DNA of 47,102 bases, taken from NCBI GenBank assembly GCA_016930415.1, contig JAFGGS010000010.1, positions 1 to 47,102 on the forward strand. The letters run 5' to 3'. This document shows, piece after piece, positions 1 to 47,102 of this stretch. The stretch comes from Candidatus Woesearchaeota archaeon. Its GTDB lineage: Archaea; Nanobdellota; Nanobdellia; Woesearchaeales; SM23-78. A program made the position numbers and the translations under genes. The notes below the pieces were generated by a model. The model saw nothing but the letters and a program-made list of their open reading frames with translations, ran no database searches and was not told where the DNA came from. How positions within the stretch are numbered: position 1 is the stretch's first letter; every line of letters starts with the position of its first letter.

Positions 1-81
1 GCCATCGACCAAATCACCAATCTTAACAAGCTTTGCCTTCCCATCCTGTCTTATAAAGACAGGCTCATCCGCTGTGAGGCT
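1..81 (-). mobile_element. N-terminal fragment of an intein in topoisomerase VI-B
   Basis: Twenty-seven codons after KFHRLKQ read as an intein block A. There is a first residue Ser, then [13 protein letters not shown], then [11 protein letters not shown], the pattern seen at the N-terminus of many archaeal inteins that begin with Ser. The insertion falls between Gln and Ser of the normal QSRGQQG ATP-lid motif, so the host Ser would serve as the +1 nucleophile. The homing-endonuclease part, if any, and the C-terminal splice block are beyond base 1. Boundaries on the right are seen directly; the rest is inferred. Confidence 0.8.
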
Positions 82-402
82 CTGCTTGAGCCTGTGGAAC
101 TTCGATCCGTAGAGAAGCTTAGCAAAGACCCTTGATATGTGAGACCTGGGAATTCCAGGCCCGTTATCCTCGACGATCACCCTGAAGCGCTCGTTGCCCA
201 TGTCGATCAATTCGACGCTCAGCTCAGGCAAGATGCCTGCCTCTTCGCACGCGTCAAGAGAATTATCAACCGCTTCTTTCACAGCTGTTAGAAGAGCCTT
301 CCTCTTGTTATCGAATCCTAAGAGGTGGCGGTTCTTCTCGAAGAATTCAGCGACAGAGATATCCCTCTGCTTCTTTGCCATCTCCTCTGCTTTAGTAACC
401 AT
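1..402 (-). CDS. top6B: DNA topoisomerase VI subunit B, N-terminal part, interrupted by an intein (runs off the window)
   Basis: Encodes the GHKL-type ATPase subunit of topoisomerase VI, which closes on ATP binding while the A subunit cleaves DNA. The visible 107 host residues carry the ATP-binding N box ([14 protein letters not shown]) and the G1 motif (EDNGPGIP). They then reach the conserved segment KFHRLKQ that in this family leads straight into the ATP lid SRGQQGIG. Here the lid does not follow. Instead an intein-like N-terminus begins at the Ser codon 79-81. I chose the ATG at 400-402, which has an A/T-rich TTAAG element about 25-30 nt upstream, so it is probably leaderless. The rest of the intein and the C-extein lie outside the window. 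Family assignment is firm; that the gene stays functional assumes splicing. Confidence 0.9.
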
Positions 403-561
403 ACAGTATCACTGACTCACATAACCTTAAGCCTGATTATCCTCGAAAAACCTCGAAAAGCACCTTAAAAAAAATAAAGATGATTGAAAACTACAGAAAA
501 AACAAAGGAAAGCGCTCATTTATAAGATTTGCTGTTTTAGAGGATACAAGTCGGAAGGATT

Positions 562-1218
562 TCAAGCTTTATATCCCATCTTCCTGAGCTGCGCCCTAGC
601 ATCCTTCTGCTTCATCTGTATGTCGTATAGGAAGTGGGCGTCGCTGTTGATGATGACCTGGTCTGCGTTGTCAAGGAGCACCCTCCACTTTTCAGGGTTC
701 TTGAGGAAGTACCTTGCGTTGAGCTCGAGCGGAATTTTATGCTTGTTTGCCTCAAGAATCACCTTATTTGCAGAGCTCTCGTCAATGTCTTGGCATACAT
801 GGCCGATGAGGCTTATCTTGCCAGGGTATTTGTTTATCGCTTTTATGAATGCGTCTGCGACCTTAGATTTGTCCTTGGGAGGATAGACATCCTTGTGGAA
901 GGATAATATTGAGAACTCGCTCTCATATCCTTGGATGTGGAAGCAGACGTCGCCGTCCTTGTTCAGGAGGTCTGCTTCTACGCCGAATCTGACGTCGACC
1001 TTATTGTGCGGGTTCTTCCAGTCGCGAGTTATCTCCCGAAATCCTTTCTTGGCCAGTTTGAGGGCGTCGACACAGGCCTGGGAGTGGTCTGTTATCATGA
1101 TCTTCTTCATGCCGATCTTGCCTGCGAAGACGGCGATCTCGTCGATCGTGTTGAAGCCATCAGAGAATGATATTGAGTGGACGTGATAGTCCTCTTTTTC
1201 AGTGTTGAGGATTTTCAT
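562..1218 (-). CDS. PHP-domain phosphoesterase
   Basis: A 218-residue stand-alone PHP domain, a metal-dependent phosphoesterase fold shared with histidinol phosphatase and with the PHP domains of bacterial DNA polymerases. The metal-ligand set is visible in order: HVH at residues 12-14, SDG at 19-21, TDH at 43-45, GVEAD at 79-83, His108 in SFHK, His140 in IGH, and NSDAH at 181-185. This looks like a complete active site. The ATG at 1218 has a TATA-like CTATTTAAAC about 25 nt upstream, so the transcript is probably leaderless. The substrate cannot be told from sequence; histidinol phosphate, nucleotides or other phosphoesters are all possible. No histidine-synthesis genes are nearby. Confidence 0.85.
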   Translation of the reverse strand: MKILNTEKEDYHVHSISFSDGFNTIDEIAVFAGKIGMKKIMITDHSQACVDALKLAKKGFREITRDWKNPHNKVDVRFGVEADLLNKDGDVCFHIQGYESEFSILSFHKDVYPPKDKSKVADAFIKAINKYPGKISLIGHVCQDIDESSANKVILEANKHKIPLELNARYFLKNPEKWRVLLDNADQVIINSDAHFLYDIQMKQKDARAQLRKMGYKA

Positions 1219-1300
1219 GCTCTTTAGATTTATTTATGTGGTTTAAATAGTTTGCTAGGATTATTCTCTTGACCTGGAAATCCTAAAACAATTGTAATAG

Positions 1301-1675
1301 GTGATGATGAGAGAAGATGATGACGCATTTTGTGAGGTTTTCGGCTTCACAACAGAGAACAAGGTGCTAGGGGAGATCCTAGTCATGAGAAACGTGGATA
1401 TCGCAATCAGCGACATGGCCGAGGATATCGGGATCTCCAAGCCGAAAGCCTATGAAATAATGGCGAGATTCGAGAAAAGAGGGATTGTTAAGAAAACCAG
1501 GATCATAGGAAAGACGCAGCTATACGCCCTCAACAAGGAACATCCGCATTCCAAGATACTCATGAGAAGCTTCAAAGACTGCCTGCGGATGGCGGTTGAT
1601 GGATATGTCAAGAAACCTGTCAGCAACCGCGTGGGAAGTGGGAAAATAGGAGCTGTCATGGCTAAGAGCGGCTAG
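1301..1675 (+). CDS. small winged-HTH transcriptional regulator
   Basis: A 124-residue protein with a winged helix-turn-helix at about residues 25-75. The segment VDIAISDMAEDIGISKPKAY is the HTH, followed by EIMARFEKRGIVKKTRIIGK (recognition helix tail and wing) and QLYAL. The N-terminus is acidic and the C-terminal 45 residues are basic. The gene could start at the GTG (1301) or at ATG codons 3 or 6 bases later; the upstream AATAGGTGATG gives no clear choice. It converges with the KH-protein gene and the two overlap by 14 bp at their 3' ends. Targets are unknown. The architecture resembles MarR/TrmB-like DNA-binding domains without a sensor domain. Confidence 0.75.
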   Translation: MMMREDDDAFCEVFGFTTENKVLGEILVMRNVDIAISDMAEDIGISKPKAYEIMARFEKRGIVKKTRIIGKTQLYALNKEHPHSKILMRSFKDCLRMAVDGYVKKPVSNRVGSGKIGAVMAKSG

Positions 1676-2357
1676 GGGAATAATAGTCTCTTCCTCTCTC
1701 GATCCTCGCTTTCCTTCGCTGTCCTTCCAGCCACTTGTAGACTGTCGCGTGCATGCTGCCTGTTATCAGCATCTCGACTGCTCTCTTCGCGTTCGCGACC
1801 TCTGTGCACTCGCCTAGGAGCCCTATGGTCTTGCCGTACACGCAGATCGAGGTGTTGGTGAGCGATTCTATGGTCTTCCTTGCCTTGCCGCCCGTGCCTA
1901 TCACCCTTGCGCGTATCCTCAGGATCTTGTTCTTGTTGTCCGCCCCGTAGTCTTTGAGGTTGATTAGCTCTAGCATGTAGTCTGGCTTTAGCAATAGCCT
2001 TGCGTGGTCTGGACTGAATCCTCGGCCGATGGCCCTCACGACTTCCCGCAGCTCGTAGAGCTTGAGCGCGTCTTTGCCTGCGATGGTCACGTCCCCTTCT
2101 TTCGAGTCGATCGTTATCCTCGCCCGCGCGTATTCTTCGAGGTCTTTCTTCTCCTTGCCTTTGACGCCTATCAGCACAGCCACCCGATCCCTCGGGATCT
2201 TCATGGCGTAGGAGTACTCGTCTATCTCGCTGACCTTGACTTCCTCGTTTCCGTAGTCTACTTCCACGTCGTCTAAGAATTCCTGGGCTGACTCTCCTGC
2301 TGGTTTCGCCTGGGCAGGCGCCTCGTCCTCTTTTTTGGCGGCTTTCTTCCTCATCAT
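1662..2357 (-). CDS. KH-domain ribosome-assembly protein (Pno1/Dim2-like)
   Basis: A 231-residue protein with two KH domains. The first, around residues 50-95, has the GxxG loop in VLIGVKGKEKK; the second, around 150-200, has VIGTGGKARK. It ends with the basic tail GQRRKARIERGRDYYSP. This is the archaeal homologue of eukaryotic Pno1/Dim2, an RNA-binding factor that works near the 3' end of 16S rRNA in small-subunit maturation. A RIO1 kinase gene, another small-subunit assembly factor, lies about 0.7 kb away. The N-terminal 40 residues are lysine-rich and then acidic. A TATA box (CTTTATAAAAC) sits 25 nt upstream of the ATG, so the message is probably leaderless. Confidence 0.88.
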   Translation of the reverse strand: MMRKKAAKKEDEAPAQAKPAGESAQEFLDDVEVDYGNEEVKVSEIDEYSYAMKIPRDRVAVLIGVKGKEKKDLEEYARARITIDSKEGDVTIAGKDALKLYELREVVRAIGRGFSPDHARLLLKPDYMLELINLKDYGADNKNKILRIRARVIGTGGKARKTIESLTNTSICVYGKTIGLLGECTEVANAKRAVEMLITGSMHATVYKWLEGQRRKARIERGRDYYSPSRS

Positions 2358-2422
2358 GACGGCAGAATCAGGGCTGTTTTATAAAGGTTACTGCGAAGGC
2401 CTGTCTTGCTGGTTATGCCAGC

Positions 2423-2680
2423 TCATCTCTTTTGTTCGTAGATGTCCTTGCGATGCCCTATTTTTCTTATCGCGACCAGGTCTGGCTCGAGATCAGCGAT
2501 TATCCTTATGCTTCCGATCCTTAGCTTATAATCAGCCCTGCCTTCAAGGCGTTCAAAGTATCTTAAGGGGTCTTTTTCGGCTTGTTCCAGTTTCTTCATT
2601 ATCCTGGCCTGCTGTTCCTTTGGCAGTTTCTGGAGAAATCGCTCTGCTTTCTTTCCGAGTATTATTCTCAAGTCATTCAC
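2423..2680 (-). CDS. relE: RelE/ParE-family toxin
   Basis: An 85-residue protein of the RelE/ParE fold. KKAERFLQKLPKEQQARIMKKL is the N-terminal helical hairpin (residues 10-31), FERLEGRADYKLRIGSIRII is the central strand pair, and VAIRKIGHRKDIYE is the C-terminal active region. In RelE enzymes basic residues plus the tyrosine near the C-terminus cleave mRNA on the ribosome; Arg53, Arg73, Arg77 and Tyr81 or so are the candidates here. Its ATG overlaps the stop of the upstream antitoxin gene by 4 nt (ATGA), the usual arrangement that couples toxin to antitoxin synthesis. Whether it is a ribosome-dependent RNase or a ParE-type gyrase poison cannot be decided by eye; RelE is favoured. Confidence 0.88.
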   Translation of the reverse strand: MNDLRIILGKKAERFLQKLPKEQQARIMKKLEQAEKDPLRYFERLEGRADYKLRIGSIRIIADLEPDLVAIRKIGHRKDIYEQKR

Positions 2681-2916
2681 AGTCCGAGTCTTTTCTTGAC
2701 TTCGTCCAGCGTGTAATACTCTCCTTTGGCCATCCTTGCCCTTGCTTCTTCTATGTCCTTGATGGTCTTCTGGCTGAGCCTCGGCTCTTTCTTCACTTTC
2801 TTGGCCACATAGATGAGTTTCCTTATGACCTCGTCGTAGCTCTCGTTCTTGTATTGCCGAAATCCATCTAGCTGCGCTTTCGTCTCTAGATGAAGCTTTA
2901 TGGTGGTGTCAGCCAT
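2677..2916 (-). CDS. antitoxin of the RelE-type pair
   Basis: A 79-residue protein. The N-terminal part, ADTTIKLHLETKAQLDGFR, followed by SYDEVIRKLI, looks like a ribbon-helix-helix DNA-binding domain. The C-terminal half (IKDIEEARARMAKGEYYTLDEVKKRLGL) is the helical, toxin-wrapping tail typical of RelB antitoxins. I start the gene at the ATG 2914-2916, not the upstream Met, because a TATA box (TTTAAATATA, 2941-2950) is 25 nt before it and a near-perfect palindrome lies between them. Extending the reading frame upstream would translate through the promoter. It is co-transcribed with the downstream toxin gene. Confidence 0.82.
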   Translation of the reverse strand: MADTTIKLHLETKAQLDGFRQYKNESYDEVIRKLIYVAKKVKKEPRLSQKTIKDIEEARARMAKGEYYTLDEVKKRLGL

Positions 2917-2920
2917 CTCG

Positions 2921-2944
2921 TATACCTCAGTATACTTAGGTATA
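2921..2944. promoter_or_regulatory. 24-bp palindromic operator of the toxin-antitoxin pair
   Basis: The 24 bases are built from TATACCT at 2921-2927 and its complement AGGTATA at 2938-2944, around the core CAGTATACTT. Only one symmetric base pair position breaks the palindrome. It begins 4 bases before the antitoxin ATG and runs into the TATA element at 2941-2950. A bound repressor here would cover the transcription start and touch the TATA box. Autorepression by an antitoxin with a ribbon-helix-helix domain is the established rule for such pairs; binding here is inferred. Confidence 0.7.
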
Positions 2945-3073
2945 TTTAAACCTTTCGACATAGCCGAGAAGTCCGACATGCCAGTCTTGTTACCTTTCGA
3001 AGTCTGCATAAGAACTATAGGTAATGACGCTCGTTGATATAGCCTCTCTTAGAGAAACCAGAGAAAAAACGGA

Positions 3074-3784
3074 TTACTTAGTGATCTTTTTGAGCTCTTT
3101 CTTCTCGTCTATCTTGAGGCCTAGCCTCTTGAAGTAGCGGCACACGTTCCGAAGATCCCGCTCAAGGTATTCGTCTGCGTGCGGGTGCTCTGTAGTGGTC
3201 CCTTGGCTGAAGTCTATGAAGACTGGCTCGTCCTCGTAGTTTAGTATGTTGAAGTCTGAGAGGTCTGCGTGGACGAGGCCTGCCTTGTGGAGGGCTTTCA
3301 TGTTCGCGATCGTCTTGTCGTAGAACTTCTTAGGGTTTGAGGGCAGGGCGTCTTTTAGCTTCGGCGCGGCCTCGTCTCTTCCGATGTGCTCCATTATTAT
3401 CACGTTGTCGCGCACAGCGATCGGCATGGGCACCCTGATCACATCCCTCGCTTTCAAGAGGTTGCGATACTCCCGCTGCGCCCATGTGAATATGATCAGC
3501 CTCCTCTTCTTCTTCAGGTCGTGGAACCGGGGGTCTGGCGCGAGGTATGAATACATCTTGTTGAAGTTGCAGTTCTCAAGCCTGTAGATCTTGACTATGA
3601 CTTTTCTCTCGGACTCTCTGCTTCCCTTGACCGCGGAGAATATGTTGGCTTCCTTGCCGAGCGCGATCGGGCTCTTGAGCTCGTCGTAGTGGCCTTGTCC
3701 TCGCAGCTTCTCAAGCACTTGGAGCGTGAACTGGTCGAAGACGTTCTTGTACACCTTCCATTCCTGCCTCGGGTTCTTCTGCAT
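3074..3784 (-). CDS. rio1: RIO1-type serine protein kinase
   Basis: A 236-residue RIO kinase, an atypical kinase/ATPase needed for late maturation of the small ribosomal subunit. Visible landmarks are the flexible P-loop region SPIALGKEANIFSAVKG, the ATP-contacting VIVKIYRLE with its lysine, the hinge IIMEHIGRD, the catalytic loop GLVHADLSDFNIL with its Asp, and the metal-binding PVFIDFSQGT. The RIO1 signature NCNFNKMYSYLAPDPRF is present, which sets it apart from RIO2. The ATG at 3782-3784 is preferred over the TTG just before it; a TATA box (TTTTTTAAACC) is about 26 nt upstream. It diverges from the marC gene. Confidence 0.93.
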   Translation of the reverse strand: MQKNPRQEWKVYKNVFDQFTLQVLEKLRGQGHYDELKSPIALGKEANIFSAVKGSRESERKVIVKIYRLENCNFNKMYSYLAPDPRFHDLKKKRRLIIFTWAQREYRNLLKARDVIRVPMPIAVRDNVIIMEHIGRDEAAPKLKDALPSNPKKFYDKTIANMKALHKAGLVHADLSDFNILNYEDEPVFIDFSQGTTTEHPHADEYLERDLRNVCRYFKRLGLKIDEKKELKKITK

Positions 3785-3877
3785 CAAGGCTTCAAGGGTG
3801 TGTTCGGGTTTAAAAAACTGCTCAAATGATGGCTCGCTTGCAAAAGATTAATAAACGATCAAGACAGTGGCTGTTTC

Positions 3878-4474
3878 ATGATGGCTTTTCATTTTTCAGA
3901 GTTCTTCTCAGCGTTTATCATGCTATTCGTCATCCTGGACCCTTTCGTCAGCATGGGTGTGTTCGCAGGCTTAACTAGGAGGGCGGACCGCGCAGAGTCA
4001 AGGAAGATCGCGTTCATAGCCACGAGCGTGGCATTCAGCCTCCTCGCAGTCTTCCTGCTAATAGGCGATTGGCTGTTCAGGATCCTTAGCATCGACTTTG
4101 CGAGCTTCAAGATTGCCGGCGGCATAATACTCTTGATAATGGGAGTCCAGCAAGTGTTTGGTCTTGAGTTCAAGAGGAGCCATAATACGTTTCACAGCGC
4201 CGCCGTCATCATCGGAACGCCTCTTCTCGCAGGCCCTGGCGCGCTCTCCACCATCATGATCCTCCAGAAAGAGTACGGGTTCTTAGAGCCGCTCCTGGCA
4301 ATCATAGTGGTGTGCATCATAACCTTTCTGCTCTTGGTCTCTGTCAAGAAGATGCCTAAGTTCCTAGGTCCTAGGATGATAGAGGTGATGAGCAGAGTCT
4401 TAGGATTGCTCCTGGCAGCGATTGCAGTCGGCTTCATCCGGGACGGCGTGATGCTGATAATCCAGACTGTTTGA
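3878..4474 (+). CDS. MarC-family integral membrane protein
   Basis: A 198-residue protein with six predicted membrane helices and the family's N-terminal signature: SEFFSAFIMLFVILDPFVSM, then GVFAGLT. The central loop IAGGIILLIMGVQQVFG and the repeat-like TPLLAGPGALSTIMIL are also typical. MarC proteins are conserved in bacteria and archaea, but their transport substrate is not established; the early link to multiple antibiotic resistance has not held up. Two ATGs are adjacent (3878, 3881). A TATA-like AGATTAATAAAC about 26 nt upstream suggests a leaderless transcript. Confidence 0.88.
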   Translation: MMAFHFSEFFSAFIMLFVILDPFVSMGVFAGLTRRADRAESRKIAFIATSVAFSLLAVFLLIGDWLFRILSIDFASFKIAGGIILLIMGVQQVFGLEFKRSHNTFHSAAVIIGTPLLAGPGALSTIMILQKEYGFLEPLLAIIVVCIITFLLLVSVKKMPKFLGPRMIEVMSRVLGLLLAAIAVGFIRDGVMLIIQTV

Positions 4475-4516
4475 GAGAACAAGGATTATTCTGGAATAGT
4501 ATAGCTTCCCGAAGTT

Positions 4517-5380
4517 CTAGTGTCTCTTCCGAAAGGCGCCGTTCAAGACTCCCTCGTTGAAGGCAGGCACTTTGCCTGTGTCTGCGTAGACGTAGAGCGC
4601 GGTGTTGAAGACCGCGTTCACTAGGCCGAAGAACACGAATAGAGCCACGAAGTAAGTGAATGCCAGGCATAGGGCGGTCAAGACAGCCGTTCCTCCAAGC
4701 GCTGTCGAGAACATTATCACCACGAACCATAGTATCGCGCCAAGTATCGCGAGCATCCCGGCTAGGAATCCTGTGCCGAACTCCCTTATGAGGCTCTCAC
4801 CCCAAGTCTTCCTAAGAGTAGTCACTGACGACTTGATGGCGTCTATGGGCCCAAGGCCCTTGTAGACCATCGCGGGCACGACGAAGATAGTCATTATGCT
4901 CCACGCGGCTCCGAGGATGCTCGTGATTATCCTCATTGCGATCTCGCCGATCGTGCCTAACTTCTCAGCTACGTGATCAAGGGCGTTTAGTATCAGTCCG
5001 ACCGTCGCTGAGAGAAGGCTCCAGGCGAGTATCAGGTCCATCCTTGAGAATGCGTAGTTCACGCTCTCGCCAAACGTCGCATTGCCGCCTTCAAAACGCT
5101 TCTTGACCGTGTGGACCGTCGCCACGTTGAAGAACGTCGCTATGATGGAGAGGCCGAGGTAGATTATGAATATCACTGCATACGTCATGAGATGCGCAGC
5201 AGGGTCTCCCCCTGCGATACCAGCGGCTGCTGAGAAGACGAGCGCAGGGATTATCAAGGCTGCCATGAGCAGCAGCGAGAATATACCTGACAGGATCGGG
5301 AACATTACCAACTCCTTGTCTTTCCTTATCACGTCTAAACTCAGCTTCGTTATCGCCCAACTCCTTGCAAACGCGTTCAA
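4517..5380 (-). CDS. multi-pass membrane protein, DUF6159-like
   Basis: A 287-residue protein with about six hydrophobic segments. The N-terminal amphipathic stretch FARSWAITKLSLDVIRKDKELVMFP precedes the first membrane helix, and a conserved-looking central region contains ALDHVAEKLGTIG and WSIMTIFVVPAMVYKGLGPIDAIKSS. This layout matches the DUF6159 family of uncharacterised membrane proteins. The start is a TTG at 5378-5380, preceded by GGGTGGTG about 6 nt upstream and a TATA-like AAAATATTATAGG further up. It converges with marC. No function can be assigned. Confidence 0.7.
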   Translation of the reverse strand: MNAFARSWAITKLSLDVIRKDKELVMFPILSGIFSLLLMAALIIPALVFSAAAGIAGGDPAAHLMTYAVIFIIYLGLSIIATFFNVATVHTVKKRFEGGNATFGESVNYAFSRMDLILAWSLLSATVGLILNALDHVAEKLGTIGEIAMRIITSILGAAWSIMTIFVVPAMVYKGLGPIDAIKSSVTTLRKTWGESLIREFGTGFLAGMLAILGAILWFVVIMFSTALGGTAVLTALCLAFTYFVALFVFFGLVNAVFNTALYVYADTGKVPAFNEGVLNGAFRKRH

Positions 5381-5456
5381 TCACACCACCCCTATAATAT
5401 TTTCAGCTCTTGCTTTTAGCGAAGAGAAGCCGCCCCTTTAAAAATCTTGCTCTGGC

Positions 5457-5765
5457 TCAGCGATGAAGTATGGAGTCATACTTTCCGAGGACTTCACTCC
5501 TGGAAGGGTCTTTCTCGGTCCTGAGGGAGGCTTGTATCCTTGCGATGCCTAAGCTCGTGCAGCCGCCTGATGCAGAAATATGATACCAGAAAAAGTCAGG
5601 TTCTCCCATGTAATAAGCAGCCTTCCTGAACTGATCAGCGGCCATCAAGAGCGTATCCTTCTCCTGCTCAGGGACCTCTGCTGAGAGTCGCTCACAGCTT
5701 AATGCAATGCCTCGCAGGCCATCCTCCCTGAACAAGTCTCCGACGCTCGCGATAGGAAAGCTCAT
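5457..5765 (-). CDS. hypothetical protein, 102 residues
   Basis: I do not recognise this protein. It has a helical N-terminal half (LRGIALSCERLSAEVPEQEKDTLLMAADQFRKAAYYM), then FFWYHISASGGCTSLGIARIQ and a polar tail. The ATG at 5763-5765 is chosen over a TTG 12 bases upstream because the TATA element TTTATATATTA lies about 25 nt before it, giving a leaderless start. It is the only gene between DUF6159 and dnaG. It has no signal peptide and no membrane segment. Confidence 0.6.
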   Translation of the reverse strand: MSFPIASVGDLFREDGLRGIALSCERLSAEVPEQEKDTLLMAADQFRKAAYYMGEPDFFWYHISASGGCTSLGIARIQASLRTEKDPSRSEVLGKYDSILHR

Positions 5766-5823
5766 GCAAAGAGACAAAGATGATAATATATAAATAATTT
5801 GCGTAAGAAAGTTAAAGTCCTTC

Positions 5824-7131
5824 TCACAGATCGTCGCTCGTGAGGACAGTGACCCTTCCTGCGCTCTTGGCTTTCGCGTCCATTGCGACCAGGAACGAGA
5901 CGTTCGCCCTCTCTGCTGTCGAGAACAAGTCCTTGTCCACTATGCCGTCGAACACGACCGCGTAGATGCCGCTCTTCATGCTCTTGAGCGTGCCTTGCAG
6001 CTCTGAGAAGGGTACCTTTCCGAGGATGTTTAGCTTCTCGTCCAGGATGTAAGCTCCCCGCGTGCCGATAAGGTCTTCTAGCATCTCTGAGAATGACTCT
6101 AGCTCCTGAGGAGTCGCGTCTTTTGGCTTCCCGTTGCTGGCCGCTGGTGATTGCGGGCGAGAATCCCTGCTGTCGCGGCTATCCTGCCGCGGCTCCTGCC
6201 TAGAGTCCTGCCTGGCCTGCTGTGGGTGAGGTCTCTGAGGAGGCCTCTGCTGCTGGTGCTGACTTCGCCTGTCGTCGCCTCCTCGCTGACCGCCATTGGT
6301 CTGTGCCTCTGCGCTTGCCTGCTCGAAAGCAACCCTTGCCCTCAAGGCCTTGTGGATCTCCTTCTTCGCTAGCTCCTCGACTTCTTTGCCGTCTGGCGCC
6401 TTGGTCACGAAGTCAATCTCTCCGACTGAGCTTAGCTCCTTGATTATCAGGTCTCCGCCCCGATCGCCGTCCACGAAGACTGTTATGGTCTTCTTTCGGC
6501 TCAGCTCGATTATGGTCTCTGGGATGCTGGTCCCGTTCATGGCGATCACGTTCTTGAAGCCGTGCTTCAATAGGTTCAGGACGTCTGCCCTTCCTTCCAC
6601 TACTATGACCTCGTCGCTCTCCTCGACCGCTGGCCCTGCTGGGAGCCTGTCCTTGCCGTACTCGACTATCTCCATCACCCTGACGCTGTAGGAGACCTCG
6701 TCTGCGAGCTCCTGGCTGTCTGGCATGACCGAGTCCATGAGGTTCTTCAAGAGCTCTTTTGCCCTGTCGATCACGAATTGCCTCTTCGAGACTCGTACGT
6801 CCTCTATATTCTTGACTCTTATCCTTGCGTTGCAAGGGCCTATCCGCTGGATTATCTCCAAGGACGCGCCTACGATCGCGGTCTCTGCCTTGTCTAGGCT
6901 GCTTGGGATTATTATCATGCCACTGCTCTTGCCGCCTTTCGTGTCTACGTTGACTTCTATTCGTCCTATCCTTCCGCTCCTCTGGAGCTCTCTAAGTTCC
7001 AAGTCGCTTCCTAGGAGGCCTTCTGTCTGGCCGAATATTGCGCCTATCACGTCTGGCCTGTCTACTACTCCGTCTATCTGGATCTCTGCGTGTACTATGT
7101 ACTTCGCTGATACTTGTGCGATTTTTGCCAT
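5824..7131 (-). CDS. dnaG: archaeal DnaG-like primase/exosome subunit
   Basis: A 435-residue archaeal DnaG. The N-terminal domain (residues 1-165) has AKYIVHAEIQIDGVVDRPDV and GLLGSDLELRELQRSGRIGR. The TOPRIM domain has the catalytic glutamate in VVEGRADVLNLLKHG and the metal-binding acidic cluster in VFVDGDRGGD. A linker at about residues 275-335, rich in Q, R, D and P, separates it from a C-terminal domain (LEDLIGTRGAYILD). Archaeal DnaG is known mainly as a poly(A)-recognising part of the RNA exosome, with weak primase activity reported. A TATA element (ATTTTAAAC) lies about 25 nt before the ATG; the GGAGGGTGA just upstream of the start would then be outside or at the very 5' end of the message. 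Confidence 0.92.
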   Translation of the reverse strand: MAKIAQVSAKYIVHAEIQIDGVVDRPDVIGAIFGQTEGLLGSDLELRELQRSGRIGRIEVNVDTKGGKSSGMIIIPSSLDKAETAIVGASLEIIQRIGPCNARIRVKNIEDVRVSKRQFVIDRAKELLKNLMDSVMPDSQELADEVSYSVRVMEIVEYGKDRLPAGPAVEESDEVIVVEGRADVLNLLKHGFKNVIAMNGTSIPETIIELSRKKTITVFVDGDRGGDLIIKELSSVGEIDFVTKAPDGKEVEELAKKEIHKALRARVAFEQASAEAQTNGGQRGGDDRRSQHQQQRPPQRPHPQQARQDSRQEPRQDSRDSRDSRPQSPAASNGKPKDATPQELESFSEMLEDLIGTRGAYILDEKLNILGKVPFSELQGTLKSMKSGIYAVVFDGIVDKDLFSTAERANVSFLVAMDAKAKSAGRVTVLTSDDL

Positions 7132-7137
7132 TTTCTA

Positions 7138-7885
7138 GTTCACCCTCCGGTTTAAAATTATCAACGCGAAAAGCTTTTTGGAGTTTGAAGGCAGCTCTTG
7201 GTAGAACACGTCGCTCATGGCTTGTCGGTTTCTCTTCAGGAGTCTTAGAAGTCTAAGCTCCACTTGAGAAGGGGCTCTTTCGAGCTCTCCTCATACCTGT
7301 CAGCCTGAGTGAACATGATCATCCCGGGATCCTTCCCCCTTATTGACCAGCAAAAGCCTTTTTCATGGGCTGGTTGTCGGTCAATCATTAGCTTTAATCT
7401 AAAAAGAACAAGCGGTCCTGAACTAGCTTTTTTTAGCCTTTTTGATTCGGCTCTCGCTTCTCTTCCAGGAAGCCTGAATGAAACCCGCTTCCCAGGTAAG
7501 GAATGTCATGAAGTGAATCTTTGTGAAGGTAAAAACGCGAGGTCTTTGGTGCCTGCTCTTTTTTCCATTGATACTATCGTTGATTATTATTGCTTAAAAA
7601 AGTTTTAAAAACGTTGTAGCCCGTCACTAACTCTCGTAAGCTCACTGAAAGCGCCTTTGGGGCGCTGGTCTCGCACGAGCAACTCTGTGCCGGGCCTAAG
7701 AAAAGGGATGAAATGGCGATTTAAAAAGCTTTCGGATTTCTAATCCAAAAGTTCAAAAACGAAGTTTTTGTAAGTTTTAGTCCTGGTGGCGGGGCATTGT
7801 GTCCAAGCGGCGCCTTTATCCGGACAATAGCCCTATCAGGCGCAGGATGGGATAAAGAAAAGGAAATAATATGAAAAGAACTTGT
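7138..7885. other. 748-bp gene-free stretch with hairpins and internal TATA-like elements
   Basis: No convincing protein gene. It holds the dnaG promoter at its left end, then a hairpin at about 7341-7386 (TTGACC pairing with GGTCAA, and CCAGC with GCTGG). A run of A/T boxes at 7592-7610 precedes the 77-nt foldable segment at 7619-7695. Small perfect hairpins follow (GGATT-TCT-AATCC near 7733; AAAAAC-GAA-GTTTTT near 7757). A further foldable block at about 7780-7850 has GTCC pairing with GGAC, GGGC with GCCC, and GCGCCT with AGGCGC, the last pairing crossing the others as a possible pseudoknot. The density of pairings suggests one or more RNA genes on the + strand, but I recognise no known family. 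Confidence 0.5.
7619..7695 (+). ncRNA. candidate structured small RNA
   Basis: The ends pair as GCCCG/CGGGC, then a mismatch, then CAC/GUG. An internal loop follows, then CUCGU/ACGAG, a second loop and an apical AGCGCC/GGCGCU hairpin. An A/T box (CTTAAAAAAG, 7593-7602) is centred about 25 nt before the 5' end, where a promoter for this RNA would sit. The shape, a long irregular hairpin with an internal pocket, recalls box H/ACA guide RNAs. However, no ACA trinucleotide follows the 3' stem and no clear kink-turn is present, so I do not assign a class. It could also be part of a longer RNA. Confidence 0.35.
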
Positions 7886-9346
7886 CTACCTGCAACCTGC
7901 CGCGTCTGCCAGCTGCTTTGGAGTGTATATTCCCATGAGCTTCTGGCCGCTTAATTCCCAGGTCGGGTAGGCGTCTACGCCTGCGTCCTTGCACGCCTTT
8001 GCCTGGTCCCTGTAGTCGCCGGCTACTGCGCACTCGACGTACTCGACCTCGAGGCTTCCTAAGAGGCTTTTCTGCTGGGCAGTGCTAGAGTCCCATGACG
8101 CGCCGTAGAACTTGACGCCCTTGCCTGCCAGGCAGGCGGTGTAGTCGCCGCTTGGGAGCACTTCGACTTCAGTCATTGTCGAGGCTTCTTCTGGCTCTGC
8201 CATCGGCTCAGAGGTCTCTGCTTCTTGCTCTTCCAATACAGTTTCAGGCTCAGCAACCTCTAAGACTGCCTCTTCCAGGACTGGCTCATCCGCTGATTCG
8301 TCCTCGGATGCAGCCACGGTCTCGTTTGTCAACAAGTAGTTCTTTATGTCAGCCGCGTCCCGCAAGTCCTGGATGTACTCGCTGTACACGACCCTCTCCT
8401 TCTGGGTCTTCAAAGAGATCATCACTCCGTCCTTCACGTCTTCGAAGGGCGCGACGTTCTCCTCGTCCTCCTTCTCTACGAGCCAGATCACGTGGGTGCC
8501 GTACTCGGTCGATATCTTGCCGATATCTCCTTCGCTCGACTTGTTGAGCCAGGCCTCGAACTGGTCCGGGAGCTCTCCTTGAGCAAAGGTGTACTCTCCG
8601 CAGAGAGGCGCGCTTTGCTTGTCATCAGAGTATTCTGTGACGAGGTCGCAGAAGTTGCTCTTGTCAGGCGCGATTCTAGCGACGAGGTCAGTCGCCTCGT
8701 TGTATGACTCGAGGATGGTCCTGTTCACGAGTTCTGTGCTGAAGAGGACGTGCCTTATCTTGACGAAAGGCGGCACTGTGAACGAGTCAATGTTCTCGTT
8801 GTAGTACTGCATGGCCTCTTCCGCTGTCACTTCCGCCTTAGGCGTTATCTCGCTCGCGAAGAGTTTGTCGATGAGCAACTGGTCCTTTGAGACTTGGACT
8901 AGCTTCTCATAATTCATGCTCTGGTTCTTTAGAAGGTCATCTAGCTCCTCCTCTGAGATGTTGTTCTTCGCCAGGAATTCCTTGACATTCGCCTCTGCCT
9001 CCTCGTCGCTCACGGCGAGTCCCTTAGAGGAAGCGTCCTGCTTCAGGAGCGTCTGGTCTATGAGCTGGACCAGGAAGTCTTCCCTAGTCATGAACATCCT
9101 GTACTGGGCAGGCAGCTTCTCGTAGTTAGCGTCGAGCTCAGCCTCTGTTATCTCCTGGCCGTTCACAGTCGCGGCCAGCTTGCCTGAGAGGCTAGCCCCT
9201 CCCAATAAGTCTGGCATGAACTTGTTTAGCAGGCCAAACACTGCGCCCAACAGTATCAGCACCGCGAGTATCGCGAACAATATCTTAACCTTAGAGAACC
9301 TGTTGTTCTTCTTAACACTGCCATTCTTCTTCTTTGATTTCGCCAA
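7886..9346 (-). CDS. membrane-anchored parvulin (SurA-like) peptidyl-prolyl isomerase fused to a degenerate thioredoxin-like domain
   Basis: A 486-residue exported protein with four parts. A basic N-terminus and one membrane anchor occupy about residues 22-42. A SurA/PrsA-type chaperone region follows (AATVNGQEITEAELD...). The rotamase domain has KIRHVLFSTE and GELPDQFEAWLNKSSEGDIGK. An acidic linker leads to a C-terminal domain resembling the thioredoxin that is fused to VKOR proteins (FYGASW...YVECAV...QAKACKDAGVDAYPTWEL). In that family FYGxxWCPHC holds the redox pair; here the four positions read DSST, so both active cysteines are gone. It is probably an extracytoplasmic folding factor that binds rather than oxidises. 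The start is a TTG with GGGGTGAT upstream. It diverges from the HerA gene. Confidence 0.82.
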   Translation of the reverse strand: MAKSKKKNGSVKKNNRFSKVKILFAILAVLILLGAVFGLLNKFMPDLLGGASLSGKLAATVNGQEITEAELDANYEKLPAQYRMFMTREDFLVQLIDQTLLKQDASSKGLAVSDEEAEANVKEFLAKNNISEEELDDLLKNQSMNYEKLVQVSKDQLLIDKLFASEITPKAEVTAEEAMQYYNENIDSFTVPPFVKIRHVLFSTELVNRTILESYNEATDLVARIAPDKSNFCDLVTEYSDDKQSAPLCGEYTFAQGELPDQFEAWLNKSSEGDIGKISTEYGTHVIWLVEKEDEENVAPFEDVKDGVMISLKTQKERVVYSEYIQDLRDAADIKNYLLTNETVAASEDESADEPVLEEAVLEVAEPETVLEEQEAETSEPMAEPEEASTMTEVEVLPSGDYTACLAGKGVKFYGASWDSSTAQQKSLLGSLEVEYVECAVAGDYRDQAKACKDAGVDAYPTWELSGQKLMGIYTPKQLADAAGCR

Positions 9347-9662
9347 AACGAATCACCCCATGAGTCCTTGTATAATAGCTCAAATAACCGCGGCCTTCAA
9401 AGAGCCGAGGCTGATCTTAAAACAGTCACAGACAAGCAGATCACGAAACATCCATCAAAGCCCATAATCGCTTTTTGAAACAACAGCTAACCCACGAACC
9501 TGTAACTTTTTCTAAATGGTAAAATAAGCTGTTTTTAAAAGCTTTTTGGTAAAGGAGGGAGATGGCGAGCCTGCTGGGGACTTGAGGCGTTTGACCTTGA
9601 AATAGCAATAATTATAAATATGTCAAGAAGAGAAAAACCCTAAAGGAGAGGAAGGGAGCTAA
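9347..9662. other. divergent intergenic region between the parvulin and HerA genes
   Basis: 316 bp without a gene. The left end carries the parvulin ribosome-binding site; the right end carries a TATA box (AATTATAAATATG, about 9608-9620) followed by the purine-rich ribosome-binding region AGGAGAGGAAGGGAG just before the HerA ATG. Short T- and A-rich runs occur at 9505-9550. No tRNA or stable hairpin stands out. Confidence 0.6.
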
Positions 9663-12218
9663 ATGGCTTATGACATAATCATCGGGAGGAACGCGAAGGA
9701 TCGCGAGGAGTATGGCACAGAAGGCACCATCTTCCTAGGCAAGACCTTCGTCAAGATGGGCAGGAACACGAGCTTGTCGAACCGATTGTTGCTGGACGTC
9801 ATTAGGAGCCACGTCATCTTCGTGTGCGGCAAACGTGGCGGCGGAAAGTGTCTGGGAAGAGGGACGCTGATAACACTGCACGACGGTTCTCGAGTCCCGA
9901 TCGAAGAGCTGGCCAAGGACGGAAAAGATGTAGTCACTCTCAACCAAGAATTAAAGATTCAGACCGCTCCGAAGACAGAGTTCTACGAGCGCACAGTCGA
10001 TACACTCCTGAAGATCAGGCTTAGGAGCGGCAAGGAGATCGAGCTCACGCCCGAGCATCCTTTATTGACGGTGAAAGGATGGATTCCTGCCAATAAGCTC
10101 GGGCTCGGGAGCAGGATTGCCACGCCAAGGACCCTCCCTGACTTCGGAGAGAACGTGCTGGAAGAGTCCAGGATCAAGTTGCTCGCATACTTGATAGCCG
10201 AAGGCAGCCTGACCCAGAGGATGACCAAGTTCTCCAACACCGACGCTGATATGATATCTGATTTCTCAGCCGCCGTCGAATCCTTTGACCCAGCATTGTG
10301 TACAAAGCCTGCAAGGCAGGGCACTTATCTTGTAGTCAAAAAATGCAGAGGACCAGGCGCGAACTCATTAGCGCAATACCTTCGTTCTGTCGGGCTCGCC
10401 AGGAAGAATTCTTACACTAAGTTTATCCCTAACGAGATATTCACCACGACAAAGGCCAACATCTCACTTTTCCTCAACAGGCTGTTTAGCTGTGATGGAA
10501 CGATATACTATGACAAGAACAGGAGGTCCTGGAGGATAAGCTACGCTTCCTGCTCCAAGAAGTTGATAATCGACGTGCATAGCCTGCTTCTCAAGTTCTC
10601 TATCCTTTCCAAGGTCCGCTCCAAACTAACCCGATGCAACAGAAAGAAGTTCTTGTCCTATGAACTGGAAGTCCAGGCATCTCACATCCCTGTTTTCATC
10701 CAGGAGATTGGCTTCTTCGGGAAGAAGATTGAACGGCAAAGACAAGCCCTGAAAGAGGTTCCCAACATCCGCAACGCCAACGTCGACACAATCCCTATCG
10801 AAGTATGGCAAGACTACAAGCCGAAAAACTGGGCCAAGATCGGAAGAGCGATGGACTACGCGCATCCGAAAGCGATGCGAGAGAGAATAAGATACGCTCC
10901 TTCAAGACAGACGCTTCTGCAGATCGCGCTCGCAGATGAGCAAGAGCAGATGCAGCTACTTGCCATATCAGACATCTTCTGGGATGAGATAGTTGATGTG
11001 AAACTCTTGTCAGGATCATTCCCAGTGTACGACTTGACAGTCCCAGGCACCCACAACTTCGTCGCCAACGACATCATAGTCCATAACAGCTACACCATGG
11101 GAGTCATCGCAGAGGGAGTCGCAGACCTGCCCCCGAGCGTGAAGAACAACATCTCGATAATCATGCTAGACACAATGGGAGTCTATTGGACCATGAAGTA
11201 TCCTAACAAGAAGGACGAGCTCTTGTTAAACGAGTGGGGTCTTGAGCCTAAGCCCCTCGACATAGTCATCTATACCCCTAAGGGTTACTTCCAGGAGTAC
11301 AAGGACAAGGGCATCCCGACAGACTATCCTTTTAGCGTGCGCCCATCCGAGCTTGACGGCAAGGATTGGTGCATGACCTTCGGCATAAGCTCAAACGAGC
11401 CTATCGGAGTATTAATCCAGAAGGTCGTGAACAACCTGCGCGAAGAGAAGACAGCTTACGACATGGACGCGATCACTACCAGTCTCCAAGAGCAGAAAGC
11501 AGAGGTTAACGTCATCAACGCAGCCCTGAACTTGTTCGAGAACGCGAAGACCTGGGGACTATTCGACAAGGAAGGGACTAGCATAAACGACCTGGCAAAA
11601 GGAGGACAAGTAGCAGTTCTAGACGTTAGCTGCTACGCAACCATGCCAGGCGGCTGGGAGATAAAAAGTCTAGTCATAGGGCTCGTGGCGCAGAAGCTCT
11701 TCATCCAGAGGATGATCTCGAGGAAGAACGAGGAATACCAGCAAGTCCACAAGAGCGCGTATTACTTCAGCGAGGAAGAGATCGAGAAGCTAGACTTCCC
11801 CATGGTCTGGCTCGTCATCGACGAGGCTCACGAGTTCCTGCCGCGGGAAGGAAAGACACTCGCAACAGACCCCTTAGTCACGATCATGAGAGAAGGAAGG
11901 CAGCCAGGCATCAGCGTCATATTCGCGACCCAACAGCCAGGAAAGATCCACACAGACGTGATGACGCAAAGCGACACCATCATCTCGCACAGGATAACCT
12001 CGAAGCTCGACACAGACGCACTAGGAGCGCTCATGCAAAGCTATCTTCGGAGCGGCCTGGACAAGTACCTAGACGACCTGCCAAGAGTTAAAGGAGCGGC
12101 TATCGTGTTGGACGACTCCAACGAGAAGATGTTCCCGATGAGGGTGCGGCCCAGGTTCACCTGGCACGGCGGAGAAGCCCCGAGCGCGATAATGAAGAAG
12201 GACAAGATATTCGACTAG
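9663..12218 (+). CDS. HerA-family (DUF87/DUF853-like) ATPase with an intein in the P-loop
   Basis: The 851-residue precursor contains a 413-residue intein; the spliced product would have 438 residues. The host protein is a HerA/FtsK-type hexameric ATPase. It has Walker A CGKRGGGK|SYTMG split exactly before the Ser, Walker B MVWLVIDEAHEF, and the sensor-like IFATQQPGKI. An arginine-rich C-terminal region (MRVRPRFTWHG) ends it. HerA proteins translocate DNA and in archaea partner NurA in end resection. No NurA or Mre11/Rad50 gene is visible here, so the partner is unknown. The ATG has a strong purine-rich ribosome-binding site. Without splicing the P-loop lacks its Ser and cannot bind nucleotide, so activity depends on the intein. 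Confidence 0.88.
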   Translation: MAYDIIIGRNAKDREEYGTEGTIFLGKTFVKMGRNTSLSNRLLLDVIRSHVIFVCGKRGGGKCLGRGTLITLHDGSRVPIEELAKDGKDVVTLNQELKIQTAPKTEFYERTVDTLLKIRLRSGKEIELTPEHPLLTVKGWIPANKLGLGSRIATPRTLPDFGENVLEESRIKLLAYLIAEGSLTQRMTKFSNTDADMISDFSAAVESFDPALCTKPARQGTYLVVKKCRGPGANSLAQYLRSVGLARKNSYTKFIPNEIFTTTKANISLFLNRLFSCDGTIYYDKNRRSWRISYASCSKKLIIDVHSLLLKFSILSKVRSKLTRCNRKKFLSYELEVQASHIPVFIQEIGFFGKKIERQRQALKEVPNIRNANVDTIPIEVWQDYKPKNWAKIGRAMDYAHPKAMRERIRYAPSRQTLLQIALADEQEQMQLLAISDIFWDEIVDVKLLSGSFPVYDLTVPGTHNFVANDIIVHNSYTMGVIAEGVADLPPSVKNNISIIMLDTMGVYWTMKYPNKKDELLLNEWGLEPKPLDIVIYTPKGYFQEYKDKGIPTDYPFSVRPSELDGKDWCMTFGISSNEPIGVLIQKVVNNLREEKTAYDMDAITTSLQEQKAEVNVINAALNLFENAKTWGLFDKEGTSINDLAKGGQVAVLDVSCYATMPGGWEIKSLVIGLVAQKLFIQRMISRKNEEYQQVHKSAYYFSEEEIEKLDFPMVWLVIDEAHEFLPREGKTLATDPLVTIMREGRQPGISVIFATQQPGKIHTDVMTQSDTIISHRITSKLDTDALGALMQSYLRSGLDKYLDDLPRVKGAAIVLDDSNEKMFPMRVRPRFTWHGGEAPSAIMKKDKIFD
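9849..11087 (+). mobile_element. LAGLIDADG intein in the HerA-like Walker A motif
   Basis: 413 residues from Cys (codon 9849-9851) to Asn (11085-11087), followed by host Ser. Splicing block A is CLGRGTLITLHDGSRVPIEE. Block B is the TPEHPLLT segment, with the usual Thr and His. The C-terminal blocks are FPVYDLTVPGTHNFVAND and the final IIVHN. The middle contains two LAGLIDADG-type motifs (KLLAYLIAEGSL and NRLFSCDGTIYYD), so it encodes a homing endonuclease. Both appear intact, though the catalytic acids are E and D in slightly divergent contexts. Boundaries follow directly from the conserved P-loop on either side. Confidence 0.93.
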
Positions 12219-12580
12219 AACCCATAAAATGCAAAGACAAGGGGGTTTGAGGAGCGGAGAAGTTTTGATTTCGTGCGTCCGTCTCATAGATTTCTTTTTC
12301 CGCAGAAAAAGGCACTCTGTCCGTAGGACTCGGAATTCCCCCCTCGTTCGTTTCGTTTTAGTTTAGAAAATTGCCCCCTTCGTTAGCCCCTGAAATTATT
12401 GAATAGAATCGTTGATTCTATTCTCCTTCCCTCCAGCGAGCCTCCAGCGACGAAGGAGCTGAGAGCTGCGAGGTTCAGGGTTGGAAGGACGAGGATGCAG
12501 CAGCATCCGAAGAGTTATGACGCAGGGACACAAGTAGTAGTTAGGGGAGCCGAAGGCGACAGTAGAATTTAGTGGTCAGT
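12219..12580. other. gene-free stretch with many short hairpins before the inverted-repeat cassette
   Basis: About 360 bp with no plausible protein gene. It holds a perfect 10-bp hairpin with a 3-base loop (GAATAGAATC, 12401-12410, against 12414-12423), GTCC-GTA-GGAC near 12320, GGATGC-AGCA-GCATCC near 12493, and CTCCTTC pairing with GAAGGAG across a direct repeat of CCTCCAGCGA. CCCTGAA (about 12387) can pair with TTCAGGG (about 12475), enclosing several of these. It may be a structured RNA or the remnant of a mobile element. No family is recognised. Confidence 0.45.
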
Positions 12581-12595
12581 AGGGGGCACACTCAA
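12581..12595. repeat. left 15-bp inverted repeat of the HEPN/HNH cassette
   Basis: AGGGGGCACACTCAA, exactly complementary to 13529-13543. The match stops outside the cassette after these 15 bases. The outer flanks share only a weak GGGACACAA element (about 12526 on this side; inverted near 13555 on the other). Confidence 0.9.
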
Positions 12596-12632
12596 AGAAT
12601 ATTTATATACTTTTGAATACTACAGGTTCCTA

Positions 12633-13532
12633 ATGACAGAAGATCTAAAAGAATATGACAAATTGATTAAAGAGAAAGGGATTTCAGATGTTAATAAAAT
12701 GTTAGAAGAGTCCAAAATACTTACTAAGAACATTCCAAATCTAAAAGAAAGACATGAAAAAGTAGTCGCGGCAAGGGGAAATGTTATAGAAGCATCAGTA
12801 AAAATTGAGACTGCTCTTAACGAACTCATAACCAAAACAGGCGGAGAAAATTTGGTCATAGATTCAGAAAAGAAGGAACTTCATTTGATTACCGGAGCGA
12901 AAAAAGAAAATGAACTTGGAAGTCTTCCATCTTTTAAAAAAAGAATGAACGTTTTTAAAGAGATTCTTAAAAAAAAGAATGATGAGTTCACTTTTACGGA
13001 ATATATTCAGAGTGAGGAATGGAAAAAGAAACAGATTGACTTTGTAAAGCATTTCAAGAAATGTGAACTTTGTGGTGAGACTGAACAATTAAGTGCTCAT
13101 CATATTAGCTATGCAAATTTTGGTCATGAGAGCGTTTCAGATGTAAAGGTTTTATGCTGGCAATGTCAACTTGAACAGAAGCAAAATCCTATAAAACTAC
13201 CAAATAGCCATGAACCACCCTTGTTTGCAGATTTAGAAAAATTTGTTGCATTAAGAGATATTTTTGCACATGTTCCGATTAGTTGGTTTGCTAAAGAACT
13301 AGAATTTGACGATAATCCTCAATACAAACATTTCTTTAAGCTTGATTCCAAATGGAAGAATGTGCGTGTCGCTTTTGAGGAATTTATGGGCATTCAAAAA
13401 AACATTTTAGCGGTCATTCCAGAATATGTGAAGCAAGTTGAATTAGAGAGAAAAATGATGTCAAGTATACTTCTTGGAACTGAATTAAAAAATGTTTCTG
13501 AAGATGATAAGAGAGACAATAGTACAAATTGA
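12633..13532 (+). CDS. HNH-type nuclease motif nested in a HEPN-like domain
   Basis: A 299-residue protein I do not recognise as a known family. An HNH-like zinc motif spans residues 144-178: CELC (144-147), HHISY (His156, His157) and CWQC (175-178). On both sides are pieces that fit one HEPN fold: ASVKIETALNELITKTG (54-70) and LPSFKKRMNVFKEILKKK (98-115) before it, and LEKFVALRDIFAHVPIS (201-217) after it. The last contains the HEPN RNase motif R-x4-H (Arg208, His213). The HNH would thus sit in the loop before the catalytic HEPN helix. A TATA box (ATTTATATA) lies about 27 nt before the ATG, giving a leaderless message. Likely roles are defence, toxin or mobile-element nuclease. No antitoxin partner is visible. 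Confidence 0.72.
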   Translation: MTEDLKEYDKLIKEKGISDVNKMLEESKILTKNIPNLKERHEKVVAARGNVIEASVKIETALNELITKTGGENLVIDSEKKELHLITGAKKENELGSLPSFKKRMNVFKEILKKKNDEFTFTEYIQSEEWKKKQIDFVKHFKKCELCGETEQLSAHHISYANFGHESVSDVKVLCWQCQLEQKQNPIKLPNSHEPPLFADLEKFVALRDIFAHVPISWFAKELEFDDNPQYKHFFKLDSKWKNVRVAFEEFMGIQKNILAVIPEYVKQVELERKMMSSILLGTELKNVSEDDKRDNSTN

Positions 13533-13543
13533 GTGTGCCCCCT
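13529..13543. repeat. right 15-bp inverted repeat of the HEPN/HNH cassette
   Basis: TTGAGTGTGCCCCCT, exact complement of 12581-12595. The TGA stop codon of the enclosed gene (13530-13532) is part of it. Downstream to 13752 is about 200 bp without a gene, T/G-rich on the + strand. Confidence 0.9.
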
Positions 13544-13752
13544 TTCGTCGTTTTCGTTGTGTCCCGCAGCCATAATTGTACAGAATCCTTTCTATGCGAA
13601 TTAGGTCGGATTCGTTGTTTTTAGGGTTTGAAGTTGGCTTTTTGTGGTGGTCGTGTTCTTTTTTTTTATCGTGGTTGGCTGGGGTCTTGAAGCGTCTTTT
13701 TCCGTGTTCTTCTCAATCAACTTTATATATCACTTCTTCGTTACCTTTTTCC

Positions 13753-14067
13753 ATGGCGTTTTCAAAGAGCTTTCCTAAGCGCTCTGACAAGAGCGTGTAT
13801 CCCCGCTGGGATGACGTCTTCCTCTCTAAGGACGAGGAGTTGTCTGTCGAGAAGTCTTGCCGCGAGGAGAACGTCCGCTTGATGAGGGAGTGCATAAAGG
13901 ACGCGGGCCAGATAATAGCCGACTCGCGCCTAAAGGATTACCAGACTGATCTTATCCACGTCGCCATCGCGCTTTTCGAGAAGAGGGCTAGCCATGTTGT
14001 CTTCTGGAAGGAGAACAAGGCTAAGGATAAGTTCATGGATTCTGAGGGCGTCGGCGACAAGAACTAG
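13753..14067 (+). CDS. hypothetical protein, 104 residues
   Basis: Not recognised. A soluble, charged protein: a basic N-terminus (SKSFPKRSDKSVYPRWDDVF), two helices (EELSVEKSCREENVRLMRECIKDAGQII and YQTDLIHVAIALFEKRAS), then VVFWKENKAKDKF. The start is set at the ATG 13753-13755 because TTTATATAT (13722-13730) lies 25-30 nt before it; the longer upstream reading frame would run through the promoter. It converges with the CBS-domain gene. Confidence 0.65.
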   Translation: MAFSKSFPKRSDKSVYPRWDDVFLSKDEELSVEKSCREENVRLMRECIKDAGQIIADSRLKDYQTDLIHVAIALFEKRASHVVFWKENKAKDKFMDSEGVGDKN

Positions 14068-14094
14068 CAGTGGCTCGGCTGCTTAGGTTTTGGA

Positions 14095-15105
14095 TTATTT
14101 CTTCTGTTCAGGCTCTTTTTGCGAAGCTGTCTTCTCTGCGTATTTCCTTGCTTCTTCCTCTTTCTTCATCTCAGACCTGTCTTTCTTCTTCCGATAGAGG
14201 ATCGTGCTTCCTTTCATTATTATGTCGAATCCTGGCTTTGATTCCCGGGAAGCGTTCTTCTTGCCTTTGTTCTTCTCGATGTAAGCGTATATCTCCCTGA
14301 CAACGTCGGTCTGGGTTATTATGCCTACAAGCTTTCCCTCTTCAAGCACTGGCAGGCGCCTGAAGTTCTTCTCGAGCATTAACTTGTTCACGAATTCAAG
14401 GTCGAAGTCAGGGGTTATGCACACGACAGGAAAGGTCATGACCTCCTTCATGCAGCTGTTCTTGAGCTTGTTAGGATTCATGAAGAACTCAGAGACTATG
14501 TCGAACTCAGTGAACATTCCTCTTATGCTGTCGTCATCAGCCACGATTACAGATCCCATGTTCTTCTGGGTCATTATCTTCTTCACCTTCTCAAAGCTCT
14601 CCTCAGAGGAGACCATGACCGGCTTTGTCGTCATCACGTCTTTCACTAAGGGGGCTCCGGCGATCGGGGTTTTCAGGTTAGCCACTGCCTTGCACAGGTC
14701 GGTCTGGGTCAGTATCCCTTTCAGCTCTCCCTTCTCAGCCACGACTAGCTTTCGAAAGCCGTTCCTCCTCATGATCTTCTGGGCTTCGAAGAGGGTTGTG
14801 TCAGGACTCGCAAGGACTAGCTTGGAGGTCATGAGGTCGCTTACGAGTATGCCTGTCTTTGGCTCGCGGCCCATCTGGAGCTTCTTTATGAAGTCTCGCT
14901 CAGTCAATATCCCTTGGGGCTTGTTCTCCTGGCTCACCACTAGGCAGGACGTATGCGCACCTATCATGGTGTGTGCTGCTTGGATCAGGCTCTTCTGAGG
15001 GTCTATCGTCATGACTTCTCGGGTCATGCAGTCCTTGACCTTGAGGCTGGCTATCGCAGGGTATGGGTTCTTGCCTCCGCCGAACAGCATCCTCAATAGG
15101 CCCAC
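14095..15105 (-). CDS. protein with four CBS domains
   Basis: A 336-residue protein made of two Bateman modules. The CBS repeats begin at about KVKDCMTREVMTIDP, VSDLMTSKLVLASPD, VKDVMTTKPVMVSSE and MKEVMTFPVVCITPD. Each ends with a LVVSQENKPQGILTERDF-like segment, as GILTQTDL, GMFTEFDI and GIITQTDV. Such modules bind adenosine nucleotides or S-adenosyl methionine and usually regulate another protein. No catalytic domain is fused here, so it is a stand-alone sensor of unknown partner. A basic/acidic Lys-Glu tail follows. The start is a GTG with GAGGTG 7 nt upstream. Confidence 0.9.
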   Translation of the reverse strand: MGLLRMLFGGGKNPYPAIASLKVKDCMTREVMTIDPQKSLIQAAHTMIGAHTSCLVVSQENKPQGILTERDFIKKLQMGREPKTGILVSDLMTSKLVLASPDTTLFEAQKIMRRNGFRKLVVAEKGELKGILTQTDLCKAVANLKTPIAGAPLVKDVMTTKPVMVSSEESFEKVKKIMTQKNMGSVIVADDDSIRGMFTEFDIVSEFFMNPNKLKNSCMKEVMTFPVVCITPDFDLEFVNKLMLEKNFRRLPVLEEGKLVGIITQTDVVREIYAYIEKNKGKKNASRESKPGFDIIMKGSTILYRKKKDRSEMKKEEEARKYAEKTASQKEPEQKK

Positions 15106-15251
15106 TAGATTACACCTCTTTTAGTCATAGCTACATTCATATGGAGGAGGATATTTAAAGTTTACTAAAAAGGGATGAGAAAAAGGACTGGAGAGATAGG
15201 AAGAGAATAGGAGGGGGGATAAGCTGAAAAAATTTGCAGTATCACGTCCTC

Positions 15252-16058
15252 TTATGATGAGAGAGTGTTCGTGAGCTGCGGGTGGACGAGGTCTGTGTCT
15301 TTCACGTCGTTCGTGTACAAGTTCTGGAACCGATAATCCACGCCTTCAAAGTTAATCTCGAGCGGGACGCCGAAGAACGAGTCCATCCAGACTATCCCTG
15401 GCTTGCCGTTGGCCTCGAAGAGGACTTCCTTGGCCTGCCTGCCCTCGATCTGCTTTGACCTGCCTGTAGCCTCTCCTTTTGACATCACGTCTAGCCATAT
15501 GAAGGGAGTCCTGATCTTGGCAGAGGCGTAGTCTAAGGGGTACTTCTTGTTCCTGTCAGGGCACACTCCTTGGGATGCGCTCTCGCAGTAGCCAATCGCC
15601 TCTTTCTTCACGAAGTCTATGTATATCGTGTCGTACGGGTCATCCACTGTGTATTTCTGCTTGTTGACTAGCTTTATCCTCATCTTCTCCCTGGAGGCGT
15701 AGTACTCATCGCTCGTGTATGGGTCGTCTGAGTGGAAGTAGTTGAACCTCACGTTCTTCACAGAGTCTGCCTTGGCTATGAGCTTGGCGACGTCCGCAGT
15801 CACGTCCTTGTCAGTCACCTTGGCGTCCTCGTCGACTGCAGGAGGTGCTGGCTTCTCTGCCGGCGTTGGCTTGGTGGACTGGGTCTCCTTGACCTCAATC
15901 TCTTCTTCTCCAGCAGGGGGAGCGGCTTCTTTCTGGCACATGCCAGGGTCCGCGACTTGGGTCCCGTCGCTGCACACGTACGTCTTGACTATCGGCACGC
16001 ACGCCGCCAGGAGAAGGACTGTTGCAATCAGCCCGAATATCATTGCTTCTCGTCTCAT
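15252..16058 (-). CDS. putative lipoprotein with Pro/Glu-rich linker
   Basis: A 268-residue exported protein. An N-terminal basic patch and hydrophobic segment end in LLLAACVPI, a lipobox-like site with Cys20, so it is probably lipid-anchored. A short Cys-containing segment (YVCSDGTQVADPGMCQKE) is followed by a linker of Glu, Pro, Lys and Ala (residues 45-80). The main body (85-268) is a mixed domain with an internal Cys pair (YCESASQGVCPD). A fold reminiscent of LolA/LppX-like outer-envelope proteins is possible (WLDVMSKGEATGRSKQIEG...) but not certain. It has GAGGTG before the ATG. Confidence 0.7.
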   Translation of the reverse strand: MRREAMIFGLIATVLLLAACVPIVKTYVCSDGTQVADPGMCQKEAAPPAGEEEIEVKETQSTKPTPAEKPAPPAVDEDAKVTDKDVTADVAKLIAKADSVKNVRFNYFHSDDPYTSDEYYASREKMRIKLVNKQKYTVDDPYDTIYIDFVKKEAIGYCESASQGVCPDRNKKYPLDYASAKIRTPFIWLDVMSKGEATGRSKQIEGRQAKEVLFEANGKPGIVWMDSFFGVPLEINFEGVDYRFQNLYTNDVKDTDLVHPQLTNTLSS

Positions 16059-16099
16059 AATACTACACCTCGCATTGGTCGTTATCTTGTCAGGGTCGC

Positions 16100-16345
16100 C
16101 TACTTCTTGGCCTTGCCCTTCCTGTTCTTCTTCTCGTGGATTGCGAGCTCTTCCCAGCCGTGCCTGGTCTCTGCTTCCATGTTGCTCATGCTGATTATCG
16201 CAGAGATGAACATGATCACGAAGAATAGCGCGAAGGTGAATCCCCAGTTCACGCTCATCTTCATCACGAAGAGCACTGATACCATGAATCCTATTATGCT
16301 TGTCAGCATGAAGCTGCTTGTCAAAGGTACGAACTTCGTTGCCAT
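16100..16345 (-). CDS. small two-helix membrane protein
   Basis: 81 residues: SSFMLTSIIGFMVSVLFVMK and GFTFALFFVIMFISAIISM are two membrane helices. A short charged region and the basic tail HEKKNRKGKAKK follow and probably face the cytoplasm. No family is recognised. It lies just upstream of the lipoprotein gene on the same strand, 41 bp apart, so the two may be co-transcribed. Confidence 0.65.
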   Translation of the reverse strand: MATKFVPLTSSFMLTSIIGFMVSVLFVMKMSVNWGFTFALFFVIMFISAIISMSNMEAETRHGWEELAIHEKKNRKGKAKK

Positions 16346-16466
16346 CTTCTCAAACCCCCTTTTTTCCCCTAAAAACCTTGATTAAGCCTTTTTCAGTCTT
16401 TGTGATTATATAAATATTGCGCACGTGCAGGGCAGGTAACCGGGGCTGGTCTTCCCAAGGAACATT

Positions 16467-17000
16467 TCAGTCCCCTTCGAACTCGACTTGGGCGTAGTAT
16501 CTGAGGCCTGCGGCTTTCAGCTTCTCGCCTCCTTTGATGTCTGGCAGGTCTACTATGAATGCAAGCTCGACTACTTCTCCGCCTAGGCGCTGGACTAGCT
16601 TTGCCGCGGCCAGGCTTGTCCCTCCGGTCGCGAGGAGGTCGTCTATTATCAATACCTTCTGGCCTTTGGCTATCGCGTCCTTGTGGATCTCTATCGTGTC
16701 TGTGCCGTATTCCAGGTCATAAGTCACTTCTTCTGTCTCTGCAGGCAGCTTGCCTTTCTTCCTGACAGGCACGAATCCTTTGCTAAGGAGGTATGCGAGC
16801 GCGCCTCCCAGTATGAATCCCCTGGAGTCGATTCCGACCACGACGTCCACCTCTGCGTCCTTGTACCTCTTGTGGAAGTCGTCTATGCAAGTCTTCAGTC
16901 CTGAAGAGTCCTTTAGCAACGTCGTTATATCCCTAAACATTATGCCCTTCTTAGGCCAGTTAGGCACTGTCCTTATCTTCTCCTTGATCGCGTCGTTCAT
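16467..17000 (-). CDS. apt: adenine phosphoribosyltransferase
   Basis: A 177-residue type I phosphoribosyltransferase that turns adenine plus PRPP into AMP. It shows RTVPNWPKKGIMFRDITTLL near the N-terminus, the adenine-site VVGIDSRGFILGGALA, LPAETEEVTYDLEYGTD as the flexible loop, and the PRPP loop VLIIDDLLATGGTSLAA. All are standard for Apt. The ATG at 16998-17000 gives the usual family length; the long upstream frame is inside mtnP. Its start lies 5 nt after the mtnP stop, so the two are translationally coupled. Together they recycle 5'-methylthioadenosine: mtnP releases adenine and Apt captures it. Confidence 0.95.
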   Translation of the reverse strand: MNDAIKEKIRTVPNWPKKGIMFRDITTLLKDSSGLKTCIDDFHKRYKDAEVDVVVGIDSRGFILGGALAYLLSKGFVPVRKKGKLPAETEEVTYDLEYGTDTIEIHKDAIAKGQKVLIIDDLLATGGTSLAAAKLVQRLGGEVVELAFIVDLPDIKGGEKLKAAGLRYYAQVEFEGD

Positions 17001-17005
17001 GGATA

Positions 17006-17758
17006 TCACGCCTTCATCCTTATCTTCGGGGCCGCTCTTGCCAAGAGGCTTGTGACCTTGTCCACGTTCTGCTTGAAGACCTTGAACACGTCTTCCCATG
17101 TGACTGGCTCCACGTCGTCGAACAAGCAGTCGTAGTCCGTGCTCATCGCGACTGCCGCATACGGCATTCCTGCCTCGTTTGCGAGTATGCACTCAGGGGC
17201 TATGCTCATGTTGATGACGTCTGCGCCCCAGGACCTGAACATCTTGCTCTCTGCCTTTGTCGAGAACCTCGAACCCTCTATTGTTATGACCGTGCCTGTC
17301 TTGTGATGAGGGAGCTTTAGCTCTTCGCAAGCCTTTATGAGCGCGGCCCTCAGCTCTTTTGAGAACGGCTCTGCCATGGCTGCGTGGCTTGGGTTGTGGG
17401 GCTCGAACTCCTCATGGAACGAGACGTCCCTGCGCCTGGTGAAGTCTATGAACTGATCCAGGATGACCAAGTCCCCTCTCTTGATGTCCTTCCGAAGGGA
17501 CCCGACCGCTGTCGTCGCGATTATCGCCTTGCAGCCAAGCTCCTTGAGAGCGGCCACGTTAGCCTTGTTGTTGACGTGAGTCGGCGGGATGGTGTGTTCT
17601 CGTCCGTGGCGGGCGAGGATTGCGACGTCGACTCCCTTTATCTTCCCTGTCTTGATGGGAGAAGACGGCTTGCCATAACTTGTCGAGACCTCTCTTTCCT
17701 TAGAATCCTTTAATATGTCAGGATTGTCAAGGCCTGAGCCACCTATTATGCCAATCAT
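17006..17758 (-). CDS. mtnP: S-methyl-5'-thioadenosine phosphorylase
   Basis: A 250-residue member of the PNP/MTAP family. MIGIIGGSGLDNP opens the protein; the phosphate and nucleoside sites are visible as ARHGREHTIPPTHVNNKAN, ATTAVGSLRK, TIEGSRFSTKAES, ADVINMSIAPE and MSTDYDC. The last motif, with Asp residues that contact the purine amino group, points to adenosine-type substrates (MTA) rather than guanosine or inosine. It forms an operon with apt directly downstream. The ATG at 17756-17758 is preferred over the TTG one codon before it. Confidence 0.93.
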   Translation of the reverse strand: MIGIIGGSGLDNPDILKDSKEREVSTSYGKPSSPIKTGKIKGVDVAILARHGREHTIPPTHVNNKANVAALKELGCKAIIATTAVGSLRKDIKRGDLVILDQFIDFTRRRDVSFHEEFEPHNPSHAAMAEPFSKELRAALIKACEELKLPHHKTGTVITIEGSRFSTKAESKMFRSWGADVINMSIAPECILANEAGMPYAAVAMSTDYDCLFDDVEPVTWEDVFKVFKQNVDKVTSLLARAAPKIRMKA

Positions 17759-17815
17759 CAAGTTACGCCCCTACTGCTTTGAAAAACGAAAATCAGGAAA
17801 ATTATAAAAAAAAAA

Positions 17816-18925
17816 TTATCTCAAAAACTCTCTCACTCTCTTCTTCGCCTCTTCCCTCTTGGCCTGGTGGCTTTTCAGGAACGAGTTGAGCTTCTCGATG
17901 AGTATCGCTTTCATCTCGCCAGAGAGGAGCTTGCCTGACTTGTAATCGTCATGCACCTGTTTTAGCCTTGCATCATCCTCCTCGAAGAACGTGAGCCATT
18001 GGTACGCGACGTCGACGTCTGGGTTGCCGCCGTGTTTCCTGTGCTCCTCGACAGTATCCTTGCCGCCGCTAAAGGCGTACTTGTTCACCTTGGTCTTCAC
18101 GGTCTTATCGTCGTCTGTTAGTGCGATGTAGGAGTTGGGGTCTGAGGCGCTCATCTTGTCGCCGTTCAGGCCTGGCACGAACAAGTGATAAGTCGAGCAT
18201 AGCTGGGTGAACTTGTATTCCTTGATGCGCGAGGCTAGGTCCCTTGCGAGCCTTATGTGCGGGTCTTGGTCTGGCCCTACTGGCACGACCACAGGCACTG
18301 GACCTTCGAACTCCGGCAGCTGCGCGTGCAGCATGTCCGCTGCCTGCAGTATGCCGCACATCATCTTGCCAGGGCTTATCTCTCCATACACTGCCTTGAA
18401 CTCGTTGAAAGTGGCGTGCCTTGCGAGCAGGTTCTGGAGCCGGTAGAATGCGTTTGCCTTCTTTGAGTCGCTTGAGCGCTCGCTTTGGAAGTAGATCTCG
18501 CAGTTCTCAGGCCTGAGGCCAAGGGCGATGTAGCTCGTTATGTATTGGTCTATCGCTATCCTTCTGCTCTCTTCAAGCGATTGCCCTCTTGCGTTGTAGG
18601 CCTCGACGTCCGCCACTGCTATGTATAGCTTGGCTCCCATCTCCTGGTAGAACAAGAATTGCTTGGCTAGGACTGCGTGTCCGATGTGGAACTTGCCTGT
18701 CGGCATCAGGCCTGTCATCATGGCAAAGGGTTTCTTATGCTTGATGGCGTCTATTATCCTGCCGTAGTCGCGATGCGCGAATATCTTCTTCCTGCGGAAC
18801 AAGAGGTTGCTTGTGAACTCAGGCGGCAAGTCCTCCATGGGCTTGAGGCCGAACTCCTTTATGAGCTTAGAGTAATCTATCTTGCCCTTGACTTCCCAAG
18901 GCGTGACCGTGAACTTATGCACCAT
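17816..18925 (-). CDS. trpS: tryptophanyl-tRNA synthetase, archaeal/eukaryal type
   Basis: A 369-residue class I synthetase charging tRNA-Trp. The HIGH-type motif is GKFHIGHA after MMTGLMPT; the KMSKS motif is NGDKMSASDPNS. The N-terminal FTVTPWEVKGKIDYSKLIKEFG is the archaeal/eukaryal extension. ISPGKMMCGILQAADML and VPVGPDQDPHIRLARD form the Trp-binding region. Length and motifs are full. A TATA box (TTTAAATAA) lies about 25 nt before the ATG, giving a leaderless message. Confidence 0.95.
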   Translation of the reverse strand: MVHKFTVTPWEVKGKIDYSKLIKEFGLKPMEDLPPEFTSNLLFRRKKIFAHRDYGRIIDAIKHKKPFAMMTGLMPTGKFHIGHAVLAKQFLFYQEMGAKLYIAVADVEAYNARGQSLEESRRIAIDQYITSYIALGLRPENCEIYFQSERSSDSKKANAFYRLQNLLARHATFNEFKAVYGEISPGKMMCGILQAADMLHAQLPEFEGPVPVVVPVGPDQDPHIRLARDLASRIKEYKFTQLCSTYHLFVPGLNGDKMSASDPNSYIALTDDDKTVKTKVNKYAFSGGKDTVEEHRKHGGNPDVDVAYQWLTFFEEDDARLKQVHDDYKSGKLLSGEMKAILIEKLNSFLKSHQAKREEAKKRVREFLR

Positions 18926-19038
18926 GAGGATAGACTAGCGAATGGCATTATTTAAAGTTTTGGGAAAAGGACTTGCCCATCAGCCTCCTGGTCTTAATAG
19001 GAAGACATAAATATGGGCTGCAGGATACCTTCTTGTAG

Positions 19039-19398
19039 ATGGACAGGATCATCATATCAGATGCCGAGTTCTCCTGCATCATCGGCGTGGGCGAGGCTGA
19101 GAGGTCTTGCAGGCAGCCGCTCTTTCTTGACATGGAGCTATGGATGGACCTTAGCAAAGCTGCTGTGAGCGACTCCATCAAGGACACTATCAATTACTCG
19201 ACAGTATGCAAGAAGGTCGGTGAGAGGATTGAGGGCAAGAGCTACAAGCTCATCGAGAGCGTGGCTGAGGACGCGGCGCAAGTCATCCTCTCAGACTCCA
19301 AGGTCTTCAAGGCGAGAGTCCTTGTCAAGAAGCCTTCTGCCATCAAGTGCGCAAAGCATGCTGCTGTGGAGATCACAAGGGAGAACAGCTTAGCTTAG
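19039..19398 (+). CDS. folB: dihydroneopterin aldolase, FolB type
   Basis: A 119-residue tunnelling-fold protein. Family landmarks are IIGVGEAERSCRQPLFLDM with the catalytic Glu, VSDSIKDTINYSTVCKKV, KLIESVAEDAAQVIL and VLVKKPSAIKCAKHAAVEI with the catalytic Lys. The reaction is cleavage of dihydroneopterin to 6-hydroxymethyl-dihydropterin and glycolaldehyde in pterin/folate synthesis. No other folate gene is in the window. Archaea that make pterins usually use the unrelated MptD, so a FolB type suggests transfer from bacteria. A TATA box (CATAAATA) is about 28 nt upstream. Its 3' end overlaps the convergent COG1325-like gene by 9 bp. Confidence 0.85.
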   Translation: MDRIIISDAEFSCIIGVGEAERSCRQPLFLDMELWMDLSKAAVSDSIKDTINYSTVCKKVGERIEGKSYKLIESVAEDAAQVILSDSKVFKARVLVKKPSAIKCAKHAAVEITRENSLA

Positions 19399-19839
19399 CA
19401 TCTTCTCTACGACTGTCCTCGCCGCTTCTTTCTTCTTCGGGAAGGCGGCGATCGTCATCTTCACGTGGAAGCAGTCTCCTAAGTCTGTTATCCAGGCTTC
19501 TTTGTCTAGCAGCTTTTGCTTGTCTAGCCTTAGGTAGAAGCAGCAGTCGTCGCCTAGCCGATCCTCTTGGCGCAGGAGCATCTTCTTCTGGTCTGTCGAG
19601 AGCCTTGACAGGAGGTGCTCTATGAACTTCCTCGTGTGACGCTCTTTCTCCAGCATCAGCTCGTAGATCGTGATCTTGGTCGAGAATTCATCGACGCCTT
19701 TCGCGACTGTCTTCTTCAGGGCTACTTTCTCTTCTTCCAGGTCAAAGGGCGCTAGGGATGAGAGGGACTCTCTTATCTTCTCCTCGTCTTCTCCTGGCTT
19801 TACAAAGACAGAGACTTGTATCGTGTGGACGAACTTCAT
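19390..19839 (-). CDS. RNA-binding protein of the COG1325 (predicted exosome-associated) type
   Basis: A 149-residue protein. It has HTIQVSVFVKPGEDEEKIRESL, ITIYELMLEKERHTRKFIEHLLSRLS, a middle DDCCFYLRLDKQKLL, and a C-terminal strand-helix segment CFHVKMTIAAFPKKKEAARTV. The pattern matches the archaeal COG1325/DUF54 family, predicted from gene neighbourhood to relate to the exosome. The biochemical role is not established. Its stop is just upstream of the convergent folB end and its ATG overlaps the ClC stop codon by 4 nt (ATGA), so it is translated from the ClC message. Confidence 0.75.
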   Translation of the reverse strand: MKFVHTIQVSVFVKPGEDEEKIRESLSSLAPFDLEEEKVALKKTVAKGVDEFSTKITIYELMLEKERHTRKFIEHLLSRLSTDQKKMLLRQEDRLGDDCCFYLRLDKQKLLDKEAWITDLGDCFHVKMTIAAFPKKKEAARTVVEKMLS

Positions 19840-21407
19840 CTTGTTCTTAGCTCTTCTCGCTCTTCTTGGGCCTTGCCAGTTTTTTCTTCAGGCGCGGACT
19901 CGTCTTCTTCAGGTCTGGAGTTGATCAGCATGCTTTGCTTCTCTTCAGGCTTCTTGCTTGGAGCATCAGTGCCTTTCCCAGGCATGGCAGCTGGTTCAAC
20001 TTCCTCTTCGAGCGTATTCTTAGGCTTCCTTGGCCCGACCATCATCCAGCCGCGGTCTGGCATGTAACTCTTCATCTTCTTGAACTGGCGCATCATGCTC
20101 TTCTCTTCCTCGTAGCTGAACTGGCTCTCCTCGATCGTCTTTCCAAGCTCCATCTTCATGTCTGGGCTCTTGTGGATCTTGAGTATCTGTCCTGGATACA
20201 CGCTCCTATGGCCGGTCATGAGGAAGCTGGTTATGCAGGTCACTGCCGCGTACGGGGCGATTGCTGGTCCGAAGAGCTCTATTGCCAGGATGCTCGCCGC
20301 GATCGGCGTGTTGGTCGTGCCTGCCAGGACCGCGACCATGCCTATGGCTGCGAATATGACAGGGTCAAGGGCTAGCAGGTTGCCTATCGCGTGGCCTGCA
20401 GTCGATCCTATCACCAGTACAGGGGTTATGATGCCGCCTATCCCTCCGGATGCTAGCGTGAGCGCGGTGAACACTATCTTGAGCAGGAAGGCGTAAGGCG
20501 CGATCTGGCCATCTGATAAGAGCGCCTGCGCAATCATCTCGTTCCCAAGCCCCAGATATCTTGCAGAGAATATCGATGCTAGGAACGCAAGAAGAAGGCC
20601 TCCGACTATGCTCTTTGCCCACGCGTACTTCTTGAATAGCCTTGTGAATTCCCTCGCGTACTTGATGATCTCGATCACCAGCAGGGAGCACACTCCGAAG
20701 AGCACGCCAGCGACTAATATCTTGAACAACAGTTCTGTGGAGAATTCAGGGGAGATCAGGATCGGGTGGAAGATGTAGTGCGCGCCTAGGGCAGTTGCCA
20801 CTGCGTATCCTGTTATGCCTGCGACTAGGCATGGGAGCAGCATCTCGTAGAGCATGGTGCCTATGAACAAGAGCTCGACCCCGAATATCGCTCCGGCAAT
20901 CGGGGTTCCGAAGATGGCTGCGAAGCCTGCGCTTATGCCGCAGATCGACAGCTTCCTCCAATCCCCTGGCTGGAGCTTGAGGATCGAGGCTAGTGTCGAG
21001 CCGATGGCCGCGCCTATGTCCGCGACCGGCGCTTCTTTTCCCACAGAGCCTCCTGACGCGATGGAGATTATCGGGATGAAGAATGCCTTGACACCTGCGA
21101 TGGGCGTTATCTTCCTTGAGCTGTGGACGTTCTGGATCACCTTGTTCGTGGTGTAGGCGTCATCTTTTGGGAAGACGTACTTTATTATTATCATGTTGAG
21201 GGTGAACGCCGCGGGGAGCAGTATGAAGTAGCTTATCCCTGATACAGAGCCTGTCGCGAAATCCAAGGATTCAAGGAAAAGGAATGCGCTGATGCCGACC
21301 AGCGCGCCCACGACCGCTGAGAGCATGAACCACTTGAAGATGCTCACGAGGATCACGCTCTCCTCCTGCACGTACCGGTCTACGTCGTAGAAAAAAGACT
21401 TAAGCAT
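19836..21407 (-). CDS. ClC-family chloride channel/antiporter
   Basis: A 523-residue integral membrane protein with about a dozen hydrophobic helices. Ion-path motifs: IASGGSVGKEAPVADIGAAIG (the GKExP loop), ISAGFAAIFGTPIAGAIFGVE, and ASGGIGGIITPVLVIGSTAG (the GxFxP-type loop). The gating-glutamate position is the E of GKEAP. The glutamate of the later proton path cannot be placed by eye, so channel or exchanger is undecided. The last 120 residues are a cytoplasmic, charged tail without CBS domains. A downstream RNA-binding gene is coupled by a 4-nt overlap, an unusual partner. Confidence 0.92.
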   Translation of the reverse strand: MLKSFFYDVDRYVQEESVILVSIFKWFMLSAVVGALVGISAFLFLESLDFATGSVSGISYFILLPAAFTLNMIIIKYVFPKDDAYTTNKVIQNVHSSRKITPIAGVKAFFIPIISIASGGSVGKEAPVADIGAAIGSTLASILKLQPGDWRKLSICGISAGFAAIFGTPIAGAIFGVELLFIGTMLYEMLLPCLVAGITGYAVATALGAHYIFHPILISPEFSTELLFKILVAGVLFGVCSLLVIEIIKYAREFTRLFKKYAWAKSIVGGLLLAFLASIFSARYLGLGNEMIAQALLSDGQIAPYAFLLKIVFTALTLASGGIGGIITPVLVIGSTAGHAIGNLLALDPVIFAAIGMVAVLAGTTNTPIAASILAIELFGPAIAPYAAVTCITSFLMTGHRSVYPGQILKIHKSPDMKMELGKTIEESQFSYEEEKSMMRQFKKMKSYMPDRGWMMVGPRKPKNTLEEEVEPAAMPGKGTDAPSKKPEEKQSMLINSRPEEDESAPEEKTGKAQEEREELRTR

Positions 21408-21592
21408 CCCTCATCCCATCCTATTAGCGGATCACGGCAGCAAAGCATTGTTTTCTGCCACAATCTTATAATCAACAGTACTGCACAGATGTTTAAAAAT
21501 TATTCGGAAAAAAAAGGCTTGGAAAAAGGGACTAAACACAAAAAAATAGTCAGGCCAGAAAAATAATCAATCCAAAATCATATCCTAAGATG

Positions 21593-21952
21593 CTACATGT
21601 ACATCAGTATCCCTGTGATGATCACTGCTTGGCATAATAGCCAGAGCGCGTTTAGTATTATCAGTGGTTTTGTCTTGTGGGCTATTCCGTACATGAGGAA
21701 CGGGATTACTCCTATCATGTAGAGTATCCACATGGCCAGTGATAGTCCTTTCACGTCTTTTGTCGCGTATATCTGTATTATCTGAGGCAGGGTGGTGAGC
21801 GGCATTATGACTGAGAATACGAGGCATATCCTGTCCAGGGATTTCATCCAGGGGTTTGGGTGGGGGAATGGTTCTAGCTCTTCTTTCGGGCTTAGGTGCT
21901 TGTGCGCTCTTTTCCTGAGGTGCTGGTGGTGGTCGACTGCGTGGTGGTGCAT
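21593..21952 (-). CDS. PQ-loop (SemiSWEET-like) membrane protein with a His-rich N-terminus
   Basis: A 119-residue protein with three membrane helices and the PQ-loop signature PLTTLPQIIQIYATKDVKGLSL, then MWILYMIGVIPFLMYGI. This matches the single three-helix bundle of SemiSWEET sugar transporters, which work as dimers. The first 35 residues are unusual: MHHHAVDHHQHLRKRAHKHL has seven histidines plus basic residues, suggestive of metal binding. The TATA box (CCTATAAATAC) lies about 26 nt before the ATG, so translation is leaderless and this N-terminus is real if the start is right. The substrate is unknown. Confidence 0.82.
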   Translation of the reverse strand: MHHHAVDHHQHLRKRAHKHLSPKEELEPFPHPNPWMKSLDRICLVFSVIMPLTTLPQIIQIYATKDVKGLSLAMWILYMIGVIPFLMYGIAHKTKPLIILNALWLLCQAVIITGILMYM

Positions 21953-22062
21953 GGTTCTCTCTTGGGGAAGGTTGTATTTATAGGTTTTGGATTGGGTTTG
22001 GTCTGTTCCCTCGGGTCTTTTTCAAAACAATTATATATCAGATGCCTGCTTTTTCCCTTGTT

Positions 22063-23106
22063 ATGAAGCATGATTTTAAGGTGACGCTCTTCCTTATTGG
22101 CCTGTTCCTCGCGGCGCAGATGGTGGGCTTGGTCCTCTTGCGGGTCTCCTTGGTAGAGAGCGTGGATGATCAGGGAAATCGCGTCGTCTCGTTCGATGAG
22201 TCTAAGGTAGGCGAGGTTCCTGAGATGAGCGGTCTTGGCTTCTTGCTCTACGTGGTCATCGGTATCAGTGTCGGTACTGCGCTCGTCCTCTTATTGGTCC
22301 GTTTCAGGAAGGCTAATTGGTGGAGGGCTTGGTTTTTCTTGGCTGTCTTCGTGGCCATCAACTTCGCGCTCAAGACTTTTCTGTCGCCTCCAGTGGCTTT
22401 CGTGCTCGCGTTCGTGCTCGCTGTGTGGAAGATCTACAAGCCTAACGTGGTCGTGCATAACTTGACTGAGGTTTTCATGTACGCTGGCATCGCGGTCTTC
22501 CTGGTGCCTTTGCTTAATAGCATGCAGAATGAGAGCTTCATCGGGATCCCTGGCAACATCTTCTGGGCATCCCTGCTCTTGGTCTTGATCTCGGTCTATG
22601 ACTTCATCGCGGTCTTCAAGAGTAAGCACATGGTGTCGATGGCAGAGTTCCAGACTGAGAGCAAGGTGTTCGCCGGCCTCTTGGTCCAGTACAAGGTTAA
22701 GAAGGATGCTGTTGTTGATAAGGTCAAGGGAGTGGTCTCTAGGAGCATCTCCCGTTCTGTTTCTAAGAATGCCAGGAAGGCTGATATCAAGGCCGCGCCT
22801 CGGCTTTCTAAGACTGATCGTAAGGACTTGGAGCTTCCAAGGATTGACTTGGATGAACGCAAGACCGCGATTCTCGGCGGCGGCGACATAGCGTTCCCGC
22901 TCATCTTCATCGGTACTGTGATGTTCCACTTGGCGAACGTCGTGTCCATAAGCCAGGCGTTCCTTGAGAGCGCTATAATCGTGGCTACGACCACAGTCGC
23001 CTTGGCTCTGCTGTTCATCTTCGCGAAGAAGGACAAGTTCTATCCTGCAATGCCTTTCATAAGCGCGGGTTGCTTTGCAGGGTACTTCTTGGTCTTGCTG
23101 ATCTAA
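22063..23106 (+). CDS. presenilin-type intramembrane aspartyl protease
   Basis: A 347-residue multi-pass protein of family A22. The two catalytic aspartates are seen in LISVYDFIAVF (Asp180) and LGGGDIAFP (Asp275), and the PAL-like motif is YPAMPFI (328-332). A polar insertion (residues 190-265), with VVDKVKGVVSRSISRSVSKNARK, lies between the two catalytic helices, where presenilins also have a large loop. Such enzymes cleave membrane helices, for instance leftover signal peptides. The ATG at 22063 is chosen over one 21 bases upstream because TTATATAT (22031-22038) is about 27 nt before it. The longer form would add only seven residues. Confidence 0.9.
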   Translation: MKHDFKVTLFLIGLFLAAQMVGLVLLRVSLVESVDDQGNRVVSFDESKVGEVPEMSGLGFLLYVVIGISVGTALVLLLVRFRKANWWRAWFFLAVFVAINFALKTFLSPPVAFVLAFVLAVWKIYKPNVVVHNLTEVFMYAGIAVFLVPLLNSMQNESFIGIPGNIFWASLLLVLISVYDFIAVFKSKHMVSMAEFQTESKVFAGLLVQYKVKKDAVVDKVKGVVSRSISRSVSKNARKADIKAAPRLSKTDRKDLELPRIDLDERKTAILGGGDIAFPLIFIGTVMFHLANVVSISQAFLESAIIVATTTVALALLFIFAKKDKFYPAMPFISAGCFAGYFLVLLI

Positions 23107-23117
23107 TCTTGGCAGGT

Positions 23118-23276
23118 TCATCTCTTCTTTATCAGCGCCCAGCCTGCGATGGCGCATACTAGTATCATCAGTACGTCCGTGACTAGCCATAAGACTTGGT
23201 TGTTCATTGCCATGGAGATGATTATCAGTATCGCTAGTCCTATGAGGATATGCCCTAATTTTTTTTGGCTTTTCAC
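23118..23276 (-). CDS. 52-residue two-helix membrane protein
   Basis: A short gene that starts with GTG at 23274-23276, overlapping the TGA stop of the upstream membrane-protein gene (GTGA). It reads KSQKKLGHILIGLAILIIIS, MAMNNQVLWLVTDVLMILV, CAIAGWALIKKR. These form two hydrophobic helices separated by a short polar loop, with basic residues at both ends. The coupled start and clear membrane topology make it more convincing than most short frames. It may be a partner subunit of the protein encoded just upstream. Confidence 0.65.
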   Translation of the reverse strand: MKSQKKLGHILIGLAILIIISMAMNNQVLWLVTDVLMILVCAIAGWALIKKR

Positions 23277-23926
23277 CTGTTCTTCACTCCTTTGAATGGG
23301 TCTACTATTGTGTCTGGGTAGTCGCGTTTTGGGCTTCCGTAGCCTGTTGTCTTCTTCTTTTTCTGGAAGACTATGTTCCGATGCCTTGGCCGCTCCATCC
23401 TTCCTGGTTCTAGTTTGCCTACTGTGTGGAGTAGTCCTGTTAGGAGGGCCATCATCCCTATCAGTGCGAAGAGGCCGTTTAGGTCGAATGCGAATGTCTC
23501 GTTGTGGACTTTTACTATGCTAGCGTATGCTAGGAGGTTTATTGGCAGGTGGGCTGAGACTCCGAGGTAGTGTTTCTTTGGGAATTTGTGGTAGTATTCC
23601 AGCAGGAAGACTGCGGCTGCGAGTAGCAGTATGAACAGGGCCGCTCCGAATCTTGCTGAGAGCAGGTTTTCTAGGAATCCTCCTGTTTTCGAGAACGTTA
23701 CTTGGGCTGCGTTCAGGAATATGAAGAATAGTATTATCGCGTTTGGCATGGCTTGCTTTATTCCTGGATCGTATTTCTTGCCTAGCCTGATGTTTAGTTC
23801 TATCACTATTATGGTTATCATTAGGGGCAGGCCGAACCATAGCAGGTTCGGGTTCTGGAATGGGGCTCCTAGGAGCTCTGCGAACCTGTAGATTGTTCCT
23901 CCGAGTGATAGGTCGAAAAATGCCAT
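23273..23926 (-). CDS. multi-pass membrane protein, 217 residues, function unknown
   Basis: Five to six membrane helices (LLWFGLPLMITIIVIELNI, NAIILFFIFLNAAQVTF, FGAALFILLLAAAVFLLEYY, LNGLFALIGMMALLTGLLH). The basic cytoplasmic tail (RPRHRNIVFQKKKKTTGYGSPKRD) ends with TIVDPFKGVKNR. I do not recognise a family. A TATA box (CTTTATATAACC) about 26 nt upstream makes it leaderless and the first gene of a unit that includes the 52-residue protein. The neighbouring small membrane genes may belong to the same envelope function, but nothing shows this directly. Confidence 0.7.
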   Translation of the reverse strand: MAFFDLSLGGTIYRFAELLGAPFQNPNLLWFGLPLMITIIVIELNIRLGKKYDPGIKQAMPNAIILFFIFLNAAQVTFSKTGGFLENLLSARFGAALFILLLAAAVFLLEYYHKFPKKHYLGVSAHLPINLLAYASIVKVHNETFAFDLNGLFALIGMMALLTGLLHTVGKLEPGRMERPRHRNIVFQKKKKTTGYGSPKRDYPDTIVDPFKGVKNR

Positions 23927-23992
23927 GTGTTCTTCTTGTCTTCCTGGTTATATAAAGGTTGTGTTGGCTCGGGGGTTTGTTTTCTTTGGGTT

Positions 23993-24268
23993 TCAGGGTG
24001 TCTTCCAGTACTTTTTCTGTCCTAGTATCAGGGCGGCTGTGAACAGGATGTTTATGTAGAGGTAGCTTGTGTCTGTCAGGTAGTATCCTAGGTCTATTGT
24101 CTCTTGGGTTCCTGTGAGCCGCATGCAGAATCCTATGGTGAACAGTGGTAGGGCTAGGAGTAGTGGGTAGAAGGTTTGTTTCCTGGTCTTGAAGCTGGTT
24201 AGGATGTAGAGTATCCCGGCTGTCATGGCGCTTAGTCCCAGGGTTATTGTCGTCGCTTGGAGTATCAT
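23993..24268 (-). CDS. small three-helix membrane protein, 91 residues
   Basis: ILQATTITLGLSAMTAGILY, FYPLLLALPLFTIGFCMRL and YLYINILFTAALILG are three membrane helices, with basic KTRKQ between the first two and KKYWKTP at the end. No known family. GAGGTG lies upstream of the ATG and a TATA-like ATTATAAATATATT further out. It is followed on the same strand by the 217-residue membrane protein after a 66-bp gap that contains that gene's own TATA box. Confidence 0.6.
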   Translation of the reverse strand: MILQATTITLGLSAMTAGILYILTSFKTRKQTFYPLLLALPLFTIGFCMRLTGTQETIDLGYYLTDTSYLYINILFTAALILGQKKYWKTP

Positions 24269-24493
24269 TCTTCCAACACCTCATCGCATCCAATATATTT
24301 ATAATAAAATAACTATTTTAATATATATTTTATAAAATGTAGTATTGAGAACTAATTTATATGCTTTTCGGGATCAAAAGCGCCTAAAAGAGCAAGATTT
24401 TTAAACAAATCAGCACCAAAAGAATGAAAACATAAGTAGAGCTTTCGAAAAAAGAAGAATTCTTTTATGTTTTGTAAACAGGAGGAGAAAGCC

Positions 24494-24667
24494 ATGGGAG
24501 ATTTCCAAAGGAGAGGCGGCGGTAACTTTAACAGAAGCAGCGGACCTCGGGAAAAGCACAAGGCGACCTGCTCAGGCTGCGGCCAAGAATGCGAAGTACC
24601 ATTCAAGCCAGCAGACGGTAGGCCAGTCTATTGCAAGGAATGCTTTTCAAAGAACAGGAAGTTCTAA
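24494..24667 (+). CDS. 57-residue CxxC zinc-ribbon protein
   Basis: Two CxxC pairs frame a short knuckle: CSGC at residues 25-28 and CKEC at 47-50, with CEVPFKPADGRPVYCKECF between. The N-terminus is Arg/Gly-rich (RRGGGNFNRSSGPRE), typical of nucleic-acid binding. Very similar small proteins are common in DPANN archaea and CPR bacteria; their role is unknown. The ATG at 24494 is supported by GGAGGAGAAA just upstream. The 5' region is long: A/T boxes near 24353 and 24398 would give a leader of about 70-110 nt, unlike the leaderless genes around it, and it contains a palindromic AAGAATTCTT, which might be regulatory. Confidence 0.8.
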   Translation: MGDFQRRGGGNFNRSSGPREKHKATCSGCGQECEVPFKPADGRPVYCKECFSKNRKF

Positions 24668-24742
24668 GACAAGCAGGACCGTATTTCTTTAGAAGAGACA
24701 TCCAAAAGATGAAATTAATTTTTTTATTTTGATTCTATATCA

Positions 24743-25567
24743 TTACCTTCTGCTGCTGAACTCGTCAAGATGGATCTGCTTCATCCTCGCGGCAAAAGAA
24801 GCAGGGTTTATGACAAGGCCGTCAGACGCCGCCAAGACCTCTACCTTGGTGTCGCGCTGGAGCTCGCGCGCCTCCTGGATGGGATTAGACTGGATGAGCT
24901 TGATGCCAAAGCCGGTTATTATAGCCCTGGAAGGCCTAGCCCGCCGAAGGAAACTGGCCGCATCATCACAGTTCATGCAGCCCCTCTCGCGAAGACCCTT
25001 AGGATTCTTGCAGGTAAGGATCAGGATGTCGCAGTTCTTGTACTGGTCAGCGACGTCCTCAGAATACTCTGTCTCTGACGTGTAGCCGATCCTGTACTTC
25101 TGGGTCTCGAAGATGAACCCTATCGAGTGGGACTCTGGAAAAGAAGTCCTCGTAGGCAAGATGTTGATGTTGTTTATGCTGATCTTCCGCCCTGGCTCAA
25201 GCGATATCACCCTCTCCACCCAGGACGAGGATTTCTTCGAGAGCACAGGCACCTCATTATCATCGCCCTCGATCACGCTCTTGGCAGCCACGACGACACC
25301 CATGACGTCAAGGCCCGAGACAGTGAGGGTGTCAACTATCACGTTAAGATCATTGGAGAAGTTTATGGAAGGGGTGCTCGCAAGAACTGCAATAGTGTCA
25401 CGGATGTTGACGTCAGCCTGCCTCGCTCTTATGAGAGAGCCGGGGCCGGGATCTAGGAAGAACTGGTTGCCTTCAAGCTGCAAGACTACTCCGCCGCTAG
25501 CCCTGATCTGCTTCCCGACGACTATAGCGTCTCCGCCAGTACCTAGGAATATTATAGAGTCTGTCAT
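24743..25567 (-). CDS. metallo-beta-lactamase-fold protein lacking the usual metal ligands
   Basis: A 274-residue protein that opens like an MBL hydrolase: DSIIFLGTGGDAIVVGKQIR, GGVVLQLEGNQFFLDPGPGSLIRA. Where active enzymes have THxHxDH it reads LASTPSINFSNDLNVIVD, so the metal-binding histidines are missing. The later strand LPTRTSFPESHSIGFIFE and the CKNPKGL and ITGFGIKL segments follow the fold order. It is probably a non-catalytic or altered-metal member; DNA, RNA or ligand binding are possible. The ATG at 25565-25567 follows GGGGGGATG. The gene lies 82 bp downstream of the GH15-like gene on the same strand. Confidence 0.75.
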   Translation of the reverse strand: MTDSIIFLGTGGDAIVVGKQIRASGGVVLQLEGNQFFLDPGPGSLIRARQADVNIRDTIAVLASTPSINFSNDLNVIVDTLTVSGLDVMGVVVAAKSVIEGDDNEVPVLSKKSSSWVERVISLEPGRKISINNINILPTRTSFPESHSIGFIFETQKYRIGYTSETEYSEDVADQYKNCDILILTCKNPKGLRERGCMNCDDAASFLRRARPSRAIITGFGIKLIQSNPIQEARELQRDTKVEVLAASDGLVINPASFAARMKQIHLDEFSSRR

Positions 25568-25649
25568 CAGCATCCCCCCGTCCAATAGGCTTAGGATTGG
25601 CCCTAGGATTAATATGTTTTTTGGTATTTTAGCTTCAAAAACGAGAAAG

Positions 25650-26741
25650 TCACTTGCCCAGGATCTTCTTGTTGAGGTCATGGAGCGCTACTATGAACAA
25701 GCTCTCGCTCCAGCCAAGAGGCGTATTCTCATTGTATTCTGGGCTGTTAGAGAAGTAAAGCTCAGGAACGCCTTCAGGAGTCTGGGTCTCTAGCATCTTA
25801 TCTAAGAACAGCTTCGCCTTCTTCTTATCATTCATACGCTCGTAGATTATGGAGAGCCAAGAGAGCCCGAACGTCCACTCAGCCTCCTCGCTGTATCCGT
25901 CAGGATTCTTGTTGTAATAATGATCGTTCTTGTACCTGATCACGCCCCGCTCCCTAAGGAGCAGGTACTCTACGTTCTTCAATATCTCTGTGCGCTGCTT
26001 CTTAGTGACCACTCCGTAAGGCCATATGAGTGAGAGAAGCGCCAAGTCCACGAATTTCTTCCGGGACTCTCTGGGAAGAATATGCTTGAGGGTCTCTTCT
26101 CCGCGCTCAACCATCCACGCAGGCACGTCGATGCTTGAAAGCTTCGACACTGCTCTTAGGCCTGCGACGCACGCGCCCACGCTTGATGCGTGCACCTCCT
26201 CGTCCTCCTCCCACATCCCGCTATCCTTGTCATGCCAATACTCGACGCTAGCCAAGTAGCGGACAAGCTTGTTCACGATCCTCACATGGTCCGGGTTCTT
26301 GAGTATCATGTGACGGTTATTGGCCTCTAGCTCTCCGATCCGGAACAGTACTGCGCCGATGCTGTCGTTCTGCTTGTTGCCCCATTCCTCCCAGAACTCG
26401 TCGAACGTCTGGGGGTTGAACCTTGCGTGTATATATTCATGCCTATGGGTCGGCCTGTGCTCTATGGCATGGTCTATCTTCCACTCGTGCTTTAGGAATA
26501 CCTGCAGGATCGCTTCGTAAGTCTTCTCGACAGTGTCCCAGTCGCCTATGACCTCGAATGCCAGGCACTCGTAGAAGTTGTCGCGAAGCCAGCTCTTGTC
26601 ATAGCCAGTGCCTGCTTTCTTGCTTGAGGCCGCGAATAATCCTGACTCGTACTGCAGGTTCTTGAGTATCCTAAGATGCTGCTTCATGAGCTGCGTATAA
26701 GATAGCCTCGGCCTCTTTTTGGAGAACAGCTTCTTGAGCAT
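25650..26741 (-). CDS. GH15-like glycoside hydrolase (glucoamylase/phosphorylase-kinase-alpha fold)
   Basis: A 363-residue all-helical (alpha/alpha)6 barrel. GTGYDKSWLRDNFYECLAF corresponds to the family segment ending in WxRDa. WEEDEEVHASSVGACVAGL and SEEAEWTFGLSWLSIIYE correspond to the central and acidic catalytic regions, and NTPLGWSESLFIVALHDL to the final PLxWsxA motif. GH15 enzymes release glucose from starch-like polymers or trehalose; the phosphorylase-kinase regulatory branch is non-catalytic. Which branch this is cannot be said from sequence alone. No signal peptide, so cytoplasmic. A TATA-like element (AAATTTATTAACC) precedes the ATG by about 27 nt. Confidence 0.8.
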   Translation of the reverse strand: MLKKLFSKKRPRLSYTQLMKQHLRILKNLQYESGLFAASSKKAGTGYDKSWLRDNFYECLAFEVIGDWDTVEKTYEAILQVFLKHEWKIDHAIEHRPTHRHEYIHARFNPQTFDEFWEEWGNKQNDSIGAVLFRIGELEANNRHMILKNPDHVRIVNKLVRYLASVEYWHDKDSGMWEEDEEVHASSVGACVAGLRAVSKLSSIDVPAWMVERGEETLKHILPRESRKKFVDLALLSLIWPYGVVTKKQRTEILKNVEYLLLRERGVIRYKNDHYYNKNPDGYSEEAEWTFGLSWLSIIYERMNDKKKAKLFLDKMLETQTPEGVPELYFSNSPEYNENTPLGWSESLFIVALHDLNKKILGK

Positions 26742-26888
26742 AAGCTCATCTCAGGATTAGGGGTTAATAAATTTTTCTTAATAATCATCCAGGCCGCGCC
26801 ACGTTCGGATCCAATTTGATTCAGGCGCGGGTCTAAAGAAGAAGAAAAAAAGGGAAAAAAAAGTTTTGAAGCGTAAAGCGCATCTACT

Positions 26889-27593
26889 CTACTCTTCGGG
26901 CTCAGACGCCAGGAATGCCCACCAGGGCTTCTTTACCTGGATGACTTCTCCATTCGCAGCATCGACTTGAGCTTTCACTTGCATCTTTGCCTGAAAGATA
27001 CCGAGTATTCTTGAGTGCCTCTCTATCTGAACTTCATAGGCGGCTTTTGTCGCATCTCCGCGACCAGTCTCTTTCAGCTCTATCTGGCATGCGTTCTCCT
27101 CAGAGCAGACCTTGATTCTCAGTCTCTCAAGCGCTTTCTCAGAAGCCGCGTCTGGCATCACCTTTATCTCTGCATCTTTCCCGTTGCTGAGCTTCGCCCG
27201 GATATTATTCTCAGTCTGAACTAGCTCAAACCCCGTCTTTGCCATTGAATTCCCAGCCTTCAAGGTAGCGCGCTCATTCTCAGAAGCCTCAACCCTTAAC
27301 ATGGCTCCATTCTCGGCAACAAGTTCTCTTACTCGCTCTTTTGCCTGAATCTGGGACTCCTCGCCCATATTCTGAAGAGCTACCTGATTCTCAACTTGCT
27401 GTCCTTCGCCAGCTATAGACGCATTTTCTGATCCGGCTCCAACACTGTCTGGTTGTCCTTGTCCAACCGCCAATAGCGTGGGCTCGGGGTTTCCTGCATC
27501 GTCTGGTTTGGCCGGGTCTGCATTTGGTCCTTCTGCAAGCACCAAAGATACTGCCAGCAAAGTTAACATTGCCATAAATAAAATCTTTCTCAT
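26889..27593 (-). CDS. secreted protein, 234 residues
   Basis: A cleavable signal peptide (MRKILFMAMLTLLAVSLVLAEG) is followed by a low-complexity Pro/Asp/Gly/Gln region (to about residue 80), then a helical segment and a beta-rich domain: ENERATLKAGNSMAKTGFEL, NNIRAKLSNGKDAEIKVMPD, CSEENACQIELKE, AAYEVQIERHSRILGIFQAKMQVKAQVDAANGEVIQV. The last part resembles PepSY/YpeB-like 'propeptide' strands, but weakly. GAGGTGA before the ATG. It sits directly downstream of the coiled-coil DUF5667 protein, 54 bp away, so the two are probably one operon. Confidence 0.6.
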   Translation of the reverse strand: MRKILFMAMLTLLAVSLVLAEGPNADPAKPDDAGNPEPTLLAVGQGQPDSVGAGSENASIAGEGQQVENQVALQNMGEESQIQAKERVRELVAENGAMLRVEASENERATLKAGNSMAKTGFELVQTENNIRAKLSNGKDAEIKVMPDAASEKALERLRIKVCSEENACQIELKETGRGDATKAAYEVQIERHSRILGIFQAKMQVKAQVDAANGEVIQVKKPWWAFLASEPEE

Positions 27594-27647
27594 ATTTCTT
27601 TCACCTCAATTATATTTAATCAAAATAGTTTAGGATGCAATTCCATA

Positions 27648-29204
27648 TTATATGCCTGTGAGATTGCCTGAAATATCTTCAGTGTCTTCCAATGCATCCG
27701 CTGTATCATCGGCTGCTTCAACAGCATCAGCTGCTGCATCTTCAGCGTCATCAGCCATGCCTCTCGCATCAGATGCCATACCTATAGCATCAGCAGCCAT
27801 GCCTCTCGCATCAGCAGCGGTTCCTCTGGCAGTAGCGACTGCTTCTCGCTTTAGCTCTTGTGCCCGGACTCCGATGTTCTCTGCCCGCTCACCTATCCTC
27901 TCTGCCCTAGCAACCATGCTCTCTGCCCTGTCGGCAATGTTGTCTGCCCTGAGCGCAATCCGGTCTGAGAACTTCTCAAGCTTCTCCTTCTGGATTGCAT
28001 TGGCGTTCTTGATCCTCTCGCGCAGTGCCTGGGCGACTTCTGCGCTATGAGCCTCGTTCCTTGCCCGTATGGTCTCCCAGAGCTGTTCTTTGGTCTCATT
28101 AAAGGTACCTTCTTGCTTGGCAAGCCTAAGCCTTGTCGCTACAGCCGCAATCTCGTTGCCGTAGTCATTCACTCGCAAAGCCCACTTGTAGGCTTCCCTT
28201 GCATCTCCTTTGATGTCATCTTCTGCCTGCGCAATCTCATCTTCGGCCATATCCAGTCCATCCTCTAGGTCTGAGACATCCTCTCCAAGGGCTTTCTGTG
28301 CGTTCACTCTCTCGCGTGCCTTTGCAAGCACTGCCTTTGCCCTGACAACCCTTTCCTTGGCCCGCTCAATCCTTGCCTTTGAAAGGCCTGACTGATCATC
28401 TACAGTCAATTCTTCGTCTTCGACTTCCTCATCAGATTTTCCGCTGAGCACCTTGTACTTGATCTTTACAGAATCCTTCTTGGAATCCACCTTCGCCTCG
28501 AATTCTTCAGACTGCGTCTCGACCTTATCAAGCATGGCTTCAAGCTTTGCTTTCTGATCGTCAGTCAAGTTCCCATTCTGAAGGGCGGTCTCTATCCTTT
28601 CAGTCACCTTTGCAAGGTGGTCCCTGTGCGCCTCTACAGCGTTCTGAAGCCCTGCAATCCTTCGCCAGGCGTCCATTGCGCCGTCAGCGTCCTCTGCACG
28701 GCCGATATCTTCCGCAGCCTCTTGTGATCTCTGTAGGAAAAGCTCATAGCGAGCTCTTGCCTTCTCAGCCTTGTCAGCCTTTCCCTTCTCTGCCATGACA
28801 CGGAATTCGGCAAGCCTCTCTTCTGCAATCATGAGGGCTTTCTGCGCCTTCTTTTCCTTGTTGAAAGTAAAAGCGAGCCTCATGCGGTCCCACGCGTTCT
28901 CAATCCCGTACAGGGGAGAGTCTGGCGTGACTCCAGGATCGACTTCATCCTCGATCTGCTCCTCAAGCGCTTCTGCAAGGGCGTCTGTCTCTTCGCCTTG
29001 CGCGTCAGCCGCGTCTCCAAGCGCTTCTGCCGCCTCGTCGTCTCCGACCAGCGCGGCGTCGACTGCAGCATCTCCAAGGTCTACTGTCGCGTCGCTTGAC
29101 GCAACAACGTCATCCACTGTCACTTCGTCCTCTGCCAGCGCGAAAGGCGCCGCGGCCAATACCAGGAGCATCAACACTCCAAACATAGTCATCCATTTCT
29201 TCAT
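27648..29204 (-). CDS. secreted DUF5667-domain coiled-coil protein with heptad-like repeats
   Basis: A 518-residue exported protein. Signal peptide: KKWMTMFGVLMLLVLAAAPFALA. It is followed by an acidic Asp/Ala region, then the DUF5667 signature DPGVTPDSPLYGIENAWDRM, RLAFTFNKEKKAQKALMIAEE. Long helices make up the middle. The C-terminus has seven-residue repeats: RADNIAD, RAESMVA, RAERIGE, RAENIGV, RAQELKR, then ARGTAAD, ARGMAAD, AIGMASD, ARGMADD. This would form an extended coiled coil outside the cell. The ATG at 29204 follows GGAGG and the signal peptide fixes it; the much longer upstream frame is spurious. Function is unknown; a surface or stalk role is plausible. Confidence 0.8.
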   Translation of the reverse strand: MKKWMTMFGVLMLLVLAAAPFALAEDEVTVDDVVASSDATVDLGDAAVDAALVGDDEAAEALGDAADAQGEETDALAEALEEQIEDEVDPGVTPDSPLYGIENAWDRMRLAFTFNKEKKAQKALMIAEERLAEFRVMAEKGKADKAEKARARYELFLQRSQEAAEDIGRAEDADGAMDAWRRIAGLQNAVEAHRDHLAKVTERIETALQNGNLTDDQKAKLEAMLDKVETQSEEFEAKVDSKKDSVKIKYKVLSGKSDEEVEDEELTVDDQSGLSKARIERAKERVVRAKAVLAKARERVNAQKALGEDVSDLEDGLDMAEDEIAQAEDDIKGDAREAYKWALRVNDYGNEIAAVATRLRLAKQEGTFNETKEQLWETIRARNEAHSAEVAQALRERIKNANAIQKEKLEKFSDRIALRADNIADRAESMVARAERIGERAENIGVRAQELKREAVATARGTAADARGMAADAIGMASDARGMADDAEDAAADAVEAADDTADALEDTEDISGNLTGI

Positions 29205-29377
29205 TTTATACCTCCAAAAAGTGAGCTGCTTCTTATCGTCTACTCTGTGAGCTGCCATCTCACTCTTTGCTCTATAGAAGGTTGAAACAGTATATAGTAT
29301 GTACGTGTAACCTGGTGAAACAGCCTGAAACAAGAAGTAACTCCCTTTTGCCTGAGAAGCATCTGATCTGAATATTT

Positions 29378-29830
29378 TTATCTGAACAGTCTCCTGAACC
29401 ACACGCTGGACTCGCCGTTGATACGGTCGCAAGGTATGGTCCTGTATTTCCGGAGGCCGTACTTTTCCATCAGCCTTCTCGAGGCCTGGTTCGTCTCCCA
29501 CGTCCGTCCATAAATCGTAAGCGGCCTGATCTTCCTTGTTTCTGAGAGCATCCTCTCGAAGAGTCTTGATGCCAGGCCAGTTCCCCTATGGCTTTGGCCC
29601 ACACCCACTCCTATGAACTGCATCTTGTCCTTGGCTTCTATCCTATAGGCGATGTAACCTGCTATAGTCTCGTCTTCCTTTGAGACCAGCAACTGATAGC
29701 CCGGGTCCTCCAAGTATCTTCTCATATGGCTTTTCCCAAGATTCTTGAATCTTAAGAAGTCTTGCTGGATAGAGCTGATGAATCTTAAGAAGTCATCCTG
29801 ATCATTAGGAGAGAGCCTTGTTATCTGCAT
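29378..29830 (-). CDS. GNAT-family N-acetyltransferase
   Basis: A 150-residue GNAT enzyme that transfers an acetyl group from acetyl-CoA. Motif A, which binds the CoA pyrophosphate, is FIGVGVGQSHRGTGLASRLFE, residues about 73-93; motif B is WETNQASRRLMEKYGLRKYR. The N-terminus holds two near-identical short segments, DDFLRFISSIQQ and QDFLRFKNLG. The substrate cannot be predicted. A TATA element (CTAATTATAAATATT) sits about 27 nt before the ATG. Confidence 0.88.
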   Translation of the reverse strand: MQITRLSPNDQDDFLRFISSIQQDFLRFKNLGKSHMRRYLEDPGYQLLVSKEDETIAGYIAYRIEAKDKMQFIGVGVGQSHRGTGLASRLFERMLSETRKIRPLTIYGRTWETNQASRRLMEKYGLRKYRTIPCDRINGESSVWFRRLFR

Positions 29831-29882
29831 TGGAGAGAATCAGCTAAAAGAAATATTTATAATTAGCGTTTTCGCAAGGGCT

Positions 29883-30773
29883 TCAATCCCTCTTCTTTAT
29901 CCTTATGTGGTTCGTGTTGCCGTACGGCACCTTCTCGACTAGCCCTTTCGCCTCGAGGCTCCTTAGCTTCCTTGAAAGCTTGACCTTGTTTAGGCCTGTC
30001 CTGAGCTCCAGCTGTTTTTGCCATAGCTCTTGGTCCTTTGCGTCCAGCAAGACCTCTATTATCTTCTTCTCCTCGTCGAACAGGTTCCTCATCAGGTCTG
30101 TCCTCTCCTTCTCTGCCGGCTCGTCAAGGGTCTTTGGAGCCTTCATCCTATTAGTGTAGAACCATGCACCTGCAGCGGTTATGGCTGCGAGTGCAAACGC
30201 CAGGAGCCCTATCATCAATAGCAGGCTGCTGCCTCCTGGTCTCTTGAATATCACGAGCACCGCCTTGCTATTCTTGAAGTCCTGCTCGTCCCAGTGGATT
30301 ATTATGCGCTGGCCGTCTGTCAGGATGTCCTTGGTCTTGGGGATTACTGCCATGCGCTCAGAGCTCAAGGAGTATTTCAGGGTCGCTTCCTCCGGCAGCT
30401 TGAGGAGTATCGATATCTTGGCCGCGTCTATCTTCGAGAAGTCTGCTATGAAGAACGAGTCGCTCGTCTCCTCGAGCAAGGCTTCTGTGACGTAGCTAAG
30501 CTCGGCTGAGGTTATGGTCTCGTTCGTGACTATGGCCTTTGACTCTCCCAAGTCTATGACCGAGTATGGGAATCCCTTGACTTCCAGCTGCTTGGCGTCG
30601 CCCGGCAAGCCCCATATGAAGTAGCCTGAGGTGTTGCTCAATGACAAGTCTATCTTGACCAGTACCTTGTCGCCTATTATGTCGTACTCTGCCGAGTACT
30701 CTGAGAGCTCATAAGCCCCTCCGAGCGAGGCGAGGAGCAGTATAGATAGCGTGATTGCTAAAAATATGCGCAT
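29883..30773 (-). CDS. membrane-anchored winged-HTH protein with an extracytoplasmic domain
   Basis: 296 residues: a signal peptide or first helix (RIFLAITLSILLLASLGGAY), an extracytoplasmic beta-rich domain of about 180 residues, one membrane helix (SSLLLMIGLLAFALAAITAAGAWFY), then a cytoplasmic wHTH. The last part reads DEEKKIIEVLLDAKDQELWQ, QLELRTGLNKVKLSRKLRSL, EAKGLVEKVPYGNTNHIRI, matching DUF7343-type or MarR-like domains. Such one-membrane-span regulators are common in archaea and may link an outside signal to transcription. The ATG at 30773 (AGGGGTG just upstream) is preferred to the longer frame, since it begins a clean signal peptide. Targets are unknown. Confidence 0.82.
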   Translation of the reverse strand: MRIFLAITLSILLLASLGGAYELSEYSAEYDIIGDKVLVKIDLSLSNTSGYFIWGLPGDAKQLEVKGFPYSVIDLGESKAIVTNETITSAELSYVTEALLEETSDSFFIADFSKIDAAKISILLKLPEEATLKYSLSSERMAVIPKTKDILTDGQRIIIHWDEQDFKNSKAVLVIFKRPGGSSLLLMIGLLAFALAAITAAGAWFYTNRMKAPKTLDEPAEKERTDLMRNLFDEEKKIIEVLLDAKDQELWQKQLELRTGLNKVKLSRKLRSLEAKGLVEKVPYGNTNHIRIKKRD

Positions 30774-30876
30774 ACACCCCTTTTTAGGAGGAGGGGTTTT
30801 TAAATTTTTATGAATGCATAAGAATAGGCGTGGCATGACAATAGTTTTTTAAACGGATAAGCGGTCCCGTGACTGC

Positions 30877-31185
30877 ATGAGAGGCGAAGCCCAAAGGCTG
30901 TGCGACGTCGTATCCGACACTTTCAAGGGAGTCTGCGAGATACCTAATTCTGAAGAGGCCACGGCCTCAAGCCAGGCGCCTGGAAGAATCCTTTTCTTCG
31001 GCATCGCCACCTTGCCTGGAGAAAACCACGAGCCAATACAAGCGTATGAGTGCCCTGATTGCGGCGTGGTCGCAGGGTATTTCACAACAAAGAACATCAA
31101 TGGGAAGGGCTCGCCGGAAGGATTTTATTGCGGGCGGTGCGAGAGGCAGCTTGGATACGCCCGCGTAGAGAAAAAGAGAATCTAA
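30877..31185 (+). CDS. hypothetical protein with a zinc-ribbon, 102 residues
   Basis: A single rubredoxin-like zinc ribbon: YECPDCGVVAGYF near residue 58 and GFYCGRCERQLGY near 83, so four Cys (two CxxC). The N-terminal half is soluble with a short hydrophobic GRILFFGIATLPG. Not a recognised family. The ATG 30877 is preceded by a TATA-like TAGTTTTTTAAACGG about 27 nt upstream. Confidence 0.65.
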   Translation: MRGEAQRLCDVVSDTFKGVCEIPNSEEATASSQAPGRILFFGIATLPGENHEPIQAYECPDCGVVAGYFTTKNINGKGSPEGFYCGRCERQLGYARVEKKRI

Positions 31186-31207
31186 GGATAATTATCGACT
31201 TCTATAA

Positions 31208-31570
31208 TCACTTGCAGCTTATTATGCAGGTGTAGCACACTTCCATCTCAGAGCGGCCTGACTTGCGGGTAGTGTAGTCGCACACATTCCTATCCGCGTA
31301 CTTGGTCGCTCTGATCCTATAGCATTCCTTGTCAGCGTCCTCGACTCCGCAGAGCTCGATGTTTTCCACGACAGGTTCCTTTGCCGCTGGCTCCTGGCCT
31401 GCTTGGCCGTCGCCGCCTGGAAGCACCTTGACGCACTTGCTCTCGACGCAGAGCGCGAATCCCTCACAGTCATCCCTCGTCTGGCAAGGCTTGTCTGAAG
31501 CGCAGGCAGATAGGATCAGGGATAGCATGGCCGCTGTAAGAATTACCGCTGCTGCTGATCCTGTTCGCAT
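31208..31570 (-). CDS. Cys-rich putative lipoprotein, 120 residues
   Basis: A signal peptide RTGSAAAVILTAAMLSLILSACASD ends in SACA, a lipobox-like site. The remainder has nine cysteines, with KPCQTRDDCEGFALCVESKCVKVLPGG spaced like a small disulfide-knotted domain. A linker of Gly, Gln, Ala and Glu follows, then ELCGVEDADKECYRIR and VCYTCIISCK. An exported, disulfide-bonded protein is likely; the DsbA-like and parvulin proteins in this window could help fold it. The ATG at 31570 is used; an in-frame TTG 24 bases upstream lies between TATA box and likely start. Confidence 0.68.
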   Translation of the reverse strand: MRTGSAAAVILTAAMLSLILSACASDKPCQTRDDCEGFALCVESKCVKVLPGGDGQAGQEPAAKEPVVENIELCGVEDADKECYRIRATKYADRNVCDYTTRKSGRSEMEVCYTCIISCK

Positions 31571-31662
31571 CTTGGATTGCTCTTTGCTTACCAAGTATAT
31601 ATATTTTACTCAAACAGGCTCTTAACGAATAACATTTTTAAACCCTTCTCCCCTCCCTCTTC

Positions 31663-31937
31663 TTGCTAGGCCGGGCGGCTTATCCTCGCCTGTTACCCAA
31701 AACGGATATCAGTGGGGGCCGAAGCCTGAGGGGCGGTTTGGCCTGCAAGTGCGGGTCCTGCTTTGACCGTCGATGCTCTGTCCTCATCGGCTCATGTCTT
31801 CGTGAATCGAGTCAGGTCGGGAACGAAGCAGCTCTAAACATTGGCACGGGTGCCTTGAGGGTTGCGGAGCGGAGGAAATTGCAGGGCTAAACCTGTGATT
31901 GCTCGACTCATCCACCCTCAGGCGCGCATTATTTTTC
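31663..31937 (+). ncRNA. ffs: signal recognition particle RNA (7S), archaeal type
   Basis: The hallmark is the SRP54-binding helix 8: GTCAGGTCGGGAACGAAGCAG at about 31813-31833, with a GGAA tetraloop closed by C-G pairs and the conserved internal-loop bases. Upstream, AGGCCGGGCGGC and CTGTTACCC resemble the 5' Alu domain. CCTGAGGG (about 31727) pairs with CCCTCAGG (about 31915) to close the long helix 5. A TATA box (TTTTTAAA) lies about 25-30 nt before the start, and T-runs at about 31930-31937 may end it. The exact ends are approximate. Confidence 0.9.
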
Positions 31938-31952
31938 TTTGAGAAGTCTTCT

Positions 31953-32528
31953 TTAGCTCAGCGCGTGGTGGAGCCCTTTTGTTACCAGGCTTTTTATCTT
32001 TTCTCGCGTCGCGTCGTCTAGGTGCCTTGCGTTGTCCAGGTGGAAGGCTTTGGTTTTCACGCCGCAGAATCCGAGTATGTCTTTTGCCATCACTTTCTCT
32101 CCTCTGCTTCCTAGGAAGAACCAGAACGCTGCTTTTGAGGCGCCTGTCGTTATGAAGATGCTTGCTTTCTTGTCTTTCAATAGCTGGATTGGCAGTCTCT
32201 TGTCTGAGAACTTATAGGCAAATTCCGGGGTGAAGGTCTTATCTATGAATCCTTTGAGCATGGCCGGCATGGTGTTCCACCAGACCGGGTAGATGAATAT
32301 TAGCTTCTCTGCTGTTTTTATCTTCTCCTGCATGGCTTTGGTCTCTTCGCTCTCTGTTCCGCCGTGGGTGTATAGCTCGTCTTTTTTCATGATGGGGTCG
32401 TATCCTGCCTCGTAGAGGTCTAGGATCTCGTGTTCTAGCTTGTTGGCGCTAAGCCTTGTTTTCACTTCCTCTAGTATCGCCCCGCAGTGCCCTTCCCTTG
32501 ATGGGTGGGCGTATATCACCAGTATCAC
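31953..32528 (-). CDS. flavodoxin-fold NAD(P)H-dependent oxidoreductase
   Basis: A 191-residue Flavodoxin_2 protein. YAHPSREGHCGAILEEV near the N-terminus and IFIYPVWWNTMPAMLKGFIDKTF in the middle are the FMN-binding phosphate and isoalloxazine loops of MdaB/KefF/NQO-type enzymes; TTGASKAAFWFF is the third flavin loop. The reaction is reduction of quinones or similar acceptors at the expense of NAD(P)H. The start is a GTG with GAGGTGATG upstream. It sits downstream of doxX on the same strand; a redox or oxidative-stress role for the pair is plausible. Confidence 0.88.
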   Translation of the reverse strand: MILVIYAHPSREGHCGAILEEVKTRLSANKLEHEILDLYEAGYDPIMKKDELYTHGGTESEETKAMQEKIKTAEKLIFIYPVWWNTMPAMLKGFIDKTFTPEFAYKFSDKRLPIQLLKDKKASIFITTGASKAAFWFFLGSRGEKVMAKDILGFCGVKTKAFHLDNARHLDDATREKIKSLVTKGLHHALS

Positions 32529-32613
32529 AGTCTCATCACCTCAGTTGATGGGCTTCAGGGCTGAGCGTTGCGGCTCGTGGCCTTAATTCCTTCCCTTCTG
32601 CTCAATCCAGTTC

Positions 32614-33048
32614 TTAGAAAGTTTCTTTTTTAAATGTTAGCTTTTCAAGCCCGTATTCTCCGCCGCCGTATATGAATACTATCATGAAGGCCGCGAGGAA
32701 GAGCAGCGGGAGCTCTGACCCGTTTGAGAGCGGGTTCCATCCTTTTGGGAAGTGCGCGAATATCATCGCTCCTAGCATTATGGTCGCGCCTCCCAGGCTT
32801 ACCAGCCTTGAATACACGCCTGTCAATACGCCTAGGCCTACTGTCATTTCTCCTATCGCTATGATGTATGCGAGCCATACCAGCCCGAATGCTCCGAAGG
32901 CCGCGAACTTCGTCACGTCTCCTGGTCCTCCGAATCCAGGCATTATCTTGCCTAGCCCGTGGAAGAAGAAAAACGCTCCTATGATTATCCTGAACAGCAG
33001 GTATAATGCTTCTCTTGATTTGTCGCTCATATGTTTGAAACTAGCCAT
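32614..33048 (-). CDS. DoxX-family membrane protein
   Basis: A 144-residue protein with four membrane helices. LFRIIIGAFFFFHGLGKIMPGFG is the family's first helix plus HGxxK motif. GEMTVGLGVLTGVYSRLVSLGGATIMLGAM and FLAAFMIVFIYGGGEYGLE make up the rest. DoxX/DoxD relatives include the small subunit of a thiosulfate:quinone oxidoreductase and oxidative-stress proteins of bacteria. The specific role here is unknown. GAGGTGAA before the ATG. It sits next to a flavodoxin-fold reductase. Confidence 0.88.
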   Translation of the reverse strand: MASFKHMSDKSREALYLLFRIIIGAFFFFHGLGKIMPGFGGPGDVTKFAAFGAFGLVWLAYIIAIGEMTVGLGVLTGVYSRLVSLGGATIMLGAMIFAHFPKGWNPLSNGSELPLLFLAAFMIVFIYGGGEYGLEKLTFKKETF

Positions 33049-33172
33049 TGACGTTCACCTCGAGAACTCCTTGTTTTGTCGGTTTCCCGGCAAACTGCCC
33101 CTATTGGCTCTTAGGCCTCCAAGACAGCATAAATAATTATGTTTGAATTATTAAATGAGAATTCTAATGGTG

Positions 33173-33832
33173 TCAGGCGCACAGCTCGTATAGCAGGTTG
33201 AATGTTTTAAGCAGGCTTTTCTCATCCACCACTATTATGTGTTCGTTTGAGCAGACAAGAGCGTCTATTATGCTTATCTCGTTCTCTCCAAGTTCGCTTG
33301 AGACCACGCTGAACACCCCTGGCGTGTTCTGGAGCTCGGAGGAGTATGTGAGTTCTATCATACCTATCTTCTTCCTGGTCTCGAGCACGTTTGCTCTGCC
33401 GAATAAGGTGTTCATCTTCTCGAAGCTGTTCTCGTCTACGAGGAGCTTGAATATCTTGGCGCCTTCGAGTATCCTGAGGGTCTCGCCTCCTTCGTAGTTG
33501 ACTTCTGGCAGTGCCTGGGCCAGCTTCCTTGTCGTGTCCTCGTTCTTCTTGAGTGTTAGCGAGGCCATCTTGGTTATGGTCTTTATCTTTGCTTGCCGAA
33601 GAAGGATGTATGCGTCTTTCCTGCTCGCGCTCTTTTTTGGCGTCAGTTGGTAGCGCCTGATCGCGCTTATTACTGAATCTAGCGATACTTTCAGGGCGTG
33701 TTCTCTTATGATATGGAGGGCTAAGGCCCTGTTGTTTAGTATCCCTCTTGACAGGCTCTTCCTTATGGACGGGTCTGTGTCAATCGCTTTCCAGACGAAT
33801 TCTCGTATGTTGGTCGGTGTCTTAAGTCCCAT
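33173..33832 (-). CDS. ACT-domain protein with an N-terminal helical/HTH region
   Basis: A 219-residue protein. The N-terminal 95 residues (KTPTNIREFVWKAIDTDPSIRKSLSRGI, LALHIIREHALKVSLDSVISAIRRYQL) look like a small helix-turn-helix domain. The C-terminal part (TRKKIGMIELTYSSELQNTPGVFSVVSSELGENEISIIDALVCSNEHIIVV) has the strand-helix-strand pattern of ACT domains, which sense amino acids. It diverges from the serine-synthesis genes with operator-like repeats between them, so it may be their serine-responsive regulator. The ATG at 33832 has a TATA box about 26 nt upstream (TTTTTAAATG), ruling out the much longer frame. Confidence 0.78.
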   Translation of the reverse strand: MGLKTPTNIREFVWKAIDTDPSIRKSLSRGILNNRALALHIIREHALKVSLDSVISAIRRYQLTPKKSASRKDAYILLRQAKIKTITKMASLTLKKNEDTTRKLAQALPEVNYEGGETLRILEGAKIFKLLVDENSFEKMNTLFGRANVLETRKKIGMIELTYSSELQNTPGVFSVVSSELGENEISIIDALVCSNEHIIVVDEKSLLKTFNLLYELCA

Positions 33833-33862
33833 GAAAACCGAGAATGTGTCATCATTTAAAAA

Positions 33863-33913
33863 TTTTTGCCAGATATGCCAAAAAATCAGGATTTTTGAAA
33901 AATATGTCAAATG
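33863..33913. promoter_or_regulatory. two operator-like repeats between divergent ACT-regulator and serine-synthesis promoters
   Basis: Two 22-bp copies, at 33863-33884 and 33892-33913, share TTTTTG-N4-ATATG-N-CAAA and start 29 bp apart. The first is a quasi-palindrome (TTTTTGCC against GCCAAAAA in mirror positions). The first copy touches the minus-strand TATA box of the ACT gene (33854-33862). The second abuts the plus-strand TATA box (TATTTAAG, 33915-33922) of the aminotransferase gene. Position alone suggests shared control of both transcripts by one factor. Confidence 0.55.
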
Positions 33914-33944
33914 GTATTTAAGGATAAGACGATCATAGCAGTCC

Positions 33945-35093
33945 ATGGGGAGCGGAAAACAAAGCCTATTCATACCAGGACCAATCGACGTGAAAGAGGA
34001 AATCCTGCAAGAGCTTGGGCGAGAGCAGATAAGCCACCGCAGCGATGAGTTTCGGGATCTCTTCAAAAGCCTCAAGCCAGGCTTAAAAGAGCTCTTCGGT
34101 AGCCCAAACGACGTCTTGATATCGACCTCTTCAGGATCAGGCTTCTGGGAGGCAGCCTCGAGGTGCTGCGTATGCAAGAAGATACTACACGCAGTCAACG
34201 GCGCGTTCTCTGAGAAATGGGCAGAGGTATCTGCTGCCTGCGGCAAGGAAGTAAAAAGGATAGTGTACGAACCAAGCAAAGGCGTGAGGGCAGAAGACGT
34301 GGAGAAAGCTCTTCTCGAAAACCCAGACTTGGAAGCATTTGCAATGGTGCACAACGAGACCTCGACAGGCGCAGCCTCAGACCTGGACGCGATATCAAGA
34401 GTCATGAAGAACCATCCGCAGGTCATCTGGATGGTCGATGCGGTCTCGTCGCTTGGAGGTATGAGGATCGACGCTGACAGGAGAGGGATTGACTTCTGCC
34501 TCTCCTCGTCGCAGAAAGCATTGGCGCTCCCGCCAGGATTATCATTAGCTTGCGTAAGCCAAAAGGCATACGACAAGGCCAAGACTATCAAAGGCAGAGG
34601 CTACTACTTCGACATCCTAGAGCTGAAAAAAGCTTATGACAAGGACGAGACTCCATACACTCCCTCGATCCCCCATCTCTACGCGCTCAAGCGCCAGCTT
34701 GAGAGGATAAGCATTGAAGGATTCGATGAGAGGCTAGGCAGGCACAAGGAGATGGCTGCAAGGGTGAAGGCTTGGGCAGAGGATAACGATCTTCGCTTGT
34801 TCCCGGAAAAAGGCCGCGAATCCCTCACAGTCTCTTGCATAATAAGCAGGAGAGGCCTTGACTTGAAAACCCTGAAGAGAGCCATGCTCGAGAGAGGCTA
34901 CTTCATGGACGCGGGCTACAGGAAGCTCAACGAGAAGCTCTTGTCCGAGGGAAAAGAACCCACTTTCAGGATCGCGCATATGGGCGACCGGACTATGGAT
35001 GAGCTTGACGCTTTCCTAGAGGCTCTTGATGAGTGCATGAGGAAGCAAGAGATTATCCTGGAAGTAAAAGAGCAGGAGAAGATTAAGGGGTGA
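33945..35093 (+). CDS. class V (PLP) aminotransferase, phosphoserine/serine-pyruvate type
   Basis: A 382-residue fold-type I enzyme. GKQSLFIPGPIDVKEEILQE opens it; TSSGSGFWEAA binds the PLP phosphate, Asp165 in WMVDAVSSLGG supports the cofactor, and the Schiff-base lysine is Lys191 in LSSSQKALALPPG. The fold and order fit the alanine-glyoxylate/serine-pyruvate branch that archaea use in place of SerC. Its partner directly downstream is a SerA-type dehydrogenase, so it most likely converts 3-phosphohydroxypyruvate to phosphoserine. A TATA box about 26 nt upstream makes it leaderless. Confidence 0.85.
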   Translation: MGSGKQSLFIPGPIDVKEEILQELGREQISHRSDEFRDLFKSLKPGLKELFGSPNDVLISTSSGSGFWEAASRCCVCKKILHAVNGAFSEKWAEVSAACGKEVKRIVYEPSKGVRAEDVEKALLENPDLEAFAMVHNETSTGAASDLDAISRVMKNHPQVIWMVDAVSSLGGMRIDADRRGIDFCLSSSQKALALPPGLSLACVSQKAYDKAKTIKGRGYYFDILELKKAYDKDETPYTPSIPHLYALKRQLERISIEGFDERLGRHKEMAARVKAWAEDNDLRLFPEKGRESLTVSCIISRRGLDLKTLKRAMLERGYFMDAGYRKLNEKLLSEGKEPTFRIAHMGDRTMDELDAFLEALDECMRKQEIILEVKEQEKIKG

Positions 35094-35152
35094 ACTTGAT
35101 GGAGCTGGCAAGAAACCATGATCAGAACAATGCAGGAGAAGGAGTGCTTGGT

Positions 35153-36109
35153 ATGAAAGTGCTAATACCTGACAAGATAGGAGCTGAAGCCATAAGAGAT
35201 CTTGAGAGCCACGGCTTTGTCGTCGACCACAAGCCCGGCATAAGCGCAGCGGAACTGGTATCCCTCTGCCCCGAGTACCACGCCATGCTCGTCAGGTCAG
35301 GAGTTAAGGTGACAAGCGAGGTCATATCCGCTGCAAAAGAGCTTCGGATAGTCGTGCGCGCGGGAGTAGGCCATGACAACATAGACTCTAAAGCCGCTGC
35401 AAAGGAGGGGATTGCAGTCGCTAACACTCCGAGCGCCAACACCAACGCGGCTGCAGAGCACGCACTCGCATTCCTGATGATGCTTGGAAAACCAATCCTC
35501 AAAGCGCACTGCGAGATGAAGAACGGCGTGTGGGGACGAGGAAGGCATGAGGGGACTGAGCTTAAGGGAAAAACCTTAGGGATAGTTGGCTTTGGCAACG
35601 TAGGCCGAAAAGTGGCAAGGGTAGCTAAAGCTCTAGATATGGATGTGGTGGCATTCGACACGATCGTGTGCGAGAGCGCGATGGATGAGGCAGGCGTGCG
35701 GAAAGTCATGCTAGGCGAGCTGTTTGAGAACGCTGACTACATAACGCTCCACGTGCCCTTGAACGATAGTACTAAGAACCTGATCAGCGAGAAGGAACTA
35801 ATGATGATGAAGCAGGGCGTGAGAATAATAAACACTGCCCGCGGCGGGGTGATAGATGAATCTGCGCTTCTAGAGGCTCTTGACTCTGGAAAAGTAGCAG
35901 CCGCGGCTCTCGACGTATTCGAGACAGAGCCCTGCACCAACCAGCGCCTGGTCATGCACGAGAACGTGATATGCACGCCTCACTTGGGAGCATCGACAAA
36001 GGAAGCCCAGCTAAAGGTCTCGACTGACGCTGCGCAAGCGATAGCGATCGCGCTCAAAGAGAGAATCGTGCTGAACTCAGTCAACGGAGTGACTGCGATA
36101 AAGCAGTGA
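35153..36109 (+). CDS. serA: D-3-phosphoglycerate dehydrogenase-like 2-hydroxyacid dehydrogenase
   Basis: A 318-residue protein, the core length without ACT or ASB domains. NAD-binding motif GIVGFGNVGRKVA; the catalytic Arg/Glu/His triad is in VRAGVGHDN (substrate loop) with INTARGGVIDE, ALDVFETEP and CTPHLGASTKEAQ. It oxidises 3-phosphoglycerate to 3-phosphohydroxypyruvate, the first step of serine synthesis. The start at 35153 (KVLIPDKIGAEAI) matches the family and has AAGGAG 8 nt before it. However, the preceding gene's stop overlaps a GTG in the same frame at 35090 and there is an in-frame ATG at 35099, so an N-terminal extension of about 20 residues is possible. No serB is visible. Confidence 0.88.
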   Translation: MKVLIPDKIGAEAIRDLESHGFVVDHKPGISAAELVSLCPEYHAMLVRSGVKVTSEVISAAKELRIVVRAGVGHDNIDSKAAAKEGIAVANTPSANTNAAAEHALAFLMMLGKPILKAHCEMKNGVWGRGRHEGTELKGKTLGIVGFGNVGRKVARVAKALDMDVVAFDTIVCESAMDEAGVRKVMLGELFENADYITLHVPLNDSTKNLISEKELMMMKQGVRIINTARGGVIDESALLEALDSGKVAAAALDVFETEPCTNQRLVMHENVICTPHLGASTKEAQLKVSTDAAQAIAIALKERIVLNSVNGVTAIKQ

Positions 36110-36194
36110 CTTTATCTTTCATCAACCGGCGCAGCGTCGAGTAAATTCAGATTAAGCGCCGCCTGAAAGAAAAGCGTGAAGAAAAACTGTTCTT

Positions 36195-38828
36195 TTATGC
36201 CAGCACTATCGCTGGCTTTCCAGGAGCAGCGTTCTTTGCCTTCGCTTCCTTGGAATCCTCTGCGATTACAACTTCCACGCCGCATCCGAATTCGCTTGCA
36301 AGAGATTCCTTTGCTTCTTCCAAGGCTTTTCTCTCTAGCTCTTGGCTTAGGATTATAGTCGGCATCTTAGACGGGTCCTTGACGACTGTCGGCACGATCC
36401 TGGTTATATCCTGTCCATGCTTCTTGAGTTCTGTGGACATTATGGCTTTCAGGATCTCGCCAGGATTCCTCGTCTTTTGCATCTCTTTCTTAAGGACGTC
36501 GAACAGGCCATACTTCCACTTAGGGGAGATTATTATCGTGATCTTGCCTATCTTGTCCAGGCTCGCGAGTTTCTTCACTGCGTTGATGTCGCTCCTTGTA
36601 CAGGCAGCAAGCGAGTCGCAGGCATCCAGCTTCTCGTCGATCTTTGACTCGTCTGCTTTTGGCCAGGGCTCAAGGCTAAGCAGGGTCTTGTTGCCGAGGC
36701 GCTCCCACAATTCTTCTGTAATGTGAGGGCAGAACGGGCTTAGTATCTTGATAAAGCTCTCAAGGTCGCGCTTCGATATCTTCTCGTGCTCTATGTACTC
36801 GAACGCGTCCCTTATCTTGATCAACGCCAGGTTGTACTTGAAGCCTTCGATGTCAGCCGTGACGTCCTTTATCAGCTTGTTGATCTTGTTCTCCACTCCC
36901 TTGCTTGACTTCCCTATCTTCTCGTGCGTGAGCGAGCCAAACATCTTGGTCACGAACTTGCTCGCCGACTCCATTCCGTTGTCGTTCCACACGCTGTTAG
37001 AGTCGGGCGAGGCCAGGCTCATGAGGTTGAACCTGAGCGCGTCTGCGCTGTACCGCTCTATCATCTCGATCGGGTTCACAACATTCCCAAGAGACTTGCT
37101 CATCTTGTTGCCGTCTGGCCCGTGGAGCATCCCTTGGTTGAATAATCTTGGAAAAGGCTCGTCAGCAGATATCATCCTAAGATCTCTCAGGGCTTTTGTG
37201 AAGAACCTAGCGTATATGAGGTGCATGCACGCGTGCTCCGCCCCTCCGATGTATTGGTCGACAGGCATCCAGTACTCTGCCTTCTTCCTGTCAAACGCGA
37301 TTGCTTCGTTCTTGTTATCGCAGTACCTGAGGAAGTACCATGAGGAGTCAAAGAAGGTATCCATCGTGTCAGTCTCTCTCTTTGCAGCGGCGCCGCATCT
37401 CGGGCACTTGGTCCTGACGAATGACTCGCTCGACGCCAATGGGTTCCCATGACCGAACTTCACATCCTTCGGAAGAAGGACTGGCAGGTCTTTCTCATCA
37501 ACAGGCACGACGCCGCACTTGTCGCAGTAGACCATCGGGATCGGAGTCCCCCAATACCTTTGACGGCTGACAAGCCAATCCCTGAACTTGTAGTTGAAAG
37601 TCTTCTTGCCGAGATTGTGCTTTGAGAGCCAGGACTGGAGCTTCTCTATCGCGGCCTCGCTGGAGAGCCCATTGAACTCCCTTGAGTTGACGAGGACGCC
37701 ATACTCAGTGTATGCCTTCTTGAGATCATCAAGCTTCTTGTCCTTGCTTGGATGGATGACCTCATTGATAGGGATGTCATATTTCTTTGCGAACTCAAAG
37801 TCTCTCTGGTCGTGGGCAGGCACTGCCATCACCATCCCGCTTCCGTACTCTGCTATCACGAAGTTGCCGGCGTACACAGGCACCTTGTCTCCTGTCATCG
37901 GGTTTATCGCGTAGCTTCCTGTGAACACTCCTTCCTTGTCAAGAGCCTCTAGTTCCTTCTCGCTCACGCTCTTGATCTTCTTTAGGAATGCGTCGACGTT
38001 CTGCTTCTGTTCGGGTGTGACTAGCTCTCCAAGCCTTGGATGCTGGGCAGCTACGACCATGAAAGTGACTCCGAAAATAGTATCGGCGCGCGTCGTGAAG
38101 ATCGGCCACTTCTTTCCGTTTATCTCGAATTCTATCTCGGTCCCGTGGCTCTTCCCGATCCAGTTCTCTTGCATTATCTTGATGCGTTCTGGCCAGTTCA
38201 GTTTCTTTATGTCGGCTAGGAGTTCTTCTGTGTAGGCGGTCGTCTTGATGAACCATTGCTCCAGGTGCTTGGTCTCGACGTCGGTCTCTGTGTGTCTCCA
38301 GCACTTCCCAGAATGCACTTGCTCGTTCGCTAGGACTGTGCTACAGTCCGGGCACCAGTTGACTGCGCTCTTCTTCCGATAGACTAGGCCTTTCTCGTAG
38401 AATTTGATGAAGAAGTGTTGGTTCCACTTGTAGTATTCTGGCCTGCAGGTCGCAAGCATTCGGTCCCAGGAGTAGCTTATGCCTAGGGCGTGCTGCTGCA
38501 TCACGAAGTTCTTCATCGAGTTCTCTGTGTAGCTTGCCGGGTGTTCTCCTGCTTTGATGGCTGCGTTCTCTGCGGGGAGGCCGAAGGCGTCGTAGCCCAT
38601 GGGGTAGAGGACGTTGTATCCGCTCATCCGTTTGTAGCGGGCGAATATGTCTCCTATAGTATAATTCAGGGAGTGGCCCATGTGTAGGCCTGCGCCGCTT
38701 GGGTAGGGGAACATCTCTAGTACGTAGCATTTCTTTTTCTTCGGGTCTTCGCTTACTTCGAAGGCTTTCTTCTCAGCCCATCTCTTCTGCCATTTGGCGG
38801 CTATCTTGTTGAACTCGTTCTCAGCCAT
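36195..38828 (-). CDS. leuS: leucyl-tRNA synthetase with a bacterial-type body and an archaeal-type C-terminus
   Basis: An 877-residue class I synthetase. HIGH motif: HMGH at residues 49-52; KMSKS motif: GPDGNKMSKSLGNVVNP. The zinc segment NWCPDCSTVLANEQV...CWRHTET and the CP1 editing domain (FTTRADTIFGVTF, VPAHDQRDFEFA) are in the bacterial order and wording. The last 130 residues differ: ITIIISPKWKYGLFDVLKKE, ILKAIMSTELKKHGQDITRIV and the ending APGKPAIVLA resemble the C-terminal domain of archaeal LeuRS, which holds tRNA-Leu. The enzyme is thus a likely hybrid. A TATA box (CTTTATAAATC) lies about 27 nt before the ATG. A cognate tRNA-Leu is about 2.7 kb away. Confidence 0.93.
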   Translation of the reverse strand: MAENEFNKIAAKWQKRWAEKKAFEVSEDPKKKKCYVLEMFPYPSGAGLHMGHSLNYTIGDIFARYKRMSGYNVLYPMGYDAFGLPAENAAIKAGEHPASYTENSMKNFVMQQHALGISYSWDRMLATCRPEYYKWNQHFFIKFYEKGLVYRKKSAVNWCPDCSTVLANEQVHSGKCWRHTETDVETKHLEQWFIKTTAYTEELLADIKKLNWPERIKIMQENWIGKSHGTEIEFEINGKKWPIFTTRADTIFGVTFMVVAAQHPRLGELVTPEQKQNVDAFLKKIKSVSEKELEALDKEGVFTGSYAINPMTGDKVPVYAGNFVIAEYGSGMVMAVPAHDQRDFEFAKKYDIPINEVIHPSKDKKLDDLKKAYTEYGVLVNSREFNGLSSEAAIEKLQSWLSKHNLGKKTFNYKFRDWLVSRQRYWGTPIPMVYCDKCGVVPVDEKDLPVLLPKDVKFGHGNPLASSESFVRTKCPRCGAAAKRETDTMDTFFDSSWYFLRYCDNKNEAIAFDRKKAEYWMPVDQYIGGAEHACMHLIYARFFTKALRDLRMISADEPFPRLFNQGMLHGPDGNKMSKSLGNVVNPIEMIERYSADALRFNLMSLASPDSNSVWNDNGMESASKFVTKMFGSLTHEKIGKSSKGVENKINKLIKDVTADIEGFKYNLALIKIRDAFEYIEHEKISKRDLESFIKILSPFCPHITEELWERLGNKTLLSLEPWPKADESKIDEKLDACDSLAACTRSDINAVKKLASLDKIGKITIIISPKWKYGLFDVLKKEMQKTRNPGEILKAIMSTELKKHGQDITRIVPTVVKDPSKMPTIILSQELERKALEEAKESLASEFGCGVEVVIAEDSKEAKAKNAAPGKPAIVLA

Positions 38829-38961
38829 ATGTGGAGAAAGTAGGAGGTGATTTATAAAGGTTAAGGGATTGGGGGAAGCAAGGCGTAAAAAATAGTAATC
38901 ACCAGATAGTAGTTATAAAACCGCAAAATATTTAAACCCCCAAGGATAACTAACCCCCACC

Positions 38962-39447
38962 ATGGCAAGACAAATACAATCAAAGAGACTACCAGGAGAC
39001 AACATCGAGCTAGCAAGGCAATACGCCCTAGTGATGAACGCACAGAAAAGCCACCCGGACTTCAAGCCATACGACTTGACCCCTAGGGAAGGAATGGCAA
39101 TCCTGCTCGCAGACAAGAAATTATCAACGCAAAACATCTCAGGGCTGCAGGAGAAACTAAGCCTAAGCGACAGCTCAGTGGCATGCATCGACGCCTTGCT
39201 CATGACAGGAGCAGAGGGTCCGAACGGAGTCATAGAAACAATAAGGCTCGCAAGGAAAGCGTTCCTGGACGAGACTGACGAGAAGGCAAGACACAACTTC
39301 TCAGGCCACCAGCCCACCCACGCAAGTTACGCAATCAAGTTCATAGAGGGAGAATTGGATACAGAAACGCCCAGACTCATAATTCCCCCAAAAAATAAGT
39401 ACAGGGGACGGCCAAGGGAACAATACCAAGCCGCCAGGCACGCATAA
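38962..39447 (+). CDS. hypothetical protein, 161 residues
   Basis: Not recognised. Mostly helical and soluble: NIELARQYALVMNAQKSHPDFKPYDLTPREGMAILLADKKL, ISGLQEKLSLSDSSVACIDALL, then GVIETIRLARKAFLDETDEKARHNF and a polar tail with RGRPREQYQA. A helix-turn-helix-like feel around residues 40-80 is possible. The TATA box (ATATTTAAA) is about 26-34 nt before the ATG. The next reading frame downstream is a decayed copy of it, which shows the family duplicated locally. Confidence 0.6.
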   Translation: MARQIQSKRLPGDNIELARQYALVMNAQKSHPDFKPYDLTPREGMAILLADKKLSTQNISGLQEKLSLSDSSVACIDALLMTGAEGPNGVIETIRLARKAFLDETDEKARHNFSGHQPTHASYAIKFIEGELDTETPRLIIPPKNKYRGRPREQYQAARHA

Positions 39448-39478
39448 ACCTCATAAAATATTCCTCATTACCGCCCTC

Positions 39479-39848
39479 ATGGAAGCTGAGGGCCCTTTCT
39501 TGTATTCCAATGCAGAGCTGGCAAGACACTATTTTCTCATCCAGATGACTTATCATAGTCCTAACAGGTACACCAAGCCATGCCTTAGGAGGATGGGACG
39601 GATCATAGGGAAAGCAAGGACCTCAATCTCAGGAGTATACCAGCGGGACGGCAAATCTCAGAAACCTGCAAATGAAAGGCATCGGAAGGACTACTGAGCG
39701 CGTACTAGAGGACACAATCGCGCACGGCATAGAAGAGGCGATGCGTAAGATCAGGAAGGCGAAGGACTTGGAGGTACGCGGCACGTCCTGACGAATCGCA
39801 GGAGACGACTTCGCAGACCAATACGCCCCCCAGGCCTCAAGGGATTAG
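39479..39848 (+). pseudogene. frameshifted partial copy of the 161-residue protein
   Basis: The first frame (ATG 39479) reads AELARHYFLIQMTYHSPNRY, KPCLRRMGRIIGKARTSISGVYQR, aligning with NIELARQYALVMNA through SGLQEK of the gene just upstream. It then runs out of similarity and stops at 39697. The copy continues in another frame from about 39645 (NLQMKGIGRTTERVLEDTIA, HGIEEAMRKIRKAKDLE), ends at a TGA, and has more remnants (DDFADQYAPQASRD) to 39848. A frameshift and a stop thus separate three pieces. A TATA-like ATAAAATATT is still present upstream, so the first 72 codons could still be made. Confidence 0.6.
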
Positions 39849-39957
39849 AGCAGGAAAGGATTTCTGCAAAGAAAAAGTGAGCGAAGAATCAAAACTTCTT
39901 GAAAGTATCAACTTGTTGAAATGTTAGAAATTCTAAGAACCAGACTTTCTTAAAATT

Positions 39958-39974
39958 GTCTTTCGCAGAAAGAC
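39958..39974 (-). terminator. hairpin after rpoN at the end of the ribosomal operon
   Basis: A perfect 7-bp stem, GTCTTTC / GAAAGAC, with a 3-base loop. It lies 21 nt past the rpoN stop and is followed on the operon strand by a short T-rich run (AATTTT). Archaeal termination relies mainly on T-runs, so the hairpin may instead stabilise the 3' end. Confidence 0.4.
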
Positions 39975-39995
39975 TAGTTAAAAATTTTGATTTCG

Positions 39996-40193
39996 TCAAA
40001 ACTTCTTAAACCTGGCGGCGGTGTCCAATAAATCCACATGCCCTAGGAAAAGTGCCCTGCAGCAGTATCTCTTTAGCCCTAGCTTGTCAAGGACTTCCTT
40101 TCGGTCATCGCCTTTCGCGGCTTTCTCTACGAACTCCTCGTACAAGTGCCCCACAGGCTTGTTGCAACTCAAACATCGAACCGGGATTATCAT
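39996..40193 (-). CDS. rpoN: RNA polymerase subunit N (Rpb10 homologue)
   Basis: 65 residues with the zinc-bundle pattern RCLSCNKPVGHLYEEF (CxxC) and YCCRALFLGHVDLL (CC), as in Rpb10. The small subunit braces the polymerase assembly platform formed by subunits D and L. It follows rps9 after a 7-nt gap with GGTGAG before the ATG, as in many archaea. Confidence 0.95.
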   Translation of the reverse strand: MIIPVRCLSCNKPVGHLYEEFVEKAAKGDDRKEVLDKLGLKRYCCRALFLGHVDLLDTAARFKKF

Positions 40194-40200
40194 TGTCTGC

Positions 40201-40599
40201 TCACCTATAACTCTTCTGTCTTTTTGCTCTTGCTTTTCCGTGCCTGTTAGGCTTCCTCGCCTCTTTTCTTCGCACGTCTGCGACTAGCAGCTGCCTGTCG
40301 TATTCTAGGAAGACTTTCTTAAGCTTCGGACTATGAAGCGCCAATGCTTTTCCGATCGCTAGCCTGGAAGCGTCTGACTGGCTGCTCTGGCCGCCGCCGT
40401 TCACGTTCACATCTATGTCTACCTGCATCCCGACTTCTCCAGCCAGCAGGATCGGCTCGAGTATCCTTAAACGGTAGAGCCTCGGCTCGTAAGCGTCCAG
40501 GTCTGTCTTGTTGATCCTTACCCTTCCGCTGCCCGGTTTTATAGTGGCTCTAGCGATTGCTCGCTTCCTTTTTCCTTGAGTAGTAATCTTCTTGTCCAT
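40201..40599 (-). CDS. rps9: ribosomal protein S9 (uS9)
   Basis: 132 residues. KRKRAIARATIKPGSGRVRIN at the N-terminus and the C-terminal tail KARKPNRHGKARAKRQKSYR, ending in the Arg that reaches the P-site tRNA, are characteristic; GGGQSSQSDASRLAIGKAL lies in the middle. It stands in the standard archaeal order between rpl13 and rpoN. Confidence 0.96.
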   Translation of the reverse strand: MDKKITTQGKRKRAIARATIKPGSGRVRINKTDLDAYEPRLYRLRILEPILLAGEVGMQVDIDVNVNGGGQSSQSDASRLAIGKALALHSPKLKKVFLEYDRQLLVADVRRKEARKPNRHGKARAKRQKSYR

Positions 40600-40611
40600 C
40601 TTGTATCACTC

Positions 40612-41034
40612 TTATTTCAACGGCGCGCCGAGCGACTTGCACACTTCAGTCACGCTTGCCTTCTTGAGCGTCGGGAGCTTGCCAGCATCTGCTCCTGGAA
40701 CCTTGAAGGTCTCTTTCCCCTCGAACTCCTTAGGGACTCCTATGTAGCACATGATCCTCTTGAAGGCGTCTCTTCCCCTGGTCTTGTCCATTGGAAGCAT
40801 GCCTCGGACTGCTCGCCTCACGAACCTGTCAGGCATCCTTGGAAGGAAAGGCCCTTTCCTGGGAACTCCACGTTCTCTTCGCTGCTTGTACCTTGCGAAG
40901 ACAAAGTCCTTCCTGCCGCTGATGACTGCCTTCTCGGCGTTTGTTATCGCTACGTCCTCTCCCAGGAGCGCTTGCTTTGCCGCGGCTGACGCGACTCTTC
41001 CCAGGATCTGATTGCTTGCATCTATGACCTTCAT
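40612..41034 (-). CDS. rpl13: ribosomal protein L13 (uL13)
   Basis: 140 residues. DASNQILGRVASAAAKQALLGE at the N-terminus and PFLPRMPDRFVRRAVRGMLPM in the middle are typical of uL13; GRDAFKRIMCYIGVP follows. The ATG at 41032-41034 is preferred to one three codons upstream; GGTTGAT precedes it. Next gene is rps9, 12 nt away. Confidence 0.95.
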   Translation of the reverse strand: MKVIDASNQILGRVASAAAKQALLGEDVAITNAEKAVISGRKDFVFARYKQRRERGVPRKGPFLPRMPDRFVRRAVRGMLPMDKTRGRDAFKRIMCYIGVPKEFEGKETFKVPGADAGKLPTLKKASVTEVCKSLGAPLK

Positions 41035-41053
41035 GATAATCAACCTTCTTGTC

Positions 41054-41413
41054 TTAACCCATTATCCTTATCTTCTTCCCTTCAGGATTCTTGTGGACTG
41101 CTTCCTTTATGGTGATTGCAGAGCCGTCCAGCGCCTTGATCTTAGCCTTGGCATCGCCTGAGAACGCGTAAGCAGCGACAGAGACCTTCTTGGTGAGGTC
41201 GCCTGTGCCGAGGACTTTTCCTGGAACTACGACTAGCTCACCATCCTTTGCGACCCTGTCTATCTTGTACAGGTTCACAATCCTTCTCTGCTTCGTGGGC
41301 TTCTCTAGCTCTACAGCTATCCTCTTCCAGACAGGCGCTTCCTTGTCGAGCGCAGTCTTCTTGAGCACTTGTATGAGCTCCATCAAGCTTTCGTTCTTCT
41401 GCACGTTCTTCAT
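41054..41413 (-). CDS. rpl18e: ribosomal protein L18e (eL18)
   Basis: 119 residues, the normal archaeal length. KRIAVELEKPTKQRRIVNLYKIDR and VVVPGKVLGTGDLTKKVSVAAYAFSGDAKAKI are the family signatures. It is found in archaea and eukaryotes only. It starts the second half of the operon, after the tRNA-Leu; AAAGGATTG precedes the ATG. Confidence 0.96.
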   Translation of the reverse strand: MKNVQKNESLMELIQVLKKTALDKEAPVWKRIAVELEKPTKQRRIVNLYKIDRVAKDGELVVVPGKVLGTGDLTKKVSVAAYAFSGDAKAKIKALDGSAITIKEAVHKNPEGKKIRIMG

Positions 41414-41518
41414 GTTTTCAATCCTTTATGATCGTGATGATGAAAAAAAATTTCGATGCGGGGGAAGGCAACAAAAATCCCTTCATGATTTTTGAGCCTT
41501 TCCTCCTCGTTCGCTTAC

Positions 41519-41602
41519 TGCGGGAGAAGGGGTTCGAACCCTCGTAGGCACTAAGCCACTACCCCCTCAAGGTAGCCCGTTTGACCACTCCGGCACCCCC
41601 GC
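41519..41602 (-). tRNA. tRNA-Leu (anticodon GAG)
   Basis: 84 nt. The acceptor GCGGGGG pairs with CTCCCGC (one G-U) and the discriminator is A. The anticodon stem CTACC/GGTAG closes the loop TTGAGGG, giving anticodon GAG for CUC/CUU codons. A long variable arm, as in all tRNA-Leu, precedes the T arm GAGGG-TTCGAAC-CCCTT. No CCA is encoded and no intron is seen. It lies between rpoD and rpl18e, a common place for a tRNA-Leu in archaea. Confidence 0.97.
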
Positions 41603-41659
41603 GTGGGTTGCCTATCGTCCTTTGCGACCTAAGCTTTAAATGAGGTATTAATCATGAAA

Positions 41660-42451
41660 TTATTTTATCTTACCGACGAGCTCACTGAATTCCTCTAGCT
41701 GCGCGTCGTAAATCTCCAACGCCTTGACAACTATGTCCTTCGGGTCCAGCTGGCCCCATGACTCGACGCTCACCCTGAAGGTGTCAGTCGAGGTTACTGT
41801 TATCTTGTCAGCGCTCAAGTGGCTGCACTCGCCGCACATGGTGCACTGGATCGCCTCGCCAGTCAAGACCAGCTTGTCGTTCTTGACCTCGAACGCCTTG
41901 ACAGGGCATCCCTTAGCGACGTTCTCCTTGTTGTCAGGTTGGCTTCCTATCTTTATGTCTGCCAGTTGCTTGTAGTAAGCGAGGCACGGGCTCCACTTCG
42001 CATGGTTCTTTCCAAGGCCCATTACCGCGGTCATCTCTGCTTCGACTGACTGGTTCTCCAAGAGCTTCAAAACAGGAATCTTAGGGAAGACCGGCTTGAC
42101 CTTCGGATCCTTGGTCTTTATGTCTCCAGAGTACACTACTCCAGGACCCTTGGCCTTAAGCGTCATCTTGAGCTGGCACCTCGCGCAACCCTCTCCCTTG
42201 CACTTGCACTCGGCAGGCAGGTTGTAGCTCTTGAGGTCTGTGGTGAAAGGGACTAGTCCTAGCCTATGAGCGACGAGCTCGTCGTAGAGACCTGAGTCGT
42301 TGGTCTTGAACTCGACCTCGTCTACTGCGAGGATAGGCACCTCTGTCATGAACAGCCTTCTTAAGGTGTTGACATAAGCCGCCTCGGTCTTCTCGACGTC
42401 AAAGACGATGATGTTCCTCTTATCGTCCTTCTCCACAAGGCTGATTTTCAT
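41660..42451 (-). CDS. rpoD: RNA polymerase subunit D with an Fe-S domain
   Basis: 263 residues, homologous to the alpha N-terminal domain and Rpb3. AAYVNTLRRLFMTEVPILAVDEVEF is the dimerisation core. An inserted ferredoxin-like domain has cysteines in AKGCPVKAFEV and IQCTMCGECSHLSADKI, which in related archaea carries one or two Fe-S clusters; an extra set, CKCKGEGCARC, lies earlier at about residues 80-90. Its ATG lies 4 nt after the rps11 stop, with GGAGAG just upstream inside the rps11 end. Confidence 0.95.
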   Translation of the reverse strand: MKISLVEKDDKRNIIVFDVEKTEAAYVNTLRRLFMTEVPILAVDEVEFKTNDSGLYDELVAHRLGLVPFTTDLKSYNLPAECKCKGEGCARCQLKMTLKAKGPGVVYSGDIKTKDPKVKPVFPKIPVLKLLENQSVEAEMTAVMGLGKNHAKWSPCLAYYKQLADIKIGSQPDNKENVAKGCPVKAFEVKNDKLVLTGEAIQCTMCGECSHLSADKITVTSTDTFRVSVESWGQLDPKDIVVKALEIYDAQLEEFSELVGKIK

Positions 42452-42455
42452 GGTC

Positions 42456-43007
42456 TTATACTCTCCTTCCTCTTTTTCCTCCCTTCTTGCGGCATCCGCC
42501 GTGAGGTATGGGAGTGACCTCTTCTATTATCCCGATCCGAATACCCATCCTTGATAGGGCTCTCACCGCTGCCTGCGCTCCAGGTCCTGGCGCTGTAGGG
42601 CCGTTGTGGCCTCCTGGCGCCCTTATCCTGATGTGCAAGCCGTTAATGCCCTTGTCCTTTGCGATCTCTGCTGCCTTCTTCGCCGCCATCATGGCCGCTG
42701 TCGGGCTGCTCTCGAGGCGGTGAGCCTTGACGACTTGTCCGCCTGAGCCGATCGCGATGGTCTCAGTCCCTGTTATGTCTGTTATGTGTATTATCGTGTT
42801 GTTGTATGATGAGTATATGTGAGCCAGTCCCCACCTGATGTTCTCGCCTCTAGGCCTGAAGGCATCCCTCGTCCTTGAGAACCGGTCATGCCTCTCCGGC
42901 CTTGGTCCTCTGTTGTCAGGCCTATCAGACCTGTAATGTGGTGCGTGAGACGACGCGTGAGGCGCAGTCTTTGTTTCAGGCGCGCTTTGTTCTTTTGCTT
43001 CTGTCAT
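42456..43007 (-). CDS. rps11: ribosomal protein S11 (uS11) with a long N-terminal extension
   Basis: 183 residues. The core from about residue 57 ([23 protein letters not shown]) through [23 protein letters not shown] to [20 protein letters not shown] is standard and forms the platform. The first 55 residues are an extension rich in His, Arg, Pro and Asp ([21 protein letters not shown]), not usual for archaeal S11 and of unknown role. Upstream AGGTTTGATG is a modest ribosome-binding site. Confidence 0.95.
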
Positions 43008-43044
43008 TTTTCATCAAACCTTGATCGTGTAAGGAATTAGCAGT

Positions 43045-43701
43045 TCACTCTTCTGACTCTTCCTCTGTCGCTGCATCGACCGCTCCCTTCTCCTCGATGC
43101 TCTCAATCGCATCCTGTGAGAAGGCAGGAAGGGCTTCTTCTGAATCCTTCTTTTTCTTCTTCTCCTTCCCCTTATTATCGTCCTTGTCTACGATAATCCT
43201 TTCAGGGTGGTCTTCCCTTGCAAGGGCTGACTTTGGGATGAACTCCACAAGGCTCTCGTCCTTCAAGGTCACGAAGTAATTCGGGAAGGTTATCTTCTTC
43301 TTGCCAACTATGACGTGCCCGTGTGTTATGAACTGCCTTGCCTGCTTCATGGTCCTGGCCAGTCCCTTCTTCACTATGAACGTCTGGAGCCTTCGATCCA
43401 TCACGTCCTTGAGCGTGAGCCCTAGTACCTTGTCCATGCTGTCAGTCGCCTGGATGAGACCCATGGAGACGAGCCTGTCAATGAGCTGCTTCTCCTCGAG
43501 CTTAGACTGCTCATCCACTCGGCTTGCGAGGCTCTTGGCCTGGTTCTTCAAATCCCTAAGAAGGGTTTCCATCTTCCAGATGTCCTTCTTGTTCTTCAGG
43601 CCGTACTCTGAGATGATCTTCTTCTCTTCGAGTATCCTCGCGCTCTGCCATGGATGGCTTGGCGTGTCGTACTTCTTCCTGATTTTTCCTGGATCTCCCA
43701 T
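43045..43701 (-). CDS. rps4: ribosomal protein S4 (uS4)
   Basis: 218 residues. GDPGKIRKKYDTPSHPWQSARI is the archaeal/eukaryal (S9e-type) start. The S4 RNA-binding domain at about 100-160 reads VMDRRLQTFIVKKGLARTMKQARQFITHGHVIVGKKKI. The C-terminus is extended by a Lys-rich and then Glu-rich tail (KEKKKKKDSEE...ATEEESEE). The start codon is ATG 43699-43701, inside a conspicuous fold described separately. S4 is a primary 16S binder and in bacteria represses its own operon. Confidence 0.95.
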   Translation of the reverse strand: MGDPGKIRKKYDTPSHPWQSARILEEKKIISEYGLKNKKDIWKMETLLRDLKNQAKSLASRVDEQSKLEEKQLIDRLVSMGLIQATDSMDKVLGLTLKDVMDRRLQTFIVKKGLARTMKQARQFITHGHVIVGKKKITFPNYFVTLKDESLVEFIPKSALAREDHPERIIVDKDDNKGKEKKKKKDSEEALPAFSQDAIESIEEKGAVDAATEEESEE

Positions 43702-43800
43702 AAATTTTCACCGATTAAACTAGTGAGCGTGATATGAAACAGTTTCCAAAAATTTATGGGACTCAAAACCAAGGGTTTTGTCGTCCCAAATTTTTTCACC
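43696..43800 (-). promoter_or_regulatory. three-segment switch-like leader before rps4
   Basis: On the coding strand three segments occur. Segment 1 (43784-43800) is GGTGAAAAAATTTGGGA. Segment 2 (43748-43761) is TCCCATAAATTTTT. Segment 3 (43696-43712), which contains the S4 ribosome-binding site and ATG, is GGTGAAAATTTATGGGA. Segments 1 and 3 are near copies and segment 2 is complementary to both: 13 perfect base pairs with segment 3, or with segment 1 in a hairpin of GGGAC/GTCCC, AAAACC/GGTTTT and AAAAATTT/AAATTTTT. The two pairings exclude each other, so segment 2 could either hide the S4 start or be held by the decoy. An A/T box near 43808-43818 might give an internal promoter. Regulation is inferred. 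Confidence 0.6.
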
Positions 43801-43835
43801 AATGCTTTAATAATAATCCCAAAAAGATAATATGA

Positions 43836-44375
43836 TCATTTCCTTCCAGCTGGAGCCTTCTTCTTGACTCCCAGGCTTCCCTTGCCCTTGTTGACCCTGA
43901 AATTAGACTTGGTCTTCTGTCCCCTGACTGGCTGACCCCACTGGTGCCTGAAGCCCTTGTAGCTCTTGGTCTTCTTGAGCCTCTTCAAGTCCATCTCTTG
44001 GGTGAAGTCTAGAGTAGAAGTTATCAGGTGGAGGTCTTCTCCGGTCTCGACGTCTTTTCGCCTGTTGAGCATCCACAAGGGTATGCCCGCGTTCCTTGGC
44101 TTCTGGACTAGGTTCTCTATCATCGCGACCTCTTTCTCGTTCAGGTAACCCGCCTTCTTGGTCGTGGGTATGCCTGCCTTCTTGAGGACCGCGTTTGCGA
44201 ACATGACGCTCACGCCCTTGATCTTGGTGAGTGCGTAGAGGACGTGCTTCTCTCCCTTGACGTCGTTGTTCAAGATCCTGACCAGGTGCCTTAGCTCTGG
44301 GGCTGGCGCCTTCTGGACTGGCGCTGCAACTGGAGCCGGAGCCTTTACGTCCTTGTGTTCCTTATGTTCTGCCAT
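43836..44375 (-). CDS. rps13: ribosomal protein S13 (uS13)
   Basis: 179 residues. The core has LVRILNNDVKGEKHVLYALTKIKGVSVMFANAVLKKAG, residues about 33-70, and VRGQKTKSNFRVNKGKGSLGVKKKA at the C-terminus. An Ala/Pro/Lys-rich N-terminal extension of about 30 residues precedes it. I use ATG 44373-44375 (AEHKEHKD); an in-frame ATG three codons upstream is equally possible. It is the first gene of the operon and has a structured leader of about 90 nt. Confidence 0.94.
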   Translation of the reverse strand: MAEHKEHKDVKAPAPVAAPVQKAPAPELRHLVRILNNDVKGEKHVLYALTKIKGVSVMFANAVLKKAGIPTTKKAGYLNEKEVAMIENLVQKPRNAGIPLWMLNRRKDVETGEDLHLITSTLDFTQEMDLKRLKKTKSYKGFRHQWGQPVRGQKTKSNFRVNKGKGSLGVKKKAPAGRK

Positions 44376-44399
44376 GTTGATCATCAATCGTTTCTTTTC

Positions 44400-44498
44400 C
44401 GAGAAATAGCTCTTTTTCACAAAAAAAATTCTTTTGTGAACCCTATGCGCTATTCACTCGGGTTTGTTAAAAGGCAAGAAAAAGGGCTTGTTTATAAA
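44400..44498 (-). promoter_or_regulatory. promoter and nested-hairpin leader of the ribosomal operon
   Basis: A TATA box (TTTATAAA, 44491-44498) predicts a start near 44467 and a leader of about 90 nt, unusual in this window. In it, CGAG-TG-AATAGC (44449-44460) pairs with GCTATT-T-CTCG (44400-44410). Inside is a perfect 9-bp hairpin, TTCACAAAA (44432-44440) with TTTTGTGAA (44416-44424), with a 7-base loop. The structure ends about 25 nt before the S13 ATG. It is a candidate protein-binding leader, like the S4-bound alpha-operon leaders of bacteria, although unrelated in sequence. Confidence 0.6.
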
Positions 44499-44563
44499 GG
44501 TTTTGGAAATCGATCTTATATCCGCTCAAAACATTTATATATTATTCTCTCAAAGGCTAACAC

Positions 44564-44872
44564 GTGGCAAAGGCCTTGGAGAGGATCGTGGAGAGGCTTG
44601 GCTTAAAGGCCAGGAGCGATGATGAGAAGCTAAAGATCCACGTCCGCAAGCATCACGACGTCTTCTTCATCTGGTTAGTCCTCATGTTCATAGCCGTCAT
44701 TGGGGCTCACTTCGTGCTTAACGTGACGCAAGGCATCCCCACTGGCTACGTGACTGCACAGGAGAATCCAGTAGAGAACATGACCTTGCTCTTGCAGGCC
44801 ATGCTGGTCTTGTTCGTGACCATCCTCATAGTCGGCATCACGCACGAGGTCATCACTCACAAGGACAGGTAA
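44564..44872 (+). CDS. two-helix membrane protein, 102 residues
   Basis: A basic N-terminus (AKALERIVERLGLKARSDDEKLKIHVRKHHD) precedes two membrane helices, VFFIWLVLMFIAVIGAHFVL and LLLQAMLVLFVTILIVGITH. A polar loop (TQGIPTGYVTAQENPVENM) lies between them, probably outside the cell. The start is a GTG about 28 nt after TATATATT, so leaderless. It diverges from the ribosomal operon. No known family. Confidence 0.65.
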   Translation: MAKALERIVERLGLKARSDDEKLKIHVRKHHDVFFIWLVLMFIAVIGAHFVLNVTQGIPTGYVTAQENPVENMTLLLQAMLVLFVTILIVGITHEVITHKDR

Positions 44873-44939
44873 GGATAGGATTCTTCTTTCATGGTTAAAC
44901 AAAATCTTTTTATACCATTAAAGGGTGTCTCGTATCATC

Positions 44940-45644
44940 ATGGGAGAGGATGAGAAGCAACAGAGGCCGCGCAGCCACGCAAACGCTCCTAAGAGGAAGG
45001 AGCAGTCTGAGACTGTCGAGAACATCGTGGCTGTGAGCATCTTCGTCGTGCTCATGCTCACGATAATCGCTCTCTTCACCAACGGCTTTGGCCTATATAA
45101 TCCGAACAAGTTCTCAGGCGAGAGGGTGCAAGTTCCCTACACGAACGAGCCTGTCAGGGGAAACCTCTCATCTGCAAGGATAGTTATCAACGTGTTCTCT
45201 GACTTCGAATGCCCTTACTGCAAGAAGGGAGAGGATACCATCATGGAGGTCTTCAACAAGTACGAGGGGGAAGTCGTGCTCGTCTTCAACCACTTCCCGC
45301 TGAGGAGCATCCACCCCGACGCCATGAACGCGGCTCTCGCGTCTGAATGCGCAGACGAGCAAGGAAGCTTCTGGGAGTACCACGACATGCTATTCTCGCA
45401 TAACAACGCGCTTGGCGCAGCAGACTTGAAGGCTTACGCGTCCGAGATCGGCCTTGAGAGGGAGCAGTTCGACTCCTGCCTAGACACGCAGAAATACGCT
45501 TTCAAGGTCGAGCAAGGCATCTCAAAGGCCCATAAGCTTGGAGTGACTAGCACACCCACATTCTTCATAAACGGCGTCCCAGTCATAGGAGCCCAGCCGA
45601 TCTCTGAGTTCGAGAAGGTCATAGCGCAAGAGCTTGGCAAGTAG
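44940..45644 (+). CDS. membrane-anchored DsbA-like thiol oxidoreductase
   Basis: 234 residues. A basic, polar cytoplasmic start is followed by a membrane anchor (NIVAVSIFVVLMLTIIALF, about 28-46). Then comes a thioredoxin-fold domain of the DsbA/BdbD type with INVFSDFECPYCKKGEDT (CPYC at 91-94), the inserted helical region (FWEYHDMLFSHNNALGAADL), and the cis-proline loop VTSTPTFFINGVPVIGAQP. It would form or shuffle disulfides outside the cell; the Cys-rich lipoprotein is a possible client. The ATG at 44940 is about 28 nt after TTTTTATACC, so leaderless, and is preferred over the GTG 15 bases upstream. Confidence 0.92.
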   Translation: MGEDEKQQRPRSHANAPKRKEQSETVENIVAVSIFVVLMLTIIALFTNGFGLYNPNKFSGERVQVPYTNEPVRGNLSSARIVINVFSDFECPYCKKGEDTIMEVFNKYEGEVVLVFNHFPLRSIHPDAMNAALASECADEQGSFWEYHDMLFSHNNALGAADLKAYASEIGLEREQFDSCLDTQKYAFKVEQGISKAHKLGVTSTPTFFINGVPVIGAQPISEFEKVIAQELGK

Positions 45645-45654
45645 AAAGGTTTTC

Positions 45655-46005
45655 TTAGAGGCTTGTTATGAATATTATCCCGAGCATAATCAAGGCAATC
45701 CCTGATATCTTATAAGCGTTTATCCTCTCTCCCAAGAACTTCTTTGAGAGGAATATCACCCAGATGTAGGAGAGGGACGTCACAGGGTATAGCAATGATA
45801 AGTCTGCGAACTTGAGCAGTATTATGTATATGAAAGCGCTCAAGGCGAAGATCGCAAGGCCGGACACCAATCGGAAGTTAAGCAAGTAAGACCAGACATC
45901 ATCCCCCGTACTCTTCACGCCCTTCTTGATCAGCAAAGAACCGATGGCGCCCATAAAGGTAGATATTATCATCCCGGCTGCTTCTATTATCAATAGCGCA
46001 TCCAT
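45655..46005 (-). CDS. four-helix EamA/SMR-like transporter subunit (second of a pair)
   Basis: 116 residues with four membrane helices: AAGMIISTFMGAIGSLLIKKG, LVSGLAIFALSAFIYIILLK, YPVTSLSYIWVIFLSKKFLGE and ISGIALIMLGIIFI. The SLSYIWVIFLSKKFLGER motif is typical of EamA/EmrE-like proteins (half-size drug/metabolite transporters, ArnE/ArnF-like flippases). The ATG at 46005 has GAGGGGTG upstream, inside the end of the partner gene. It overlaps nothing but lies one base from the partner's stop, so the two are coupled and may act as a heterodimer. Confidence 0.85.
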   Translation of the reverse strand: MDALLIIEAAGMIISTFMGAIGSLLIKKGVKSTGDDVWSYLLNFRLVSGLAIFALSAFIYIILLKFADLSLLYPVTSLSYIWVIFLSKKFLGERINAYKISGIALIMLGIIFITSL

Positions 46006-46006
46006 C

Positions 46007-46426
46007 TCAAGCACCCCTCCCGATGAGCGAGATGCCCGCTATTATCAATACTATTCCAGCCCAGTCCCACAAAGCAAGAGTCTCTCCCAGGAAGAATATC
46101 GAGAGCAAAGACACCCATATGAAACTAAGACTGACAAGCGGATAAGTAACAGAGAGCTCAGCCCTCTTAAGCGAGAGCACGAGAAGAGCGGCGCCGACAA
46201 AATACAACAAGCAACCAGCGACTAGCGTGAAATTCAAGATGGTGCCTTGTATGGAGAAGTCTAAGCCCTTGGCGCCGAGCTTCAAGAACAATTGGCCTGC
46301 AGCAGAGAAGAGCGTGCAGAAAAGCATGAGGAAGATGGGGAAACCAGGCGAAGACGAAGAGGCAAGAGACGCAGGAGAAGCGACAGACGACTTATTCGTC
46401 CTCCCCTGAGATGATGACCCAACCAT
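46007..46426 (-). CDS. four-helix EamA/SMR-like transporter subunit (first of a pair)
   Basis: 139 residues. A Ser-rich cytoplasmic extension (VGSSSQGRTNKSSVASPASLASSSS) precedes four membrane helices, with LFCTLFSAAGQLFLKLGAKG, the LSVTYPLVSLSFIWVSLLSI, FFLGETLALWDWAG and IVLIIAGISLIG segments. Same fold and motif positions as the downstream gene. The ATG at 46426 is about 27 nt after ACTTTATATATTA, giving a leaderless start, which rules out the longer frame. The substrate could be a lipid-linked sugar or a small cation; not shown. Confidence 0.85.
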   Translation of the reverse strand: MVGSSSQGRTNKSSVASPASLASSSSPGFPIFLMLFCTLFSAAGQLFLKLGAKGLDFSIQGTILNFTLVAGCLLYFVGAALLVLSLKRAELSVTYPLVSLSFIWVSLLSIFFLGETLALWDWAGIVLIIAGISLIGRGA

Positions 46427-46544
46427 GAAGAAACAGATAAAGAAGATAATATATAAAGTTGACTGAAAAGAAGAGGAAAAAACAGCAGCACTAGAACGCA
46501 TCTTGTTTTTTCGAAAGCAATGAATAAGTCTCTCTGGCGAGAGA

Positions 46545-47018
46545 TTAATATCGCTTCACATCCCCTGCGGTTTTAATGAGATTACTTCCGGCCGCACTTG
46601 CTGAAAAAGCCCCCAAAGATATCAATCCGAAAATGCCATTCTCAATTCTCTGGTTTGCCGTTGCGTGTGAGCCTGCGAAACCCCGGTCACCATTATTTAA
46701 AGCCTCCAGGCCAAACATGACATCCACCATATCTTTTACAATTGGAGTGCGGTCATAGGCTTTTTGAGCGAGAGATCCCTGCCATGCTTCGTTAACGTTT
46801 TGTACAGCATTATGCACTGTATTCAGGAAGGCACCAACGTCATTTTTGACTCCCTGCACAATCCGATCTATGAAATCAAAGGCGAAGTGGCCTGAGGGAT
46901 AGATAAATTTATAAGGATTCCCGCGTTCGAACACATACCTATTCAAGGATTGCGGGTCATAAGTGTTAGAAATGACCGTATCGGTCGTACATGGTCTCGA
47001 ACGAATATGGGCTTGTTT
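46545..47018 (-). pseudogene. orphan C-terminal tip of an RHS-repeat protein, pre-toxin region without toxin
   Basis: The open frame after the stop at 47019-47021 reads ...TTDTVISNTYDPQSLNRYVF, then ERGNPYKFIYPSGHFAFDF. That is the RHS core-associated signature (YDPQSLNRY...NNPLKYVDPSGH in relatives). It continues with a region like the pre-toxin TG domain: YDRTPIVKDMVDVMFGLEAL, RIENGIFGLISLGAFSASAAG, and stops at KTAGDVKRY. The beta-repeat body, the start codon and the toxin are missing. A TTG at 46944-46946 could start a 133-residue product, but this reads best as a fragment left by recombination. A TATA-like element (AATATATAAA) lies just upstream on its strand. Confidence 0.72.
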
Positions 47019-47028
47019 TTAGCGAAAG

Positions 47029-47072
47029 ATTTATATATTACTTAAAGTAATCATATCATTACTAATGGTAAT
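47029..47072 (+). promoter_or_regulatory. promoter with two ATTAC-N5-GTAAT operator sites
   Basis: TTTATATATT at about 47029-47039 is a TATA box, about 28 nt before the ATG at 47065. Two identical-type inverted repeats, ATTAC-N5-GTAAT, lie at 47037-47051 and 47058-47072, 21 bp apart centre to centre, two DNA turns. The first overlaps the TATA box and the second covers the transcription start and start codon. The layout is that of a repressed, often autoregulated, archaeal promoter. Confidence 0.6.
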
Positions 47073-47102
47073 AAGTAGTCAAAACATTCCCGAACCAGTG
47101 AA
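47065..47102 (+). CDS. start of an unidentified gene (runs off the window)
   Basis: The visible codons read MVISSQNIPEPV. The ATG lies about 28 nt after the TATA box at 47029-47039, so the message would be leaderless. Too little is present to name it. The tandem operator sites suggest a regulator or a tightly controlled gene. Confidence 0.4.
   Translation, partial: MVISSQNIPEPV

What the first reader, a model, noticed from the sequence alone, without database searches (positions are those of the whole stretch)
43696..43800. Decoy-type RNA switch at the S4 start codon
Upstream of rps4 lies a near copy of the gene's own ribosome-binding site and start region (GGTGAAAAAATTTGGGA versus GGTGAAAATTTATGGGA). 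Between them is a segment complementary to both. Pairing with the real start gives 13 perfect base pairs including the ATG; pairing with the decoy gives a long hairpin of about 19 bp. This is the logic of a two-state translational switch. S4 represses its own operon in bacteria, but I know of no such leader described in archaea.
Basis: partly seen in the sequence, partly recalled or inferred. Interest (0 to 1): 0.82.

Follow-up and report, generated by a model that had tools for sequence, protein, structure and literature searches.

The report
Start-copying leader elements in Woesearchaeota
The odd sequence before the ribosomal protein S4 gene is one copy of a hairpin family, not found in Rfam or in my paper searches and repeated across a group of tiny archaea, in which each copy carries a duplicate of the start of the gene it precedes and an 'anti-start' that can pair with either one, so it probably controls or couples translation of dozens of essential genes.

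Summary
In detail: two near-identical ribosome-binding/start segments lie 71 nt apart, with a segment between them complementary to both (13 bp to the rps4 start, 19 bp hairpin with the copy). It is not private to rps4 and there is no sign that S4 is the ligand. A covariance model built from seven relatives finds the same hairpin core (ACAACAAAAA..loop..TTTTTGAG, strong covariation) in many genomes of the order and class, 1 to 15 copies each. I read 140 copies. In 96, in front of 66 gene families, the layout is S' (copy of the gene's own start) - core - antiS - S (real start). S' carries the gene's own second codon in 35 of 51 families (permuted 9). AntiS follows the real start even where it is UUG or AUC. 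S' is a start codon with a ribosome-binding site, and its small ORF ends within 7 nt of the gene start in 49 of 72 copies (11 and 13 in the other frames). So the 'decoy' is the start of a coupled upstream ORF and antiS can close either start. 44 copies sit elsewhere (tRNA 3' ends, TATA boxes), including a second one in this window, so the module is probably also a spreading palindromic DNA element. What triggers the switch is unknown.

The parts
43749..43794 (-). Hairpin S'-core-antiS, 19 bp (state A)
   Evidence: fold; CM R1 match 43756-43790, E 1.1e-8
43796..43800 (-).
   Evidence: sequence; SD of 4 nt or more before S' in 42/80 copies vs 10% background
43763..43789 (-). Small upstream ORF TTG GGA CGA CAA AAC CCT TGG TTT TGA (8 codons); its start is S'. 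In this copy it stops inside the hairpin, 62 nt before rps4
   Evidence: equivalent ORFs in relatives read MGQQK...
43760..43785 (-). Conserved core GAC-GA-CAAAACC-CTT-GGTTTTG-A-GTC
   Evidence: A3, 86 copies, covariation score 0.333 vs 0.107 shuffled
43749..43761 (-). antiS: anti-start segment TCCCATAAATTTT, pairs with S' or with the rps4 start
   Evidence: antiS:S duplex -9.15 vs -4.88 +/- 0.29 permuted over 56 families
43733..43739 (-). Second possible anti-start TTTCATA, paired to TATGGGA in the minimum-energy fold
43708..43712 (-). GGTGA ribosome-binding site of rps4
43696..43708 (-). S: rps4 start region AAAATTTATGGGA (ATG at 43699-43701)
43045..43701 (-). rps4 (uS4), 218 aa
   Evidence: Pfam S4 domain E 2e-13
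43836..44375 (-). rps13 (uS13), upstream gene of the operon; ends 134 nt before rps4
   Evidence: identification by sequence and gene order
41467..41498 (+). Second, weaker copy of the core in the same window, just 3' of tRNA-Leu; S' GCGGGGGAAGG copies the tRNA 3' end GCGGGAGAAGG
   Evidence: R1 E 0.0185

Best explanation
The leader is one copy of an apparently undescribed, multi-copy cis element of Woesearchaeales-type archaea. Layout: S' (a start codon with its own ribosome-binding site and the same second codon as the gene) - conserved core hairpin - antiS - S (the real gene start, usually with its ribosome-binding site in the loop between antiS and S). SHOWN by sequence: antiS can pair with S' (uORF start closed, gene start free) or with S (gene start closed, uORF start free), and in most copies the uORF runs through antiS and stops at the gene start (ATGA, TAATG, TGATG or a few nt before it). 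INFERRED: with antiS on S the gene is closed to direct initiation. Ribosomes that start at S' strip antiS off, stop at the gene start and re-initiate there, so gene translation is tied to uORF translation. Stabilising the core hairpin (by a factor, ion or temperature) shifts antiS to S' and uncouples the gene. In the window the uORF is cut to 8 codons and does not reach rps4, so this copy works, if at all, by the two exclusive pairings rather than by stop-start coupling. Ligand and sign of control are unknown, and S4 is not favoured.
For: Core with covarying stems: 13 of 14 pairs with double changes, 149 double-changed cells vs 40 shuffled. 140 copies read. S' carries the gene's codon 2 in 35/51 families (permuted mean 9.0, maximum 17 of 20,000); antiS:S duplex -9.15 vs -4.88; SD before S' 42/80 vs 10% background. 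uORF ends within 7 nt of the gene start in 49/72 in its own frame, 11 and 13 in the other two; direct overlaps 29 vs 2 and 3. Both exclusive pairings available in 67/85 copies, gene AUG paired in 69/85. Where the start codons of S' and S differ, antiS follows the real start in nine readable loci, including UUG (L052, L081, L128, L135, L187), AUC (L051, L077, L149) and the window itself. Termination-reinitiation at ATGA/TGATG is established in archaea (PMC6728339).
Against: 44 of 140 copies are not at start codons; same core, same S'-antiS-S layout at tRNA 3' ends on the opposite strand, TATA boxes and arrays, which a purely translational role does not explain. One locus (L163) has antiS following S' and not S. 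The window copy has a truncated uORF, a longer spacer and an ordinary folding energy. At rps4 the element is scattered, 8 changes on a tree of 32, so it is dispensable there. All from MAG sequences; no transcript, probing or ribosome-profiling data.
Confidence: 0.6

Rival explanations
1. A mobile palindromic DNA element (REP/MITE-like). It inserts next to a functional signal and in doing so leaves a direct copy (S') and an inverted copy (antiS) of that signal, so only insertions that preserve the start codon, TATA box or tRNA end survive. The translational layout is then tolerance, not regulation. Not exclusive with the best explanation (origin versus present use).
For: Copies at tRNA 3' ends, TATA boxes and possibly inside a tRNA-Arg gene; tandem units ending in a last S (L060, L087, L163, L175, L089); 42-nt direct repeat of the RBS-start region in L054; in the window's genus the native rps4 start of element-free genomes sits where S' sits in the others; gain/loss scatter; Y1 transposase genes in 12/20 high-copy vs 4/20 zero-copy genomes.
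Against: Copies do not share extended sequence beyond core and site. antiS follows the real start after S' and S have diverged. uORF frame kept. The core lies near only 2 of 16 Y1 genes sampled. No match of the consensus core in viral contigs.
Confidence: 0.45
2. [quoted passage not shown]
For: Position before rps4; in bacteria S4 regulates the alpha operon through a leader at rpsM (review PMC10931766); the element recurs at rps4 in 12 genomes of 7 families.
Against: Same core and layout before 65 other gene families; genomes of the same genus have no element at rps4.
Confidence: 0.07
3. A leader peptide whose amino-acid sequence (MxQQK...) is sensed by the ribosome, as in attenuation.
For: Many uORFs read MxQQK.
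Against: The same nucleotides are read in another frame in other copies (L063 MDNKKPS, L071 VDNKKRS, L101 MTNKNF), and residues after K follow the stem, not a peptide. The window uORF is LGRQNPWF.
Confidence: 0.05
4. Chance or an ordinary intrinsic terminator hairpin between rps13 and rps4.
For: A-rich/U-rich stem; single-sequence folding z only -1.25.
Against: Covariation, start mimicry and frame statistics. Reversed-pattern control 0 in all listed genomes.
Confidence: 0.02

Closest known systems
Termination-reinitiation (ATGA/TGATG) translational coupling in archaea (Huber et al. 2019, PMC6728339)
   Same: Upstream ORF ends on the start of the downstream gene; a ribosome-binding site lies inside the upstream ORF
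   Different: There both partners are genes. Here the upstream ORF is about 14-23 codons, copies the gene's start and sits in a conserved hairpin core repeated before many genes
M. tuberculosis B12 riboswitch leaders with coupled uORFs (PMC11260477)
   Same: Structured leader plus a short uORF with AUGA overlap on which the main gene depends
   Different: Different phylum and structure, known ligand, and no copy of the gene's own start
E. coli alpha-operon S4 leader (as summarised in PMC10931766)
   Same: Translational control in an r-protein operon that includes rps4
   Different: That is a pseudoknot at rpsM bound by S4. Here hairpins at rps4 and at 65 other gene families, no pseudoknot needed, no evidence for S4
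Archaeal L7Ae/k-turn and L1 leader autoregulation (PMC5539422, PMC6298567; L1 in PMC10931766)
   Same: 5' leader structures of archaeal r-protein genes controlling translation
   Different: No tandem G-A kink-turn in the core, and not tied to one r-protein
REP/BIME palindromic elements and MITEs (from general knowledge)
   Same: Short imperfect palindromes, multi-copy, intergenic, tandem arrays
   Different: Arms are copied from the host site and so differ from site to site; the copied signal always lies on the same side of the core

Membership tests
Termination-reinitiation coupled uORF | Upstream ORF with its own initiation site | tested here: met
   SD of 4 nt or more before S' in 42/80 vs 10% background; in the window GGTGA-N6-TTG
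Termination-reinitiation coupled uORF | Stop codon overlaps or abuts the downstream start | tested here: met
   Family: 49/72 vs 11 and 13 in control frames. NOT met in the window copy itself: uORF ends 62 nt upstream
Termination-reinitiation coupled uORF | Downstream translation depends on upstream translation | not testable with these tools
   needs reporters or ribosome profiling
Two-state leader (mutually exclusive pairing) | One segment able to pair with either of two partners, one of which frees the start | tested here: met
   67/85 copies; window 19 bp or 13 bp
Two-state leader (mutually exclusive pairing) | Ligand or factor that selects the state | not testable with these tools
   no candidate; wHTH in 12/20 high-copy and 6/20 zero-copy genomes, so not a required partner
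S4-regulated leader | Element restricted to S4 or its operon | tested here: not met
   66 gene families
L7Ae kink-turn leader | 3-nt bulge followed by tandem sheared G-A pairs | tested here: not met
   core internal loop is AA/A between C-G pairs, no G-A on the bulged strand
Known Rfam family | Match above gathering score | tested here: not met
   best 22.3 bits against 53 needed
REP / Y1-transposase-associated element | Copies flank or accompany a Y1 transposase gene | tested here: inconclusive
   12/20 vs 4/20 genomes; core near 2 of 16 Y1 genes
Mobile element | Occupied/empty site polymorphism with target duplication | tested here: inconclusive
   genus: 4 with and 3 without at rps4, S' placed like the native start; divergence too large for exact junctions

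The most novel reading that the evidence does not exclude
A spreading palindromic element of DPANN archaea that, wherever it lands, keeps a direct and an inverted copy of the neighbouring signal (start codon, TATA box or tRNA 3' end). The landing is thereby harmless, and each gene start it meets becomes a coupled-uORF switch under one shared core. A mobile element would thus be building a genome-wide translational regulon.
Probability: 0.35. Interest if true: 0.92.

Novelty: new variant of a known kind. Interest (0 to 1): 0.82.

Why it matters
I found no described translational leader family in DPANN archaea. This one recurs before ribosomal proteins, RNA polymerase subunit N, prefoldin, NAC, V-ATPase, proteasome and other essential genes, and each copy is fitted to its own gene. 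It predicts a testable shared mechanism for essential gene expression in uncultivated archaea. It also shows genes that start at UUG or AUC with a matching anti-start. If the mobile reading holds, it is a case of a selfish element writing regulatory logic from the host's own signals.

Tried and rejected
Rfam: nothing near threshold. Literature: no paper on riboswitches in Woesearchaeota, no DPANN start-codon hairpins, nothing useful on palindromic repeats. Conserved leader peptide: rejected, because frames differ between copies. wHTH MGQQEVYDFL as shared regulator (its own gene carries the element in several genomes): not supported by co-occurrence. Y1 transposase as mover: suggestive only. 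Consensus core in viral contigs: none. Kink-turn/L7Ae: loop does not fit. A negative control with the model in an unrelated phylum could not be run; instead I rely on no hits outside the class among 371 genomes of the phylum and on reversed patterns. Hit L037 (Lambdaproteobacteria) lies inside a coding sequence and was judged chance.

Full report
CHECK. A 13-nt complement to the start region turns up in 2 of 2000 shuffles. The folding energy is not exceptional (z -1.25). In a 116-nt leader the hairpin state is -30.2 and the forced anti-start state -23.3 kcal/mol. In the minimum-energy fold the ATG is also paired to another segment, TTTCATA.

RELATIVES. Of six other genomes of the genus, three have a similar hairpin before rps4 (G006, G004, G002; G002 with two cores in tandem) and three have none. 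In the element-free genomes the native start sits as far from the rps13 stop as the upstream copy, not the real start, does in the others. A genome of another family (G038) has it too. The shared motif is GGGACRACAAAA..TTTTGAGYCC; an exact pattern search found rps4 leaders in further families, one copy before a winged-helix gene in G004, and one chance hit in a bacterium. The reversed pattern gave none in the genomes searched.

A FAMILY. A covariance model from seven hairpins matched 127 of 353 genomes of the order, several with 5-15 copies. Eighty-six strong copies give 91% standard pairs, 13 of 14 pairs with changes on both sides, covariation 0.333 against 0.107 in shuffles; sliding the partners destroys it. 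A second model built from these found no copies outside the class among 371 genomes of the phylum. Rfam has nothing. Titles of matching records name Candidatus Woesearchaeota and Nanoarchaeota.

ANATOMY. I read 140 distinct copies. In 96 a gene starts shortly after the hairpin, most often 20 nt after it. The 5' arm of the lower stem is a copy of that gene's start: ATGATA before ATGATA, ATGGCA before ATGGCA, ATGGGG before ATGGGG in one wHTH gene and ATGGGA before ATGGGA in others; in rpoN, ATGATA or ATGATT in step with the synonymous codon of the gene. Taking one copy per gene family, codon 2 is identical in 35 of 51 (permutation mean 9.0, maximum 17 in 20,000). The 3' arm and what follows (antiS) pair with the gene start far better than permuted pairs do (-9.15 against -4.88 +/- 0.29). 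Where S' and S have different start codons, antiS follows the real one in nine readable loci: CAA for UUG, GAU for AUC, CAU in the window, where S' is UUG. L163 is an exception. 67 of 85 copies can form both exclusive pairings.

THE UPSTREAM ORF. S' is preceded by a ribosome-binding site in 42 of 80 copies against 10% background. The ORF it opens ends within 7 nt of the gene start in 49 of 72 copies, against 11 and 13 when the same sequences are read in the other frames; direct stop-start overlaps are 29 against 2 and 3. This frame bias is what coupled translation predicts. The peptide itself is not conserved: identical core nucleotides are read in different frames in different copies. In the window the ORF is TTG GGA CGA CAA AAC CCT TGG TTT TGA and stops early, so this copy is a derived one.

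NOT ONLY STARTS. 44 copies are elsewhere. Several lie beside tRNA genes on the opposite strand (L089, L139, L141, L142), about ten before TATA-like sequences, some in arrays (L065, L120, L126, L152), and in these the S'-antiS-S order again holds by eye. The window has one: 41467-41498 beside tRNA-Leu 41519-41602, with GCGGGGGAAGG copying the tRNA end GCGGGAGAAGG. Translation cannot explain these, so I hold a spreading palindromic DNA element to be a serious account of the origin. Genomes with many copies carry Y1 transposases more often (12/20 against 4/20), but the core is near few of those genes. On an S4 tree the element at rps4 changes at least 8 times among 32 genomes.

MECHANISM. Shown by sequence: the alternatives exist, they track each gene, and the upstream ORF is in register with the gene. 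Inferred: antiS on S closes the gene; ribosomes from S' open it and re-initiate at the overlap, a process established in archaea (PMC6728339) and, with a structured leader, in M. tuberculosis (PMC11260477); a factor that stabilises the core would switch the path. S4 as ligand is unlikely, since the same core precedes 65 other gene families. The sign of control is not settled.

LIMITS. MAG sequence only. Gene starts were picked by script and partly by hand. E-values come from a shortened calibration.

Noticed in passing
window 41467-41498 (+), tRNA-Leu 41519-41602 (-): A second copy of the core in the same window, with its S' copying the 3' end of tRNA-Leu.
   Followed up: partly
L051 (G205), L077 (G204), L149 (G456): rps4 and an RNase H-like gene appear to start at AUC, with the anti-start changed to match (GAU).
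   Followed up: partly
L045 (G000), L036 (G004), L215-L226: A 65-aa winged-helix protein MGQQEVYDFL..., about 90% identical within the genus while S4 is about 66%; its gene carries the element in several genomes.
   Followed up: partly
L121 (G006), 501-526: The consensus core lies inside what looks like a tRNA-Arg(CCU) gene (D-loop), which also seems to have other insertions; ARAGORN finds no tRNA there.
   Followed up: no
L065 (G002), L120 (G006), L152 (G016): Copies or arrays of CACTGGACA-core units just upstream of a promoter, before a BRO-N-like gene in two genomes.
   Followed up: no
L030 (G002) rps4 leader: Two core units in tandem joined by a separate hairpin inside one leader.
   Followed up: no
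L207 (G116), L209 (G117): Y1 transposase genes with different coding sequence share a leader that contains the core in reverse orientation between TTTTCGTTGC and GCAACGAAAA.
   Followed up: partly
L060 (G099): Three tandem 71-nt units, each an upstream ORF (MKILASGD...) whose stop overlaps the next start, before a phosphoesterase-like gene starting with the same residues.
   Followed up: partly
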